Below, piece by piece: positions 1 through 64,000 of a DNA stretch of 64,000 bases. Under the pieces are notes generated by a model. It was not told the DNA's origin. It saw only the letters and a list, made by a program, of their open reading frames with translations, and made no database searches. Source of the DNA: Streptomyces otsuchiensis (lineage in GTDB: Bacteria > Actinomycetota > Actinomycetes > Streptomycetales > Streptomycetaceae). Both the position numbers and the translations under genes were made by a program. Position 1 is the stretch's first letter; each line of letters begins with the position of its first letter. The DNA lies in NCBI RefSeq assembly GCF_004305975.1, contig NZ_BHZI01000001.1, forward strand, positions 16,850-80,849, given 5' to 3'.

Positions 1-1
1 C

Positions 2-1465
2 ACTTCCTGGTTCCGGCGTAGCGGATGGTCCAAGGGTGAGATGGCCCGCCAGGTGAACCGCCGGGCCCGCCATCTGGGCGCACACCACGTCAGCACCGAC
101 ACCTCCCGCGTGCGCCGGTGGCTCGACGGTGAGCAGCCGCGGGAACCGATACCGCGGATCCTGTCCGACCTGTTCTCGGAGCGGTTCAGCTGCGTCGTCA
201 CGGTTGAGGACCTCGGGCTGCGGTCGGCACCCCAGCACGCGGCGGCATCCGGCATCGACCTGCCGTGGGCGGGGCCCCAGACCGTCGACCTCATCAATGA
301 GTTCTCGCGCAGCGATCTCATGCTGGGGCGGCGTGGGTTCCTCGGCACATCCCTGTCCATGTCAGCGGGGCCCGCGCTGATAGAGCCCATGCAGCGCTGG
401 CTGATCCCGAGCCAGCAGAGCCCCGGGACGTCCCGTGGCGCGAGGCTGACGCCCCTGCCGCCGGACCCGGCCACAGGCCGCCGCCGGCAGGCCGGGCTCT
501 CCACGCCCGAGCTGGAACTTCTTGAGTCGACCACGGCGATGTTCCGGCAGTGGGACGCGGCGTGCGGCGGAGGTCTCCGTCGGAAGGCGGTGGTCGGGCA
601 ACTGCACGAGGTCACCGACCTGCTGCAGCAGAGCCAGCCCGAGCAGGTCCGTCGGCGTCTCTTCCGCGTCACCGCCGAGCTGGCGGAACTGGCCGGATGG
701 ATGAGCTACGACATCGGGCTCCAGCCCACCGCCCAGAAGTACTTCGTCCTGGCCCTGCACGCCGCGAAGGAGGCGGAGGACCGTCCCCTCGGTGCGTACA
801 TCCTCTCCAAGATGACGCGCCAGATGATCCATCTGGGACGCGGGGACGACGCGCTGGAGCTGATCCATCTGGCGCAGTACGGCAGCCGCGACACCGCCAC
901 GCCGCGGACACAGGCGATGCTGTACGCGCTGGAGGCACGGGCCTACGCGACGATCGGCGAGCCCATGAAGGTCCGCCGCGCGGTGCGCATGGCGGAGGAG
1001 ACCTTCTCCGAGCAGTCTCCCGGTGATCCCGAGCCCGACTGGATCGGCTTCTTCTCCGAGGCGGAGCTTCACGCCGAGAACGCGCACTCCTTCCGTGATC
1101 TCGCGTACAACCCGTCGCGCAGTCGTCCCTATGCCTCGCTGGCGCGCCCGCACATGGAGCGTGCTGTGGAACTGTTCGGCAAGGAGTGTGTCAGACCCGG
1201 CAGCGGACACCAGCGTTCGTATGCACTCAATCTGATCGGGCTGGCCACCGTCGACCTGCTCGACGGCGAGCCGGAGGCGGCCGCCGCTCGGGCACGGGAG
1301 GCCGCCGAGGTCGCCGAGAGCCTGCGGTCGGAGCGCGTCAGCACCCGGCTGCACGCGACGGTGGCCGGAGCCGCGCGCGACTACGGCGATGTCGCCGAAG
1401 TCATCGACATCGCCGAGCGGCTCGGGCGCGATCATCCCGGTACCGAGGCGCCACGCGCCGTCTGA
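2..1465 (+). CDS. nsdA: NsdA-type negative regulator of differentiation, 5' end outside window
   Basis: The frame is open from the first bases of the window, so the true start lies upstream; an internal ATG sits at 41. The visible N-terminus (GEMARQVNRRARHLG, then TDTSRVRRWLDGEQPREPI) reads as an XRE-like helix-turn-helix. A roughly 300-residue alpha-helical, TPR-like C-terminus follows (RRKAVVGQLHEVTDLL, AQKYFVLALHAAKEA), ending in a helical repeat rich in Ala and Glu. This architecture, and the position directly upstream of amtB-glnK-glnD, match NsdA of Streptomyces, a repressor of sporulation and antibiotic production in S. coelicolor. Family knowledge gives the role; the sequence shows only the fold pattern and synteny. 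No TTA codon was noticed in frame. Confidence 0.8.
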   Translation, partial: TSWFRRSGWSKGEMARQVNRRARHLGAHHVSTDTSRVRRWLDGEQPREPIPRILSDLFSERFSCVVTVEDLGLRSAPQHAAASGIDLPWAGPQTVDLINEFSRSDLMLGRRGFLGTSLSMSAGPALIEPMQRWLIPSQQSPGTSRGARLTPLPPDPATGRRRQAGLSTPELELLESTTAMFRQWDAACGGGLRRKAVVGQLHEVTDLLQQSQPEQVRRRLFRVTAELAELAGWMSYDIGLQPTAQKYFVLALHAAKEAEDRPLGAYILSKMTRQMIHLGRGDDALELIHLAQYGSRDTATPRTQAMLYALEARAYATIGEPMKVRRAVRMAEETFSEQSPGDPEPDWIGFFSEAELHAENAHSFRDLAYNPSRSRPYASLARPHMERAVELFGKECVRPGSGHQRSYALNLIGLATVDLLDGEPEAAAARAREAAEVAESLRSERVSTRLHATVAGAARDYGDVAEVIDIAERLGRDHPGTEAPRAV

Positions 1466-1501
1466 CCCTGCCCGATCCCCGTGCCCTGCCCGATCCCCGT
1501 G
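1466..1501. repeat. 18-bp perfect tandem duplication after nsdA
   Basis: Two adjacent identical copies (1466-1483 and 1484-1501) of an 18-bp unit beginning CCCTGCCCGATCC start at the base after the nsdA stop codon. They form no stem and are not a terminator. Confidence 0.9.
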
Positions 1502-1770
1502 CCCCGGCCGCGACCGGCCGCCCCGTACAGCCCGACGGGCTCCCCCACAGCCACGTCGCGCCGGGCGGCCGTCGCGGCCGGTCTTCTCTCGCGCCCCATG
1601 GCTGTCCCGGCACGCGTGGCCGCCCCATGCCGGGGGTCTTGCGGGGTGGCGTGCCGCGCCGCTCGGACCCGGTATCGCGGGCCCCAGGCAGCCCCCAGCA
1701 CGACGCTGCCGGAACCGTGGTCACGCCGCCATTGCGGTGCGGCCACGGTTCATGTCCGATTCATCACCGT

Positions 1771-1806
1771 GTAACACCCCGGAGGCCATCGTCACGGTGT
1801 CGAAAC
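1771..1806 (+). promoter_or_regulatory. GlnR-box-like operator upstream of amtB
   Basis: GTCAC (1791-1795), six bases, GAAAC (1802-1806) matches the streptomycete GlnR half-site pattern gTnAc-n6-GaAAc exactly. A second, weaker pair GTAAC (1771-1775), six bases, GAGGC (1782-1786) precedes it; the two pairs are 20 bp apart rather than the usual 22. GlnR activation of amtB-glnK-glnD under nitrogen limitation is established for Streptomyces; its use here is inferred from the motif and its place 100 bp before the start codon. Confidence 0.7.
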
Positions 1807-1906
1807 ATCGACAGCCGTCGCCGGAAACGGCCCTCCGCGAGCCTGGAGCGCATCCTGACCCGCCCCGCTTCTCCCGCACGGGTCGTAACACGAGGAGACG
1901 TTCACC

Positions 1907-3540
<1,634 letters not shown>

Positions 3541-3592
3541 ACAACCCACCCGCCGCACCCGCGGCGACGAGCACGGGAGTTGGGAACCGCAC

Positions 3593-6142
3593 ATGATGGC
3601 GGAGCCGACCGACACCAAGGACACTTCCGAGTCCGACGCGGGACCCAACGGCAACTACGCGGCGGCCCGGCTGCACCTCCTCACCCGGGGGGAGCGGTCC
3701 GGGCCGCCGCGCCGTGCCGAACTCGCCCGACTCACCGACGACTGGCTCGCAGGTCTCTACGACCGTGTGCCGACCGTCCCCGGCACATCCCTCGTCGCGG
3801 TCGGCGGCTACGGCCGGGGCGAACTCTCGCCACGCAGCGACCTCGACCTGCTGCTCCTGCACCAGGACGCCCCCACGCAGCGGCTCGCACCGCTGGCCGA
3901 CGCCCTGTGGTACCCCGTGTGGGACCTCGGCATCGCGCTCGACCACTCCGTTCGCAGCCTCAAGGAGACGCGCGGAACCGCCGCCGACGACCTCAAGGTC
4001 CGTCTCGGGCTGCTCGACGCGCGCCACATCGCCGGTGACCCCGCGCTCACCGAGCAGCTGCGCACCACGCAGCTCGCAGACTGGCGGGCCGAGGCACCCG
4101 AACGGCTTCCTGAGCTGCACCAACTCTCCCAGGAACGGGCACGCCGTCACGGTGAGCTGCCCTTCCTCCTCGAACCCGACCTCAAGGAGGCGCGGGGCGG
4201 GCTGCGGGACGTCACGGCGCTCCGTGCCGTCGCCGCGTCCTGGCTCGCCGACGCCCCACGCGCAGGTCTGGACGACGCCCGCACCACCCTGCTCGACGTC
4301 CGTGACGCGCTCCACCTCACCACCGGACGGGCCACCGACCGGCTCGCGCAGGAGGACCAGCCCCAGGTCGCCGACGCTCTCGGACTCCTCGACCCGGACG
4401 CCCTGCTGCGGCAGGTCTACGAGGCGTCGCGACTGGTCGCCTATGCCTGGGACGTCACCTGGCGCGACGTCGGCCGAGTGCTCCGCGGCCGCGCCGCGGG
4501 CGGCCGCACCGGACGCGTTCGGGGCATCTTCCCCGGACGCTCCGGCAGGCAGCGGCCGAACGTCGGCAGTGGCCCCGCCCGTATCCCGCTCGCCGAAGGC
4601 GTCGTCGAGTACGACGGCGAGGCGGCCCTCGCCCGGACGGCGCGCCCCGAGCGGGACCCGGTGCTGCCGCTGCGTGCCGCGGCCGCGGCCGCGCAGGCAG
4701 GCCTGCCGTTGGCACTGCCCGCGCTCCACCGCCTCACCGAGGCCGCCGCACCTCTCCCCGTGCCCTGGCCGGCCGAGGCACGGGAGGAGTTCGTGACCCT
4801 GCTCGGCGCGGGGCCGGACACCGTTCCGGTCTGGGAAGCCATGGCCGCCGCCGGACTCATCACGCGCCTGCTGCCCGACTGGGAGCGCGTGAGCTGCCGG
4901 CCCCAGCGCAACCCGGTCCACCGGTGGACGGTGGACCGGCATCTCGTCGAGACCGCGGTGCGCGCCTCGGCCCTCACCCGCCGCGTGGAGCGCCCCGACA
5001 TCCTGCTGGTCGCCGCACTGCTCCACGACATCGGCAAGGGGTGGCCCGGCGATCACAGCGTCGTGGGCGAGACGATCGCCCGCGACATGGCTTCGCGCGT
5101 CGGATTCGGTACGGACGACGCGGAGATCCTCGCCACGCTCGTCAGGCACCACCTCCTCCTCATCCAGACCGCCACGCGTCGCGACCTCAGTGACCCCACC
5201 ACGGTCAGGGCCGTCGCGGACACGGTGGGCTCCTCCGCGACCCTGGAACTGCTCCACGCACTGACCGAGGCGGACGCGCTCGCCACCGGGCCGGCCGCAT
5301 GGTCGGCATGGCGCGCGGCTCTCGTCGACGAACTCGTCGTGCGCGTGAAGGCGGAGCTCGCCGGTGCCGACGCCGGGCGCGCGGCCGGCGCGCCCCGGCG
5401 GCAACCGACCGCCGCCGCAGAACGCCTGGCCATGGAGGCGGTACGCGGCGGCGCCCCCGTGGTGACCCTGCACACCCGCCCCGAGCCCCAGCGCGCGGCA
5501 GGTGCCGACGCCGATCGGTCTGACGGAGCGAGCGAGAGAGGCACCGACGTATCGTCCTCGGCCTCCGAACAGGTGGGAGTCGAGCTGACCGTGGCCCTTC
5601 CCGATCGCCCCGGCGCGCTCCCGGCGGTCTCCGGCGTTCTCGCCATGCACCGCATGACGGTGCGGTCGGCCGAGCTCCGCTCCGTCGATCCCGTCGGCCA
5701 AGGGCAGGCGCTGCTTCTGGAATGGCGTGTCGCGGCGGCCTACGGCTCGCTGCCCGAGGCGGACCGGCTGCGGGCCGACCTGGTCAGGGTCCTGGACGGG
5801 ACGCTGGACATCGCCGGCCGGCTCGCCGAACGCGAGGCGGCCGCCCGCCCCAGGCGACGCCGCATGCCGCAACCGCCCCCGCCACGCGTGACAGTGGCCC
5901 CGCTCGGCTCCAGCCGCGCCACCGTGCTGGAAGTACGCGCCCCCGACGGGCCCGGCCTGCTGTTCCGGATCGCTCAGGCGCTGGAGAACCGCGGCGTACG
6001 GGTACGCAGCGCTCATGTGTCGACCCTCGGCGCAAACGCGGTCGACGCCTTCTACGTCACCGACGAAGCCGGTGCCCCGCTCACGGGGGAGGCAGCGGCC
6101 ACGGTCGCCGGCGAGTTGCAGGAAGCCCTGCGCCGGGACTGA
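3593..6142 (+). CDS. glnD: PII nucleotidyltransferase / removing enzyme GlnD
   Basis: The 849-residue protein has the full GlnD layout. The nucleotidyltransferase motif GGYGRGELSPRSDLDLLLLH spans about 71-90, with metal-binding Asp83 and Asp85. An HD phosphohydrolase domain (LLHDIGKGWPGDHS, near residue 477) follows, and two ACT domains (about 663-735 and 776-840) sense glutamine. It modifies and demodifies GlnK. An ATG-ATG pair occurs at 3593/3596; the preceding GGGAG/GGGAA sequence fits either. The linker between the HD and ACT parts is Ala/Arg-rich and poorly conserved. It is the third gene of the amtB operon. Confidence 0.93.
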   Translation: MMAEPTDTKDTSESDAGPNGNYAAARLHLLTRGERSGPPRRAELARLTDDWLAGLYDRVPTVPGTSLVAVGGYGRGELSPRSDLDLLLLHQDAPTQRLAPLADALWYPVWDLGIALDHSVRSLKETRGTAADDLKVRLGLLDARHIAGDPALTEQLRTTQLADWRAEAPERLPELHQLSQERARRHGELPFLLEPDLKEARGGLRDVTALRAVAASWLADAPRAGLDDARTTLLDVRDALHLTTGRATDRLAQEDQPQVADALGLLDPDALLRQVYEASRLVAYAWDVTWRDVGRVLRGRAAGGRTGRVRGIFPGRSGRQRPNVGSGPARIPLAEGVVEYDGEAALARTARPERDPVLPLRAAAAAAQAGLPLALPALHRLTEAAAPLPVPWPAEAREEFVTLLGAGPDTVPVWEAMAAAGLITRLLPDWERVSCRPQRNPVHRWTVDRHLVETAVRASALTRRVERPDILLVAALLHDIGKGWPGDHSVVGETIARDMASRVGFGTDDAEILATLVRHHLLLIQTATRRDLSDPTTVRAVADTVGSSATLELLHALTEADALATGPAAWSAWRAALVDELVVRVKAELAGADAGRAAGAPRRQPTAAAERLAMEAVRGGAPVVTLHTRPEPQRAAGADADRSDGASERGTDVSSSASEQVGVELTVALPDRPGALPAVSGVLAMHRMTVRSAELRSVDPVGQGQALLLEWRVAAAYGSLPEADRLRADLVRVLDGTLDIAGRLAEREAAARPRRRRMPQPPPPRVTVAPLGSSRATVLEVRAPDGPGLLFRIAQALENRGVRVRSAHVSTLGANAVDAFYVTDEAGAPLTGEAAATVAGELQEALRRD

Positions 6143-6362
6143 TGCCGCGCCCGCCCCGCCCCGCGCGGCGCACCGGCCCGCTCCGCACGGGGCGTGAGCG
6201 CGGGGTGAGCCATGACGGTGTCCAGGACTGCATCTGCGGGGTAGGCGCCGGGCACCCCCTGTACCGCCCCACGCGGCCGCCGCGGGGGTTCGGCCGCCGC
6301 GCGGCCCGATACCCTGGGGTGCAGACAGAGCCACGCCCCCGACTCCGAGGATCCGCGACGCC

Positions 6363-7919
6363 GTGTTCGATACTCTTTCCGATCGTCTCAGTGCGACGTT
6401 CAAGACTCTCCGAGGCCGGGGCCGTCTGTCCGAGGCGGACATCGACGCCACCGCGCGCGAGATCCGAATCGCGCTGCTGGAGGCCGATGTCGCGCTTCCG
6501 GTGGTCCGCGCCTTCATCAAGCAGGTCAAGGAGAGGGCCCTCGGCTCCGAGGTCTCGCGGGCGCTGAACCCCGCCCAGCAGGTCATCAAGATCGTCAACG
6601 AGGAACTGGTCGGGATCCTCGGCGGTGAGACCCGGCGCCTGCGGTTCGCCAAGACCGCGCCGACCGTGATCATGCTCGCGGGCCTGCAGGGCGCGGGTAA
6701 GACGACCCTCGCCGGCAAGCTGGCCAAGTGGCTGAGCACACAGGGGCACAGCCCTCTGCTGGTCGCGTGTGACCTCCAGCGTCCGAACGCCGTCAACCAG
6801 CTCGGCGTGGTCGCCGAGCGTGCCGGTGTGGCGATCTACGCGCCCGAGCCGGGTAACGGTGTCGGCGACCCGGTCGCGGTGGCACGCGACTCGGTGGCGT
6901 TCGCTCGCGACAAACAGTACGACGTGGTGATCGTCGACACCGCCGGACGGCTGGGCATCGACGCCGAGCTCATGGAGCAGGCGGCCGACATCCGTGACGC
7001 GGTCAGCCCCGACGAGGTCCTCTTCGTCGTGGACGCGATGATCGGTCAGGACGCGGTCACCACGGCCGAGGCGTTCCGGGACGGCGTGGGATTCGACGGC
7101 GTGGTGCTGTCGAAGCTCGACGGTGACGCCCGCGGTGGTGCGGCGCTCTCGGTGGCGCATGTCACCGGCCGACAGGTCATGTTCGCCTCCAACGGAGAGG
7201 GCCTCGACGACTTCGACGCCTTCCACCCGGACCGGATGGCGTCCCGCATCCTCGGCATGGGAGATGTGCTCAGCCTGATCGAGAAGGCCGAGCAGACCTT
7301 CAGCCAGGAGGAGGCGGAGAAGCTCGCCGAGAAGCTGTCCAAGGGGCCCAAGCAGTTCACCCTGGACGACTTTCTGTCGCAGATGGAGCAGGTCCGCAAG
7401 ATGGGCTCCATCTCCAAGCTCCTCGGCATGATGCCCGGCATGGGGCAGATGCGGGACCAGATCAACAACCTCGACGAGCGGGACGTGGACCGCACCGCCG
7501 CCATCATCAAGTCGATGACCCCGGGCGAGCGCGAGGACCCGAAGATCATCAACGGCTCGCGCCGCGCTCGTATCGCGCGCGGTTCGGGTGTAGACGTCAG
7601 CGCGGTGAAGAACCTGGTGGAGCGGTTCTTCGAAGCGCGGAAGATGATGTCCAAGATGGCGCAGGGCGGCGGCATGCCGGGCATGCCGGGCATGCCCGGC
7701 ATGGGGGGCGGGGCCGGCAAGAAGCGCGGCAAGCAGCCGCCCAAGAAGGTGAAGGGCAAGCAGCGCAGCGGAAACCCGATGAAGCGCAAGGCGGACGAGC
7801 AGGCGGCCGCAGACCGGCGCGCCGCCGGTGGCGCCTTCGGTGTCCCCGGCGCGGGGCAGGACGCGAGCGACTTCCAGCTTCCGAAGGAGTTCCGGGACAT
7901 CCTGCCCCCGGACAAGTGA
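6363..7919 (+). CDS. ffh: Signal recognition particle GTPase Ffh
   Basis: Ffh binds 4.5S RNA and signal sequences and delivers nascent chains to FtsY and SecYEG. The 518-residue product starts with GTG at 6363 (MFDTLSDRLSATFKTLRGRG). It has an N domain, then the G domain with GLQGAGKTT (P-loop), DTAGRLG and SKLDGDARGG. The methionine-rich M domain carries MMPGMGQM and a GMPGMPGMPGM repeat, and the tail is basic. The length is typical for actinobacteria. A 220-bp gap separates it from glnD, and it ends in a very strong terminator, so it is probably monocistronic. Confidence 0.97.
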   Translation: MFDTLSDRLSATFKTLRGRGRLSEADIDATAREIRIALLEADVALPVVRAFIKQVKERALGSEVSRALNPAQQVIKIVNEELVGILGGETRRLRFAKTAPTVIMLAGLQGAGKTTLAGKLAKWLSTQGHSPLLVACDLQRPNAVNQLGVVAERAGVAIYAPEPGNGVGDPVAVARDSVAFARDKQYDVVIVDTAGRLGIDAELMEQAADIRDAVSPDEVLFVVDAMIGQDAVTTAEAFRDGVGFDGVVLSKLDGDARGGAALSVAHVTGRQVMFASNGEGLDDFDAFHPDRMASRILGMGDVLSLIEKAEQTFSQEEAEKLAEKLSKGPKQFTLDDFLSQMEQVRKMGSISKLLGMMPGMGQMRDQINNLDERDVDRTAAIIKSMTPGEREDPKIINGSRRARIARGSGVDVSAVKNLVERFFEARKMMSKMAQGGGMPGMPGMPGMGGGAGKKRGKQPPKKVKGKQRSGNPMKRKADEQAAADRRAAGGAFGVPGAGQDASDFQLPKEFRDILPPDK

Positions 7920-7925
7920 GCCGGA

Positions 7926-7983
7926 CCGGAACGGGCCTGTGGGGCGTAGCGGGGGACCGCCGCGCCCCACAGGCCCGTTCCGG
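7926..7983 (+). terminator. ffh terminator, perfect 21-bp stem
   Basis: The arms 7926-7946 and 7963-7983 are perfectly complementary over 21 bp with a 16-nt loop, starting six bases after the ffh stop codon. There is no T-run, as is usual in Streptomyces. The next gene runs toward it on the other strand, so it may work in both directions. Confidence 0.9.
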
Positions 7984-8264
7984 GAGTTCTCGTGGGCTGG
8001 ACGCGGGCTCACCCGCCCCCAGCCTGCCCCGGGAGCCTGCCGCCGGGCGGCGCGTGACGCGGGTGCGGACGGAGAGCGCCGATCAGAGCGTTCTCCGGGT
8101 GTTCACGGCGGCACGGCGCACGGCGCACGATGCCCGGCGCCCCGCTGCCGGGCCGCCCACCGCCGCGAAAGCGTCGCCCCACCGCCCCGTCAGCGGAGGG
8201 GTCCACGCACCGGGCTGCCCCGCCGCGCGCCATGCCGTCACCCGCGCCGCCCCAGGCGACGCGG
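7984..8264. other. Empty convergent intergenic region ffh / methyltransferase
   Basis: Together with the terminator this is a 345-bp gap between convergent genes. Past the stem it is Arg/Pro/Ala-coding GC-rich sequence in every frame, with no motif, start site or further hairpin that I can support. Confidence 0.6.
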
Positions 8265-9149
8265 TCAGACCTCGGCGATCACGTAGGGGAGCGGGCTGGG
8301 GAGCCAGACAGCGCCGTCGCGCCCCACGTACGGGTGGAGCGCCTCCGTCAGTTCCCGCACCACCTGCTCGGCGCCCGCCACGCGGACCGCCGCGTCGAAG
8401 TTCCCCGTGGCCAGCAGCCCCCGTACCGCCCCGTCCAGCCCGGGATAGCCGAAGGGACAGTTCACCTCGGCGGTCTCGCGATGCCGGAGGCCCGCACGCG
8501 CCGCCACGTCCTCCAACGCGGCTGCCGATCCCACCGGCCCGGTGGTTTCCTGGCCCTCGCCGCGCGGCGGTGTCCCGTCCTCCGCGCCGCAGCGCGCGGC
8601 TCGCGCACGCCCGTCGGCGGGGCCCGGTTCCCGCGTCGGGGTGTCGAGGCGGTGAGTGACCGTCGCGGTGCACTGACCCGGGTCGCCGCAGCCAGCCAGC
8701 ACCACCGGGCTTCCCGGCGCGGCGAGCCGCGCCGCCCGGCGCAGCACCGCCGGATCGGGTGGCCCGCTGAAGGCTGTGATCAGGGTGTAGGGAGCACCCG
8801 CAGCGTCCGGGACCGCTGACGACACCAGCCTCGCGGGCCAGCGCCGGCCGCCCCACTCCGGCTCGGGGAGCAGTCGCTCGCGCGCCAGGCGCAGCCGGTC
8901 GGCATCGGTGTCGGCGCCGGTGACATCCGCTCCCAGGGAGGCGGCACGGAGCAGGGCGAGTCCGGAGCCACACCCGAGACCGAGCAGTCGTGTGCCCGGC
9001 CCCACGCCCAGGCGTCGGTACACGGCGTCGTAGAGCGGGACGAACATGCGCTCCTGGATCTCCGCCCAGTCACGCGCGCGGGCCGGTGGTGCGGTGTCGT
9101 GGCGTCCGGGCGGACGCCGGTGCTCCTGGTGGATCAGCGTGGGTGTCAT
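8265..9149 (-). CDS. Class I SAM-dependent methyltransferase-like protein
   Basis: The 294-residue protein carries the Rossmann SAM-binding motif I LLGLGCGSGLALL at about 55-67, and a motif II-like acidic turn in GADVTGADTDADRL. The central region (RLVSSAVPDAAGAPYTLITAF, PGSPVVLAGCGDPG) fits motifs IV-V. Residues 175-210 are a low-complexity Arg/Gly/Pro linker. The substrate cannot be read from the sequence; the fold is close to small-molecule methyltransferases of the UbiE/Methyltransf_11 type. It runs convergent to ffh and divergent from proS, with 154 bp between the two start codons. Confidence 0.65.
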   Translation of the reverse strand: MTPTLIHQEHRRPPGRHDTAPPARARDWAEIQERMFVPLYDAVYRRLGVGPGTRLLGLGCGSGLALLRAASLGADVTGADTDADRLRLARERLLPEPEWGGRRWPARLVSSAVPDAAGAPYTLITAFSGPPDPAVLRRAARLAAPGSPVVLAGCGDPGQCTATVTHRLDTPTREPGPADGRARAARCGAEDGTPPRGEGQETTGPVGSAAALEDVAARAGLRHRETAEVNCPFGYPGLDGAVRGLLATGNFDAAVRVAGAEQVVRELTEALHPYVGRDGAVWLPSPLPYVIAEV

Positions 9150-9265
9150 GACCGTGCCCCAATCGACGGGTGTGCGGCGGCCGCCGGCCGATGAAGTTGC
9201 CCCTGCTCCTGTATGACAGAAAACTCCGCTCCGCTCCTGTCGTCCAGAGGGCGATCGAGGCGTGA

Positions 9266-9303
9266 TTCACGCTTATGACACGTCGCGCCGTAGCATTCGC
9301 GGC
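9266..9303 (+). promoter_or_regulatory. Probable leaderless promoter of proS
   Basis: TAGCAT at 9291-9296 lies seven bases before the ATG at 9304, which would put the transcription start at or next to the start codon. TTCACG at 9266-9271 could serve as a -35 with a long 19-bp spacer. No Shine-Dalgarno sequence precedes the ATG, consistent with a leaderless mRNA. Confidence 0.5.
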
Positions 9304-10719
9304 ATGGCAAAGGCTCCCGTACTCACCCCCCAGGCGGAGGACTTCCCGCGCTGGTACCAGGACCTGATCAACAAGGCCGAGCTGGCCGACAACGGGCCTG
9401 TGCGCGGCACGATGGTCATTCGACCGTATGGCTACGGCCTGTGGGAGCGAATGCAGCAGGAGCTGGATGCCCGGATCAAGCGGGCGGGGGCGAAGAACGC
9501 CTACTTCCCCCTCTTCATCCCGCAGTCGTACCTGAACCGTGAGGCCGAACATGTGGAGGGCTTCGCTCCGGAGCTCGCCGTGGTCACGCACGGAGGAGGC
9601 AAGGAGCTGGAGGAGCCGGTGGTGGTGCGGCCCACCTCCGAGACGATCGTCAACGAGTACTTCTCCAAGTGGGTCCAGAGCTATCGGGACCTCCCGCTCC
9701 TGATCAACCAGTGGGCCAACGTGGTGCGCTGGGAGATGCGTCCGCGGGTCTTCCTCCGAACGAGTGAGTTCCTCTGGCAGGAGGGCCACACCGCGCACGC
9801 GACCTACGAGGACGCGCGGGAGTACGCGGCGCGGATCCACCGCGACGTCTACGCGGACTTCATGGTGAACACGCTCGCCATCGACGTGGTACTCGGTCGG
9901 AAGACTCCCCAGGAGCGGTTCGCCGGCGCGATCAACACCCTCACCCTCGAAGGCATGATGCGGGACGGCAAGGCGCTCCAGATGGGCACCAGCCACGAGC
10001 TCGGCCAGAACTTCGCGAAGGCCTTCGACACCCGCTTCCTCTCGCGGGACGGTGGCCGTGAGCTGGTGTGGCAGACGTCGTGGGGCGCCTCCACCCGCCT
10101 GGTCGGCGGTTTGATCATGGGTCACGGGGACGACAACGGGCTCAGAGTGCCGCCCCGCCTGGCCCCCGTGCAGGTCGTGGTCCTCGCCATCAAGGGCGAC
10201 GAAGCGGTAATCGCCAAGGTCCGGGAGATCGGCGAGCGGCTGGCCGCCGCCGGTGTGAGGGTGGAGGTCGACGACCGCACCGACACTCCGTTCGGCCGCA
10301 GGGCCGTGGACTGGGAGCTCAAAGGCGTGCCCGTGCGGGTGGAGATCGGCCCGCGGGACCTCGAGAGTGGAACCGCCGTGCTCGCTCGCCGGATTCCGGG
10401 TGGCAAGGAGACGGTGGCGATCGACACTCTCGCCGGTGTGCTTCCCGGGCTGCTCGAGGCAGACCAGGCGCTGCTGCTGGCCCAGTCGCGCGAGCGCCGC
10501 GAGGCCCGTACCAGCGACGTCCGCAGCGTCGGAGAAGCAGTGGAGGCGGCCAAGGCCGGTGGCTGGGCCCGCCTGCCCTGGGCGGAACTCGGGCCGGAGG
10601 GGGAGCGACGCCTCGCTCAGGACGCGGTGTCCGTGCGCTGCCTGCTCGCGGAGGACGGCTCCGTTCCGGACAGTGACGACGCGCCGGGAACCGTGGCGGT
10701 CGTGGCCCGTGCTTACTGA
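9304..10719 (+). CDS. proS: Prolyl-tRNA synthetase, archaeal/eukaryotic-like type
   Basis: The protein charges tRNA-Pro with proline in the cytoplasm. From the ATG at 9304 it has 471 residues. The class II motifs are clear: VRPTSETIVNEYFSKW, RWEMRPRVFLRTSEFLWQEGHTAHA and TSWGASTRLVGGLIMGHGDD. An anticodon-binding domain (APVQVVVLAIKGDE) and the C-terminal domain typical of the short ProS type 3, which lacks the editing insertion, follow. The frame is also open from a GTG at 9262, but that adds no conserved sequence and would place the start before the apparent -10 box, so 9304 is preferred. Confidence 0.93.
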   Translation: MAKAPVLTPQAEDFPRWYQDLINKAELADNGPVRGTMVIRPYGYGLWERMQQELDARIKRAGAKNAYFPLFIPQSYLNREAEHVEGFAPELAVVTHGGGKELEEPVVVRPTSETIVNEYFSKWVQSYRDLPLLINQWANVVRWEMRPRVFLRTSEFLWQEGHTAHATYEDAREYAARIHRDVYADFMVNTLAIDVVLGRKTPQERFAGAINTLTLEGMMRDGKALQMGTSHELGQNFAKAFDTRFLSRDGGRELVWQTSWGASTRLVGGLIMGHGDDNGLRVPPRLAPVQVVVLAIKGDEAVIAKVREIGERLAAAGVRVEVDDRTDTPFGRRAVDWELKGVPVRVEIGPRDLESGTAVLARRIPGGKETVAIDTLAGVLPGLLEADQALLLAQSRERREARTSDVRSVGEAVEAAKAGGWARLPWAELGPEGERRLAQDAVSVRCLLAEDGSVPDSDDAPGTVAVVARAY

Positions 10720-10763
10720 CAGCAGGTAACCACTTCGCTGTCTCCGCCCGGTTCCGGAGGCAT

Positions 10764-10794
10764 CGTGACCCCGCGCTCCCGGCGCGGGGTCACG
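10764..10794 (+). terminator. proS terminator
   Basis: A perfect 13-bp stem (10764-10776 with 10782-10794) and a 5-nt loop sit 45 bp after the proS stop codon. Confidence 0.85.
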
Positions 10795-10883
10795 CAACGT
10801 GATGGAAACTGACGGGTAAGTGCAAATTCGGAGAGTTGGCCCGGAATCGGAACACCGAGGGGGGCTGGCTCGTTAGACCCGAC

Positions 10884-11477
10884 GTGAGCACGACACCACC
10901 AGTTCTCGCCGCCGAGTTGGCACTCGCGTGGGCCGACATTCAGCGGTACCACCCGGAGCTGCCCAACCTGGCTGCGCCTGAATCCCTGATTGGGGAGTCC
11001 TCGTCCGCCTGCGGATCCGAACTCTCCTTCGAACGGCTGCTTCACGAAGCAGTGCACGGCATCGCCGCCGCCCGCGGGGTGCGGGACACCTCGCGCGCCG
11101 GCCGCTATCACAACCGCCGTTTTCTGTCCGTCGCCGAGGAACTCGGCCTGAGTCACGCCCATGAGCCCCATCCGAGCAGCGGATTCTCCGTCGTCACCAT
11201 GAACGCCGAGACCCGTCGCCGATACCGCACCACGGCCGACCGTCTGCATCGGGCGCTGTCGGCGCACCTCGCCGCCACGTCCGGCGAGACCTCGCGCAGC
11301 TTCCGCGGTCCAGCCGCTCGCCACGGGTCCTCCGGTGGTGGCGTGCGAGTCAAGGCGGTCTGCGACTGCGGGCGTAACGTCCGGGTCGTGCCGTCGGTGC
11401 TCGCCCAGGCCCCGATCGTCTGCGGCGCCTGCGACAAACCCTTCCGTATCGCGGAAGCGGTGCCAGTGGCCGCCTGA
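10884..11477 (+). CDS. SprT-like zinc metalloprotease-type protein
   Basis: From the GTG at 10884 this is a 197-residue protein. Residues 54-58 are HEAVH, a gluzincin HExxH, followed 18 residues later by a third histidine in RYHNRRFLSVAEELGL, the arrangement of SprT/Spartan-like proteases. The C-terminus has C160-x-C162 and C180-x2-C183, matching the zinc ribbon that often ends SprT proteins. The family is usually annotated as a hypothetical protein in Streptomyces; the SprT assignment is my inference from the motifs. An upstream TTG at 10836 would extend the frame by 16 non-conserved residues. It is isolated between two terminators. Confidence 0.6.
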   Translation: MSTTPPVLAAELALAWADIQRYHPELPNLAAPESLIGESSSACGSELSFERLLHEAVHGIAAARGVRDTSRAGRYHNRRFLSVAEELGLSHAHEPHPSSGFSVVTMNAETRRRYRTTADRLHRALSAHLAATSGETSRSFRGPAARHGSSGGGVRVKAVCDCGRNVRVVPSVLAQAPIVCGACDKPFRIAEAVPVAA

Positions 11478-11561
11478 CCCCTCGGCCCGCCCTCACGCTT
11501 CACCGCCCGACTCCGTGCCCCCACGCATTCGCATGGAGCCGACGGCGCCACCGCTGTCCGC

Positions 11562-11590
11562 GCCTGCCGGTGCCCAGTCCACCGGCAGGC
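11562..11590 (+). terminator. Terminator of the SprT-like gene
   Basis: A perfect 11-bp stem (11562-11572 with 11580-11590) with a 7-nt loop is followed by CCCTTTCGTGT, 84 bp after the stop codon. Confidence 0.8.
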
Positions 11591-11899
11591 CCTTTCGTGT
11601 GCGTCCGGGCCGTCCGTGGCCCCGTTCGCCGACAGCCGTCGCCCGCAGCGGGCCCGTGCGGCCCCATGCGGGCCTCTGCGGCCTCATGCTGCGCCGCAGG
11701 CCACGCAGTGCGTCGCGGACGAGGGCCAAGAGGCGGCGTGGGGCGATGTCGCGCGTATGGCAGAATGGCGTGTTGAACTCGTCGGCCGATCAGGAACCCT
11801 CTCTCCTCCGGACGGCGCGTCCTCGGGTAACACCACACCGCAACCCCACGCGGGATGGCCACGTGCCCACCCACATCAACACCAGGAGACACCACAGCC
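11591..11899 (+). other. Promoter/leader region of the rpsP operon
   Basis: With the terminator this completes a 422-bp gap. It contains GCCCCATGCG-type intergenic motifs near 11661-11700 and an AGGAG Shine-Dalgarno at 11884-11888, eleven bases before the rpsP start. A convincing -35/-10 pair could not be assigned. Confidence 0.5.
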
Positions 11900-12328
11900 G
11901 TGGCAGTCAAGATCAAGCTGAAGCGTCTGGGCAAGATCCGGTCGCCGCACTACCGCATCATCGTCGCCGACTCCCGTACCCGCCGTGACGGCCGGGCCAT
12001 CGAGGAGATCGGCCTGTACCACCCGGTGCAGAACCCCTCGCGGATCGAGGTCGACTCGGAGCGCGCCCAGTACTGGCTCGGTGTCGGCGCGCAGCCGACC
12101 GAGCCCGTCATGGCGATCCTCAAGGTCACCGGTGACTGGCAGAAGTTCAAGGGTCTGCCCGCTCCGGCGCCGATGAAGGTGGCCGAGCCCAAGTCGGACA
12201 AGGGCACCCTCTTCGAGGCTGCCGGCGCCGACGAGCCGAAGGGTGAGGCCATCACCCCGAAGGCCAAGAAGGCCGACAAGGGTGAGAAGAAGGCCGACGA
12301 GGCCGCGGCCGAGTCGACCGAGGCCTGA
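11900..12328 (+). CDS. rpsP: Ribosomal protein bS16
   Basis: The conserved bS16 body ([51 protein letters not shown]) starts at a GTG at 11900, eleven bases behind AGGAG. The product has 142 residues. Beyond the core there is a 55-residue Lys/Ala/Glu-rich tail ([20 protein letters not shown]) that is common in actinobacterial bS16. It opens the rpsP-khpA-rimM-trmD cluster; khpA starts three bases after its stop codon. Confidence 0.96.
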
Positions 12329-12330
12329 GG

Positions 12331-12570
12331 ATGCTCGAGGAGGCCCTCGAGCACCTGGTGAAGGGCATCGTCGAACACCCCGACGAGGTCCAGGTCGCCT
12401 CACGCAACCAGCGTCGCGGACAGGTGCTGGAGGTCCGGGTACACCCCGACGACCTCGGCAAGGTGATCGGCCGTAACGGCCGTACCGCCCGTTCGCTGCG
12501 TACGGTCGTGGGCGCGCTCGGCGGCCGCGGCATCCGCGTCGACCTGGTCGACGTGGACGAGGTCCGCTGA
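12331..12570 (+). CDS. khpA: KH-domain RNA-binding protein KhpA
   Basis: A 79-residue protein made of a single type II KH domain, with the GxxG loop as GRNG in VIGRNGRTARSLRTVVGA. KhpA-type proteins bind RNA, and in several Gram-positive bacteria pair with KhpB. The position between rpsP and rimM is highly conserved in actinobacteria. Only two bases separate it from rpsP, so it is co-transcribed and likely translationally coupled. Confidence 0.93.
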   Translation: MLEEALEHLVKGIVEHPDEVQVASRNQRRGQVLEVRVHPDDLGKVIGRNGRTARSLRTVVGALGGRGIRVDLVDVDEVR

Positions 12571-12583
12571 CATCTCGTGAACC

Positions 12584-12626
12584 GGCATGGGCCGGAGACG
12601 GCAATCCGCCGACTCCGGCCCATGCC
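12584..12626 (+). terminator. Hairpin between khpA and rimM, possible attenuator
   Basis: A perfect 14-bp stem (12584-12597 with 12613-12626) and a 15-nt loop begin 14 bp after the khpA stop codon. As rimM and trmD lie downstream on the same strand, it may reduce rather than end transcription. Confidence 0.75.
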
Positions 12627-12816
12627 GCGTTCCAGGCCCGCCCGTGAGGTGTGTGGAGTACGGCCTCACGCGGCCGCCACGGGGCACGGGGCCCTGCGTG
12701 AACCCGCCCCGGGTGGTCCCGGCACAAAGCGGGCCAGGGCCCGCACGTCCCGCCGCAGGCTCCCTGTCCCGCCATGGACGCACGTGAACGCTCAGCACGA
12801 AAGGAACCGAACCGCA

Positions 12817-13365
12817 GTGCAGCTTGTCGTCGCCCGCATCGGCCGCGCCCACGGGATCAAGGGCGAACTGACCGTGGAGGTGCGTACGGACGAGCCCGAA
12901 CAGCGTCTCGGACCCGGCGCCGTCCTCGCCACCGACCCACCGGAGCGCGGACCGCTCGTCATCGAGACGGGGCGTGTCCACAGCGGACGGCTGCTGCTGC
13001 GCTTCGAGGGCGTCGGTGACCGCACGGCCGCGGAGGCCCTGCGGAACACGCTGCTCATCGCCGAGGTGGACCCGGAGGAGCGTCCGGACGACCCCGAGGA
13101 GTTCTACGACCATCAGCTCGACGACCTCGAGGTCGTCACCGCCGATGGCACCGTCATCGGCCGCGTGACGGAGGTCGCGCATCTCCCCGCCCAGGACCTG
13201 CTGGTGATCGCGCGGGAGGACGGTGGCGAGGTGATGATTCCCTTCGTGACCGAGTTCGTCCCCGAGGTGGACCTGCAGGCGCAGCGGGTGGTCGTCACCC
13301 CGCCTCCGGGACTCCTCGAAGAGCCGCTGCCCGGCGACGCGCGGGACGCGGGACGGAAGGACTGA
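12817..13365 (+). CDS. rimM: Ribosome maturation factor RimM
   Basis: RimM helps assemble the 30S head through bS16/uS19. The 182-residue product starts with GTG at 12817, eleven bases after AAGGA. It has the N-terminal barrel motif [24 protein letters not shown], the linker [16 protein letters not shown] and the PRC-barrel sequence [22 protein letters not shown]. An upstream open extension (from 12577) overlaps the hairpin and is Arg/Pro-rich, so it is rejected. trmD follows after five bases. Confidence 0.94.
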
Positions 13366-13370
13366 GCGCG

Positions 13371-14225
13371 ATGCGTCTCGACGTGATCACCATCTTCCCG
13401 GAGTACCTCGAACCGCTGAACGTCTCCCTCGTGGGCAAGGCGCGTGAGCGCGGGCTGCTGGACGTACGGGTGCACGACCTCCGGAACTGGACCCACGACC
13501 GGCATCACACTGTGGACGACACCCCGTACGGCGGCGGTCCCGGCATGGTGATGAAGCCGGAGCCATGGGGCGAGGCCTTGGACGCGGTCATCGGCGGAGC
13601 GGGTGCCGACGGGGACGCAGACACCCCGCACGGTGCGGTGGACGGGGGGCCTGCTCCGGTCATCGTGGTGCCCACGCCGAGCGGCGTCCCGTTCACCCAG
13701 GAGGCCGCGGCGGAGCTGGCCGCGCGGCCCTGGCTCGTCTTCACCCCCGCCCGTTACGAAGGCATCGACCGCCGGGTCATCGAGGACTACTCCGACCGGC
13801 ATGAGGTGCGTGAGGTGTCGGTCGGCGACTACGTCCTGGCGGGCGGCGAGGCACCCGTTCTCGTGATGGTCGAGGCCATCGCGCGCCTGTTGCCGGGGGT
13901 TCTCGGGAACGCGGAGTCGCATCGGGACGACTCCTTCGCCGACGGTTCCATGGCGGGACTTCTGGAAGGGCCGGTGTACACCAAGCCGCCCGCGTGGCGG
14001 GGGCGCACGGTGCCGGACGTCCTTGTGAGCGGGCACCATGGGCGCATCGCCCGGTGGCGGCGGGACGAGGCGCTTCGCCGTACGTCCGCGCACCGTCCCG
14101 ACCTGATCGAACACGCGGTGCCGCAGGAGATGGACCGCGCGGACCTGCTGACCCTCGCGGAACTGGGCTGGGTGGCGGGGAGCGACGGGCGATTTGGGCG
14201 AACACCGGGCGCCGTGGAAGAATGA
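13371..14225 (+). CDS. trmD: tRNA (guanine37-N1)-methyltransferase TrmD
   Basis: TrmD is a SPOUT-fold dimer that methylates G37 of tRNAs. The 284-residue protein shows [16 protein letters not shown], the conserved [20 protein letters not shown] segment and the trefoil-knot SAM site [20 protein letters not shown]. The C-terminal domain is regular. An insert rich in Gly/Asp at about 75-100 ([16 protein letters not shown]) is typical of high-GC actinobacteria. It is co-transcribed with rimM. Confidence 0.97.
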
Positions 14226-14331
14226 GCAGCTGCCGCGTTCGAAGGCGCGTGACCCTGCCACAGGGGGAAGAACACCGCCGGCACGACGGCACGGGCATCG
14301 CACGGTGTCCCGCCCACCATCACATCGTTCC

Positions 14332-14353
14332 GCTGATGACCTGTGGCATCAGC
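14332..14353 (+). promoter_or_regulatory. Small hairpin in the rplS leader
   Basis: GCTGATG (14332-14338) pairs perfectly with CATCAGC (14347-14353) across an 8-nt loop. The stem ends 17 bases before the rplS ATG and just 5' of the purine-rich GAAGAGAGCAGCAGG. It could influence ribosome loading; there is no direct evidence of control. Confidence 0.4.
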
Positions 14354-14370
14354 GAAGAGAGCAGCAGGTC

Positions 14371-14718
14371 ATGAACCTCCTCGACACAGTCGACTCCGCG
14401 TCGCTCCGCAGCGACATCCCGGCGTTCCGCCCCGGTGACACCGTCAACGTCCACGTGCGCGTCATCGAGGGCAGCCGCTCCCGTGTCCAGCAGTTCAAGG
14501 GTGTCGTCATCCGCCGCCAGGGCTCGGGCGTCCGCGAGACCTTCACGGTCCGCAAGGTCAGCTTCGGCGTCGGCGTGGAACGGACCTTCCCCGTGCACAC
14601 CCCGGTGGTGGAGAAGATCGAGCTGGTGACCCGCGGTGCCGTCCGCCGCGCCAAGCTGTACTACCTCCGTGAGCTGCGTGGCAAGGCAGCGAAGATCAAG
14701 GAGAAGCGCGACAACTGA
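14371..14718 (+). CDS. rplS: Ribosomal protein bL19
   Basis: The 115-residue bL19 begins at ATG 14371 ([20 protein letters not shown]) and contains the conserved [39 protein letters not shown] and [17 protein letters not shown]. An open extension upstream to 14194 is non-conserved and overlaps trmD. The first signal peptidase gene starts 36 bp downstream with no terminator between. Confidence 0.97.
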
Positions 14719-14754
14719 GCCTGTCGCCTTCACCGGGCCGGTTACCATCTCGGC

Positions 14755-15453
14755 GTGACCGACACCGACGCCTCGTCCCAGGAGCGCGATCCCACTCCAC
14801 CTCCCCAGGAGGAACCGGAGCAGGGGTCGCGCTCCTGGCGCGTGTGGGCGACGGCATTCATCGCGCCGGTCGTCGGCTTCGCCCTCACCAGCGCCTTCGT
14901 GATGCAGGCCTTTCTGATCCCCAGCGGATCGATGGAGGAGACGCTGCACGTGGGTGACCGGGTCCTGGTCAACAAGCTCGCTTATCGCTTTGGCGACATT
15001 GGGCGTGGCGATATCGTGGTCTTCGACGGAACGGGCTCGTTCGTCCACGACGCCTCGGAACCGGGCCCCGTGGCCCGCGTGTTGCGGGCGGCGGGTGGTG
15101 CGGTCGGGCTGACGCCGTCCGGGGACACCGACTACATCAAGCGGGTGATCGGGATCGGCGGGGACCGGGTCGTGTGCTGCGACGCCGAGGGCATGATCAC
15201 CGTCAACGGGAAGCAGCTGGAGGAGCCCTACCTGTATCCGGGCGACGAACCCTCAGCCACACCGTTCGACATCGAGGTGCCCGCAGGACGGCTGTGGGTT
15301 CTCGGCGACCACCGGTCCGACTCCAGCGACTCCCGTGACCATCTGGGCTCGCCCGGAGGCGGCACCGTGGCCGAGGGCCGGGTCATCGGACGTGCCGAAG
15401 CGGTCGTCTGGCCGCCCTCCCGCACCGGCGGGCTACGGGCGGACCGTGGGTAG
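14755..15453 (+). CDS. sipW: Type I signal peptidase, SipW position
   Basis: It cleaves signal peptides from exported pre-proteins on the outer face of the membrane. The 232-residue protein starts with GTG at 14755. One membrane segment (ATAFIAPVVGFALTSAFVMQAF) precedes the catalytic box IPSGSMEETLHVGDRVLVNK with nucleophile Ser59; the general-base Lys129 lies in YIKRVIGIGGD. Boxes D/E (LWVLGDHRSDSSDSRDH) follow. It is the first of four tandem paralogues, matching sipW-sipX-sipY-sipZ of S. lividans, and lies close behind rplS. Confidence 0.9.
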   Translation: MTDTDASSQERDPTPPPQEEPEQGSRSWRVWATAFIAPVVGFALTSAFVMQAFLIPSGSMEETLHVGDRVLVNKLAYRFGDIGRGDIVVFDGTGSFVHDASEPGPVARVLRAAGGAVGLTPSGDTDYIKRVIGIGGDRVVCCDAEGMITVNGKQLEEPYLYPGDEPSATPFDIEVPAGRLWVLGDHRSDSSDSRDHLGSPGGGTVAEGRVIGRAEAVVWPPSRTGGLRADRG

Positions 15454-16258
15454 TCGGGGAAGGCCCCGTGGTGCCCCGTCCCCCGGCGCCGCCGAGCCCC
15501 ATGGCGAGGCATCACCCGGGACCCCGAACCGCCTCGGCGGGGGGCGCGCCGCCCGACGACGGGCGGCCAAGCGGATCCGCCGGCGCCGTCGGCTGCGGAC
15601 CACGCGCGAGATACCGATGCTGATAGGCATCGCTCTCGGTATCGCGTTGCTGATCAAGACCTTTCTGGTGCAGGCGTTCGTCATCCCCTCAGGTTCGATG
15701 GAGCCGACCATCCAGATCGACGACCGCGTGCTGGTCAACAAGTTCACGCCGTGGCTCGGCTGGGAACCCTCGCGCGGGGACGTGGTGGTGTTCAAGGACC
15801 CCGGCGGCTGGCTGGAGACCGACGCCGGCATGCCCCAGAGCGCTGATCCGCCGGTGATCGGGCAGGTCAAGACCGCCCTGAGCTGGGTCGGGCTGATGCC
15901 CAAGGAGGACGAGGACCTGATCAAGCGCGTCATCGGTGTGGGTGGCGACACCGTGGTCTGCTGTGACGAGGAGGGTCTGGTCACGGTCAACGGTGTGCCC
16001 GTCGAGGAGCCTTACGTCCACCCGGGCAACGAGCCGTCCACGATCCCGTTCGACGTCACCGTGCCGCCCGGCCGGGTGTTCGTCATGGGGGACCATCGCG
16101 GCAACTCCGCCGATTCGCGGTTCCATCTGAACGAGCCCGGTGAGGGCACCATCCCCGTCGCCTCGGTGGTCGGCCGGGCGAGTGTGATCGCGTGGCCGTA
16201 TGCTCACTGGGGCCGACTCGACGGCGCGGACGCCTTCGAGGCGGTTCCCGAGCCGTAG
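15446..16258 (+). CDS. sipX: Type I signal peptidase, SipX position
   Basis: The chosen GTG at 15446 overlaps the end of sipW by eight bases and gives 270 residues. A long Arg-rich cytoplasmic N-terminus (RRRAAKRIRRRRRLRTTRE) precedes one membrane segment and the catalytic IPSGSMEPTIQIDDRVLVNK with Ser84. The catalytic Lys is in LIKRVIGVGGD, and the GDHRGNSADSR box closes the fold. The frame is open further upstream inside sipW; the overlap start avoids a large conflict but is not proven. Confidence 0.88.
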   Translation: MGSRGRPRGAPSPGAAEPHGEASPGTPNRLGGGRAARRRAAKRIRRRRRLRTTREIPMLIGIALGIALLIKTFLVQAFVIPSGSMEPTIQIDDRVLVNKFTPWLGWEPSRGDVVVFKDPGGWLETDAGMPQSADPPVIGQVKTALSWVGLMPKEDEDLIKRVIGVGGDTVVCCDEEGLVTVNGVPVEEPYVHPGNEPSTIPFDVTVPPGRVFVMGDHRGNSADSRFHLNEPGEGTIPVASVVGRASVIAWPYAHWGRLDGADAFEAVPEP

Positions 16259-16455
16259 CCCGCCCGGTCGCGTTGTTCGCGTCGCGGCACGGGGTGCGTG
16301 GCGCCCGCCCCGTGCGGGTAGGCGCTGCCAGGCGGGTCGAGGCGAAAGAAGTGACAGAACTCCCGATCCCTGCGGAACTCCCGCTCGTTATCGGAGTGGA
16401 GCTGTGAGCCTGTTCCGCCCCTCGGGCAGGCTGCGAAGTGGTGTGAGGAGTCGAT

Positions 16456-17463
16456 GTGGGGGATGTGGCAGTGGGAGCCCGGTCCGGAGCGTCCGAGGAC
16501 CCGGAGAGGCGCCCTTCACCGGGATACTCCGGGGCCGCCGGCGACCGTCCTGCGGACGCGCCCGGTGGTTACGACCCCGGAGCCGGTGACGCCGACGGTT
16601 CGGTGAGCCCGGACAGTGGGAGCGCGGGTGGCCACGCCGACGACGGCGTCCCCGGTGATGGCGAGGACGGCGGTGACCGGGGCCGGGGGCACAAGGGGAC
16701 GAAGAACCGTTCGTTCTGGAAGGAACTGCCGATCCTCATCGGTGTCGCGCTCGTCCTGGCTCTTGTGATCAAGACGTTCCTGGTCCAGGCATTCTCGATC
16801 CCCTCGGACTCCATGCAGAACACCCTGCAGCGCGGTGACCGGGTCCTGGTCGACAAGCTGACGCCCTGGTTCGGCGCCACCCCCGACCGCGGTGAAGTGA
16901 TCGTCTTCCGTGACCCGGGCGGCTGGCTCCCCCCGCCTTCCAACGACGGCGGCGCCTGGGCGAACGTGCAGGAGGGCCTGAGCTTCATCGGTCTGATGCC
17001 GTCCGCGGAAGATCAGAACCTGATCAAGCGGGTCATCGCCGTCGGGGGCGACACCGTGGAGTGTCAGGTGGGCGGCCTTGTCACGGTCAACGGCAACGAG
17101 GTGGACGAGACCGACTTCATCTACCCCGGGAACACGGCCTGTGACGACCGGGCCTTCGGCCCGATCGACATCCCCGAGGGCCGGCTCTGGGTCATGGGCG
17201 ACCACCGCCAGGACTCGCAGGACTCGCGCTTCCACATGAGCGGCCCCGGAGGCGGCACCGTCTCCGAGGAAGAGGTCGTCGGTCGCGCCGTCGTCGTCGC
17301 CTGGCCGGTGAACCGCTGGTCGGTGCTCTCCGTACCGGAGGGCTACTCCTCGCTCGACAACGCGGCGGCGCTGGCGGTGCCCGGTGCGCTCGGACTGGCC
17401 GGCGCGGTGCCGCTGGTCTGGTGGCGACGTCGGCTGCTTCTCGACCGCGGTCGCGACGACTGA
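16456..17463 (+). CDS. sipY: Type I signal peptidase with C-terminal anchor, SipY position
   Basis: The GTG at 16456 follows GAGGAG by five bases. Of 335 residues, the first 85 are a Gly/Asp-rich cytoplasmic tail. A membrane segment (PILIGVALVLALVIKTFLVQAF) and IPSDSMQNTLQRGDRVLVDK with Ser119 follow. The Lys is in LIKRVIAVGGD and the GDHRQDSQDSR box is intact. A second hydrophobic helix near the C-terminus (VPGALGLAGAVPLVWW) then a basic end gives a two-anchor topology. A strong terminator follows, ending this transcription unit. Confidence 0.9.
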   Translation: MGDVAVGARSGASEDPERRPSPGYSGAAGDRPADAPGGYDPGAGDADGSVSPDSGSAGGHADDGVPGDGEDGGDRGRGHKGTKNRSFWKELPILIGVALVLALVIKTFLVQAFSIPSDSMQNTLQRGDRVLVDKLTPWFGATPDRGEVIVFRDPGGWLPPPSNDGGAWANVQEGLSFIGLMPSAEDQNLIKRVIAVGGDTVECQVGGLVTVNGNEVDETDFIYPGNTACDDRAFGPIDIPEGRLWVMGDHRQDSQDSRFHMSGPGGGTVSEEEVVGRAVVVAWPVNRWSVLSVPEGYSSLDNAAALAVPGALGLAGAVPLVWWRRRLLLDRGRDD

Positions 17464-17469
17464 ACTTCG

Positions 17470-17514
17470 GCGGGGCGGCGTGCGGACCTGACGGGTCACC
17501 GCACGCCGCCCCGC
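17470..17514 (+). terminator. Terminator between sipY and sipZ
   Basis: A perfect 16-bp stem (17470-17485 with 17499-17514) and a 13-nt loop sit six bases after the sipY stop codon. It separates sipZ from the first three sip genes. Confidence 0.88.
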
Positions 17515-17698
17515 GCCACGTCCGGGGTCACGCCCGGGGCGTGCGGGCGCGCCACCGCAGGGGGCGCCCACCGGGACCCTCGCCTTCCTCAGACCACCGC
17601 TCCACGCGGCGCGGGCGACCACAAAGCGTTCGCCGGGCGCGACGACGACCTCACTGGGTAGGGTCACGTTCCGGACCATGACCCAGATGGAGGACGAG

Positions 17699-18412
17699 AT
17701 GAGCGCTGCGCCGCGCACCCGGGGCCGTCTCGGCCGGGTCCTTTCCAACGCCGTCGTGGCCCTGGGATGTGTGCTCTTCCTCGGTGGGTTCGTGCTGGCC
17801 GCGTTCCTCTACCAGCCCTATCTGGTACCGACCGACTCGATGGCACCCACCGTCGCCGCCGACGATCGCGTGGTCGCCCAGCGCATTGACGGCCGTGAGG
17901 TGCACCGGGGCGACATCGTGGTGTTCCGGGACGACGCATGGAGCGAACTGCCCATGGTCAAGCGAGTCGTCGGGGTGGGCGGCGACAGCGTCACCTGTTG
18001 CGACGAGGACGGTCTGCTCCGGGTCAACGACGTTCCGATCGACGAGTCTTATCGGGACAGGGGAGTGCCTGCCTCGCGCCACGGCTTCGAAGCCGTCGTG
18101 CCCGACGGCGAGCTCTTTCTGCTGGGCGACGAGCGCCTGGACTCCGTCGACTCCCGGGCCCTGCTCGCGGACGGGCGCAGCGGAACGGTCGCCGAAGACG
18201 CCGTCGTCGCCCGTGTCGAGGCGATCGCCTGGCCTCCGAGCCGACTCGGTCCGGTGGCGCGCCCGGGCGAGTTCGGCGATCTGCCCGGCGGCGTGTCCAG
18301 CCCCGGGCCACTGAATCTGTTGGTGATCTCCACCGTGACCGGCGCGGTGCTCATCCTCGGTGGTGCCGCGATCGGACCGCTCACAGCCCGTTCCTCGCGA
18401 CGGAAGGCGTAA
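17699..18412 (+). CDS. sipZ: Type I signal peptidase, SipZ position
   Basis: ATG codons occur at 17678, 17687 and 17699. GGAGG at 17689-17693 stands five bases before the last, so 17699 (237 residues) is preferred. An N-terminal membrane helix precedes YLVPTDSMAPTVAADDRVVA with Ser47; the Lys is in MVKRVVGVGGD, and the final box is LLGDERLDSVDSR, where the usual GDHR-type sequence reads GDER. A C-terminal hydrophobic segment (LNLLVISTVTGAVLILGGAA) forms a second anchor. It is behind its own intergenic region (TAGGGT at 17659-17664 is a candidate -10). Confidence 0.88.
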   Translation: MSAAPRTRGRLGRVLSNAVVALGCVLFLGGFVLAAFLYQPYLVPTDSMAPTVAADDRVVAQRIDGREVHRGDIVVFRDDAWSELPMVKRVVGVGGDSVTCCDEDGLLRVNDVPIDESYRDRGVPASRHGFEAVVPDGELFLLGDERLDSVDSRALLADGRSGTVAEDAVVARVEAIAWPPSRLGPVARPGEFGDLPGGVSSPGPLNLLVISTVTGAVLILGGAAIGPLTARSSRRKA

Positions 18413-18522
18413 CGTTCAGTCTGGCGGTAGGCGTGACGTTCGGTGACGGTGAGCGATATCGAGCGGACCCGACCTGCCGTGAAGCACAATGTGTGGACGG
18501 AACGGCTGAAAGGGATCACGCG

Positions 18523-18867
18523 ATGAGCGCCGAAGATCTCGAGAAGTACGAGACCGAGATGGAGCTGAAGCTCTATCGGGAGTACCGGGATGTGGTCGGA
18601 CTCTTCACCTACGTGATCGAGACCGATCGGCGCTTCTACCTCACCAACGACTACGAGATGCAGGTGCACTCGGTCCAGGGCGAGGTGTTCTTCGAGGTCT
18701 CGATGGCCGATGCCTGGGTGTGGGACATGTACCGGCCCGCGCGCTTCGTCAAGCAGGTGCGAGTGCTGACCTTCAAGGACGTCAACATCGAGGAGCTCAA
18801 CCGGAACGAGCTCGATCTGACGCAGAACAACGGCTTCAGCGCGGGCAGTGACGGAGGTGCGGGCTGA
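18523..18867 (+). CDS. DUF2469 family protein
   Basis: This 114-residue, strongly acidic protein (MSAEDLEKYETEMELKLYREYRDVVGLFTYVIETDRRFYLTN) is nearly invariant in actinobacteria, where it sits beside lepB/rnhB and yraN (M. tuberculosis Rv2901c). No catalytic motif is known to me. An AAAGGGA sequence lies just upstream of the ATG at 18523. In the order I remember, yraN should follow directly; here an M23 peptidase gene follows instead, which marks the left edge of an inverted block. Confidence 0.88.
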   Translation: MSAEDLEKYETEMELKLYREYRDVVGLFTYVIETDRRFYLTNDYEMQVHSVQGEVFFEVSMADAWVWDMYRPARFVKQVRVLTFKDVNIEELNRNELDLTQNNGFSAGSDGGAG

Positions 18868-18901
18868 CCCGCCTCGCTCCTTTCCACCCGAAAGAGTGAC
18901 G

Positions 18902-18941
18902 GAGTTATCCACAGGTCCTAAGTTTTCCACCAAGATCCACA
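18902..18941 (+). repeat. Left 40-bp inverted repeat with three DnaA-box-like nonamers
   Basis: Three same-direction nonamers, TTATCCACA (18905), TTTTCCACC (18923) and AGATCCACA (18933), start 18 and 10 bp apart. The 40-bp element matches the reverse complement of 25281-25320 at 33 of 40 positions, with identical nonamer spacing. It lies 30 bp before the M23 gene start and 34 bp after the DUF2469 stop. Confidence 0.9.
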
Positions 18942-18971
18942 CGGGGGCGGCCGACGTACGAGTCTGCCCGT

Positions 18972-20156
18972 ATGCACATCTCCCCGCCTGACTTCTCCCG
19001 GCGAGCCATCCGCCGGACCCTGACCACCGCTACCGCCCTGGTGACCTCCACGCTCGTCCTCGGCTCGTTGTGGCTGCCGCTGGCCGCCGCCCTCGCGCGA
19101 GAGGACGGCACCGGCGCGGCGGACGAGCACGCGGTCCCGAACATCCGGTCCGGCCCTGCACCGAGCGGGCGCTCAGAACCGCTCGACGGGACCGAAGGGC
19201 CGGAGGGGGTCTACGGGCCGGTCGAGCCGCAGGCTCAGCCGGCCCGTCACCCCGGCGCGGGCGTCAACCTGACTCCCTACGCCGACACCGCCCACGCTGC
19301 GGACGACCGCCCCGCACACCACGCAACGTCACCGCGATCGGTGCCGTCGGCCGGTCCGGGAGAGCCGGGCGCCGAGCGGTCCGAACCCGATACGCCCGAG
19401 GCGCCCGGACCGACCGGACCGACCGGACCGACCGGACAGGAAGATCAGCCGCTACCGGAACTCGATCCCTTCGGTACGGGCGACACGGGAGCACAGGGTT
19501 CGGCGCTGCCCACAGACGCCGACTGGCCCCTCGGGCCCCGCCCGCAGGTCGTGCGCCGCTGGGATCCGCCGCCCGCCCCCTGGGCGCCCGGCCACCGCGG
19601 CGTGGATCTCGCGGCGAGCCCCGGCACACCGGTCCACGCGGCGCTGGACGGTCACGTCAGCTTCGCCGGCATGGTGGCCGGGCGCGGTGTCGTCGTGATC
19701 GCCATTGACGGGACCGGGCTGCGCATGACACATGAACCGGTGATCCCGTCGGTGGCGGCGGGGCAACGGGTGAGTCGCGGCGAGCCCGTCGGGGTCGTCT
19801 CGGACGGTCCGTACCACTGCCAGGACTCATGCCTGCACTGGGGCCTGCTGGACGGCCGTACCTACCTCGATCCCCTCTCGATCGTCGGCCGGGATCCTTC
19901 CAGGCTGCTGCCCGTCACCGGTGTGCCGCTACCCCCGCCGGAGCACCACCGGGCGCGCGGGCGGAGCGGTGCCGTTCCGGGGCGGCGGTCGTCCGGCCGC
20001 AGCAGGGGCAGTGCCTCAGGAGGCAGGGGTGGGGCGACGCGACCGGGGCCGACGGCGCGAACGGTGGCGGGCGACTCCGTGCCGCGCACGCCCGGCGGCG
20101 TCAGGCCGCGGAGCGGGCGCCGTCCAGCACGAGCCGGACGGCGCGCTCGGCGATGA
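18972..20156 (+). CDS. Secreted M23-family peptidoglycan peptidase
   Basis: The 394-residue precursor has a twin-Arg-containing N-terminus and a hydrophobic signal segment (TATALVTSTLVLGSLWLPLAAALA). A disordered Pro/Thr/Gly linker with a PTGPTGPTG repeat precedes an M23 LytM-like domain at about 200-310: HRGVDLAASPGTPVHAALDGHV with the metal ligands H and D, and CLHWGLLDGRTYLDPL with the catalytic HxG-type histidine. The last 70 residues are an unusual Arg/Gly/Ser-rich tail that runs 56 bp into the oppositely oriented TetR gene. The tail may be a real cell-wall-binding extension or result from lost sequence at the 3' end. Homologues normally lie divergent from rpsB. Confidence 0.85.
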   Translation: MHISPPDFSRRAIRRTLTTATALVTSTLVLGSLWLPLAAALAREDGTGAADEHAVPNIRSGPAPSGRSEPLDGTEGPEGVYGPVEPQAQPARHPGAGVNLTPYADTAHAADDRPAHHATSPRSVPSAGPGEPGAERSEPDTPEAPGPTGPTGPTGQEDQPLPELDPFGTGDTGAQGSALPTDADWPLGPRPQVVRRWDPPPAPWAPGHRGVDLAASPGTPVHAALDGHVSFAGMVAGRGVVVIAIDGTGLRMTHEPVIPSVAAGQRVSRGEPVGVVSDGPYHCQDSCLHWGLLDGRTYLDPLSIVGRDPSRLLPVTGVPLPPPEHHRARGRSGAVPGRRSSGRSRGSASGGRGGATRPGPTARTVAGDSVPRTPGGVRPRSGRRPARAGRRARR

Positions 20157-20691
20157 CCTCGCGGTCCTCGACGCCCAGACCGGCCCGCCGCACCGCGGCG
20201 TCCACCACCCCCTGCAGCAGCACCGCCGTCAGGCGTGGTTCGGACTGCCCCAGATCGGCGAGCACTCGTACCACCAGGTCGATCAGGCTGCCGTGCGCCG
20301 CTCGAATCTGCTCGCGGGCGGCGGCGTCCAGCTCGCTCGCCGCGATGGCGACCACCGCCTGATGCCGCAGGTCTCCCGCAAGCGCCAGCTGCGTGCGGAC
20401 GTAGGCCTCGAGCTGTCGCTCTGGTTCGCCGGCGGAGGCGACGGCGGCCTCCACTTCGGCGGCCCATGCCGGGAAGTCCGTGGCGCAGAGCGCCTCCACC
20501 ACCGCACCGCGTGAACGGAAGTACTCGTAGACCGAAGACCGGGCCAGCCCGGTGCGTTCGGCCAGCGCGGGGAAGGTCAACGCCTTGGTGCCGCCGGAGG
20601 CGAGCAGAGCGCGCGCGGCCTCGAGCAGGGAGTCCCGCTGCTGTCTGCGATGCTCGGCCACGGAGGCCGCCCGGATCCTCGGCACACCCAC
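20101..20691 (-). CDS. TetR-family transcriptional regulator
   Basis: The 196-residue protein starts with a helix-turn-helix (LLEAARALLASGGTKALTFP, ALAERTGLARSSVYEYF) at about 20-65 and a divergent alpha-helical ligand domain. It lies 85 bp downstream of whiG on the same strand and may be co-transcribed with it; the regulated genes are unknown. Its 3' end overlaps the M23 gene tail by 56 bp. Confidence 0.85.
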   Translation of the reverse strand: MGVPRIRAASVAEHRRQQRDSLLEAARALLASGGTKALTFPALAERTGLARSSVYEYFRSRGAVVEALCATDFPAWAAEVEAAVASAGEPERQLEAYVRTQLALAGDLRHQAVVAIAASELDAAAREQIRAAHGSLIDLVVRVLADLGQSEPRLTAVLLQGVVDAAVRRAGLGVEDREVIAERAVRLVLDGARSAA

Positions 20692-20776
20692 AGACTAGAA
20701 CGTGCGGACTCCGGAAGCACCCCTCCCCGGGCATCGGGGTCGCCGCAGGCCGCGCTGCGGTCCCCGTCGTGGGTGC

Positions 20777-21619
20777 TCAGCGGCGTACATCGCTCAACTT
20801 CGCCCGCAGCTGGAGCACCGACTTGCTGTGGATCTGACTGACCCGGCTCTCGGTCACTCCGAGCACCTGCCCGATTTCTGCCAGTGTGAGCCCCTCGTAG
20901 TAGTAGAGCGTCACCACGGTCTTCTCCCGGTGCGGAAGCGTGTTGATCGCCCGTGCCAGCAGACGGCGGAGCTCACGGTCCTCCGCGACCTCGACCGGGT
21001 CGTCCGCGGAGGTGTCCTCCAGCGTGTCCATCAGGCTGAGGTCGCCCTCGCCGCCGACGTGGAGCATCTCCTCCAGCGCCACCATGTTGGCAAGCGACAA
21101 CTGACCGAAAAGGCTGTGGAGTTCCTCGACGGCGATGCCCATCTCCCGCGCGACCTCCGCCTCGCTGGGAGTGCGCCGCAGCGCCGCCTCCAGAGTCGCG
21201 TAGGCGCGCTCGGCCGCACGCGCCTTCTGCCGCACCGAACGGGGAATCCAGTCAAGCGCCCGCAGTTCGTCGATCATGGCGCCACGGATGCGCGTGATGG
21301 CGTATGTCTCGAACTTGATGGAGCGGTCCGGGTCGAACTTCTCGATGGCGTCGATCAGTCCGAAGATCCCCGAGGAGACGAAGTCGGCCTGTTCGACGTT
21401 GGGCGGAAGCCCGACGCTGACCCGCCCCGCCACGTACTTGACCAGCGGCGAGTAGTGCAGGATCAGCTGTTCGCGCAGGCGCTCGTCGCCTGTCGACTTG
21501 TAGGTGTGCCACAGCTCTTCGAGCGTGGTGGGCGAGCGCCGGGGCGCGGCACTCTCCGGCGCGGCCGCGGCCGGTGCTTCCGGAGCCGGTGTGGGGGGCC
21601 CGGGGGTGCGCTGTGGCAT
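20777..21619 (-). CDS. whiG: RNA polymerase sigma factor WhiG (FliA-type)
   Basis: WhiG commits aerial hyphae to sporulation in Streptomyces. The 280-residue protein has sigma region 2 ([60 protein letters not shown]) and region 3 ([20 protein letters not shown]). Region 4 ends in [25 protein letters not shown], the FliA/WhiG signature. The first 30 residues are a Pro/Ala extension. It is followed by TetR and preceded by dprA on the same strand; the 154-bp gap to dprA probably carries its promoter. RsiG/c-di-GMP anti-sigma control is known for the family and not visible here. Confidence 0.95.
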
Positions 21620-21773
21620 GCGTCGTCTGAAACCGTTCTACGGTGGTCTGTGCGAATGGTGCCGGTTCGAGTGGAACCTTGGTGAGCGTAGCGTGACATT
21701 GACGTCGCGTAGCGCATATCGCCCCTGAACGCACATGCGCAGATACGTTCCGCCCACCGCACCGTGGTGTTAC

Positions 21774-23078
21774 TTACCTATCCACGCCTGGGGTGCGCCG
21801 GGGTGCGGGGGAGAGTGCCTCGCGCCGCAGAGCCCATGTCTCGCCGGTTCGTTCGACGAATCCCAGCGCGCGGAGCTCCAACAGCCGTGCAAGAGCAGCC
21901 AACTCACTGACACAGGCGCCGGCCGCGATCTCCCGAACGGCGGCCTCGCCACGAACCGGCACGGCCTCCAGTACTGTGGCCGACGCCTCGTCGAGTAGAT
22001 CCCGCGGGCGTGCCACCGTCGGGGCCGGTTCCGCCAGCTCGCCCATCGCGCCCACCAGTTCGATCACCTCATCGGCCCGTGCCACCAAAACCGCCTCCGC
22101 GCGCAGTAGTTGATGTACGCCCTCGGACTGTGCGGAGAAGACGGAACCCGGCACGCCCATCAGGTGGCGGCCAAGTCGCGCCGCGTGTCGCGCGGTCGCG
22201 AGCGCACCGCTGCGCGGGGCGGCCTCGACGACGACGGTGCCCCGGGTGAGCGCGGCGAGGACGCGATTGCGCTGAAGGAAGCGGTGCCGGGTCGGGTGTT
22301 CGCCGGGAGGCAGCTCGCTCACCACCAGACCGCACTGACGGATCCTCCCCAGCAACTCCCGGTGACCCGCCGGGTATCCGTTGTCGACACCGCAGGCCAG
22401 GACGGCGACGGTCGGGCCACCGGCACGCAGCGCCCCCTGGTGCGCCGCGCCGTCGATCCCGTACGCCGCGCCCGAGACCACGGTCCATCCACGGTCGGCG
22501 AGCGAACGAGCGAGCTCGGCGGTCACATAGCCTCCGTAGTCCGTGCACGCACGCGAACCCACCACCGCCACCGAACGCAGCGCGAGCAGACGGAGCGAGG
22601 CCTCGCCGCGGACCCACAGCCCCGTCGGGCGCGCGGCCCCCAGGTCGTCGAGCTGACTCGGCCACTCCGCGTCACCGGGGCACACGAACCGTGCGCCGCA
22701 GGCCGCGGCGCGCCCGAGGTCCGCCGCCGGGTCGGCACGGTGGGCGCGCAGCCGCATACCCGCCCAGCGCTGCGGCCCGAAGGGCCGGTCCCGACCGTCG
22801 TCGCGCACGGTGTTCCAGGCTGTGACCGGTCCCACTTCGGCGAGCCAGCGCCCCATCACCGCGTCGCCCGGCTCGCCGACGCGTGCCAGAGCCACGCGTG
22901 CCAGTCGTTCCTCCTCCGCCATCGGCGCCTCGGCCGGACCCGGAGGCCGGTAGAGGCCCCGGGCCGGGCCGCCTTCGGATGCTGTCCCTGTCGCAGGTGC
23001 CGTGCCGGGGGTCGGCACTGTCCCCTGGGCCGGTGTCGTCCCGGCGGCCGGGGCCGCGTGGGCGCTCGTGGTCGTCAT
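21774..23078 (-). CDS. dprA: DNA-processing protein DprA
   Basis: DprA loads RecA on single-stranded DNA during transformation in competent bacteria; its role in Streptomyces is unclear. The Rossmann core shows VVGSRACTDYGGYVTAELA, VSGAAYGIDGAAHQGAL, VLACGVDNGYPAGH and RNRVLAALTRGTVVVEAAPR, followed by a C-terminal winged-helix domain. The first 52 residues are a Thr/Pro/Ala repeat (GTTPAQGTVPTPGTAPATGT); an internal ATG at 22922 with GAGG ahead would give a 382-residue protein of normal length. It is downstream of comM by 163 bp. Confidence 0.92.
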   Translation of the reverse strand: MTTTSAHAAPAAGTTPAQGTVPTPGTAPATGTASEGGPARGLYRPPGPAEAPMAEEERLARVALARVGEPGDAVMGRWLAEVGPVTAWNTVRDDGRDRPFGPQRWAGMRLRAHRADPAADLGRAAACGARFVCPGDAEWPSQLDDLGAARPTGLWVRGEASLRLLALRSVAVVGSRACTDYGGYVTAELARSLADRGWTVVSGAAYGIDGAAHQGALRAGGPTVAVLACGVDNGYPAGHRELLGRIRQCGLVVSELPPGEHPTRHRFLQRNRVLAALTRGTVVVEAAPRSGALATARHAARLGRHLMGVPGSVFSAQSEGVHQLLRAEAVLVARADEVIELVGAMGELAEPAPTVARPRDLLDEASATVLEAVPVRGEAAVREIAAGACVSELAALARLLELRALGFVERTGETWALRREALSPAPRRTPGVDR

Positions 23079-23241
23079 GGGAGCCGCCTCTCTCCTTGTC
23101 TCGTCACTTCATGCCAGGCAGTGGACCTGGCCCCGGATCCGCCCCGGACGCCGGGGCCCCGGGTGGACTTCTCCGCCTTACGGGAAGGCCGTCCACCAGT
23201 CGTGAGGCGGACCGTCCGCCGGCCGGGCGGGCGATCGCCGG

Positions 23242-24840
23242 TCACGGGAGGCTCCCCACCAGCCCGGCGCCGCGCGCCACTCCCGTGCGCAGCGCGAGCG
23301 CGGCATCGACATCGGCGGCCGTCGGACGGTCGTGACCCGCGAGGTCCGCGACCGTCCACGCCACGCGCAGTACGCGGTCCAGGCCGCGAGCCGTGAGCAG
23401 ACCCCGGTCCATGTCGCGTTCCGCGCGTACCAGCGCGCCCGGCGCCGGTGCCCATCGGCCGCGCAGCTCGTGCCCGGGTACCGCGCTGTTGACCCGCCAC
23501 GGAAACCCCTCGTAGCGCGCCGCAGCGCGTTCCCGCGCGGCGGCGACCCGGCCGGCGACCGTCGCCGTGGACTCGCTCTCCCCGGCGGCGAGCAGCTCCG
23601 CCCGGCTCACCGGCTCCACCGGCACCCGCAGATCGACGCGGTCCAGCAACGGTCCGGACAGCCGCGCGCGATAGCGCCGTACCGCGCTGGGAGGACACTC
23701 GCACCCACCTCCGGGCGCGCCGTGCCTGCCGCACGGACAGGGGTTGGCCGCGAGGACCAGCAGCAGGCGGGCGGGCAGCCGCATGACGCCCGCCGACCGG
23801 GCGATCACGACCTGGCCCGACTCGAGCGGCTGCCGGAGTGCGTCCAGCGCTCGGCTGCTCATCTCGGCCGCCTCGTCGATGAAGAGCACACCGTGATGGG
23901 CGAGGGACACGGCTCCTGGGCGGGGTGTGCCCGTGCCGCCGCCCACCAGCGCGGCCATCGACGCGGAGTGGTGCGGGGCGCAGTAGGGCGGGCGTTCCAC
24001 CAGTGGCCGCCCGGCGGGGAGAGTGCCGCTGACCGAGTGGACCGCGGTCGCCTCCAGCGCCTCCTGGCGTGTCAGTGGTGGCAGCAGCCCCGGCAGCCGT
24101 TCCGCGAGCATGGTCTTGCCGGCGCCCGGGGTCCCTTTGAGAAAGAGATGGTGGCGCCCCGCCGCCGAGACCTCCAGCGCGCGGCGTGCCGAACGCTGTC
24201 CGGCGACCTCCGCCAGATCCGGCGTGTGGTCGCCACCGGTCACGCCGTCGCAGAGCCCGGCCGCGGCGCCCGGAGGCAGCACCCCCGAGAGGTCCGGCCC
24301 CTCCGGAGGTGGCTCATCGGGCACGGGCGTGCCGTTCAAAACGGCCACGAGCTGTCGCAGGCTCCGCACCCCGAGGACCGCGACACCCGGAACCAGAGCG
24401 GCCTCGGCCGCGGTGGACTCGGCCACCACGACCTGTCGGTACCCCGCCTCCGCGGCTGCGAGCACGGCCGGGAGAACACCGCGCACCGGACGGATGCGGC
24501 CGTCGAGACCCAGCTCGCCGATCATCACCAGATCGGCGACGGCCGAGGGCTCCACCTGCTCGGCGGCCGCGAGCGTCGCGCAGGCGACGGCCAGGTCGAA
24601 ACCGCTGCCGGCCTTCGGCAGTGAAGCAGGACTCAGTGCCACGGTCAGTTTCTTCTGTGGCCAGGGCACCCCGGAGTTGATGACAGCGGAACGGACACGG
24701 TCCCGGCTCTCGCTCAGCGACTTGTCCACCAGCCCGACCAGGGTGAAAGCGGCGACCCCCGGTTCGAGGTCGGCCTGCACCTCGACCACGACGCCCTCGA
24801 CCCCGGTCACCGCGACGGAGCACGTCCGCGCGAACGGCAT
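23242..24840 (-). CDS. comM: ComM/YifB-type Mg-chelatase-like ATPase
   Basis: ComM is a hexameric helicase that helps branch migration when DNA is integrated in transformable bacteria. The 532-residue product starts at ATG 24840 ([20 protein letters not shown]), sharing one base with the yraN stop (TGATG). An N-terminal Lon-like domain (GLVDKSLSESRDRVRSA), the Walker A GTPGAGKTMLAERLPGLLPP, the Walker B GVLFIDEAAEM and a C-terminal zinc-like CPCGRHGAPGGGCEC motif are present. The open frame extends upstream to 25425 in non-conserved sequence, which is discarded. Confidence 0.94.
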   Translation of the reverse strand: MPFARTCSVAVTGVEGVVVEVQADLEPGVAAFTLVGLVDKSLSESRDRVRSAVINSGVPWPQKKLTVALSPASLPKAGSGFDLAVACATLAAAEQVEPSAVADLVMIGELGLDGRIRPVRGVLPAVLAAAEAGYRQVVVAESTAAEAALVPGVAVLGVRSLRQLVAVLNGTPVPDEPPPEGPDLSGVLPPGAAAGLCDGVTGGDHTPDLAEVAGQRSARRALEVSAAGRHHLFLKGTPGAGKTMLAERLPGLLPPLTRQEALEATAVHSVSGTLPAGRPLVERPPYCAPHHSASMAALVGGGTGTPRPGAVSLAHHGVLFIDEAAEMSSRALDALRQPLESGQVVIARSAGVMRLPARLLLVLAANPCPCGRHGAPGGGCECPPSAVRRYRARLSGPLLDRVDLRVPVEPVSRAELLAAGESESTATVAGRVAAARERAAARYEGFPWRVNSAVPGHELRGRWAPAPGALVRAERDMDRGLLTARGLDRVLRVAWTVADLAGHDRPTAADVDAALALRTGVARGAGLVGSLP

Positions 24841-25235
24841 CACGCCACCCCCCTGGCGTGCTCGATGAGGGGAGCGCCTCGGCGCGGCAGCGTCACACCC
24901 ACCAGATCGATCCGGACCCCGCCCGCCGGGAGATCCCGGTGTTCGGGCAGCCAGCGATCGGCGAGCCAACGTTCCGACAGCTCCCGCAGCCGCGACAGCT
25001 GCCGCGGGCCCAGCCCGGCCATCGGATGCTGGTATCCACCGGCTCTCCGCGTCTTCACCTCGCACACGATGACGGTGACTCCGGTGGCCTCCGGGCCCGG
25101 ATCCTCGCGGGCCACGATGTCGATCTCTCCCGCGCGGCACCGCCAGTTGCGGTCCATGATCGTCATCCCCGCATCGCCCAGGCTTCGAGCCGCGAGTCGT
25201 TCGCCGTACCGTCCGAGCGCTCCTCGTTCGTTCAT
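24840..25235 (-). CDS. yraN: YraN/UPF0102 endonuclease-like protein
   Basis: The 131-residue protein belongs to the restriction-endonuclease-like UPF0102 family: [20 protein letters not shown], then [12 protein letters not shown] and [17 protein letters not shown], which supply the D...ExK-type active-site residues. It leads the yraN-comM-dprA set, and its stop overlaps the comM start by one base. Its start codon lies 46 bp inside the right inverted repeat. Confidence 0.93.
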
Positions 25236-25280
25236 GGCGCCTCACCTCCGTGACCGACAGTGACGCAGTCCGGCGGACGC

Positions 25281-25320
25281 TGTGGATCTTGGTGGACAAC
25301 CGGCTCCCTGTGGATAACTC
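25281..25320 (-). repeat. Right 40-bp inverted repeat with three DnaA-box-like nonamers
   Basis: Read on the minus strand, TTATCCACA (25317-25309), TTGTCCACC (25299-25291) and AGATCCACA (25289-25281) start 18 and 10 bp apart, exactly as in the left copy at 18902-18941. TTGTCCACC differs by one base from the Streptomyces DnaA-box consensus TTGTCCACA. Confidence 0.9.
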
Positions 25321-25833
25321 GGCCACCCTCAGGAGTGAGGCGAGCTGTCCCGCTGACGGCGCGGCCCCCCGCGTGCGCCCTGTCGGCAGAGCGCTGGCGG
25401 AGCGCCGGAGGAGCACCCCAACCACGCCCTGCAGCGCGGCTGGTGCGCGCCGGGCAAGCGCCCGCGCGCCGACCGGAGCGACACCCCCTCACCTGCTCCT
25501 CTGCCAGGCCCGGTGAGGCGCCAGGTGTCACGCGTGCACCCTGGAGTGCGTACCTCGGCGCCCGCGCCGCCACCGCACGCCTGCCCTGCCCATCGGTGGT
25601 CTCCGGGCCGGTCGCCCGAGGCCTTCCCGGTCCCGTACACTTTCCCTGGCGATCCGGGTCCCGGATCGACCTCGCATGCCCCGCCACCGGCCCGGCGACA
25701 CCGGACCGGAGGCCGCGTTTCTCGGTCCGCGGGCGCCCTCAACAGCGCTCACGGTAGGACGCGCAGGGGCGTCAGGAGCGTCGCCCGTCCCGGGTGGCGC
25801 TGACAACCGAGTCACACCCCAAGGAGAACGGCC
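25321..25833 (+). other. rpsB promoter and leader region
   Basis: Most of the 598-bp yraN-rpsB gap. It contains no supported gene. TACACT at 25636-25641 is a candidate -10, which would give an untranslated leader of about 185 nt; no clear -35 was found. A small inverted repeat (GATCCGGG/CCCGGATC, 25651-25667) lies at the predicted leader start, and AAGGAGA stands just before the rpsB ATG. Autogenous control of rpsB-tsf by S2 is known elsewhere but not demonstrable here. Confidence 0.5.
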
Positions 25834-26772
25834 ATGGCCGTCGTCACGATGCGGGAGCTGCTGGAGAGCGGCGTCCACTTCGGGCACCAGACCCGTCGCT
25901 GGAACCCGAAGATGAAGCGCTTCATCTTCACCGAGCGCAACGGCATCTACATCATCGACCTGCTCCAGTCGCTGTCGTACATCGACCGCGCCTACGAGTT
26001 CGTCAAGGAGACCGTCGCCCACGGCGGTGCCGTGATGTTCGTCGGTACCAAGAAGCAGGCCCAGCAGACCATCGCCGAGCAGGCGACCCGGGTCGGCATG
26101 CCCTACGTGAACCAGCGCTGGCTGGGCGGCATGCTCACCAACTTCTCGACCGTCCACAAGCGTCTGCAGCGGCTCAAGGAGCTGGAGCAGATCGACTTCG
26201 AGGACGTCGCCGCCTCCGGTCTGACCAAGAAGGAGCTCCTGGTCCTCTCCCGCGAGAAGGCCAAGCTGGAGAAGACCCTCGGTGGTATCCGCGACATGCA
26301 GAAGGTGCCCAGCGCCGTCTGGATCGTGGACACCAAGAAGGAGCACATCGCGGTCGGTGAGGCCCGGAAGCTCAACATCCCGGTCGTCGCGATCCTCGAC
26401 ACCAACTGCGACCCCGACGAGGTCGACTACAAGATCCCCGGCAACGACGACGCGATCCGCTCCGTCACGCTGCTCACCCGTGTGATCGCCGACGCCGTGG
26501 CCGAGGGCCTCATCGCCCGCTCCGGCGCCGCGACCGCGGCCAAGGAGGGCGACAAGCCCGCCGCTGAGCCGCTGCCCGAGTGGGAGCGGGAGCTTCTCGA
26601 GGGTGCCGAGGCGAAGGCCGAGTCCGCCCCCGCCGAGGGTGGCGAGGAGACCGCGGCCGCCGAGGCCCCCGCGACGGAGACCCCCGTCGCCGAGGCGCCT
26701 GCCGCTGAGGCTCCGGCCGCCGAGGCGCCCGCCGCCGACGCCGCGACCGAGGCCCCCGCCGAGCAGGGCTGA
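25834..26772 (+). CDS. rpsB: Ribosomal protein uS2
   Basis: The 312-residue protein has the full uS2 core ([70 protein letters not shown]). After about residue 255 there is a repetitive Ala/Glu/Pro tail ([20 protein letters not shown]), typical of Streptomyces S2. A good Shine-Dalgarno precedes the ATG. tsf follows across a strong hairpin, giving the universal rpsB-tsf pair. Confidence 0.97.
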
Positions 26773-26790
26773 CGCACCACCTGTCCGGGA

Positions 26791-26825
26791 GCGGCGGGCC
26801 GGGGCCCCCGGCCCCGGCCCGCCGC
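26791..26825 (+). terminator. rpsB-tsf attenuator/terminator hairpin
   Basis: A perfect 16-bp, all G-C stem (26791-26806 with 26810-26825) with a 3-nt loop lies 18 bp after rpsB. It likely lowers transcription into tsf rather than blocking it. Confidence 0.85.
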
Positions 26826-26881
26826 CTGCCCGTACCGCGATCCCACCCCACCGACCATTCCGGGAAGAGAATCACGTAATC

Positions 26882-27718
26882 ATGGCGAACTTCACCGCCG
26901 CTGACGTCAAGAAGCTCCGGGAGCTCTCCGGCGCCGGCATGATGGACTGCAAGAAGGCTCTGGACGAGGCCGAGGGCGACGTCGAGAAGGCCGTCGAGAT
27001 CCTGCGGGTCAAGGGCCAGAAGGGTGTCGCCAAGCGCGAGAGCCGTTCCGCCGAGAACGGTGCTGTCGTCGCGCTCATCGCCGGCGACGACACTTCCGGC
27101 GTGCTGCTGGAGCTCAAGTGCGAGACCGACTTCGTCGCCAAGGGTGACAAGTTCCAGGCCGTCGCCCAGACGATCGTCGAGCACGTGGCGAAGACCTCCC
27201 CGGCCGACATCGCCGCGCTCCTCGCCTCCGAGATCGAGCCGGGCAAGACGGTTCAGGCGTACGTCGACGAGGCCAACGCCACCCTCGGCGAGAAGATCGT
27301 GCTGGACCGGTTCGCCCAGTACACCGGCGGTTTCGTCGCCACCTACCTGCACCGCACCAGCCCCGACCTGCCGCCGCAGGTCGGTGTCCTCGTGCAGCTG
27401 GACAAGCCCGAGGCGCAGGTCGCCCGCGACATCGCCCAGCACATCGCGGCGTTCTCCCCGAAGTGGCTCTCGCGTGAGGACGTGCCCGCCGACGTCGTGG
27501 AGAACGAGCGCCGCGTCGCCGAGGCCACCTCCCGCGAGGAGGGCAAGCCCGAGGCCGCCCTGCCGAAGATCGTCGAGGGCCGGGTGAACGGCTTCTTCAA
27601 GGAGAACACCCTCCTCGGTCAGCCCTTCGCCAAGGACAACAAGAAGACCGTTCAGAAGGTGCTCGAGGAGGCCGGCGTCACCCTCCAGGGCTTCGCCCGC
27701 TTCCGGGTCGGCGCCTGA
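26882..27718 (+). CDS. tsf: Elongation factor Ts
   Basis: EF-Ts exchanges GDP on EF-Tu. The ATG at 26882 gives 278 residues: an N-terminal UBA-like domain ([20 protein letters not shown]), the TDFVAKG signature in [15 protein letters not shown], and the core domain through [25 protein letters not shown] precedes the start. A terminator follows 10 bp after the stop. Confidence 0.97.
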
Positions 27719-27728
27719 CGAACGGTCA

Positions 27729-27762
27729 GACGGGGGCCCGCCCATGACGGGCGGCCCCCGTC
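27729..27762 (+). terminator. tsf terminator
   Basis: The arms 27729-27743 and 27749-27762 pair over 14 bp with a single bulged C and a short loop, starting 10 bp after the tsf stop codon. Confidence 0.85.
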
Positions 27763-27947
27763 CCCGTCTCGCCCGTGCCGACGGCGCCGCAACCGCCGCG
27801 GCCCCGCTATTGTCGGGCGCAGAGCCTGCCCGGCGGTGCGCCGCGGGGTGGTGACCACCGCTGTTGTGTCGAGGAGGCCGTCGCCGTACTGGAACCGTCA
27901 GGGACCGTCGGCAATGGCCTCCTTCGTATGTGCACGAGGAGAGTTCC

Positions 27948-28712
27948 ATGAACCAGGACAACGCCGCCCGGACGGACGGCGCCGCGGCCAAGCCGTCCCG
28001 CTACCTGCTCAAGCTGTCCGGGGAGGCGTTCGCGGGCGGGGGCGGCCTCGGTGTCGACCCCGACATCGTGCACAAGATGGCGCGCGAGATCGCGGCGGTC
28101 GTCCGCGAGGGCACCGAGATCGCCGTCGTCATCGGAGGTGGCAACTTCTTCCGCGGGGCCGAACTCCAGCACCGCGGCATGGACCGCGCCCGCTCCGACT
28201 ACATGGGGATGCTCGGCACCGTCATGAACTGCCTGGCGCTCCAGGACTTCCTGGAGAAGGAAGGCATCGACTCCCGGGTGCAGACCGCCATCACGATGGG
28301 GCAGGTCGCCGAGTCCTACATCCCGCTGCGTGCCATCCGCCATCTGGAGAAGGGCCGCGTGGTCATCTTCGGCGCGGGTATGGGGATGCCCTACTTCTCG
28401 ACGGACACCACGGCCGCCCAGCGGGCGCTGGAGATCCACGCCGAGGCGCTGCTGATGGGGAAGAACGGCGTCGACGGCGTCTACGACTCCGACCCCGCGA
28501 AGAACGCCGACGCGGTACGGTTCGACGCACTCGACTACGCGGAGGTCATCACCCGTGACCTCAAGGTGGCGGACGCCACCGCGATCACGCTGTGCCGGGA
28601 CAACGGACTGCCGATCCTGGTCTTCGAACTGCTCGCCGAGGGCAATATCGCCCGCGCCGTCAAGGGTGAGAAGATCGGCACACTCGTGAACAGCCAGGGC
28701 CGGCGGGACTGA
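27948..28712 (+). CDS. pyrH: Uridylate kinase
   Basis: UMP kinase of the amino-acid-kinase fold, phosphorylating UMP to UDP. The ATG at 27948 is six bases after GAGGAG and gives 254 residues: [39 protein letters not shown] and [13 protein letters not shown]-type motif [19 protein letters not shown]. frr follows after 49 bp, in the conserved rpsB-tsf-pyrH-frr-cdsA order. Confidence 0.96.
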
Positions 28713-28761
28713 GGGTCCGTTGCTGCGCGGGTTCGCCTCACACATCGAATAGGAGCACGTG

Positions 28762-29319
28762 GTGATCGAAGAAGCTCTCCTCGAAGCCGAGGAGAAGATG
28801 GAGAAGGCCGTGGTGGTGGCCAAGGAGGACTTCGCGGCCATCCGCACCGGTCGTGCGCACCCGGCGATGTTCAACAAGATCGTCGCGGAGTACTACGGCG
28901 CGATGACCCCGATCAACCAGCTCGCCTCGTTCTCGGTGCCCGAGGCCCGGATGGCCGTGGTGACCCCGTTCGACGTCAGCGCCCTGCGCAACATCGAACA
29001 GGCGATCCGCGACTCCGACCTCGGTGTCAACCCCTCCAACGACGGCCGGATCATCCGCGTCAACTTCCCGGAGCTGACCGAGGAGCGTCGCCGGGAGTAC
29101 ATCAAGGTCGCCAAGGCCAAGGGTGAGGACGCGAAGATCTCGATCCGCGGCGTCCGGCGCAAGGCCAAGGAGTCCATCGACGGCGCCGTGAAGAACGGTG
29201 AGGTCGGCGAGGACGAGGGCCGCCGGGGCGAGAAGGAACTGGACGACACGACCGCGAAGTACGTCGCACAGGTCGACGAGCTGCTGAAGCACAAGGAAGC
29301 CGAGCTGCTCGAGGTCTGA
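28762..29319 (+). CDS. frr: Ribosome recycling factor
   Basis: The 185-residue protein splits post-termination ribosomes together with EF-G. Two GTG codons stand together at 28759 and 28762; AGGAG at 28751-28755 gives a normal six-base gap to the second, which yields the standard family length ([17 protein letters not shown]). RRF signature segments [15 protein letters not shown] and [17 protein letters not shown] are intact. Confidence 0.96.
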
Positions 29320-29419
29320 TCCCGTGCCGCCCGCGGGCGGCACGGATGATCGGGGCGCGGCCGTCGCCCCGGGGCGAGTGGCGACGGTGTGTGGGTGGGA
29401 AAGCGAACGGAATGAGCGT

Positions 29420-30442
29420 GTGAACGAGGCATCCTGGGGACCGCGGGACCAGATGGGCGGGGCACCGGCGGGTCCCGCGGGCGACGGGAGGCACGGGGCG
29501 CAGACTCGATCTGTGCCCATCGTGTCACCACCCGGCGGCGACCACCCGCACGCCGGCGGCCGGCCGCATCCCGGGGGCGAGCCCCGGCCCGAGCCGCGTC
29601 CGTCCCGGCTTGCCCCGTCGGGACGGGGCAAGCGTGCCGGCCGGGATCTCCCGGCCGCGATCGGCGTGGGGCTCGGCCTGGGCGTCGTCATTCTGGCCGC
29701 GCTCTTCGTCTACAAGCCGGTGTTCGTCGCCGTCATCGCGGCGGCCGTCGTCGTCGGGCTGTGGGAGCTGACGTCGAGGCTGGCCGAGCGCAAGGCGATC
29801 TCGGCACCTCTGGTGCCGCTCGCGGTCGGTGGCGCGGCAATGGTCGTGGCCGGTTATCTGCGCGGTGCCGAGGGTGCTTTCGTCGCCATGGCGCTCACGG
29901 TGCTCGCCGTTCTGGTGTGGCGGATGACGGCGCCGCCGGAGGACTACCTGCGGGATGCGACGGCCTCCGTCTTCGCGGTGCTGTACGTGCCGTTCCTGGC
30001 CACCTTCGTCGCGCTCGTGCTGTCGGCCGACGACGGATCGTGGCGGGTCCTGGTGTTCCTGCTGCTGACGGTGGTCAGCGACACGGGGGCGTACGCCGTG
30101 GGCTGGCGCTTCGGCAAGCGCAAGCTGGCGCCCCGTATCAGTCCCGGTAAGACCCGGGAGGGGCTGCTGGGGGCGGTGTCGTTCGCCATGGTGGCGGGCG
30201 CGCTCTGCATGGAGTTCCTGATCGACGGCGGAACCTGGTGGCAGGGGCTGCTGCTCGGTCTGGCCGTCGCCGTCAGCGCCACTCTCGGCGATCTCGGTGA
30301 GTCCATGATCAAGCGCGATCTCGGGATCAAGGACATGGGCACCCTGCTGCCCGGTCACGGCGGCATCATGGACCGGCTGGACTCGATACTTCCCACCGCG
30401 CCGGTGGTGTGGGTGCTCTTCCTCGTCTTCGTCGGCGGCTGA
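29420..30442 (+). CDS. cdsA: Phosphatidate cytidylyltransferase
   Basis: CdsA makes CDP-diacylglycerol from phosphatidate and CTP in the membrane. The GTG at 29420 gives 340 residues, with a 75-residue Gly/Pro/Arg-rich cytoplasmic head before about eight membrane helices. The C-terminal signature LGDLGESMIKRDLGIKDMGT, then LLPGHGGIMDRLDS, contains the catalytic acidic and metal-binding residues. No strong Shine-Dalgarno precedes the start, so the exact N-terminus is uncertain. Confidence 0.9.
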   Translation: MNEASWGPRDQMGGAPAGPAGDGRHGAQTRSVPIVSPPGGDHPHAGGRPHPGGEPRPEPRPSRLAPSGRGKRAGRDLPAAIGVGLGLGVVILAALFVYKPVFVAVIAAAVVVGLWELTSRLAERKAISAPLVPLAVGGAAMVVAGYLRGAEGAFVAMALTVLAVLVWRMTAPPEDYLRDATASVFAVLYVPFLATFVALVLSADDGSWRVLVFLLLTVVSDTGAYAVGWRFGKRKLAPRISPGKTREGLLGAVSFAMVAGALCMEFLIDGGTWWQGLLLGLAVAVSATLGDLGESMIKRDLGIKDMGTLLPGHGGIMDRLDSILPTAPVVWVLFLVFVGG

Positions 30443-30770
30443 CCGGGCCGGGCCGGGTGCCGCGCGCATCTGACCGTGCCCGGCTGTCCCCTCCCCGCCC
30501 CGGCGGCCTCCGCCAGGCGTGTCTCCGAGATGGCGTACTGTCGCGGCATCGCGGTCGGGGTGCGCCGCCTCACGTTCTGCGGCGGCCGGTGCGGCCCGCC
30601 GCACCGGTAGGCTGGACATCCCGCGCCGTGGCAGAGCTGTGCCCGCAGGGTGCGGGGCCGCCGTCCCGCGACCCGCCGGGCCGGCCCGCCCGGTGTCGTG
30701 CCGTCCGTGCGAGCGATGCCGTGTCACCGTCATCGACGGGCAGACCGTCGCATTGAGGAGTCGTGCGCCC
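30443..30770 (+). other. cdsA-rlmN intergenic region
   Basis: 328 bp with no supported gene. TAGGCT at 30608-30613 fits a Streptomyces -10 but lacks a clear -35. GAGGAG at 30755-30760 is the likely Shine-Dalgarno of rlmN, with GTG codons between it and the chosen ATG as alternative starts. Confidence 0.45.
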
Positions 30771-31883
30771 ATGGCACCGCCCGTACCGGGAGAGCTGACG
30801 TTCGTAGCGCCGCGTGGAGCGAAGAAGCCGCCCCGCCACCTGGCCGACCTCGACCCCGCCGAACGACGGGAGGCCGTGGCGGCGCTGGGTGAGAAGCCGT
30901 TCCGCGCCAAGCAGCTGTCCCAGCACTACTTCGGACGCTTCGCCGCCGACCCCGAGCAGTGGACCAACATCCCGGCGGCCTCACGGGAACGCCTCGCGGC
31001 GGAGCTGCTCCCGCCACTGATGTCCGTCGTGCGACACATCAGCTGTGACGAAGGGGCGACCCGCAAGACGCTCTGGCGGCTCCACGACGGCACCATGGTC
31101 GAGTCGGTGCTGATGCGTTACCCGGACCGCGTCACCATGTGCATCTCCTCCCAGGCGGGCTGCGGGATGAACTGCCCGTTCTGTGCGACCGGTCAGGCGG
31201 GCCTGGACCGCAACCTCTCCACGGCGGAGATCACGCACCAGATCGTGGACGGCATGCGGGCGCTGCGCGACGGCGAGGTTCCCGGTGGCCCCGCCCGTCT
31301 GTCCAACATCGTGTTCATGGGGATGGGCGAGCCGCTGGCCAACTACAACCGCGTCGTGGGCGCGATCCGCAGGCTCACCGATCCCGAGCCCGACGGCGTC
31401 GGCCTGTCGCAGCGCGGTATCACCGTCTCCACGGTCGGCCTGGTGCCGGCGATCAACCGGCTCGCCGACGAGGGCCTCAAGTGCCGCCTCGCCGTGTCGC
31501 TGCACGCGCCCGACGACGAGCTGCGCGACACCCTGGTACCGGTCAACACCCGCTGGAAGGTGCGGGAGGTACTGGACGCCGCATGGGACTACGCGGAGCG
31601 GTCCGGTCGCCGGATCTCGATCGAGTACGCCCTGATCCGTGACATCAACGACCAGGGGTGGCGGGCGGACCTCCTGGGGCGGCTGCTCAAGGGGCACCGT
31701 GCCCACGTCAACCTCATCCCGCTCAACCCGACGCCCGGGTCCAAGTGGACGGCGAGCCGCCCGGAGGACGAGCGCGCGTTCGTCGCCGCACTTGAAACGC
31801 ACGGTGTGCCGACAACGGTGCGTGACACGCGGGGTCAGGAGATCGACGGGGCCTGCGGCCAGCTGGCCGCGTCCGAGCGCTGA
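30771..31883 (+). CDS. rlmN: Dual-specificity RNA methyltransferase RlmN
   Basis: A radical-SAM enzyme that methylates C2 of A2503 in 23S rRNA and A37 of some tRNAs. The 370-residue product carries the cluster motif C131-x3-C135-x2-C138 in [32 protein letters not shown], the conserved [11 protein letters not shown] and the C-terminal catalytic cysteine (about C362 in DGACGQLA) are all present. The frame is open upstream to 30519, but that part is Arg/Ala-rich and unconserved. Confidence 0.96.
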
Positions 31884-32149
31884 TCTGCCCCACGTCGTTC
31901 ACCGCGTGGGGCGGGCGCGCGTGACGCACGCCCCACGGGGCGGTGTCGCACGGTGCGCGCCGCATCATCGCTCCGCCCCACGCGCCATCGCTCGGCCCCA
32001 TGCGCCGCATCATCGCTCCGCCCCATGCGCCTTCCCCCGGGGCGGGGCGGGCCGCGATCCGGCACCACGCGTGGGCCCGGCCGCGCCGTTCCGGCCGGGT
32101 GGGTTATCGTGTGCTCGCACAATTGCATGACACATCACCCATACGTATT
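31884..32149 (+). other. rlmN-thiB intergenic region with repeats
   Basis: No gene is supported here. It holds a near-perfect direct repeat (31957-32031) in a run of GCCCCAYGCG-type motifs and, at its end, an AT-richer stretch (32104-32150) that must carry the promoter of the riboswitch transcript; a single -10/-35 pair could not be chosen. Confidence 0.6.
31957..32031. repeat. 30-bp direct repeat, two near-identical copies
   Basis: Copies at 31957-31986 and 32002-32031 agree at 29 of 30 positions (unit starts GCGCCGCATCATCGCTCC). The 15 bp between them repeats part of the unit with one change, so the array looks like slippage or partial triplication. Confidence 0.9.
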
Positions 32150-32245
32150 GACCGGCAGGGGAGCGCGCGAAGCGCTGAGAGTGCGGCACAGCCGCAGACC
32201 CTTGGAACCTCGCCCGGAGCTCATGGCGCCGGGTAGGGAGTTCGG
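32150..32245 (+). ncRNA. TPP (THI-box) riboswitch
   Basis: The conserved parts of the thiamine pyrophosphate aptamer appear in order: CAGGGGAGC, GCTGAGAGTGCGGC, GCAGACCCTTGGAACCT, then CCCGGAGCTCATGGCGCCGGG and TAGGGAGTTCGG. It lies 55 bp before the thiB start. The short distance and absence of a terminator-type stem suggest control of translation start, the usual mode in high-GC Gram-positives; that mode is inferred. Confidence 0.93.
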
Positions 32246-32300
32246 ATCACAGCACCCCAGGTGCGTTCCGCTGCCTCGCCGTCCCGACGAAAGCAGCCTC

Positions 32301-33380
32301 ATGAATCGCACCACCCGGCGTACCGCCACCGCGGTCCTGGCATCCCTGACCGGCGCGTCCCTGCTGGCCGCCTGCGGTTCCGGAGGAGACGGCGAGGACG
32401 GGGCAGCCGACGACACCGTCACCCTCGTGACGCACAACTCCTTCGAGCTCTCGGACGAGGTGCTGGAGCGGTTCACCGAGGACACCGGCTACACCCTGGA
32501 GATCCTGCGCGCCGGCGACGGCGGGGTCATGGTCAACCAGGCGGTGCTGTCCGCCGGGAACCCCCAGGGAGATGTCCTGTTCGGCGTCGACAACACGCTT
32601 CTCTCGCGCGCCCTGGACGAGGGCGTCTTCGCCCCGCACCGTGCCGCCGGCCTGGACCGGGTCCCGGAGGAACTGCAGCTCGACGCGGGGGAGTGGCGGG
32701 TGACGCCCATGGACATCGGGGACATCTGTGTCAACTACGACCGTGCCTGGTTCGAGGACGCCTCCCTGGAACCGCCGCAGACGCTGGATGAACTCGCCGA
32801 CCCCGACTACCGGGACCTGCTGGTGGTCCAGAACGCCTCCACCTCGACGCCTGGCCTCGGATTCCTGCTGGGAACCGTCGCCGCCTTCGGCGAGGACGGA
32901 TGGCAGGATTACTGGGAGCGGCTCACGGAAAACGGCGTACGCGTCGTCGAGGGCTGGGAACAGGCCTACTACGAGGAGTTCTCCGGGTCCTCCGGCAACG
33001 GAGACCGCCCGCTGGTCGTGAGTTACGCCTCGTCGCCGCCGGTCGAGGTCGTCTACGGATCCGACCCGGAGCCCGAGCAGGCGCCGACGGGGGTCTCCAC
33101 CGGAACGTGCTTCCGTCAGATCGAGTTCGCGGGCCTGCTGGAGGGCGCCGACAACCCGGAGGGCGGCAAGGCACTCATCGACTTCATGCTCTCGCCCGCG
33201 TTCCAGGAGGACGTCCCCCTCCAGATGTTCGTCAACCCGGTCCGTGACGATGTGGAGCTTCCCGAGGTCTTCACCCGCTACGGGGTGCGGATCGAGGACC
33301 CGTACCACCTGGAGCCCGACGCGATCACCGAGCACCGCAGCCGCTGGGTGAACGAGTGGACCAACCTGGTCGTCCGTTGA
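32301..33380 (+). CDS. thiB: Thiamine ABC transporter substrate-binding lipoprotein
   Basis: The 359-residue precursor has a lipobox SLLAAC with the lipidated Cys25, so it is anchored outside the membrane. The mature protein follows the ThiB/iron-binding periplasmic fold: VTLVTHNSFELSDEVLERF, QGDVLFGVDNTLLSRAL, MDIGDICVNYDRAWF and NASTSTPGLGFLL. A TPP riboswitch directly upstream, and permease and ATPase genes downstream, support thiamine (or TPP) as substrate. The start is ATG 32301; the open frame upstream covers the riboswitch and is not coding. Confidence 0.92.
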   Translation: MNRTTRRTATAVLASLTGASLLAACGSGGDGEDGAADDTVTLVTHNSFELSDEVLERFTEDTGYTLEILRAGDGGVMVNQAVLSAGNPQGDVLFGVDNTLLSRALDEGVFAPHRAAGLDRVPEELQLDAGEWRVTPMDIGDICVNYDRAWFEDASLEPPQTLDELADPDYRDLLVVQNASTSTPGLGFLLGTVAAFGEDGWQDYWERLTENGVRVVEGWEQAYYEEFSGSSGNGDRPLVVSYASSPPVEVVYGSDPEPEQAPTGVSTGTCFRQIEFAGLLEGADNPEGGKALIDFMLSPAFQEDVPLQMFVNPVRDDVELPEVFTRYGVRIEDPYHLEPDAITEHRSRWVNEWTNLVVR

Positions 33381-33405
33381 CGCGGGCACCGATCGCCGCC
33401 GCGTC

Positions 33406-35166
33406 ATGACCGGCCGGTCTCCGCTCCGCCGCCGCGAGGACCACGCCGGGCAGCCGGAATCCGCCCCGGTGCCCCGCGCCATGCACGGCACCGCGCTCGG
33501 CCCCGGTGCACTCCGGAGGCGGGCCGGCCGGCGGGCACTCGCCACCCGCCTGGGGCTGATGGCGCTGCCAGTGGCGTTCTTCGGTCTCTTCTTCGGCTAT
33601 CCGGTGGCCGCCATCGTCGGCCGTGGCCTCCACGTCGACGGCCGCTGGCAGTTCGGCCGGTTCGCCGAGGTCCTGTCCGATCCCGGTATCGGCCAGGTCC
33701 TGTGGTTCACCACCTGGCAGGCGGCGGCGTCCACCGCCCTCACGCTGCTGCTCGCGCTGCCGGGGGCCTACGTCCTGGCCCGCTTCTCCTTTCCCGGCAA
33801 GCAGACGCTGCGCGCGGTGGTCACCGTTCCCTTCGTGCTGCCCACCGTCGTCGTCGGCGCCGCCTTCCTCGGCCTGCTGGGGCGGGGAGGGCTGCTCAAC
33901 GACCTGTGGGGCGTGCGGCTGGACACCACGGTGTGGGCGATTCTGCTCGCCCATGTCTTCTTCAACTACGCGGTCGTCGTCCGCACCGTCGGCGGCCTGT
34001 GGTCGCAGCTGGACCCCCGGCAGGAGGAAGCCGCCCGGCTGCTGGGCGCGGGGAGGTTCGCCGCCTGGCGCCGGGTCACGCTTCCGGCGCTCGTTCCGGC
34101 GCTCGCCGCTGCCGCGCTGATGGTTTTCCTGTTCACGTTCACCTCCTTCGGCGTCGTGCAGATCCTGGGCGGGCCCGGGTACGCCACGCTGGAGGTGGAG
34201 ATCTACCGGCAGACGGCGCAGATGCTGGACCTGCCCACCGCCTCGGTGCTGACGCTGCTCCAGTTCGCCGCGGTGGCGTCGATGCTGGGCGTGCACGCCT
34301 GGACCGTGCGGCGCCGCGAAGGGGCGCTCCGCCTCGTCGACCCGGCCGCGACCAGCCGGCGGCCGCACGGGGCGGGGGAGTGGAGCCTGCTGGGCGGAGT
34401 GCTGCTCTCCGTGGTGCTTCTGGTGCTGCTGCCCTTGGGCGTGCTGGTCGAACGATCGCTGCGCGGGCCGGATGGGTACTCACTGATCCACTACCGCGCG
34501 CTGGCCTCGGCCGACGGCGGGACGTTCCTGGTGCCGCCGCTGGAAGCGGTCGGCAACTCCCTGCGGTTCGCCGCCGTCGCGACGGTGATCGCGCTGGTCG
34601 TCGGTGGTCTGGCCGCGGCCGCTCTGACCCGTGGTGCGGGGCGGCTGGTGCGGGGGTTCGACGCGCTGCTGATGCTGCCGCTGGGCACGTCAGCCGTCAC
34701 GGTGGGGTTCGGATTCCTCATCGCGCTGGACGCGCCGCCGCTGGACCTGCGTTCCAGCTGGATCCTGGTGCCGCTGGCGCAGGCGCTGGTGGGGGTGCCG
34801 TTCGTTGTGCGGGTGATGCTGCCGGTGCTGCGTGCCGTCGACGACCGGCTGCGCCAGGCGGCCTCGGTGCTGGGGGCGTCGCCGCTGCGCGCCTGGCGGG
34901 AGGTGGACCTGCCGATGGTGCGCCGCGCCCTCCTGCTCGCCGCGGGCTTCGCGTTCGCCGTCTCCCTCGGAGAGTTCGGCGCCACCGTGTTCATCGCACG
35001 CCCCGACGAACCGACGCTCCCCGTGGCCATCGCACGACTGCTGGGACGGGCGGGCGAACTCAACTACGGGCAGGCGATGGCGCTCAGCACCGTGCTGATG
35101 CTGGTCTGCGCTCTCACCCTGCTCGCCCTGGAGCGCATCCGCCCCGCGCGCTCCGGTGAGTTCTGA
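33406..35166 (+). CDS. thiP: Thiamine ABC transporter permease (fused two-domain)
   Basis: The 586-residue membrane protein contains two fused transport domains, each with an EAA loop that contacts the ATPase: EAARLLGAGRFAAWRRVTLP in the first half and QAASVLGASPLRAWREVDLP in the second. About twelve membrane helices can be drawn. This double form is usual for ThiP. The ATG lies 25 bp after thiB. Confidence 0.9.
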   Translation: MTGRSPLRRREDHAGQPESAPVPRAMHGTALGPGALRRRAGRRALATRLGLMALPVAFFGLFFGYPVAAIVGRGLHVDGRWQFGRFAEVLSDPGIGQVLWFTTWQAAASTALTLLLALPGAYVLARFSFPGKQTLRAVVTVPFVLPTVVVGAAFLGLLGRGGLLNDLWGVRLDTTVWAILLAHVFFNYAVVVRTVGGLWSQLDPRQEEAARLLGAGRFAAWRRVTLPALVPALAAAALMVFLFTFTSFGVVQILGGPGYATLEVEIYRQTAQMLDLPTASVLTLLQFAAVASMLGVHAWTVRRREGALRLVDPAATSRRPHGAGEWSLLGGVLLSVVLLVLLPLGVLVERSLRGPDGYSLIHYRALASADGGTFLVPPLEAVGNSLRFAAVATVIALVVGGLAAAALTRGAGRLVRGFDALLMLPLGTSAVTVGFGFLIALDAPPLDLRSSWILVPLAQALVGVPFVVRVMLPVLRAVDDRLRQAASVLGASPLRAWREVDLPMVRRALLLAAGFAFAVSLGEFGATVFIARPDEPTLPVAIARLLGRAGELNYGQAMALSTVLMLVCALTLLALERIRPARSGEF

Positions 35167-35180
35167 CCGAGGAGAACCTG

Positions 35181-36389
35181 ATGACTCCGGCAGTTCCGAA
35201 AGCCGCTCGGCCGGCCGCGCCGTTGCTGCGCCTGGACGTTCTGACGGTGCGGTTCGGCGACCGTGCCGCCCTCGACGAGGTCACGCTCGACGTGCACGAG
35301 TCCGAGACGGTGTGCGTACTCGGCCCCAGCGGCAGCGGCAAGTCGACGCTGCTCCGCGCCGTCGCGGGGCTCCAGCACCCGGACGCGGGCCGGGTGATCC
35401 TCGACGGGAACGACCAGAGCGGGGTGCCCGCGCACCGGCGCGGCATGGGGCTGATGTTCCAGGACCACCAGCTGTTCCCGCAGCGCGACGTCGGCGGGAA
35501 CATCGCCTTCGGTCTGCGGATGCGCCGCACGGGGCGGGAGGAGTCGACGGCACGCGTGACGCGGCTGCTGGAGCTGGTGGGACTCCCCGGAGCCGAGCGA
35601 CGCGCGGTGGCGTCGCTGTCCGGCGGCGAGCAGCAGCGCGTGGCACTGGCGAGGGCACTGGCGCCGAGTCCGCGGCTGCTGATGCTGGACGAACCGCTGG
35701 GGCAACTGGACCGGGGCCTCCGTGAACGGCTGGTCGTCGAACTGCGCTCACTGTTCCGTTCGCTGGGCACGACGGTGCTCGCGGTGACCCACGACCAAGG
35801 GGAGGCGTTCGCGCTCGCCGACCGTGTGATCGTGATGCGCGACGGGCGGGTGGCCCAGTCCGGTACCCCGGTCGAGGTGTGGCGGCGTCCGGCGTCCGAG
35901 TTCGTCGCCCGGTTCCTCGGGTTCGCCAACGTCGTCGACGCGGTGGTCGGTGACGGCACCGTGCGCACGCCGTGGGGCGACCTGCGCGGCCCGGAGGGCG
36001 TGGAGCGGGGTGCTGCCCGCCTCCTGGTGCGGCCCGGCGGGGTCCTGCTGCGCCGTGGCTCTGCCCCGGCCGCCGCGTGGCCCGGCGGCCGGGGCGGCGG
36101 TGACGCGCCCCCCGGGCACGGTGGAGGTGGAGGAGACGGGGCGGCGCTCCTGGACGGCGACGAGGGCGCTCTGCGCTGTGTGGTGGCCGCGCGCACCTTC
36201 CGCGGTGACCATGTGGTGCTGCATCTGGACCCCGAGCGGGGCCCTCGGCTGGAGGCCACCTGCCCCCTACGTCACGCACCCGACGAAGGGGCGCGGGTCG
36301 TGGTCGGCTTCGACCCCGAAGAGGCCGTTCTGTTGCCTTCTGAGCCCCGATCAGGCGCGCCGTCCGTGGAGAACTCGCAAAAAAGATGA
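35181..36389 (+). CDS. thiQ: Thiamine ABC transporter ATPase
   Basis: The 402-residue ATPase has Walker A GPSGSGKSTLL, the Q-loop MFQDHQLFPQRDVGGNI, signature [15 protein letters not shown], Walker B LLMLDEP and H-loop THDQGEAFALADRV. It is longer than the 230-residue ThiQ of enterobacteria and carries a C-terminal OB/TOBE-like part, as in PotA/FbpC-type ATPases. The assignment rests on the TPP riboswitch and the adjacent thiBP. It is 14 bp behind thiP. Confidence 0.85.
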   Translation: MTPAVPKAARPAAPLLRLDVLTVRFGDRAALDEVTLDVHESETVCVLGPSGSGKSTLLRAVAGLQHPDAGRVILDGNDQSGVPAHRRGMGLMFQDHQLFPQRDVGGNIAFGLRMRRTGREESTARVTRLLELVGLPGAERRAVASLSGGEQQRVALARALAPSPRLLMLDEPLGQLDRGLRERLVVELRSLFRSLGTTVLAVTHDQGEAFALADRVIVMRDGRVAQSGTPVEVWRRPASEFVARFLGFANVVDAVVGDGTVRTPWGDLRGPEGVERGAARLLVRPGGVLLRRGSAPAAAWPGGRGGGDAPPGHGGGGGDGAALLDGDEGALRCVVAARTFRGDHVVLHLDPERGPRLEATCPLRHAPDEGARVVVGFDPEEAVLLPSEPRSGAPSVENSQKR

Positions 36390-36433
36390 AAGTTTTCGTC
36401 TAGACGGGCACAGTCTGGCGATCTAAATTGTCA
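36384..36433 (+). promoter_or_regulatory. AT-rich promoter/operator region before GHL10 gene
   Basis: An imperfect inverted repeat GATGAAA-G-TTTTCGTC (about 36384-36399) is followed by the palindrome GTCTAGAC and then TAAATT (36424-36429), a candidate -10. The first part resembles operators of LacI-type sugar regulators. The region is much more AT-rich than its surroundings. Confidence 0.35.
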
Positions 36434-36489
36434 GCCGCAACGCTGTTGATCAGAACACGCCACCACCAGCTCCCCAGGAGTGGTCCCGC

Positions 36490-38067
36490 ATGAGACGCAT
36501 CCTGCCCACCCTTGCCGCGGGCCTCGGCCTGCTGGTATCCAGCCTGGTCACCGCGGGCCCCGCCGCGGCCGCCCCCGACCAGGGCGACCAGCCCGAACAG
36601 TGGCGCAGCTACTGGGTGGACGCCTTCAACGAAGGCGTCTACACCCCGGAACAGGCGGCTCGCGCCGTCGAGGACGCACTGGCGATCAACGCCAACGCCC
36701 TCATCGTCCAGACCGGCAGGCGCTACGACTGCTTCTGCAACCGCGCCCTCTACCCGCGCACCGACGCGGCGGTCAACCCCGCCCCGTACGACCCGCTGGA
36801 CGAGATCATCGAGCAGGCGCACGCCGCGGGCCTGGAGGTCCACGCCTGGGTGAACGTCAACACTCTCTGGAACAGCGCCACCGCGCCGAAGTCGCCCGAG
36901 CACGTCTTCAACCAGCACGGCCCCACCGCCGAGGGCAGCGACCGCTGGCTCAACAAGAAGGTCGACGGCACCGAGTTCCAGGGCGCGAACGTCTACGTGG
37001 ATCCCGGTCACCCGGACGTCGCCGACTACATCGTCAAGGCGATCAGCAGCATCGCCAGCGAGTACGACGTCGACGGAGTCAACCTCGACTACATCCGTTA
37101 CCCGGACCACAACTCCACGACCACCCACAGCGACTGGGGCTACAACGATGTCTCCGTCGAGCGGTTCCAGCAGGCCACCGGCCGTTCCGACCTGCCCGAG
37201 CCCAGCGACGCGCAGTGGACCGACTGGCGCCGTGACCAGGTGACCAACCTGGTCCGGAAGATCTACCTGTCGCTGTGGGACATCGACCCCCAGACGCGAC
37301 TCTCCATCAACGCCATCACCTACGGCAACGGTCCGCAGGCGGTCGGCGGCTGGGAGTCCACCCGGACCTACGGCGAGGTCCTCCAGGACTGGGTCGGCTG
37401 GCTCGACGAGGGCATCACCGACACCGTCATGACCATGAACTACAAGCGCAACTGGCAGCCGGCGCAGAAGCAGATGTACTCGGAGTGGTCCGAGTTCATG
37501 GCCGACAACCAGATGGGGCGCCAGACCGTCAACGGCCCCGGCCTCTACCTCAACCCGGTCGAGGACAGCGTCGAGCAGGCGCTGGAGGCCGTGGCCCCCA
37601 CCGCCGCCGGGAACACCGCGGCCGGGTGGAGCGGCTACGCGTACGCCAACCCGAGCAGCACCCACGTCGACGGGTCCTGGGAGAACCGTTCGGCGGAGCG
37701 CGACGCGCTGGCCGAGGCGCTGACCACCGGCCCGGACGCACCGTTCGCCGAGGAGGCGGCGGTCCCGGACATGGCATGGAAGACGAAGCCGGGCGAGGGC
37801 CACGTCACCGGCCAGCTGAAGCTGCGCAACGGTGACGGTCTGGACCAGACGAAGGTCACCCTGAAGCCGCTCACCAACCGCTCGCAGCCCGTGACCCGCG
37901 TCGCCGACGGCGACGGCTGGTTCGGCTTCGCCCATGTCGACCCGGGCGTCTACCTGGTCACCGTGGACCTTCCCCGCGGGGTGGTGGGTGCGCCCGTCAC
38001 CGCCGTGAAGGTGGACAAGGGCAAGGTCAGCGAGGCCAAGCTGGGCAGCTACATCAACCTGCGCTGA
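36490..38067 (+). CDS. Secreted glycoside-hydrolase-like (GHL10/DUF187) protein
   Basis: The 525-residue precursor has a Sec signal peptide (LPTLAAGLGLLVSSLVTAGPAAAA). The GHL10 beta/alpha barrel follows: YWVDAFNEGVYTPEQAARAV, ANALIVQTGRRYDCFCNR, GLEVHAWVNVNTLW and YDVDGVNLDYIRYP with a likely catalytic Asp200, and DTVMTMNYKRNW. A C-terminal beta-sandwich of about 90 residues resembles carboxypeptidase-regulatory/DUF folds. The substrate is unknown; relatives act on glycans of the cell wall or environment. AGGAG precedes the ATG at 36490. Confidence 0.85.
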   Translation: MRRILPTLAAGLGLLVSSLVTAGPAAAAPDQGDQPEQWRSYWVDAFNEGVYTPEQAARAVEDALAINANALIVQTGRRYDCFCNRALYPRTDAAVNPAPYDPLDEIIEQAHAAGLEVHAWVNVNTLWNSATAPKSPEHVFNQHGPTAEGSDRWLNKKVDGTEFQGANVYVDPGHPDVADYIVKAISSIASEYDVDGVNLDYIRYPDHNSTTTHSDWGYNDVSVERFQQATGRSDLPEPSDAQWTDWRRDQVTNLVRKIYLSLWDIDPQTRLSINAITYGNGPQAVGGWESTRTYGEVLQDWVGWLDEGITDTVMTMNYKRNWQPAQKQMYSEWSEFMADNQMGRQTVNGPGLYLNPVEDSVEQALEAVAPTAAGNTAAGWSGYAYANPSSTHVDGSWENRSAERDALAEALTTGPDAPFAEEAAVPDMAWKTKPGEGHVTGQLKLRNGDGLDQTKVTLKPLTNRSQPVTRVADGDGWFGFAHVDPGVYLVTVDLPRGVVGAPVTAVKVDKGKVSEAKLGSYINLR

Positions 38068-38081
38068 CGCCTCATCGCATC

Positions 38082-38108
38082 TGCGTGGTGCACACCGTGC
38101 ACCACGCA
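38082..38108 (+). terminator. First of two tandem terminators
   Basis: A perfect 12-bp stem (38082-38093 with 38097-38108) with a 3-nt loop stands 14 bp after the GHL10 stop. Confidence 0.8.
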
Positions 38109-38122
38109 TATGGGGCCGCGCG

Positions 38123-38168
38123 ACGGACGGAGGCCCGCCCCGCGAGAGCGGGGCGGGCCTCCGTCCGT
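38123..38168. terminator. Second tandem, bidirectional terminator
   Basis: A perfect 21-bp stem (38123-38143 with 38148-38168) closes on a GAGA tetraloop between convergent genes, suited to stop transcription from both sides. Confidence 0.92.
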
Positions 38169-38237
38169 GCTGTTCGCCGCCCCGCGCCGCCCGCGGCGAC
38201 CGAGTCGCCGGCGGCTGGTCGGCGGGGCCGGGCCGGT

Positions 38238-39362
38238 TCAGCCGGGAAGCGGCAGGGTGAGCAACGCCGCTGTCAGCCATGTCAGCGGCACGAACACCGC
38301 CAGGAGCGTCGCCGCCCGCAGCAGCCGCGCCCGGCGCATCAACCGTGGCGCGGCGCCCAGTTCGCGGAGCGTCTCCGTCGCGGAGGCCCGCTCGGTACGC
38401 AGTGAAGCCGCTGTGGTGAGGGTTGCCCCGACGACCGCCAGGAGAACGACTCCCGCGCCCAGCAGCCCGAGCCCACCCGCGAACACCGGCCCGTCCAGGC
38501 GGGTCGCGGCCAGCGCGGCGGCCGTCGACGCGCTGACGGTGCCGAGCTGAGCACCCAGGCGGGAGGCCTCCCGCTGCAGGGTGCGTCCGGCCAGTAGCCG
38601 CAGCGCGCCCGGCCGGCCCAGGGTCAGCAGCCGTGCGGCAGCCTGAGCGAGCCCCGGTGCCGCCAGGACGACCCCGGCCACGCTGAGGGTCCAGCCGAGC
38701 AGGACCCCCGCTGACACGCCTCCGAGGGTGCCGGGCAGCGGCAGACCGTCCGTGTCGCCCGCCGTGGCTGCCGCGTATCCGCCGACAGCGGTCCCGGCCG
38801 CGACCAGGGCCGCGCCCCAGGGGAGAAGCGCGCCCGCCGCTGCCGCGCGCTCGCGCGCCGGTACCGCCAGCCCTCCGGCGACGGCGACGGTCACCGGAAC
38901 CAGCGCCAGCAGGGTGAGCGCGCCGGCCAGGGGCAGGTCCGGGCCGCCGACAGGCAGACCGATGCCCTGTCCGTCGAAGAGGGGAACGGAGCCCAGCTTG
39001 CCCCGCAGCTGAAGGAACACCAGAACCGCCGCAGCCACTCCCAGCAGCGCGGCCAGTGCCGTCGACAGTGCGGCGTGCGCGCGGAGCCGGCGTGGGGCGA
39101 GCGAGACCGCGTCCAGTGCGGAACGAGGCTCGGTCACCGGGTCGGCACGGGCCACGGAGGCCGCTAGTTGCGCGGTGGCGGCGAGCGGAAGCAGGCACCA
39201 GGCCAGACGCACGAAGGCCTCGCCGGGCTCCGTCGGGTTGGCGGTGGCGTAGGCGAGGGCGGCCAGCAACAGAAAGCCGACGCCGGCGGCGGTGGCGGCG
39301 AGGACCAGGCGTCGCAGCTGGGCGACGGGTCGCGCGCCGCGGGCTAGGCGGAGAGCGAGCAT
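38238..39362 (-). CDS. ABC exporter membrane protein, FtsX-like
   Basis: This 374-residue integral membrane protein has about eight hydrophobic helices and a FtsX/MacB-like architecture: a long extracytoplasmic insertion (RGKLGSVPLFDGQGIGLPVG) and terminal helices including TETLRELGAAPRLMRRARLL. That last segment resembles the cytoplasmic loop preceding the final helices of FtsX permeases. Its start overlaps the ATPase gene by 19 bp, so the two are coupled. The exported substrate is unknown. Confidence 0.7.
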   Translation of the reverse strand: MLALRLARGARPVAQLRRLVLAATAAGVGFLLLAALAYATANPTEPGEAFVRLAWCLLPLAATAQLAASVARADPVTEPRSALDAVSLAPRRLRAHAALSTALAALLGVAAAVLVFLQLRGKLGSVPLFDGQGIGLPVGGPDLPLAGALTLLALVPVTVAVAGGLAVPARERAAAAGALLPWGAALVAAGTAVGGYAAATAGDTDGLPLPGTLGGVSAGVLLGWTLSVAGVVLAAPGLAQAAARLLTLGRPGALRLLAGRTLQREASRLGAQLGTVSASTAAALAATRLDGPVFAGGLGLLGAGVVLLAVVGATLTTAASLRTERASATETLRELGAAPRLMRRARLLRAATLLAVFVPLTWLTAALLTLPLPG

Positions 39363-40069
39363 GCGGGTCCGGCCACGGTGGAGTCATCCGGGCCGGCGGT
39401 CAGCCGGCCGTCGAGCAGACGCAGTGTGCGGTCGGCCACCGGTGCGACCTCCTCCTCGCGGCCACTGATGACCGTGGTGATCATGTGGGAACGCGCGGCG
39501 GCGACCAGCGTCCGCAGCGCCTGGACGCGGTCGCCCTGGTGCAGTGGTGCGGTTGGTTCGTCGGCGAAGAGCACGGACGGCTCGTGGACCAGAGCCCGAG
39601 CGATGGCCACCCGCTGCTGCCGCGGCCGGCTCAGCTGTCCCGGGCGCTTGGCCGCGCACTCCCCGGCGTCCAGCCGCTCCAGCCACTCCAGGGCGGAGCG
39701 TCGTGCCTTGCGGTGACCGGTGCCGCCGAGGAGCAGGGGGAGGGCCACGTTCTCCCAGGCGGTCAGTTCGGACAGCAACTGGGGGGTGTCGGAGATCCTG
39801 CCGAAGCGTTCGCGGCGCAGCCGCTCGCGGACGCCGACGGGCAGGTCGTGTACGGGAATGCTGTCGAACCAGACCTCGCCGCGGTGCGGGAGCAGTCCGG
39901 CCAGGCAACCCAGGAGGGTCGTCTTGCCACTGCCCCGCGGGCCGGTCAGGGCGACGATCTCACCCTTGCGGATACTGAGGTCCACGTCCTGGAGGGCGGG
40001 TGTGCCTTCGCGGACGCAGTGCAGCTCACGGGTCCACAGCAGGTCGTTGTCGGGTGGGGCGGCGCTCAC
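39344..40069 (-). CDS. ABC transporter ATPase with degenerate signature
   Basis: The 241-residue protein of the LolD/MacB type has Walker A GPRGSGKTT (Lys49) and Walker B VLFADEPT. The signature normally read LSGGQQQR is LSRPRQQRVAIARAL, and the H-loop His is missing (ITTVISGREEEVAPVADR in place of a TH-D pattern). These changes predict weak or altered ATP hydrolysis. It is coupled to the downstream FtsX-like permease by an overlap; both are divergent from the dehydrogenase gene, with 296 bp between starts. Confidence 0.75.
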   Translation of the reverse strand: MSAAPPDNDLLWTRELHCVREGTPALQDVDLSIRKGEIVALTGPRGSGKTTLLGCLAGLLPHRGEVWFDSIPVHDLPVGVRERLRRERFGRISDTPQLLSELTAWENVALPLLLGGTGHRKARRSALEWLERLDAGECAAKRPGQLSRPRQQRVAIARALVHEPSVLFADEPTAPLHQGDRVQALRTLVAAARSHMITTVISGREEEVAPVADRTLRLLDGRLTAGPDDSTVAGPACSLSA

Positions 40070-40296
40070 CGAGGAACCTCCGCTGGTCGGCAGGGCAGCG
40101 ACAGTACCAACGGGTCATGCCGGATCTTGGTTACGGAACGGGCCGTGGCGAGATAAATGCCGCAGAAGCCACCGGATGGCCGTCCGGGGCCCATGGAGAG
40201 AGAAAGAATCCAGCCATGCCACCGTGCCCGGACGTTCTGGCGGTGTCACGCGCCGTGAGCCGAAAGGTTTGTGGCGATGAGGCGCACTCTCCGCTG

Positions 40297-40324
40297 TCCT
40301 TCCGGTGGTGCGGGTGCATAGGCT
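40297..40324 (+). promoter_or_regulatory. Candidate promoter of the aldehyde dehydrogenase gene
   Basis: TAGGCT at 40319-40324 is a typical Streptomyces -10; TTCCGG at 40297-40302 lies 16 bp upstream. The predicted leader is about 35 nt and contains AGGAGG at 40354-40359. Confidence 0.45.
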
Positions 40325-40365
40325 GGAGTCGTCTCACCCGTGCAACGCGAAGCAGGAGGGGTGCC

Positions 40366-41799
40366 GTGACCAGCGAGCTGCGTCGGCTCCGTAACTACAT
40401 CGACGGAGAGTTCCGGGACGCCGATGACGGCCGGACCACCGAGGTGATCGACCCGGTGACCGGCAAGCCGTACGCCACCGCGCCCCTGTCGGGGCCCGCG
40501 GACGTGGACGCCGCGATGGACGCCGCACGCGCGGCGTTCCCCGCGTGGCGTGACGCCACGCCCTCCACTCGCCAGCTCGCGCTGCTGCGTGTCGCCGACG
40601 CCTTCGAGGAGCGCGCCGACGAGCTGCTGGCGGTGGAGTGCGAGAACACCGGGAAGCCCCTGGAGCTCACGCGGCAGGAGGAACTGCCCGCCATGCTCGA
40701 GCAGATCCGGTTCTTCGCCGGAGCGGCCCGCATGCTCGAGGGCAAGTCGGCGGGCGAGTACATGGAAGGGCTCACGTCCTTCGTGCGCCGCGAGCCCGTC
40801 GGGGTCTGCGCGCAGGTGGCCCCGTGGAACTACCCGATCATGATGGCCGTCTGGAAGTTCGCCCCGGCCATCGCCGCAGGCAACACGGTCGTGCTCAAGC
40901 CCTCGGACACCACTCCCGCCTCCGCTGTCCTGGCAGCGGAGATCCTCGGCTCCGTCCTTCCGAAGGGCGTGTTCAACGTGGTCTGCGGCGACCGGGACAC
41001 CGGGCGGCTGATGGTCGAGCACGACACTCCCGCCATGGCCTCGATCACCGGCTCGGTGCGGGCCGGCATGGAGGTCGCCGCGAGCGCCGCCAAGGACCTC
41101 AAGCGCGTGCATCTGGAACTCGGCGGAAAGGCCCCGTGCCTGGTCTTCGCCGACGCCGACCTCGACGCGGCGGTCGAGGGCATCCGCGACGCCGGGTTCT
41201 TCAACGCGGGGCAGGACTGTACCGCCGCCACCCGCGTGCTGGTCCACGACTCCGTGCACGACGCCTTCGTCGACGCCCTGGTCAAGGCCACCGGCGACGT
41301 GCGCACGGGCGACGTCACCGACCCGGACTGCTTCTACGGGCCGCTCAACAACGAGGCGCACCTCGGGAAGGTGGCCGGCTTCATCGACCGGCTCCCCGCT
41401 CACGCGAAGGTGGAGACCGGTGGCCACCGTGTGGGGGAGCAGGGCTACTTCTACGCCCCGACCGTGGTGAGCGGTCTGCGCCAGGACGACGAGATCATCC
41501 AGAACGAGGTCTTCGGGCCCGTCATCACCGTGCAGCGCTTCCGCGATGATGAGCAGGCGCTGGAGTGGGCCAACGGTGTGGACTACGCGCTGGCGTCCTC
41601 GGTGTGGACGACCGACCACTCGCGCGCCATGCGGCTCTCCAAGAGCCTGGAGTTCGGGTGCGTGTGGATCAACACCCACATCCCGCTGGTCGGGGAGATG
41701 CCGCACGGTGGCTTCAAGAAGTCCGGCTACGGCAAGGACCTTTCGGCCTACGGCCTGGAGGACTACACCCGCGTCAAGCATGTGATGACGGCGCTCTGA
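40366..41799 (+). CDS. Aldehyde dehydrogenase, gamma-aminobutyraldehyde type
   Basis: Starting from the GTG six bases after AGGAGG, the protein has 477 residues. It carries the NAD-binding PWNYPIMMAVWKFAPAIAAG, the catalytic Glu in LELGGKAPCLV and the catalytic Cys in FFNAGQDCTAATR. The GQDCTA context and the HIPLVGEMPHGGFKKSGYGKDL end match aminobutyraldehyde/betaine-aldehyde dehydrogenases; in S. coelicolor the equivalent gene is linked to polyamine use (from memory). It may oxidise 4-aminobutanal to GABA, the substrate of GabT encoded 4 kb away. Confidence 0.85.
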   Translation: MTSELRRLRNYIDGEFRDADDGRTTEVIDPVTGKPYATAPLSGPADVDAAMDAARAAFPAWRDATPSTRQLALLRVADAFEERADELLAVECENTGKPLELTRQEELPAMLEQIRFFAGAARMLEGKSAGEYMEGLTSFVRREPVGVCAQVAPWNYPIMMAVWKFAPAIAAGNTVVLKPSDTTPASAVLAAEILGSVLPKGVFNVVCGDRDTGRLMVEHDTPAMASITGSVRAGMEVAASAAKDLKRVHLELGGKAPCLVFADADLDAAVEGIRDAGFFNAGQDCTAATRVLVHDSVHDAFVDALVKATGDVRTGDVTDPDCFYGPLNNEAHLGKVAGFIDRLPAHAKVETGGHRVGEQGYFYAPTVVSGLRQDDEIIQNEVFGPVITVQRFRDDEQALEWANGVDYALASSVWTTDHSRAMRLSKSLEFGCVWINTHIPLVGEMPHGGFKKSGYGKDLSAYGLEDYTRVKHVMTAL

Positions 41800-42068
41800 C
41801 CGGTGGGCCCGGCCCAGGCCGGGCCCACCGGTCAGAGCGCGCTTCGCCGCAGGGCCCCGCGCCGCCCCGGCGTGGGGCCCCACGCGTCAGGGCGACGCCT
41901 GCACTGTTCGCCTTCTGTGACTTTCGGTGAGGGTGCCTGTGTGGCCGATGTTGGCCGGATGCACCCGTGTGACCGGGCGGGGCGGTTGCTACGTTCAGTG
42001 GCCGTTCCATCGCTTCAGGCCACTCGCACCTGATGCGGGCGACGTACCCCCACCCGAAGGGATCACCC

Positions 42069-42227
42069 ATGCGCAACGGACTCCGCAACCGCAAGACCGC
42101 CCGGCTGGCGATCGTCCTCGCCGCCATCGGCATGTTCGCCGGCGGCATGACCGCCCAGGCGTCCGCCGTGGACCACACGCCGGACCAGCAGTGCTGGCCG
42201 GTTCCCGGCGGCTGGCTCTGCCACTGA
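42069..42227 (+). CDS. Small secreted two-cysteine peptide
   Basis: The ATG at 42069 stands about six bases after GAAGGGA and opens a 52-codon gene. Residues 1-33 form a textbook Sec signal peptide: basic MRNGLRNRKTAR, a hydrophobic core and a QASA cleavage site. The predicted mature product is VDHTPDQQCWPVPGGWLCH, 19 residues, with Cys42 and Cys51 positioned to close an 8-residue loop containing two Trp, two Pro and two Gly. A promoter-like TGTGAC-16-TACGTT (41968-41995) lies upstream and a terminator-like hairpin downstream. I do not recognise the family; a secreted disulfide-looped peptide is an inference. Confidence 0.65.
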   Translation: MRNGLRNRKTARLAIVLAAIGMFAGGMTAQASAVDHTPDQQCWPVPGGWLCH

Positions 42228-42279
42228 CACCAACGGCTGAGTCCGTGGGGCCGCCACACGGCCCCGGCGGCACAGGGTG

Positions 42280-42320
42280 CGGGCCGCCCGGATCCCCACG
42301 GTCCCGGGCGGCCGGCCCGT
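42280..42320. terminator. Imperfect hairpin between the small peptide gene and GDPD
   Basis: CGGGCC..GCCCGG pairs with CCGGGC..GGCCCG with a four-base bulge, followed by TTTCT on the plus strand. It lies between convergent genes. Confidence 0.55.
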
Positions 42321-42323
42321 TTC

Positions 42324-43073
42324 TCACACACGTGGCGCGGAGTCGGTCCCCCGACCGGCACGGTCGATCTCCTCGCGCAGCAGCGCGACCCGGTTGCTGG
42401 TGACCGCGTCCACGCCGAGTGCGATGAGCCGTCGCATGGTGCGGCGGGTGTCCGCCGTCCACACCCCGATCCGGTAGCCGTTCTCGTGGGCGTGGGCGAC
42501 CGTCCGCTCGTCGACGAGGCCGAAGCGGTAGTTGAGCCAGGCCGGCCGGATGTCGGCGAGGAGACTGGCGCGGATCGCGGTCGGCAGTTTCCAGGTCAGG
42601 GCGATCTCGGCCGCCGGGTCGGCCGCTCGCACCGCGCGCAGCGCGGCCGGATCGCCGCAGTAGCGGACCCGTGCCATGGAGCCGTCCTCCCGGACGGCCT
42701 CCACCGCGCCCCGCGCGGTCGCGGGGTCGGGATCGGGCAGGTCGACCAGGGTCAGCTTCGGGAACGTCGCCGCCAGTGCCTGACGGAGCGTGGGCACCGC
42801 CCCTCCGCACACCTCGCCGAGTTCGGTGGACGTGAGCTCCGCGACGGCGCGGTCCTGACCCCAGAGGCGCTTGAGACCCGGGTCGTGGAGCACCACCGGA
42901 ACGCCGTCGCGGCACAGCCGCACGTCGAGCTCAACGGCGTCGGCACCGGCCCGCAGGGCCGACCGGAAGGACGCCAGGGTGTTCTCACGCTCGCGGTAGG
43001 GGTCGCCCCGGTGCGCGACCGCCAGGACGGGGCCCGACGGAGCGGTCACAGCTGTTCCTCGGTCCGTTGCCAT
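42324..43073 (-). CDS. Glycerophosphodiester phosphodiesterase family protein
   Basis: The 249-residue TIM-barrel protein has the GDPD motifs LAVAHRGD with the first catalytic His, ADAVELDVRLCRDGVPVVLHD with metal-binding Glu/Asp and the second His, and the C-terminal YRIGVWTADTRRTMRRLIALGVDAVTSN. No signal peptide is present, so it is cytoplasmic. It overlaps the deaminase gene by 28 bp at its 5' end and is probably translated from the same mRNA. Confidence 0.9.
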   Translation of the reverse strand: MATDRGTAVTAPSGPVLAVAHRGDPYRERENTLASFRSALRAGADAVELDVRLCRDGVPVVLHDPGLKRLWGQDRAVAELTSTELGEVCGGAVPTLRQALAATFPKLTLVDLPDPDPATARGAVEAVREDGSMARVRYCGDPAALRAVRAADPAAEIALTWKLPTAIRASLLADIRPAWLNYRFGLVDERTVAHAHENGYRIGVWTADTRRTMRRLIALGVDAVTSNRVALLREEIDRAGRGTDSAPRV

Positions 43074-44095
43074 GAGGTCAGATAATCGTCGATCTCCGCG
43101 GTGAGGCGGGATTTGAGCGGCGTGTCGAGGAACGACGCGTCCACCGCGCTCCGCGCCAGCGCGGCGAGACCCGCCTCGTCCAGCTCCAGCAGACGGGCCG
43201 CCACCAGGTACTCGCTGGTGAGGTCGGTGCCGAACATGGGTGGGTCGTCACTGTTGATGGTGACCGGCACCCCCGCGGCGACCAGACGGGGCAGTGGATG
43301 GTCGGCGAGGGAGGCCACCGACTGAGTGGCCACGTTGGAGGTGGGGCACACCTCCAGGGGGATTCCCCGCTCGGCCAGGTGGGCCATCAGCGCGGGGTCG
43401 TCCGCGCTGCGGATGCCGTGCCCCACCCGCTCCGCGCGCAGCGCGTCGAGCGCGTCCCACACCGACTGGGCGTCACTCGACTCGCCGGCGTGCGGCACGC
43501 TGCGCAGCCCCTCCGCGACGGCTCGTTCGAAATACGGTGCGAACTGCCCGCGCGGCACCCCGATCTCCGGTCCCCCCAGACCGAACGACACCAGGCCGTC
43601 CGGTCTCAGCTCGCACGCCATGCGGGCAGTTGCCTCCGCGGCGGGCAGACCCAGCTCCCCGGGAATGTCGAAGCACCAGTTCAGGGCGACCCCGAAGTCC
43701 CTCGCCGCTGCGTGGCGCGAGTCCTCGATCGCCTCCATGACGGCCTCCTCGGGGATGCCCCGTTTCGTGAAGCCGTAAGGCGTGACGGTCAGCTCGGCGT
43801 ACCGGATCGTCTGGCCCGCCATCTCGCGCGCTACCTCGTAGGTCAGCATGCGGACATCCTCGGCGTCGCGCACCAGGTCCACCACCGACACGTAGACCTC
43901 GATGAAGTGGGCGAAGTCGCGGAAGGTGAAGTACTCGGCCAGCTCCGCCGGGTCTTTGGGCACCGGAGAGTCCGGGTGCCGGCCGGCCAGCTCGGCGACG
44001 ATGCGGGGCGAGGCCGAACCGACGTGGTGGACGTGCAGTTCGGCCTTCGGCAGCCCGGCTGCGAAGTCGCGCAGACCGGGTCGAATCTCGTCCAT
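43046..44095 (-). CDS. Adenosine-deaminase-family enzyme, probable aminodeoxyfutalosine deaminase
   Basis: The 349-residue protein starts at ATG 44095 behind GGAGGAG. It shows the amidohydrolase metal sites H21-V-H23 (AELHVHHVGSASP), VPHAGESSDAQSVWDAL, RVGHGIRSADD and the NSDDPPMFGT end. The HVHHVGS start and the subgroup differ from true adenosine deaminases, which have HLDG. Streptomyces members of this COG1816 subgroup (S. avermitilis Sav2595, from memory) deaminate 6-aminodeoxyfutalosine in menaquinone synthesis. That specific role is inferred from subgroup resemblance. Confidence 0.78.
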   Translation of the reverse strand: MDEIRPGLRDFAAGLPKAELHVHHVGSASPRIVAELAGRHPDSPVPKDPAELAEYFTFRDFAHFIEVYVSVVDLVRDAEDVRMLTYEVAREMAGQTIRYAELTVTPYGFTKRGIPEEAVMEAIEDSRHAAARDFGVALNWCFDIPGELGLPAAEATARMACELRPDGLVSFGLGGPEIGVPRGQFAPYFERAVAEGLRSVPHAGESSDAQSVWDALDALRAERVGHGIRSADDPALMAHLAERGIPLEVCPTSNVATQSVASLADHPLPRLVAAGVPVTINSDDPPMFGTDLTSEYLVAARLLELDEAGLAALARSAVDASFLDTPLKSRLTAEIDDYLTSWQRTEEQL

Positions 44096-44364
44096 GTTCT
44101 CCTCCAGCGCGGGCCGGCGCCGCGGTGCTCGTGTACCGGGGGTGTGCCTCCGGGCCGGCGGAGGGAGCCATCGTAGGTGGGACCCGCGCCGCGCCGGGCA
44201 GGCGGACCCCTCACCACACGGGATACCGGCACCGTGCGCCGGGACGGGTGACACACACCACGAAAACAGTCGGCCGAACCCGCGTAAGGATCCCGCCTCC
44301 TTCCGCTCTCTCCTCCTGACGGCATGTCGCCCCGCACGGGGCCAGACGTGAGGAGAGCACACCA

Positions 44365-45072
44365 ATGAACAGCTCGGTAGGCGGCCGGACAGCGCTGCAG
44401 TGGCTTGCGGCGGCGGCACCGGAACCGGACAGTTGCCGACGGACATGGGAGGACAGCCCGCAGCGGCTCACCCTGCTGCCGGCGGGGCGCATGTGGGACG
44501 TCCTCACCCTGCCATCGGCGCTGGGCCGGGAGGCGCTCGACGTACTCCACCGCCTGGGGGAGGTGACCGGACCCGTCCTCGCCGACGAGGAGGCCGACCG
44601 GGTCGGGTTCCTGGTGCCGGCGGGCACATCCGCCCGCTGGGTCGGGACGGGCGTCAGCGGCGTGGGCAGCGGCAGCTGGATCGCCCTGCCGCACCCCCGG
44701 CGCAGGACCGGGCGCGTGCGATGGCTGGTCGCTCCCGACGGCTCGGGCGAGTTGACCGACCCGGCCCGGCTGGAGCTGGCCATGCACGAGGCGGCGGCGG
44801 TGCTGGCGCGTGGCGCCGGGGTCCCGCGCCAGGGCGGACGCGCCGACCGGCTCGGCGTGGTGCCGGGCGCCCCGGCCCCGGCGCCGGGCGGATCGGTGGC
44901 CCCCGAGTCCGCGGGGGACGAACGGCGCTGTGGCTCCCCGGCTCCGGACGACGGCCGGGTGTCGGCTGACGCTCCGGAGCCGTCGCGGCCGTCGGGGCCG
45001 TCGAAACCGCCGGAGACGCATGGGGCCGGGGCGGTGCCGCGGCCCGAGCCCGGCGATGGGGTGACCGGATGA
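44365..45072 (+). CDS. Streptomyces-specific hypothetical protein
   Basis: The 235-residue protein starts at ATG 44365 behind GAGGAGAG. Residues 1-155 look folded: ALQWLAAAAPEPDSCRRTWE, WDVLTLPSALGREALDVLHR, GPVLADEEADRVGFLVPAGT, RWVGTGVSGVGSGSWIALPH. The rest is a Pro/Gly/Ser disordered tail. Similar small proteins with a WDV...G...VGTGV...WI.LPHP pattern are frequent in Streptomyces. I do not assign a function; resemblance to the N-terminal part of small primase/polymerase-like proteins is only an impression. Confidence 0.7.
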   Translation: MNSSVGGRTALQWLAAAAPEPDSCRRTWEDSPQRLTLLPAGRMWDVLTLPSALGREALDVLHRLGEVTGPVLADEEADRVGFLVPAGTSARWVGTGVSGVGSGSWIALPHPRRRTGRVRWLVAPDGSGELTDPARLELAMHEAAAVLARGAGVPRQGGRADRLGVVPGAPAPAPGGSVAPESAGDERRCGSPAPDDGRVSADAPEPSRPSGPSKPPETHGAGAVPRPEPGDGVTG

Positions 45073-45362
45073 CGCGCCATGCGTCGCTCCGTCCCGGCGC
45101 GCGCGGGGGCGCTGCCGGGACCGAGCCGATTACCGCCGCGAAGGAAGCGGGCCCGGTGAGACCGTTCGCCCGCCGGCGCCGGCCCCACGCGGAGGAAGCA
45201 GGGGCTCCGCCGGCAGTCGACTGGCCGGGGCGGCGCGCCCCGGACAGGTACCCGAACGACCCAGCCACCGCATCGACGGGACGGAGAGGCGTGCCGCCCC
45301 GTACGGAGCCCGGTGCGACCCTCGACGGAGCGTTGTACGGGGCCCCGCGCGCCAGGCCCTGA
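45069..45362 (+). CDS. Possible small hypothetical gene overlapping upstream gene
   Basis: A 97-codon frame begins in an ATGA overlap with the preceding gene and ends 12 bp before a perfect terminator, the arrangement of a coupled second gene. The protein is Arg/Ala/Pro-rich with no fold-like pattern, which is also what chance frames here look like. Weakly supported. Confidence 0.3.
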   Translation: MTRHASLRPGARGGAAGTEPITAAKEAGPVRPFARRRRPHAEEAGAPPAVDWPGRRAPDRYPNDPATASTGRRGVPPRTEPGATLDGALYGAPRARP

Positions 45363-45374
45363 AGACCGGGACAC

Positions 45375-45420
45375 GCACGGCGGCGTGGGGCCGGCGACTG
45401 CCGGCCCCACGCCGCCGTGC
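45375..45420. terminator. Bidirectional terminator, perfect 21-bp stem
   Basis: The arms 45375-45395 and 45400-45420 are perfectly complementary with a GACT loop. It lies between the convergent hypothetical gene(s) and gabT, eight bases past the gabT stop. Confidence 0.93.
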
Positions 45421-45428
45421 GGATTGGG

Positions 45429-46787
45429 TCACTCTCCCGCGAATGCGCTCCGCAGGACATCGAGGCCCTCGTTGAGCAGCTCTTCTCCGATGACGAGCGG
45501 CGGGAGGAAGCGCAGGACGTTGCCGTATGTGCCGCAGGTGAGGACCAGCAGACCCGCCTGGTGGCACCGCTTGGCGACCGCGGCCGTCAGATCCGCGTCG
45601 GGCTCCTTGCCACCGGGCTTGACCAGCTCGACCGCCAGCATGGCGCCGCGCCCGCGGACCTCACCGATGGACGGGAACTCCTCGGCGAGCGCGGTCAGCC
45701 GGGGCTTCATGATCTCCTCGATACGGCGCGCCCGGGCCGCGAGGTCCTGCTCCCGCATCGTCTCGATGGCGCCGAGCGCGGCGGCGCAGGCCACCGGGTT
45801 GCCACCGTAGGTTCCACCGAGACCACCGGAGTGCGCCGCGTCCATGATCTCGGCCCGACCCGTGACGGCCGCCAGCGGAAGCCCGCCGGCGATGCCCTTG
45901 GCCGTGGTGATCAGATCGGGCACCACGCCCTCGTCGTCACATGCGAACCACTGTCCAGTGCGGCAGAAGCCGCTCTGGATCTCGTCGGCGACGAACACGA
46001 TGCCGTTCTCGCGCGCGAACCGCGCGATCCGGGGCAGGAAGCCGCGTGCCGGCTCGATGAAGCCGCCCTCGCCCAGCAGCGGCTCGATCACGATGGCGGC
46101 GGTGTTCTCCGCCCCGATCTGCTTGGTGATCTGGTCGATCACCTGCGCCGCCGCCTCCTCGGCGCAGTTCTCGGCGCCGGTCAGCCAGCGGTACGGGTAG
46201 GCGACCGGCACCCGGTAGATCTCCGGCGCGAACGGCCCGAAGCCGTGCTTGTACGGCATGTTCTTGGCCGTCAGCGCCATCGTGAGGTTGGTGCGTCCGT
46301 GGTAGCCGTGCTCGAACACGACGATGGCCTGGCGCTTGGTGTACGTGCGCGCGATCTTGACCGCGTTCTCCACTGCCTCCGCGCCGGAGTTGAACAGCGC
46401 CGACTTCTTGGCGTGATCGCCGGGCGTCACCTTGGCCAGCTCCTCGCACACGGCCACGTAGCCCTCATACGGCGTGACCATCGCGCAGGTGTGGGTGAAC
46501 CGGGTCAGCTGCTCGGTGGCGCGGCGGACGACCGCCTCGGCGCTGTTGCCGACCGAGGTCACCGCGATGCCCGACCCGAAGTCGATCAGACGGTTGCCGT
46601 CGACATCCTCGATGACCGCGCCGCCGGCCCTCTCCACGAAGACGGGCAGCACGGCGCCGACGCCGCCCGCCACCGCGGCCTCCTTGCGGGCCATCAGCTC
46701 GCGGGACTTCGGACCGGGGATTTCGGTGACGACGCGGCGCTCCTGGGTCAGCGCGGGCCCTCCGGACAGATCCTGGGTGATGCTCAT
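45429..46787 (-). CDS. gabT: 4-aminobutyrate aminotransferase
   Basis: A PLP enzyme that converts GABA and 2-oxoglutarate to succinic semialdehyde and glutamate. The ATG at 46787 behind GAGGAG gives 452 residues: FGSGIAVTSVGNSAEAVVRR, TCAMVTPYEGYVAVCEEL, the cofactor site SGAEAVENAVKIAR and VFEHGYHGRTN. FVADEIQSGFCRTGQWFACD holds the PLP-binding Asp, and the Schiff-base Lys is in LITTAKGIAGGLP. Upstream lies an inverted repeat that could be its operator. The long open frame upstream to 47273 is not coding. Confidence 0.92.
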   Translation of the reverse strand: MSITQDLSGGPALTQERRVVTEIPGPKSRELMARKEAAVAGGVGAVLPVFVERAGGAVIEDVDGNRLIDFGSGIAVTSVGNSAEAVVRRATEQLTRFTHTCAMVTPYEGYVAVCEELAKVTPGDHAKKSALFNSGAEAVENAVKIARTYTKRQAIVVFEHGYHGRTNLTMALTAKNMPYKHGFGPFAPEIYRVPVAYPYRWLTGAENCAEEAAAQVIDQITKQIGAENTAAIVIEPLLGEGGFIEPARGFLPRIARFARENGIVFVADEIQSGFCRTGQWFACDDEGVVPDLITTAKGIAGGLPLAAVTGRAEIMDAAHSGGLGGTYGGNPVACAAALGAIETMREQDLAARARRIEEIMKPRLTALAEEFPSIGEVRGRGAMLAVELVKPGGKEPDADLTAAVAKRCHQAGLLVLTCGTYGNVLRFLPPLVIGEELLNEGLDVLRSAFAGE

Positions 46788-47297
46788 CGGGCACACTCCT
46801 CGGCACGGTGGTGGCGTGGGACGCCGGGCCTGCCCGGCCGGACGACGGGGCGTCCCGGACAGCTCGGCGTACATGCTTGCAATTCGCAGGCTAGGGCCAC
46901 GGTGGTGGTGGAGACATGCACCACCACGGAGCACTCCCCAGCGTGTCTTGGCCGTCGCGTCGAAGCGGCGGGCGCCGACGCCGCCGTGTCCGCACCCGTG
47001 GCGCGGCGCCTCAGGGGGCGCGCTGGGAGCGCTGAGCGGGACAATGCGCCGCCCCGTGCGCCACGGGGCGCAAGCCGTCCCGGCGCCGGTATCGCACGGA
47101 GGCCGCCGGGACGGGGGCGTCCCGCATGGGGCGCGGGCCGGTTGTTCCGGCCGGGCCGCCCCGTGCGGGCCGCACCGCTCCGCGCCGGGGCAGCGAACCG
47201 GGGGAAAGGCGCGCCCCCACCGTTCCAGCTTGGCGAGGCGAGCACCGGCGGCCCCGGGGAACGGGGCCGGCACTGAGCGAGTGGTGACGCGTGATGA
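46788..47297. other. Intergenic region upstream of gabT
   Basis: This 510-bp gap contains the inverted repeat at 46902-46927, a 9-bp hairpin (47050-47058 with 47062-47070) built of the GCCCCGTGCG-type motif, and a shorter GC hairpin (47250-47268) near the end of the MalK-type gene. No gene is supported. Confidence 0.6.
46902..46927. promoter_or_regulatory. Inverted repeat, possible gabT operator
   Basis: GTGGTGGTG (46902-46910) and CACCACCAC (46919-46927) are separated by eight bases, about 115 bp before the gabT start. The geometry fits a dimeric regulator near the promoter; which regulator is unknown, the PucR protein encoded 4.5 kb away being one candidate. Confidence 0.45.
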
Positions 47298-48638
47298 TCA
47301 GTACGGTCCGAGGACGGGCGCGTGGGACGGCGCCGGGCAGACGCGATCACCCCGTTCGTCGAAGACGTAGAGCCGCTCCATGTCCACCAGCAGCGGAACG
47401 CGTTGCCCCGGGCGCGCCCACACGTCGGCGCCCGCCCGCACGACCAGGTTGCCCGCCATGCGGCCCGCCGCCTCGGTGGACTCGCCCCCGTCCGGCTCCG
47501 TCGACACGGCGCCCGGGGCGTGCGGACCACCCGTTCCGCCGGCGGGAGCGCGGCTGCCCAGCAGGCGGGAGAGCGGCCCCGGCCGCCCCACGCGGCGACG
47601 CGTGGGGCGGCGTGCCGCCTCCAGCCCGGCCACGGCCGCGCCCCGCGCGCCCACGTTCACATGGACCAGCGATTCGTGGCCCTGGAACTCCACGTGGTCC
47701 ACCACGCCCTGGAGCGCCCCCTCGCCCGGACCGGCCTCCTGCGGTGACGCCACCCGGACCGCCTCCGACCGCAGCCCCACGGTGATGTCCCGACCCATCT
47801 GGATACGGAGCATCTGGTGGTCGGGCAGCAGCGGCTCGGGCAGCAGGAGCTTCTGCCCTCCGAAATCCAGGCTCATGCGGCCGCCGAGTGGTGCCAGCAC
47901 CCGTGCCCGGAGCAGGTTGATGCGAGGAGTGCCGACGAACGCCGCCACGAAGACGTGGTTGGGCAGCTGGTACACCTCGCGAGCGGTCCCCGTCTGCTGC
48001 ACCACCCCGTCGCGCATCACGGCGACCCGGTCACCCAGCGACATCGCCTCGGACTGGTCGTGGGTCACGTAGAGCGTCGTCACACCCAGCTCCCTGGTGA
48101 GCGTGGCGATCTCCGCGCGCAGCCGATTGCGCAGCTTGGCGTCCAGGTTGGACAGCGGCTCGTCCATCAGGAAGGTCGACGGGCGCCGCACGATCGCCCG
48201 CCCCATCGCTATCCGCTGCTGTTCGCCACCGGAGAGCTGGGAGGGCAGCCGGTCCAGCAGGTCCTGTACGCCGAGCTTGCGGGCCGCGTTCTCCACGCGG
48301 GGCCCCGGGTCCTCGTCCGGCGTCTCGATCCGCAGCGGGAACCCGATGTTCTGCCGCCCCGTCATGGTGGGGTAGAGCGCGTAGTGCTGGAAGACCATCG
48401 CGAGCCGCCGCTCGCCGGGGCCCCAGTCGTTGGCGTTCTCGCCGTCGAGCAGCACCGTGCCCGAGGTCGGTTCCTCCAGTCCGGCGATGAGCCGCAGCAC
48501 CGTCGACTTGCCGCACCCCGAGGGGCCGAGCAGCACCACGAACTCGCCCGGCGCTATGTCCATCGACAGCCGGTCGACCGCGGTGACTCCGCGGCCGTAG
48601 ACCTTGGTGACGTCCTGCAGGGAGATGGCGCGGCTCAT
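47298..48638 (-). CDS. MalK/UgpC-type ABC transporter ATPase
   Basis: The 446-residue ATPase energises import systems, most often for sugars. It has [73 protein letters not shown] and [14 protein letters not shown]. The C-terminal OB/TOBE domain is interrupted near residue 355 by a 60-residue Gly/Arg/Pro insertion. No permease or binding-protein genes are nearby, so it probably serves distant importers, like MsiK in Streptomyces. The start is ATG 48638. Confidence 0.88.
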
Positions 48639-48949
48639 CGGCTTCCGTCCAGGTGATTCGGCTCCGTCGGCATGGTGGGGGGATCGGAACGTAGCGCAGG
48701 CACGGAGCGAGGGGAACGCTTCTGACGGCATTGCCCCGAAGAAGCGCCCCCGGCCCGGGGACCCGTGCCCGTGACGCGTTCCCACGAAGCCGTCCCCGCG
48801 CAACACGGAATGCGGACGGAGCAGTTGACGCGCCCAAGCAGGCCACACCGGAAGCCGCGGGGCCATAGGCTGGGAGCGGCCGGCACGACGGACGGGCGGC
48901 ACAGCGAGCGGCGAGACCGGCCGGTACCGGTCGGGGAGCGGCGGAGGCG
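48639..48949. other. Divergent promoter region, MalK-type / VirD4-like genes
   Basis: 311 bp between divergent genes. TAGGCT at 48866-48871 is a candidate -10 for the plus-strand gene; a TTGACG at 48825-48830 is too far upstream to be its -35. Nothing else is supported. Confidence 0.45.
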
Positions 48950-51310
48950 ATGACCACGGACGGCACGCGGCGCGGACCGCATGACGGGTCCCGGACCGCA
49001 CCCACGGGGCGCGGCGCGCCCCCGGCACCACGGCAGCCACCGGAACCTCCGACGACGGCCGCACCGCCGCTCTCCGGATGGCTGCACGCGCCCCGGCCCT
49101 CCGCGCCCCCCGGCGTGTGGCGCTTCGGCCACGTCGCCAAGCCCCCCCGGGAACCGGACCCCCTCAGCGACCGCGAGCTGTACGGCGGCGCGCTGCTGGC
49201 GCTGCTCAGCGGACTGCTGGTCTGGTCATTGTGCTGGAACGGCTACGTACGTGTCTGGCTGTGGCCACTGGACTGGATCACGTTCGACGCGTGGAGCGGG
49301 ACCCGTGCCTATGTGTCGGTGACCTACCTGTACTACGTCCTCTTCGGACTGACGCTCGCCGTCCTGTTCGGGCGGATCGGGAACTGGCCCCGCGTGTGGC
49401 GCCGGCAACGCCCCCGCGTCCTCGGTCTGCTGAGACTGCGTCCGGACGCCCCGCCGCTTCCCGTCGCGGAGTTCCGGCGTGCGTCGCTCGCCGTGGTTCT
49501 CGGAGCGTGGGCCTGGGGGCTGAGCTTCGGCGGCGTCTGGGTCTTCTGGCTCGAACCGCTGTACGCGCTCGTTCCTGACAGCTGGTGGGAGAACGGTGAC
49601 TCGACCGCCTACGTCGTCGCCTACAACGTGTACTACGCGCTCTGGACGGCGCTGCTCGTCGCCGGCTGCACGGCCCTGGGCGGCTGGCGACAGGCATGGC
49701 GCCGGCTGAGCACCGGCCCCGCCGAGCAGGCGGCCACCCTGCGCGACCTCACCCGCTGGCAACAACTCCGCGACGGCGGCGCGGTCGAGGCCGCCGAGCG
49801 GCTCACCGCCGACCTGCGCGACGGCACCCTCAGCGACCTCGACTACGCACGCATCGACCACGCGTGGCAGACGGTACGCGCCCGGCCCACCGCCCTCGGC
49901 ACCTTCAGCGACGCGGTGCTCACAGCCGGGCCCGCCGCGTTCGCCCACCCCTCGGGAGACCGTGACCTGGCCGTGCGCACCGCGCGCCACGACCTGCTCA
50001 CCCGGCAGGTCCTGATCGGCGAGGCACTCGACGACGAGCGCAACCCCTACGAGCACCGCGGCGAGTCCGCGGCACTCGACCCCACGGTCCTCGGTACCTC
50101 GCTGCTGGCCGTGGGGCCGCCCGGCTCCGGAAAGACGGGGCGGGTGATCCGCCCCGTCACCGAGGCCATGTGCCTGCAGGCGCTCACCGGCCGGGCCGCC
50201 GTCGTGGCCGTGGGCAGCGCCCCGGCCGCCCTCGGCCCTGACGGTGCCTTCGACGTGATCGTCCGGATCGGAGACCCGGCCTGCGGGCACCGCCTCGACC
50301 TCTACGGCGGCGTCGAGCCCACCGACGAGGCAGCGGTGCTGCTCGCCGAGGCGCTGACCGGCGGCACACGTGCCGAGCCGCGCGAGGCAGCCGCCGCACT
50401 GGTCCAGCTCATCGGTCCGTACCGCGCCGCCTACGGGCACTTCCCCGGCGTCCCGGAGCTGCGGGCCCTGCTCGACGGGGCCCCCGCCCTCCTCGCCACC
50501 CTCGCCGAGGATCTCGACCACGCCGGGGCATGGGACCAGCAGCGAGAGCTGGCCGCCCGCGCCCGGCAGGCCCAGCGAGCCGACGACATCGGACCGCTGC
50601 TCGCCGACCGTCTGGCCGTACTGGACCGCGCGGGGTTCTCCGCCGCACCGGACGGCGCCGCCGCACGCCGGGTGCGGCCGTTCTCGCTCGCGGCGCTGGA
50701 GCACCCCCTGCGGGTCCGCGTCGACCTGCCCGGCGCCGGCCACACCGAGGCGGCCCGGATCCTCAGCAGGCTGCTGCTCGCGCAGTTCACCGCCGCCGTC
50801 ACCAGCCGCGCGGACCGTTCGCTGTTCGCCTGCCTGGTGCTCGACGACGCGACCGCCGCCGTCACGCCCGGCACGGTGCGCGGCCTGACACACCTGCGCC
50901 CCGCCAACGCCGGCGCCGTCCTGGCGCTGCGCACCCTGGACGAGGTGCCCGAGTCCCTCCGTGCCGGCCTGCTGGGCGCCGTCGGCTGCCGCATGGCGTT
51001 CTCCGGGATCACCACCTGGGACGGTGAGCACTTCGCGCGAACCTGGGGCAAGGAGTGGACCGAGGACCGGGACGTCACCAGCTCACCCGACCGGTACGGC
51101 GGCGTCATCCGCCGCTCGGGGCGCGGCGTACGCAAGCTGTTCACCGGGCGCGACGCCACCACCGAGACCGTGACGGTGCGCCGCGTGGAGCGCGAGCGCT
51201 GGTCCGCCTCCGAACTGGCCCACCGCCTGCCGCCGCGCCACGCGGTGCTGTCGCTGACCACGGTGTCGGGCGAGTCGGGGCCGCCGCTGCTGATCCGCCT
51301 GGGGTCCTGA
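48950..51310 (+). CDS. VirD4/TraD-like membrane ATPase
   Basis: This 786-residue protein has a Pro-rich cytoplasmic head and four membrane helices (about 78-101, 120-142, 178-200 and 220-245, rich in Trp and Tyr). A large cytoplasmic ATPase follows, with Walker A GPPGSGKT (389-396) in LLAVGPPGSGKTGRVIRPV and a Walker B-like CLVLDDATAAVT. The motor part resembles coupling proteins of the VirD4/TraG/FtsK class. No relaxase, channel or other transfer gene is nearby, so a chromosomal role unrelated to conjugation is likely but unknown. GGAGG stands close to the ATG, and a GGGGAG further upstream gives better spacing. Confidence 0.7.
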   Translation: MTTDGTRRGPHDGSRTAPTGRGAPPAPRQPPEPPTTAAPPLSGWLHAPRPSAPPGVWRFGHVAKPPREPDPLSDRELYGGALLALLSGLLVWSLCWNGYVRVWLWPLDWITFDAWSGTRAYVSVTYLYYVLFGLTLAVLFGRIGNWPRVWRRQRPRVLGLLRLRPDAPPLPVAEFRRASLAVVLGAWAWGLSFGGVWVFWLEPLYALVPDSWWENGDSTAYVVAYNVYYALWTALLVAGCTALGGWRQAWRRLSTGPAEQAATLRDLTRWQQLRDGGAVEAAERLTADLRDGTLSDLDYARIDHAWQTVRARPTALGTFSDAVLTAGPAAFAHPSGDRDLAVRTARHDLLTRQVLIGEALDDERNPYEHRGESAALDPTVLGTSLLAVGPPGSGKTGRVIRPVTEAMCLQALTGRAAVVAVGSAPAALGPDGAFDVIVRIGDPACGHRLDLYGGVEPTDEAAVLLAEALTGGTRAEPREAAAALVQLIGPYRAAYGHFPGVPELRALLDGAPALLATLAEDLDHAGAWDQQRELAARARQAQRADDIGPLLADRLAVLDRAGFSAAPDGAAARRVRPFSLAALEHPLRVRVDLPGAGHTEAARILSRLLLAQFTAAVTSRADRSLFACLVLDDATAAVTPGTVRGLTHLRPANAGAVLALRTLDEVPESLRAGLLGAVGCRMAFSGITTWDGEHFARTWGKEWTEDRDVTSSPDRYGGVIRRSGRGVRKLFTGRDATTETVTVRRVERERWSASELAHRLPPRHAVLSLTTVSGESGPPLLIRLGS

Positions 51311-51459
51311 CTGCGGCCCGGCCGCGCGGAGGTGGCGGCGGGCGGCCGAATCCCGTGGCCCGCTGGTGCGCGGTACCGTGAGAGGCGCGGATAATCCGCC
51401 CGGTGGGCGTGCGCAGTTCGTGCCCCACGCTCTCCGCCCCCGGTCACCAAGGGTCCGCC

Positions 51460-53037
51460 ATGTATCCGACGCTCGCTTCCCTGGTCCAGCACCCGGCGCT
51501 GAAGCTCCGGGTGCTGACGGCGGAGGGCTCCCTCGACGCCGAGGTCCGCTGGGCCCATGCCAGCGAACTCGCGGACCCGGTGCCCTTCCTTGACGGCGGT
51601 GAGCTCCTGCTGACCACCGCCGTGAAGCTCGACGTCCACGATGCCGCCCGCATGGGGCGCTACGTGCGGCGGCTCAAGGACGCGGGGGTGGTCGGCCTCG
51701 GGTTCGGGATCGGTGTCAACCACCCGGAGGTGCCCGAGCCCCTGCTGGCCGCCTGCCGCGACGCCGGGCTGCCGCTGCTCGAGGTGGAACGGCGCATTCC
51801 GTTCATCGCCATCGCCAAGGCCGTCTCGGCCGCGATCGCGGCCGAGCAGTACCAGGCCGTCGCCGCCGGGTTCGCCGCACAGCGGGAGCTGACCCGCGCC
51901 GCCCTCAGCCCGGACGGCACCCGGGAGCTCCTGGCACGCCTCGCCACCCAGGTCGACGGGTGGGCCGCTCTCTACGACCTCTCCGGCGCGGTCACCCACG
52001 CCGTCCCCGCATGGGCCGCGCGGCGGGCCGCGAAGCTGACCGAGGAGGTGCGCCGGCTCCGGGACCGCGCCGGACCCGCCAGCGTCGTCGTGGGGAGTGC
52101 CCCGGACGGCGGCGAGGGCACCGCTGACGACCGGGTCGAGCTCCAGTCGATCGGAACGGGGGCGCTGCCGCGCGCCGTGCTGGCGATCGGCACCGAGGCT
52201 CCGCCCGGCACGGCGGAGCGCTACGCCGTGCAGTCGGCCGTCGCCATCCTGACCCTCCTGACCGAACGGTCACGTGCCTTCGAGGCCGCCGAGCGCCGTC
52301 TGGGCAGCGCCGTGCTCCACCTGTTGCTCAGCGGTGAGCCCGAGCACGCGCGGGCCGTGGGCGGACAGGTGTACGGGACACTGCTGGACGCGCCCCTGCG
52401 GGTACTGGTGGCCGAGACGAACGACCGCGAGGCCGAGTCCTTCGCCGGCGCGGTCGAGGCGGCCGCCGCCAGGGCGGGCGAACCGCTGCTGCTGGTGCCC
52501 GACGGGGCGCAGACGGTGCTGCTGGCCACCGAGGGCGGGGCCGTGCTCACCGCCGCGCAGAGCTACGCGCGGGACGCGCAGACGGAGCGCCCCGGCGACT
52601 CCACCATGGTCATCGGCGCGTCGGGGCCCGCCGGCCCGACCTCGGCCGACACCGCCTATCAGCAGGCGCGGCAGGCGCTGCTGGTGGCACGGCGCCGCGG
52701 ACGTCCGTATGTCGAGCACGACGACGTCGCCACCGGCTCCGTGCTGCCGCTGCTCGCCGACGACGCCGTGCGGGCGTTCGCCGACGGCATGCTGCGCCCG
52801 CTCCGGGAGCACGACGCCCACGGCCGGGGTGACCTGGTCGCCTCCCTGCGGGCATGGCTCTCCCGCCACGGGCAGTGGGACGCGGCCGCCGCCGACCTGG
52901 GCGTGCACCGTCACACGCTCCGGTACCGGATGCGGCGGGTCGAGGAGATCCTCGACCGCTCGCTCGACGACCCCGACGTCCGCATGGAGCTGTGGCTGGC
53001 GCTCAAGGCCACCGACCCGGGCGCGCGCCACCCCTGA
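51460..53037 (+). CDS. PucR-family transcriptional regulator
   Basis: The 525-residue protein begins at ATG 51460 (MYPTLASLVQHPALKLRVLT) with the PucR N-terminal domain. A central CdaR GGDEF-like region (VAETNDREAESFAGAVEAAA) and the C-terminal HTH_30 follow: SLRAWLSRHGQWDAAAADLG, VHRHTLRYRMRRVEEILDRS. PucR proteins commonly control purine, GABA and polyamine catabolism. The neighbourhood (gabT, two aldehyde dehydrogenases) suggests such a role here, by inference. Confidence 0.88.
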   Translation: MYPTLASLVQHPALKLRVLTAEGSLDAEVRWAHASELADPVPFLDGGELLLTTAVKLDVHDAARMGRYVRRLKDAGVVGLGFGIGVNHPEVPEPLLAACRDAGLPLLEVERRIPFIAIAKAVSAAIAAEQYQAVAAGFAAQRELTRAALSPDGTRELLARLATQVDGWAALYDLSGAVTHAVPAWAARRAAKLTEEVRRLRDRAGPASVVVGSAPDGGEGTADDRVELQSIGTGALPRAVLAIGTEAPPGTAERYAVQSAVAILTLLTERSRAFEAAERRLGSAVLHLLLSGEPEHARAVGGQVYGTLLDAPLRVLVAETNDREAESFAGAVEAAAARAGEPLLLVPDGAQTVLLATEGGAVLTAAQSYARDAQTERPGDSTMVIGASGPAGPTSADTAYQQARQALLVARRRGRPYVEHDDVATGSVLPLLADDAVRAFADGMLRPLREHDAHGRGDLVASLRAWLSRHGQWDAAAADLGVHRHTLRYRMRRVEEILDRSLDDPDVRMELWLALKATDPGARHP

Positions 53038-53220
53038 TCCGGGGCCCCGCCCCATGCGGTGCGCCGTGCGCCGCATCGCTGTGCACAGCCGCGCGCTCGC
53101 TGCCCCGCGTGGCCCGCCCCGTACCGTCCGCCCCATGCGGGCGAGACTGTGCGCCGTCGCCCCACGCGGGCGGCCCCGTGCGCACCGCCTTGCACCACGC
53201 CTGCCGCCCTGCGCGGGAGC

Positions 53221-53268
53221 GGCGTCCGTCCAGCCGGCCCGTATCGCGGCGCGGGCCGGCCGGACGCC
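53221..53268. terminator. Compound hairpin between PucR and M14 genes
   Basis: An inner 9-bp stem (53233-53241 with 53252-53260) extends into an outer 8-bp stem (53221-53228 with 53261-53268) across a four-base bulge. It lies between convergent genes, five bases from the M14 stop codon. Confidence 0.75.
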
Positions 53269-53273
53269 GGCGG

Positions 53274-54590
53274 TCACGCCGCGCAGTACTCGCTCTTCTT
53301 GCCGATGGACCGATACATGCAGTCCGCGTTCTCCATCAGGATGAGCACGGCCTCGCGGTTCCGGCTGGTCTCCCGGTCGATCACGCTGCCCGGCGGGTAG
53401 AAGCCGCCGCCGCTCGCCGAGCGCGGGTACATCTCGAAGGTGTACGAGAAGATCCCCTGGTCGGCCCACATCCAGTCGTTGACGGACCCGTCGGTGACGT
53501 AGAGGTCGCTGGACTGCTGCGGTCGGTACCCGTTGCTGTCCGCCATCGCCTCGCCCACGGCGGCGAACGCGTCACGGTCGTCCTGCGTGAGGCCGGGGGC
53601 CGTGTCGTCGTAGGTGTAGCCGTAGGGCCAGAGGATCAGCTCGCTGTAGGTGTGGAAGTCGATGTGCGCGGTGATCTGCTGCTCACCGTCGACGACCCTG
53701 CCGCGCACGAAGTCGGCGATGACCTGGGTCTCCTTCGCCGACTCCGGGCCGTGTCCGCGGTAGGTCTCACTGCCCGGGTTGGTGGACGAGCCGCCGCAGC
53801 AACCCCACTGGTGGGCGAAGTTCCGGTTGAGGTCGGTTCCGATCGCGCTGGAGCCGCTGTCGGGCTCGCGGTTCTTGCGCCACATCCGGAACTGACCGGA
53901 GTCCATGTCGTGGGCCTTGCCGTCCGGGTTGACGATGGGGATGATCCACAGTTCCCGTTCGTCCAGCAGCTCCGTGACCCGTGTGTCGGTGCCGTAGCCG
54001 GAGGTCAGCTCGGCCAGCGTGTAGAGCGCCATCTCGGTGGTGAGGTGCTCGCGGCCGTGCATGTTGTGGGTGAACAGCACCTCCGGCTTGTCCCGGTCGA
54101 CGGCGGCCTCGGAGCTGACCTTGACCGCGACGATGTCGCGGCCCTCGTGAGAGGTGCCGATGACCTCGGTGCTGACGAGGTCGGGGTACTGGGTGGCCGC
54201 CGCCTCGATCGTCTCCATCGCCTCCGCGTAGCTGGTGTACTCCGACGGCGCGGAGGCGATCGCGTCTCCGGCGGCGGCCGCCACCGGCTCCGTCAGGTGG
54301 TAGCCGAGCCCACGGAGCGTCTCGGCGGTCGCGCGGTCGGCGGTGACGGTGACGGAGTGGTCGTCGACGGCGTCGATCGCCGCGCCGTGGGCGGTCAGCG
54401 CCGTGCGTTGGCCCTGGGTGCTGATGCCGAGGACTTCGTAGCTCCGTGCGGCCGGGGCGTCGACGGTGGGGGCGTCGGGCCGGTTGTCGGGCCCCGGTGC
54501 CGCCAGGGCCTGGGCACCCAGGGGGACGGCGAGGGCGAGGGACAGAAGGGCGGCGGCGGTCGTGTTCCGCCGGCGCTTGGGTGAGCGCAT
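53274..54590 (-). CDS. Secreted M14 zinc carboxypeptidase
   Basis: The 438-residue precursor starts at ATG 54590 behind AGGAG. It has a signal peptide (RRRNTTAAALLSLALAVPLG) and a propeptide of about 90 residues. The M14 domain contains zinc ligands H178 and E181 (HNMHGREHLTTEMA) and the third ligand in QQITAHIDFHTYSELILWPY. The catalytic Glu is in FSYTFEMYPRSASGGGFYPP. It resembles the T-type carboxypeptidases of actinomycetes. Extracellular protein degradation is the likely role. Confidence 0.9.
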   Translation of the reverse strand: MRSPKRRRNTTAAALLSLALAVPLGAQALAAPGPDNRPDAPTVDAPAARSYEVLGISTQGQRTALTAHGAAIDAVDDHSVTVTADRATAETLRGLGYHLTEPVAAAAGDAIASAPSEYTSYAEAMETIEAAATQYPDLVSTEVIGTSHEGRDIVAVKVSSEAAVDRDKPEVLFTHNMHGREHLTTEMALYTLAELTSGYGTDTRVTELLDERELWIIPIVNPDGKAHDMDSGQFRMWRKNREPDSGSSAIGTDLNRNFAHQWGCCGGSSTNPGSETYRGHGPESAKETQVIADFVRGRVVDGEQQITAHIDFHTYSELILWPYGYTYDDTAPGLTQDDRDAFAAVGEAMADSNGYRPQQSSDLYVTDGSVNDWMWADQGIFSYTFEMYPRSASGGGFYPPGSVIDRETSRNREAVLILMENADCMYRSIGKKSEYCAA

Positions 54591-54877
54591 CACATCTCCT
54601 GGTGGGGTCCAGTTGACGGGTGGGGGTATGCGGGTGGTCACTGGTTGTGCCTGCGCCGTCATCCTCGCGGAATGGCATGGACCGGTCAATGCTGTGCGAG
54701 CGGGCGTGCACCGTGCGCGCGCGGCGCCGTCACCACGCGCCGGTGGCGTACGCCAAAGCGGTGCGGCACCGTCACAGACCGCGCCGCGTCGGACAACAGC
54801 GCGCGGCCTCCGTGACCCCTACGGTGGGCAGAGAGGAGTCACCCCATCACCCACTCTCGGAAGGTCCGGTCCACGCG

Positions 54878-56332
54878 ATGACCACAGCGAACCCCCCGCA
54901 CGCGTTCTGGCTCGCCGGCCGTGAGGCGACCGGCGACACGATCCTGGACGTCACCTCGCCCTGGGACGGCCGCACCGTCGGACAGGTGAGCGTTCCGACC
55001 GCCGCCCAGACCGAGGAGGCCGTCGCCGCCGCGGCGGCCGTGGCGGCCGAGTTCGCCGCCACCCCGGCGCACGTCCGCGCCGCGGCGCTCGACCACGTCG
55101 GCGCGCGGCTCGCCGAACGGGCCGAGGAGATCGCCCTGCTGATCTCGGCCGAGAACGGAAAGCCGCTGAAGTGGGCACGCGGCGAGGTGGGCCGCTGCCG
55201 TTCCGTCTTCCGCTGGGCGGCCGACGAGGCCCGCCGTTACAACGGCGGAGTGGCGCAGCGCCTGGACAGCGACGCCGGGGGCGAGGGGCGGCTCGCCCTC
55301 ACCCGGCGGGTACCGCACGGCCCCGTGCTGGGCATCGCGCCGTTCAACTTCCCCCTCAACCTCTGCGCGCACAAGGTCGCCCCGGCCATCGCGGTCGGCA
55401 CCCCGATCATCCTCAAGCCCGCGCCCGCGACGCCGCTGTCCGGGCTGCTGCTCGGCGAACTGCTCTCCGAGACCGACCTCCCGGCCGGCTCGTGGAGCGT
55501 CCTGACGGTCCCCAACGACGAGATGCCCGCCCTCGTGCAGGACGAGCGGCTGCCGATCATCTCCTTCACCGGCTCCGCCCCCGTCGGCTGGTCGATCCTC
55601 GACTCCGTGCCGCGCAAGCGCGTCACCCTCGAACTCGGCGGTAACGGGGCGGCGATCGTGCTCGCCGACTACTCCTCGGACGCCGACCTCGACCGCGCCG
55701 CCCAGCGCATCGCCACCTTCTCCAACTACCAGGGCGGACAGTCCTGCATCTCGGTCCAGCGGGCGGTGGTGGACGACTCCGTCTACGACCGCTTCCTGCC
55801 CCGGCTGATCGAGGCGGTCAACGCCCAGGTGACCGGCGACCCCTCCGACCCGGCGACGGATGTCGGTCCCCTGGTGAGCGAGGACGCAGCCAAGCGCGTG
55901 GAGTCGTGGGTCGAGGAGGCTGCGTCCGCGGGCGCGAAGATCCTCACCGGCGGCACGCGCGACGGTGCCAGCTACGCGCCGACGGTTGTGGAGAACGTGC
56001 CGGCGCACACCCGTCTCGGCTGTGACGAGGTCTTCGGACCCGTGATGTCGGTGATCCGCGTCAACGGGGAACAGGACGCGTACGACGTCGCCAACAACTC
56101 GGACTACGGCCTCCAGGCCGGGGTGTTCACCCACGACGTGCAGGCCGCCTTCCGGGCCCACCGTGCCCTGGAGGTCGGCGGCGTGATCATCGGGGACGTC
56201 CCCTCCTACCGGGCCGACCAGATGCCCTACGGCGGCGTCAAGCAGTCGGGCGTCGGTCGCGAGGGGGTCCGGTTCGCCATGGACGACTACACCTACGAGC
56301 GAGTGATGGTCCTCACCGGTCTCGACCTCTAG
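54878..56332 (+). CDS. Aldehyde dehydrogenase (possible succinic semialdehyde dehydrogenase)
   Basis: From ATG 54878 the protein has 484 residues. GIAPFNFPLNLCAHKVAPAI, the catalytic Glu in VTLELGGNGAAIVLADYSSD and the catalytic Cys in YQGGQSCISVQRAVV are present, with the ending MPYGGVKQSGVGREGVRFAM. The family includes lactaldehyde and succinic-semialdehyde dehydrogenases; specificity cannot be read directly. With gabT in the neighbourhood, oxidation of succinic semialdehyde to succinate is plausible. The upstream open frame belongs to the M14 promoter side and is discarded. Confidence 0.85.
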   Translation: MTTANPPHAFWLAGREATGDTILDVTSPWDGRTVGQVSVPTAAQTEEAVAAAAAVAAEFAATPAHVRAAALDHVGARLAERAEEIALLISAENGKPLKWARGEVGRCRSVFRWAADEARRYNGGVAQRLDSDAGGEGRLALTRRVPHGPVLGIAPFNFPLNLCAHKVAPAIAVGTPIILKPAPATPLSGLLLGELLSETDLPAGSWSVLTVPNDEMPALVQDERLPIISFTGSAPVGWSILDSVPRKRVTLELGGNGAAIVLADYSSDADLDRAAQRIATFSNYQGGQSCISVQRAVVDDSVYDRFLPRLIEAVNAQVTGDPSDPATDVGPLVSEDAAKRVESWVEEAASAGAKILTGGTRDGASYAPTVVENVPAHTRLGCDEVFGPVMSVIRVNGEQDAYDVANNSDYGLQAGVFTHDVQAAFRAHRALEVGGVIIGDVPSYRADQMPYGGVKQSGVGREGVRFAMDDYTYERVMVLTGLDL

Positions 56333-56421
56333 GGGGCTCACGCCGCACGCCGCCGGGACCGCTCGCGGCAGGTCGGCCCCGAGGGCCCGATCGGTCCCGA
56401 GCGGCCCCGAGTGGTCCCGAA

Positions 56422-56455
56422 GGCCCCGCCCCGTGGCTCCGCATGGGGCGGGGCC
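56422..56455 (+). terminator. Terminator after the aldehyde dehydrogenase gene
   Basis: A 14-bp stem with one G-U pair (56422-56435 with 56442-56455) and a 6-nt loop, built around the recurrent GCCCC..GGGGC motif, 90 bp after the stop. Confidence 0.75.
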
Positions 56456-56546
56456 ATGACGCGCGCGCCATGCCCGCCCGCTCCGCCCGTGGCGGGGCGG
56501 GCGGTCCCGCCCCGTGCCCGCCGCCCGACCCGGCTTCGGGGGTCGG

Positions 56547-56582
56547 GCCACGCTCGGTCACGGGTCCCGACACAATGGGGGC
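56547..56582 (+). promoter_or_regulatory. Probable leaderless promoter of dxr
   Basis: CACAAT at 56571-56576 lies six bases before the dxr ATG at 56583, so transcription may begin at the start codon. The best -35 (GCCACG, 56547-56552, 18-bp spacer) is weak. The intervening GGGGGC could alternatively act as a poor ribosome-binding site. Confidence 0.4.
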
Positions 56583-57884
56583 ATGACAGCCACAGCCGCG
56601 CCCGTCGCGGACCCGCACACGCTCTTCGCCACAGCTCCTGACGGCCCCAGGGAGATCGTCATCCTGGGCTCCACCGGTTCCATCGGAACCCAGGCCGTGG
56701 ACGTGGTGCTGCGCAACCCCGAGCGTTTCCGGGTGACCGCGCTGTCCGCCGCGGGCGGCCGGGTCTCCCTGCTCGCGGACCAGGCGCACCAGTTGCGGGT
56801 GCGCGCCGTCGCGGTCGCCGACGCGACGAAGGCCGACGAGCTGCGCGCGGCGCTGCGGGAGCGCTACGGACCGGGCCGGCCGCTTCCCGAGGTGCTGGCC
56901 GGCCCCGACGCGGCCGCCGACATGGCGTCAGGGCCCTGCCACACCGTTCTCAACGGGATCACCGGCTCGATCGGCCTGGCGCCCACCATCGCCGCGCTGA
57001 AGGCGGGCCGGGTGCTCGCGCTCGCCAACAAGGAGTCGCTGATCGTCGGTGGCCCGCTGGTCACCTCGCTGGCTGCTCCGGGCCAGATCGTGCCGGTGGA
57101 CTCCGAGCACTCGGCCCTCTTCCAGGCGCTGCTCGGCGGCCCCCGACCGGAGGTCGCGCGCCTGGTGGTGACCGCGAGCGGCGGTCCCTTCCGAGGCCGG
57201 AGCCGGGCCGAGCTGGCCGAGGTCACACCGCGGGACGCTCTGGCGCACCCCACCTGGAACATGGGCCCGGTGATCACCGTCAACTCGGCGACGCTGGTCA
57301 ACAAGGGACTCGAGGTGATCGAGGCCCACCTGCTCTACGCCATCCCGTTCGACCGCATCGAGGTCGTCGTCCACCCGCAGTCCTACGTGCACTCCATGGT
57401 CGAGTTCGTCGACGGCTCCACCCTCGCGCAGGCGGGGCCGCCCGACATGCGTGGCCCGATCGCGCTGGGTATCGGCTGGCCGCACCGGGTGCCGGCGGCT
57501 GCGCCTCCGTGCGACTGGACCCGCGCGCACACCTGGGAGTTCTTCCCGCTCGACACCGAGGCCTTCCCGGCTGTTCCGCTGGCGTGCCATGTCGGTAGTC
57601 TCGGCGGTGTCGCCCCCGCGGTGTACAACGCGGCCAACGAGGAGTGCGTGGACGCCTTCCTCGCCGGCCGGCTGCCGTTCACCGGCATCGTGGACACCGT
57701 GGCGCAGGTCGTCGACGAACAGGGAGCCGGCTCCGCCGGAACCTCGCTGACCGTCGCGGACGTCCTTGAGGCGGAGACCCGTGCGCGGCACCGTGCGCGG
57801 GAGCTGACCGGCACGGCACGTGGGTCCGGCGCGGCGCGCGTCCCGGACGCCGGCGGCGCGTCCGGCCCCGTCCGGCAGGGCTGA
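56583..57884 (+). CDS. dxr: 1-deoxy-D-xylulose 5-phosphate reductoisomerase
   Basis: Dxr makes 2-C-methyl-D-erythritol 4-phosphate with NADPH, the second step of the MEP isoprenoid pathway. The 433-residue protein has the NADPH motif ILGSTGSIGTQAVDV (about 27-40), LALANKESLIVGGPLV, VDSEHSALFQ with metal-binding residues, and HPTWNMGP. The final 40 residues are an Ala/Gly/Arg tail. rseP follows after nine bases, and ispG after that, a conserved actinobacterial cluster. Confidence 0.96.
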   Translation: MTATAAPVADPHTLFATAPDGPREIVILGSTGSIGTQAVDVVLRNPERFRVTALSAAGGRVSLLADQAHQLRVRAVAVADATKADELRAALRERYGPGRPLPEVLAGPDAAADMASGPCHTVLNGITGSIGLAPTIAALKAGRVLALANKESLIVGGPLVTSLAAPGQIVPVDSEHSALFQALLGGPRPEVARLVVTASGGPFRGRSRAELAEVTPRDALAHPTWNMGPVITVNSATLVNKGLEVIEAHLLYAIPFDRIEVVVHPQSYVHSMVEFVDGSTLAQAGPPDMRGPIALGIGWPHRVPAAAPPCDWTRAHTWEFFPLDTEAFPAVPLACHVGSLGGVAPAVYNAANEECVDAFLAGRLPFTGIVDTVAQVVDEQGAGSAGTSLTVADVLEAETRARHRARELTGTARGSGAARVPDAGGASGPVRQG

Positions 57885-57893
57885 GGGAGATCC

Positions 57894-59198
57894 GTGACCA
57901 CCTTGATGTTCATCCTCGGGATCGTCATCTTCGTCCTGGGGTTGTTGTTCTCGATCGCCTGGCACGAACTGGGCCATCTCAGCACGGCGAAGATGTTCGG
58001 CATCCGGGTGCCGCAGTACATGGTCGGTTTCGGCCCGACGCTCTTCTCCCGTCACAAGGGGGAGACCGAGTACGGGATCAAGGCCATCCCGCTGGGCGGG
58101 TACATCCGGATGATCGGCATGTTCCCGCCGGGGGACGACGGCCGCGTGCGGCAGCGCTCCACCTCGCCGTTCCGGGGCATGATCGAGGACGCCCGCGCGG
58201 CGGCCTTCGAGGAACTGCGGCCCGGCGACGAGAAGCGGCTCTTCTACACCCGCAAGCCGTGGAAGCGCGTCATCGTCATGTTCGCCGGTCCCGCGATGAA
58301 CCTGATCCTCGCCGTGGTGATCTTCCTCGGTGTCCTGATGGCGTTCGGCATCCCGACCTCCACGACCACGGTCGCGACGGTCCAGGAGTGCGTCGTCGCG
58401 CAGAGCGAGGAACGGGACGAGTGCCGCGCCGGTGACCCGCAGGCCCCGGCCAACGCCGCCGGGATGCGGCCGGGGGACACCGTCGTCGCCTTCAACGGTG
58501 AGGAGGTCACCGACTGGAGCACGCTGCAGCAGGACATCCGGAACACGGTCGGCCCGGCCGAGATCACGGTGGACCGGGACGGCCGGACGCTGGACCTGGA
58601 GGTCGACCTGATCGAGAACCAGGTCGCCAAGCTCGACGGTCGCGGCGAGTGGGTGGAGGGCGAGTACGTCACCACCGGCTTCCTGGGGATCTCCCCGGCC
58701 TCGGGGGTGGTCCGGCAGAACTTCCCGCAGGCGGCCGACCGGATGGGCGACATCATGGTCACCGGCTTCGAGGCGCTGCTCGCGGTGCCGTCGAAGGTGC
58801 CCGGTCTGTGGGACGCGGCGTGGGGCAACGGCGAGCGGGCACAGGACTCCCCGATGGGAGTGGTCGGCGCGGCCCGGGTGGGGGGCGAGATCTTCACCCT
58901 GGACATTCCGGCCAGCCAGCAGGTCGCGACCGCACTGTTCCTGGTGGCCGGTTTCAACCTTTCACTATTCCTTTTCAACATGCTTCCGTTGCTGCCGCTG
59001 GACGGCGGTCACATCGCCGGGGCCGCCTGGGAGTCCGCGCGGCGCAAGGGAGCCAAGCTGCTCAAGCGGCCGGACCCCGGACCGTTCGATGTCGCGCGGA
59101 TGATGCCCGTCGCCTATGTGGTGGCCGCGGTGTTCATCTGTTTCACGCTGCTCGTACTGGCAGCGGATATCGTCACACCGGTCCGCTTGGCGGGCTAG
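57894..59198 (+). CDS. rseP: Site-2 protease RseP/RIP metalloprotease
   Basis: The 434-residue membrane protease starts with GTG at 57894, four bases after GAGGGAGA. The zinc site H24-E-x2-H28 ([15 protein letters not shown]) is in the first helix. A PDZ domain occupies about 175-260 ([20 protein letters not shown]), and the third zinc ligand lies in [17 protein letters not shown]. It cleaves membrane-spanning anti-sigma factors or signal-peptide remnants. A Cys-containing loop ([19 protein letters not shown]) before the PDZ is typical of actinobacterial members. Confidence 0.94.
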
Positions 59199-59278
59199 CC
59201 GCGCCAGTACCGTAGTCTCGTTGTCCGGAGCCCGGCCGAACCGGGGACTAGAGCCATACCGTGGGGTTGCACAGACCG

Positions 59279-60436
59279 ATGACAGCCATTTCGCTCGGAA
59301 TGCCGTCCGTACCGCTGAAGCTCGCCGAGCGCAGGGTCAGCCGCAAGCTGCAGGTCGGCACCGTCGCCGTGGGCGGCGACGCCCCGGTCTCCGTTCAGTC
59401 GATGACGACGACGCGCACCTCCGACATCGGTGCCACGCTCCAGCAGATCGCCGAGCTGACGGCCTCCGGCTGCCAGATCGTGCGCGTGGCGTGCCCGACG
59501 CAGGACGACGCGGACGCGCTGCCGGTGATCGCCCGGAAGTCGCAGATCCCCGTGATCGCGGACATCCACTTCCAGCCCAAGTACGTGTTCGCGGCGATCG
59601 ACGCCGGCTGCGCGGCTGTCCGCGTCAACCCGGGCAACATCAAGCAGTTCGACGACCGGGTCAAGGACATCGCGCAGGCGGCCTCGGCGGCCGGCACCCC
59701 GATCCGGATCGGCGTCAACGCGGGATCGCTCGACCGACGCCTGCTCGCCAAGTACGGCAAGGCCACCCCCGAGGCGCTGGTCGAGTCCGCGCTGTGGGAG
59801 TGCTCGCTGTTCGAGGAGCACGGATTCCGCGACATCAAGATCTCCGTCAAGCACAACGACCCGGTGGTCATGGTGAACGCCTACCGCCAGCTCGCCGCTC
59901 AGTGCGACTACCCGCTGCACCTCGGCGTCACGGAGGCGGGGCCCGCCTTCCAGGGCACCATCAAGTCGGCGGTCGCCTTCGGCGCCCTGCTGTCCGAGGG
60001 CATCGGTGACACCATCCGGGTCTCCCTCTCGGCCCCGCCCGTGGAGGAGATCAAGGTCGGCAACCAGATCCTGGAGTCCCTCGGTCTGCGCGAGCGTGGC
60101 CTGGAGATCGTCTCCTGCCCCTCCTGCGGCCGCGCCCAGGTCGACGTCTACAAGCTCGCCGAGGAGGTCACCGCCGGCCTCACCGGCATGGAGGTCCCGC
60201 TGCGGGTCGCCGTCATGGGCTGTGTCGTCAACGGCCCCGGCGAGGCCCGTGAGGCCGACCTCGGCGTCGCTTCCGGCAACGGCAAGGGCCAGATCTTCGT
60301 CAAGGGCGAGGTCATCAAGACGGTGCCCGAGTCCAAGATCGTGGAGACCCTGATCGAGGAGGCGATGAAGATCGCCGAGCAGATGGAGCAGGACGGCGTG
60401 ACCTCCGGTGAACCGCAGGTCGCCGTCGCCGGCTGA
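59279..60436 (+). CDS. ispG: 4-hydroxy-3-methylbut-2-enyl diphosphate synthase (flavodoxin)
   Basis: IspG/GcpE catalyses the penultimate MEP-pathway step with a [4Fe-4S] cluster. The 385-residue product from ATG 59279 shows [38 protein letters not shown] and RVNPGNIK. Cluster ligands are in [11 protein letters not shown] and [20 protein letters not shown]. Only 80 bp separate it from rseP. The alternative GTG start at 59261 adds six unconserved residues. Confidence 0.96.
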
Positions 60437-60471
60437 GCCGTGCCGGGGCGAACGCCCCCGAGAGAGCGTCC

Positions 60472-60506
60472 CGTGGGGCGCGGCCCCGACCGGGCCGCGC
60501 CCCACG
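60472..60506 (+). terminator. ispG terminator
   Basis: A perfect 15-bp stem (60472-60486 with 60492-60506) and a 5-nt loop, 35 bp after the ispG stop. Confidence 0.88.
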
Positions 60507-60672
60507 CGCGTCGCGCCGTGCGGGCGCCGGTGGCCGTCTCCCGGCCGGGAGACGGCCGTACCCTTCGGGCGGGCGGCGGGTGCCCGGTGCGGGTACAGTT
60601 CCTGCACCGCGCCCGCGCTCCCGCGTCGCGCTACCTCCGCCGCTCCCTCGACTGGCAAGGCAACGCCTCTCC

Positions 60673-61521
60673 GTGCTGACGACCCCCGCCGTCCGTCTCC
60701 TGGACGCCCGTGAGCTGACCGCCGCGCTCGACGTGCTCTCCCGAGACCCCGTCGCCAACGCGTTCGTCACGGCCCGGGTACTGGACTCCCGGCTGGACCC
60801 CCGCCGACTGGGCGGCGAGATGTGGGGCTGGTACCACCGGGGGGAGCTTCACGCCCTGTGCTTCGCCGGCGCCAACCTGGTGCCCGTGGGAGCCGGCCCC
60901 GCCGCGGTCCGCGCCTTCGCCGAACGCGCGCTGGCGCAGGGGCGCCGATGCTCCTCCATCGTCGGCCCCGCCGACCAGGTCGGAGCGCTCTGGTCCCATC
61001 TGGAGCACCGCTGGGGTCCCGCGCGGACGATCAGGGAACGCCAGCCGCTGATGGTCACCGACACCCGCCCCATGGGCGTCGCCCCCGACCCGCGGGTGCG
61101 GCGGGCGCGGCGCAACGAGATGGAGCTGGTGATGCCCGCTTGCGTGGCCATGTTCACCGAGGAGGTGGGCGTGTCCCCGCTGTCCGCCGTGGACGGCGGG
61201 CTCGCCTACCAGTCGCGGGTGGCCGAGACGGTGGGGGAGGGACGCTGCTTCGTCCGGGTCGAGGACGGGCGGGTGGTCTTCAAGGCGGAGATCGGTGCCG
61301 TTACCCCGGCCGCGTGTCAGCTCCAGGGGGTGTGGACGGCGCCGGACCGGCGTGGAGCCGGGCTGGCCACGGCCGGGCTGGCGAAGGTGATCGGTCACGC
61401 GCTGGCGGAGACCGCGCCGCTCGTCAGCCTCTATGTCAACGACTTCAACGCTCCCGCGCTCGCGACCTACCGGCGGCTGGGGTTCGCGGAGGTCGGCGCG
61501 CTCCGCAGCATCCTGTTCTGA
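60673..61521 (+). CDS. GNAT-family acetyltransferase with DUF4081 domain
   Basis: The GTG at 60673 opens a 282-residue protein. The N-terminal half (about 5-120) is the DUF4081 domain (ALDVLSRDPVANAFVTARVL). The C-terminal half is a GNAT fold with the acetyl-CoA motif LQGVWTAPDRRGAGLATAGL and the end VSLYVNDFNAPALATYRRLG. The substrate is unknown; the gene follows ispG in actinobacteria generally, so it may have a housekeeping role. The Shine-Dalgarno is weak. Confidence 0.87.
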   Translation: MLTTPAVRLLDARELTAALDVLSRDPVANAFVTARVLDSRLDPRRLGGEMWGWYHRGELHALCFAGANLVPVGAGPAAVRAFAERALAQGRRCSSIVGPADQVGALWSHLEHRWGPARTIRERQPLMVTDTRPMGVAPDPRVRRARRNEMELVMPACVAMFTEEVGVSPLSAVDGGLAYQSRVAETVGEGRCFVRVEDGRVVFKAEIGAVTPAACQLQGVWTAPDRRGAGLATAGLAKVIGHALAETAPLVSLYVNDFNAPALATYRRLGFAEVGALRSILF

Positions 61522-61617
61522 ACGGACTCGTCACTGTGTGCGTATGACGCCCGAGGCGGCCTGCCCCGCCGCCTCGCGGCCCCGTCTCGCTGGGCGGGGC
61601 GATGGCGGCCCGACATC

Positions 61618-61649
61618 GACGGACGGACGGACGGACGGACGACGGACGG
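61618..61649. repeat. GGAC tetranucleotide microsatellite
   Basis: Five to six perfect GGAC units are followed by one GAC-interrupted unit, in the 214-bp gap between convergent genes. No coding role. Confidence 0.9.
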
Positions 61650-61673
61650 CCGGCCCGACGCCGGCACGGCAAC

Positions 61674-61711
61674 GGCCCCGGTCCGCGCTGCGTGGGGCGC
61701 GGACCGGGGCC
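61674..61711. terminator. Bidirectional terminator GNAT / oppF
   Basis: A perfect 15-bp stem (61674-61688 with 61697-61711) and an 8-nt loop between convergent genes. Confidence 0.88.
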
Positions 61712-61735
61712 TTCGTGGCGGAGGGGACCGGCAGG

Positions 61736-63004
61736 TCAGGCCGTTCCGTGCACCACGTCTCGTTCCCGGGCGAAGTGACAGGCGCTCGCATGGGGCGAGC
61801 CCTCCCGCGTCCTCAGCTCCGGGGCCTCCTCGGCGCAGATGTCCTGCGCCATCCAGCAGCGGGTGCGGAACCGGCAGCCGGACGGAGGGTTAGCCGGGGA
61901 CGGCACGTCGCCCTCCAGCACGATCTCGTCCCGCTGGCCGCGCAGTGTCGGGTCCGGCACCGGCACCGCCGACAGCAGCGCCTGGGTGTACGGATGCGTG
62001 GGCGCGTCGTAGATCTCCGTCGCGTTGCCGTACTCGACCATCCGCCCCAGATACATCACGCCCAGCTGGTCGGCGATGTGGCGGACCACGGACAGGTCGT
62101 GCGCGATGAACAGGTAGGAGAGCCCCAGTTCGTCCTGGAGCTTCTCCAGCAGGTTGATGACCTGCGCCTGGATCGACACGTCCAGCGCCGACACCGGCTC
62201 GTCGCACAGCAGCACCTCGGGCTCCAGCGCCAGGGCCCTGGCGATGCCGATGCGCTGCCGCTGTCCGCCGGAGAACTGGTGCGGGTAGCGGTTGATGTGG
62301 TCCGGGTTCAGGCCGACCAGGTCCAGGAGCTCCTGGACCCGCTTGCGCCGGCCTGCGCGCGGCACCACACCGGTGTGGATCTCGAAGGGCTCGCCCACCA
62401 GGTCGCCCACCGTCATCCGCGGGTTGAGCGAGGTGTACGGATCCTGGAAGACCATCTGGATGTTGCGGCGTGCCGCGAGCAGGTCGCCGCCGGACAGCGA
62501 GGTGAGGTCCTGGCCGCGCACTCTGATGGTGCCGGAGGTGGGCCGCTCCAGGCCGATCAGGAGCTTTGCCAGTGTCGACTTGCCGCAGCCGGACTCGCCG
62601 ACGATGCCGAGGGTCTCGCCCCGGCGCAGCTCCAGGTTGATGCCGTCGACGGCCTGGACGGCGCCGATCTTCCGGCGCAGCACGATGCCCTGGGTGATCG
62701 GGAAGTGCTTGACGAGGTCGCGGACCTCCAGCACCTTCTCGCGTTCCTCACCCTGTGGCGTGGCCTCGGACGCCGCACGGGGCGGTTCCTTGACCAGCGT
62801 CGTGGCGGCGCCCCCGTCGGCCCCGTCCACCGCCCCGTCCACCGTGCCGTCGGGGCCGGCTGGAGCGCCGTCCGGGTTCGCGCCTGCCGCCGCCGTCGGA
62901 CCGTCCAGGCCGTCCGCTCCGTCCGCTCCCTCCGCGCCGTCCCTCGGCCCGGTGGCGTCCTTCGTGGCGTCGTTCGTGGCGTCGTTCGTGGGTTCCGTGC
63001 TCAT
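61736..63004 (-). CDS. Oligopeptide/dipeptide ABC transporter ATPase, OppF/DppF type
   Basis: The 422-residue ATPase has GESGCGKSTLAKLLIGLERP, QMVFQDPYTSLNPRMTVGDL, FSGGQRQRIGIARALALEP, LLCDEPVSALDVS and IAHDLSVVRHIAD. The C-terminal Cys-rich segment (SGCRFRTRCWMAQDICAEEA) is typical of Opp ATPases and may bind a [4Fe-4S] cluster. It differs from standard members in an 85-residue N-terminal extension rich in Asp, Gly and Ala, encoded partly by short tandem repeats. It overlaps the OppD gene in an ATGA. Confidence 0.9.
   Translation of the reverse strand: MSTEPTNDATNDATKDATGPRDGAEGADGADGLDGPTAAAGANPDGAPAGPDGTVDGAVDGADGGAATTLVKEPPRAASEATPQGEEREKVLEVRDLVKHFPITQGIVLRRKIGAVQAVDGINLELRRGETLGIVGESGCGKSTLAKLLIGLERPTSGTIRVRGQDLTSLSGGDLLAARRNIQMVFQDPYTSLNPRMTVGDLVGEPFEIHTGVVPRAGRRKRVQELLDLVGLNPDHINRYPHQFSGGQRQRIGIARALALEPEVLLCDEPVSALDVSIQAQVINLLEKLQDELGLSYLFIAHDLSVVRHIADQLGVMYLGRMVEYGNATEIYDAPTHPYTQALLSAVPVPDPTLRGQRDEIVLEGDVPSPANPPSGCRFRTRCWMAQDICAEEAPELRTREGSPHASACHFARERDVVHGTA
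62945..62995 (-). repeat. 12-bp tandem repeats in the oppF 5' coding region
   Basis: Three copies of a 12-bp unit (TTCGTGGCGTCG on the plus strand, with minor variation) encode NDATNDATKDATG near the OppF N-terminus. Nearby VDGAVDGADGG is also repetitive. Confidence 0.8.
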
Positions 63005-64000
63005 GCGGAGTGCACCTCCTCCCAGTAGTGGCAGCGGCTGATCCGCTCGTCGGTGACCTGGAGCGCCGGTGGCGCCTCCTCGCGGCAGCGGTCACGCGCC
63101 ATGAAGCAGCGGGGCGCGAACGAACAGCCCGGGGGCATCGAGGTCAGGGTCGGCGGCAGGCCCTTGATGACGCTGAGTTCCTGCCCGCGCAGGTCGACCC
63201 GCGGGATCGACTCCAGCAGCGCCCGGGTGTACGGGTGGGCGGGCGCGGCATAGATCTCGTGCACCGGTGCCTGTTCCACCACGCGGCCCGCGTACATCAC
63301 GGAGATCTCGTCGGCGACGTCCGCCACCACGCCCATGTCGTGCGTGATCAGCAGCAGCCCCATGGAGCGCTCCGCCTGGAGTTCGGCGAGCAGTTTCATG
63401 ATCTGCGCCTGGACCGTGACGTCGAGGGCCGTGGTCGGTTCGTCCGCGATCAGGATCTCGGGGTCCAGCGCCAGCGCCATGGCGATCATGACGCGCTGCC
63501 GCATGCCGCCGGAGAACTGGTGCGGGTAGTCGTCGACGCGGTCCCGGGCGGCCGGGATGCGCACCATGTCCAGCAGCTCGATGGACTTGGCCCGCGCGTC
63601 CTTGCGTGACATGCCGCGGTGGACGCGGAACATCTCGCCGAGCTGGAAGCCGACCGTGAAGACCGGGTTGAGCGCGGAGAGCGCGTCCTGGAAGATCATC
63701 GCCATGGTGGTGCCGCGCATGACACGGCGCTGTTCCCGGCCGAGCGTGAGCACGTCGGTGCCGCGGTAGCGCACCGCGCCGCCGCTGACGAAGCCCGGGG
63801 GGCTGTCGACGATGCCCATGATCGCCTGCGCGGTCACGCTCTTGCCCGACCCCGACTCGCCGAGGATCGCCCGGGTGCTGCCCGCCTCCAGCGTGAAGCT
63901 CACGCCGTTGACCGCCTTGGCCACGCCGTCACGGGTGCGGAACTCCACCTGGAGGTTCTCGACTTCGAGGAGCGGCGCGTCGGGGTCGGCCGGGGGAGGG
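63001..64000 (-). CDS. Oligopeptide/dipeptide ABC transporter ATPase, OppD/DppD type, 5' end outside window
   Basis: The frame continues past the window end ([20 protein letters not shown]), so the start codon is not included; at least 332 residues are visible. [79 protein letters not shown] and [13 protein letters not shown] mark a complete nucleotide-binding domain. The C-terminus has the [17 protein letters not shown] cysteines found in OppD. It is translationally coupled to OppF; permease and binding-protein genes probably lie beyond the window. Confidence 0.9.

Follow-up and report, generated by a model that had tools for sequence, protein, structure and literature searches.

DnaA-box-like repeats at the ends of an inverted block in Streptomyces as probable elements of a DNA-uptake regulon

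Late competence regulons are described for ComK in Bacillus subtilis and for SigX/ComX in Streptococcus. DnaA can act as a transcription factor at box clusters outside oriC, with cases in B. subtilis and E. coli, and short inverted repeats can recombine with one another and so give rise to chromosomal inversions. Among actinobacteria, M. luteus is a proven competent organism. SigX recognition is mentioned in one report (PMC8467076). According to a 2026 paper, little is understood of how competence is regulated in Actinomycetota, and for M. luteus both the signal at the top and the cascade below it had yet to be identified (PMC12849477). For Kitasatospora viridifaciens, a member of a related genus, the available portion of another study reports that walled cells took up no DNA and that uptake by L-forms was independent of comEA and comEC; because the walled cells showed no uptake, the role of these two genes is there called unknown (PMC9500057). 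Searches of open-licence PMC papers, covering titles and the beginnings of abstracts, returned no Streptomyces competence regulon, no element of the kind described below and no report of such an inversion.

The window analyzed here is a whole stretch of 64,000 nt from Streptomyces otsuchiensis (GCF_004305975.1, NZ_BHZI01000001.1, positions 16,850-80,849, forward strand), and it contains a block of genes bounded by inverted repeats. We consider it rather likely that these repeats act in cis on a DNA-uptake regulon of actinobacteria, with DnaA as the probable binding protein, and that recombination between two of their copies flipped the block here. As the visible ends of a putative regulon, the repeats matter more than the inversion itself.

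The repeat pair and related sites across genomes

A repeat search of positions 18500-25700 returned, as the longest inverted repeat, a 49-nt pair with arms at 18893-18941 and 25281-25329 that is 80% complementary; the remaining pairs, among the 25 of 29 that were listed, measured at most 30 nt. The initial annotation had described two 40-bp elements (18902-18941 and 25281-25320) agreeing inversely at 33 of 40 positions, and we reproduced this value as the best inverted 40-mer match of one gap against the other, with 20 mononucleotide shuffles reaching 20-24. The nonamer spacings it gave, 18 and 10 bp, are also correct, the boxes starting at 18905, 18923 and 18933. These nonamers read TTATCCACA, then TTTTCCACC or TTGTCCACC, then AGATCCACA, and the first two resemble DnaA boxes. 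The left element points toward the M23 gene and the right one toward yraN; both match profile R1, described below (G000:C1:35742-35782, E 2.7e-6, and G000:C1:42138-42178, E 1.7e-9, respectively). The features of the region are as follows.

18523..18867, + strand: DUF2469 gene, left outer marker (PF10611, 171.7 bits)
18893..18933, + strand: left element, profile match, with a GGGTGA-like half, box 1 at 18905-18913 and box 2 at 18923-18931
18933..18941, + strand: third, weaker box of the left element, AGATCCACA (from the sequence)
18942..25280, no strand: inverted block between the elements (from gene order against relatives)
18972..20156, + strand: M23 peptidase gene (PF01551, 50.1 bits)
20101..20691, - strand: TetR-like regulator gene (weak NCBIfam TetR matches, all under cut-off)
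20777..21619, - strand: whiG sigma factor gene (NF004935, 419.8 bits, cut-off 343)
21774..23078, - strand: dprA gene (TIGR00732, 215 bits, cut-off 191)
23242..24843, - strand: comM (YifB) gene (TIGR00368, 445 bits, cut-off 362)
24840..25235, - strand: yraN gene (NF009154, 129.6 bits, cut-off 109)
25281..25289, - strand: third, weaker box of the right element, AGATCCACA (from the sequence)
25289..25329, - strand: right element, profile match, with box 1 at 25309-25317 and box 2 at 25291-25299
25834..26772, + strand: rpsB gene, right outer marker (TIGR01011, 355 bits, cut-off 76)

The families named by Pfam at the block are Peptidase_M23, DUF2469 and Peptidase_S26, and the NCBIfam matches above cut-off are WhiG, DprA, YifB/ComM, YraN and RpsB.

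The initial annotation had proposed that this 6.4-kb block is flipped, referring to the order of M. tuberculosis, which it gave as DUF2469-yraN-comM-dprA-...-M23 (opposite)-rpsB with all genes except M23 co-directional with rpsB. The flip was borne out by comparison with Streptomyces, in which the general order differs from that of the window: as far as the flanks of the remaining loci reach, it is DUF2469-yraN-comM-dprA-whiG-tetR-M23-rpsB, with M23 reversed.

Elements precede both yraN and M23 in genomes with this ancestral order and in inverted genomes alike. Each consists of a GGGTGA(C) half-dyad followed by two DnaA-type boxes, TTNTCCACA, with a start-to-start distance of 18 bp; in many cases a third, weak box is present as well (consensus CGGGTGACGGAGTTnTCCACAACCGGCnGGTTGTCCACAGA). 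Scores of at least 14 of 17 were reached in 141 of 164 yraN windows and 119 of 135 M23 windows, and the box spacing was exactly 18 bp in 129 of 135 pairs, at most 40 bp upstream of yraN or M23 (the 135 pairs include duplicate loci). Among 17 loci from the family's other genera, one or more boxes, not always paired, were found upstream of yraN in 13/17 and of M23 in 13 of the 14 loci that include M23. Since ancestral genomes carry the elements at both positions, the repeats are older than the inversion, and an origin of the repeats in the inversion itself is ruled out. Inspection by eye did not establish a promoter -10 motif shared by all members.

The elements are not specific to this locus, a possibility that is ruled out by sites found genome-wide with both a strict two-box pattern and a profile. 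The strict pattern occurs at 77 sites in 18 of 31 genomes, compared with 0 for its mirrored version; 15 of the 19 Streptomyces genomes have sites, and the other four (G003, G004, G010 and G015) have none. Profile R1 was built from yraN and M23 elements only (49 of 56 chosen, 7 odd ones dropped by eye) and was scanned against 12 genomes, 11 from the genus and one from a different genus, giving 15-28 matches per genome at E<=1 and 89 sites in all at E<=0.005; sites above E 0.005 were left unassigned. We assigned sites to genes at most 900 bp away, with the strand relaxed for 30 loci of unsure stored orientation. The script placed 73 of the 89 sites in nine families, using tblastn of the next gene for 69 and position at this locus for 4: tadZ (11), yraN (10), M23 (10), comEA (10), an RcpC-like gene (9), SSB (9), parA (7), DUF6099 (4) and recA (3). 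Five further sites were placed by position or synteny, namely M23 in G074 (past the 900-bp limit), yraN and the SSB neighbourhood in G288, a site before mscL in G080, and one in G000 after degV, where comEA is expected and the contig ends. This brings 78 of 89 sites to the nine families, with 11 elsewhere, and fills 78 of 108 family-by-genome cells, leaving 30 empty. The mirrored control profile R2 has no match below E 0.06 in these 12 genomes. A single cis-element is thus common to genes of uptake and of processing. The initial annotation was right that the repeats are real and inverted; it missed that they are older than the inversion and that they belong to a genome-wide set preceding DNA-uptake genes.

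The names found for member and neighbouring genes are ComEA, Ssd/TadZ, TadA, SSB, RcpC, ParA, RecA, DegV and MscL. The RcpC-like gene adjoins mscL, and its RcpC/CpaB match lies just below cut-off, as do (below cut-off) the family matches of the ParA-type gene. Together with the SSB gene, the ParA-type gene would also fit a segregation, sporulation or stress programme. The ComEC domain starts 2.2-2.4 kb downstream of the comEA element in three genomes. At recA there is a half site: a single box lies upstream in 19/19 Streptomyces loci, where it beats 50 shuffles in 16/19 and its scored window starts 120-122 nt before the protein match in 18/19, and the box is absent in 10/10 loci of family f3.

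The elements extend in part beyond Streptomyces. A class-wide scan covered 118 genomes, 71 of them without a match. The eight Streptomyces listed there have 6-11 sites each at E<=0.001, and 19 of the 110 other genomes have one to three. Six of the 19 listed loci precede tadZ-tadA (L379), ssb (L380), RcpC/SAF (L383) or recA (L382, L384, L394), while 13 lie at other genes, for example beside DnaA/oriC, CrgA, DinB and MnmA. Matches to the pattern in two further families stand before tadZ-tadA (L281) and comEA (L289), with others elsewhere.

Candidate binding proteins for the boxes

The resemblance of the boxes to DnaA sites raises the question of what might bind them. The DnaA-box consensus is TTGTCCACA. 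The densest kilobase at oriC holds 12-19 near-matches to it in 12 genomes, compared with 0-3 in whole shuffled loci. A strict form, T[TG]NTCCACA, occurs 1-5 times per dnaN locus, and under the strict pattern the first oriC set (L291-L294) likewise gave few boxes. The element boxes fit this consensus, which is dense at the genus's own oriC, although they were picked by that pattern. Since perfect boxes are few at oriC, the element boxes come nearer to the consensus than most oriC boxes do, a comparison that favors elements selected by pattern. We conclude that the elements are probably bound by DnaA.

Alternatively, a dedicated activator other than DnaA could recognize a DnaA-like direct repeat with 18-bp spacing, a reading that is plausible although it is not the one we favor. 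Such a protein would account for the rigid spacing (129/135) and the GGGTGA half-dyad, and the oriC boxes that were printed are irregularly spaced; however, the boxes do fit the DnaA-box consensus whose near-matches crowd oriC, and the regulator candidates considered were the neighbouring genes only.

Age and course of the inversion

A comM gene is present in 294 of 295 genomes of the genus. We compared 60 loci taken by best comM match, 80 named loci, and 40 more that include other genera and another family; the sets of 60 and 80 were chosen by comM similarity to the window rather than as a random census, and some genomes are in both. In this comparison, which the initial annotation had proposed as a check, inverted and non-inverted forms both exist in Streptomyces. 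The window's order appears in 8 of the 60 best-comM loci and in 13 of the 80 named loci, with L128 not judgeable, and the species carrying it include S. bohaiensis, lonarensis, spiramenti, radicis, avicenniae, hainanensis, harbinensis and sedi. We concatenated five proteins and built a quick maximum-likelihood tree of 120 distinct rows, each holding four or all five of the genes (inverted row L098 is long-branched). On this tree the inverted rows, 18 of 120, form one clade with an SH-aLRT of 100 and require one state change; because the samples are enriched for the window's kin, this fraction is not a genus frequency. Among the species sampled, 18/18 rows of the clade are inverted and 102/102 remaining rows are not.

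Wherever loci from the family's other genera (L141-L157) or from a second family within the order (L160, L162-L166) include the DUF2469-yraN or M23-rpsB junction, they have it in the ancestral form, and the arrangement of the window is therefore derived. The inversion is thus old, derived, fixed and confined to one small Streptomyces clade. The suggestion that it changed the context of the sporulation sigma gene is not supported, as whiG stays in its unit with yraN-comM-dprA and its immediate context is the same. Separately, comM and rpsB lie about 1.2 Mb apart in genome G012, with a break after tetR and not at the yraN element.

The gaps that hold the elements in the window measure about 104 bp (DUF2469/M23) and 599 bp (yraN/rpsB). 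A GGTCCCGTACACTT stretch, at 25629-25642 in the window, stays with rpsB in both arrangements among loci printed far enough. A second marker lies within the elements: directly after box 2, 68 of the 126 ancestral elements next to DUF2469 carry CCAAGATC, compared with 0 of the 108 next to rpsB (sub-types were counted for scores of at least 13 only). In the larger inverted sub-clade, 10/13 elements next to rpsB have CCAAGATC, whereas 11/11 next to DUF2469 belong to the other type. The sub-clade of the window shows the opposite, with CCAAGATC next to DUF2469 in 4/4 and the other type next to rpsB in 4/5; the window itself has CCAAGATC at both ends. The marker thus moved with yraN in one sub-clade and stayed with DUF2469 in the other, which points to exchange at or inside the elements.

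The breakpoints had originally been placed exactly at the repeats. Resolved to the level of the gaps rather than of single bases, both do fall in intergenic stretches with elements, between which sub-types were exchanged. Recombination between the two inverted copies most likely flipped the block. The sub-type data favor such recombination without proving it, because elements sit in both gaps anyway, and any inversion that spared the genes would therefore break near them.

The course of events may have been one inversion plus conversion or, alternatively, two inversions in sister lineages. Two parallel inversions, one per sister sub-clade, in place of one inversion plus element exchange, would fit the diagnostic CCAAGATC lying on opposite sides in the two sub-clades. 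We think this unlikely, if by no means far-fetched, given that one event is simpler on the tree and that gene conversion also accounts for a window with CCAAGATC at both ends.

A possible uptake programme and its relation to known systems

Taken as a regulon, the elements would be transcriptional operators standing before the genes of a Flp/Tad-pilus-type DNA-uptake machine. The genes under such an operator would be comEA (with comEC behind it), tadZ-tadA, the RcpC/CpaB-like gene, yraN-comM-dprA, the SSB paralogue and recA, as well as the M23 wall peptidase, the ParA-type gene and DUF6099. These genes would be controlled by DnaA, possibly together with a second protein bound to the GGGTGA half-dyad, and would respond to the replication state; the output of the regulon would be competence. 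The comparisons show the element, how it is spaced and conserved and which genes it accompanies, while binding by DnaA, the sign of the regulation and natural transformability are inferred. Speaking against the regulon are the walled Kitasatospora cells that took up no DNA (PMC9500057), the four Streptomyces genomes without a strict site, the 30 empty family-by-genome cells and the 13 of 19 listed loci outside the genus that lie at other genes. A bolder version, in which DnaA itself governs an entire Tad-pilus competence programme in Streptomyces and its relatives and Streptomyces is transformable when the boxes are loaded, is one we offer only tentatively. The ComEC domain PF03772 is a weak test of a competence regulon, as it occurs in 56 of 61 genomes of the genus and also in 10 of 14 controls, including E. 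coli, so that its presence says little; the window's genome has it, in an open frame of 864 aa.

In the bolder version, the state of replication initiation would switch on DNA uptake in Streptomyces and relatives. A real regulon would link the recognition sequence of the replication initiator to DNA uptake. The 43-nt element, present at much of each genome's uptake and recombination genes, would also offer a direct handle on competence control, with which one could ask which protein binds, when the element fires and whether firing brings DNA uptake.

The same elements could instead serve a programme for coping with replication stress or for segregating chromosomes, as in sporulation for instance, in which the uptake genes work in repair or recombination and not in transformation. 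The ParA-type gene (7/12 genomes) and the SSB paralogue are members, recA carries a box, and S. coelicolor ssbB is described as a gene of sporulation and/or stress that is transcribed poorly (PMC6637917). We nevertheless regard this programme as rather unlikely, since comEA, tadZ-tadA and the RcpC-like genes are without an evident segregation role, and transformation of M. luteus requires tad genes (PMC4322843).

A reading that we judge improbable is that the sites titrate or reactivate DnaA and lie near uptake genes incidentally. Sites of this kind are known under the names datA and DARS, and high-scoring boxes in a handful per genome would suit them, but in most of the 12 genomes the elements lie consistently on one side of the same genes, and they also occur at some of these genes in other families.

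Under the preferred reading of a DNA-uptake regulon, two copies of the operator facing each other across 6.4 kb would have recombined in the ancestor of one small Streptomyces clade, flipping the block. With an equivalent element retained or acquired by each unit, tolerance of the flip would be understandable, and the arrangement has stayed fixed since. A shared operator may in this way seed a fixed chromosomal inversion. That the block is instead a reversible switch, as the initial annotation had more broadly proposed from the inverted repeats at its ends, is very improbable despite the signs of exchange at the elements: the tree has one change with 0 flips back among the 18 inverted rows of the species sampled, and no recombinase is among the nine genes named in and beside the block.

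Among the closest systems is M. luteus transformation, which uses the same type of machine, a Flp/Tad pilus with comEA/comEC; in the portions available, the reports on it name no shared element, and transformability of Streptomyces is only inferred here (PMC4322843, PMC8467076, PMC12849477). Like inversions that arise by short-repeat recombination, the one described here has breakpoints in gaps with inverted copies and sub-types that were exchanged, whereas its copies are conserved elements of regulatory type, not mobile, and the outcome is fixed in a clade. With the ComK and SigX regulons the proposed set has in common one short cis-element shared by uptake, single-stranded-DNA-binding and recombination genes, although here the shared site consists of two DnaA-type boxes, the pilus belongs to the Tad type and no counterpart of ComK or SigX is invoked. 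As in the DnaA-box clusters outside oriC, the boxes fit TTNTCCACA, and they differ from those clusters in forming fixed 18-bp pairs with a GGGTGA half-dyad before functionally coherent genes.

Genes adjoining the double-box element

The element, a GGGTGA half-dyad with two DnaA-type boxes, was also found in several genomes at genes for a protein family of about 150 amino acids without known function (loci L234, L236, L251, L271 and L280). The family is assigned to DUF6099 (PF19594) from L234, the one locus that was tested, with the other four placed by clustering with it, and we regard it as a candidate for inclusion among the DNA-uptake genes. At L281:7365, in another family of bacteria, a second element of the tad region precedes a small DUF4244 gene, which perhaps encodes the pilin.

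Three genomes belonging to other families (L288, L290 and L378) have a double-box site next to a crgA-like gene, which is a gene of cell division and not one of the uptake set; the naming reflects a match of CrgA models to L378 below the cut-off and judgment by eye for L288 and L290.

Additional gene copies and double comM matches

In one genome recA is present twice, the second copy (G005:C1:603323-604303) scoring 91% against the query, and the genome of the window carries a second dnaN-like gene (G000:C24:29042-30154; 158.5 bits). Two comM matches per genome were found in 18 of the 295 genomes of the genus, and in the four of these with places listed (G013, G186, G208 and G213) the pieces lie 13-29 kb apart, a spacing which suggests that mobile elements have inserted into comM.

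Gene order and M23 orientation

In the complete genome G012 (loci L295 and L188), about 1.2 Mb separates comM-whiG-tetR from rpsB, and the break comes after tetR, away from the yraN element.

Within another family of the same order (f3; loci L160 and L162-L166), M23 and rpsB are co-directional, whereas in Streptomycetaceae they are opposite, so M23 itself has been flipped in deeper history.
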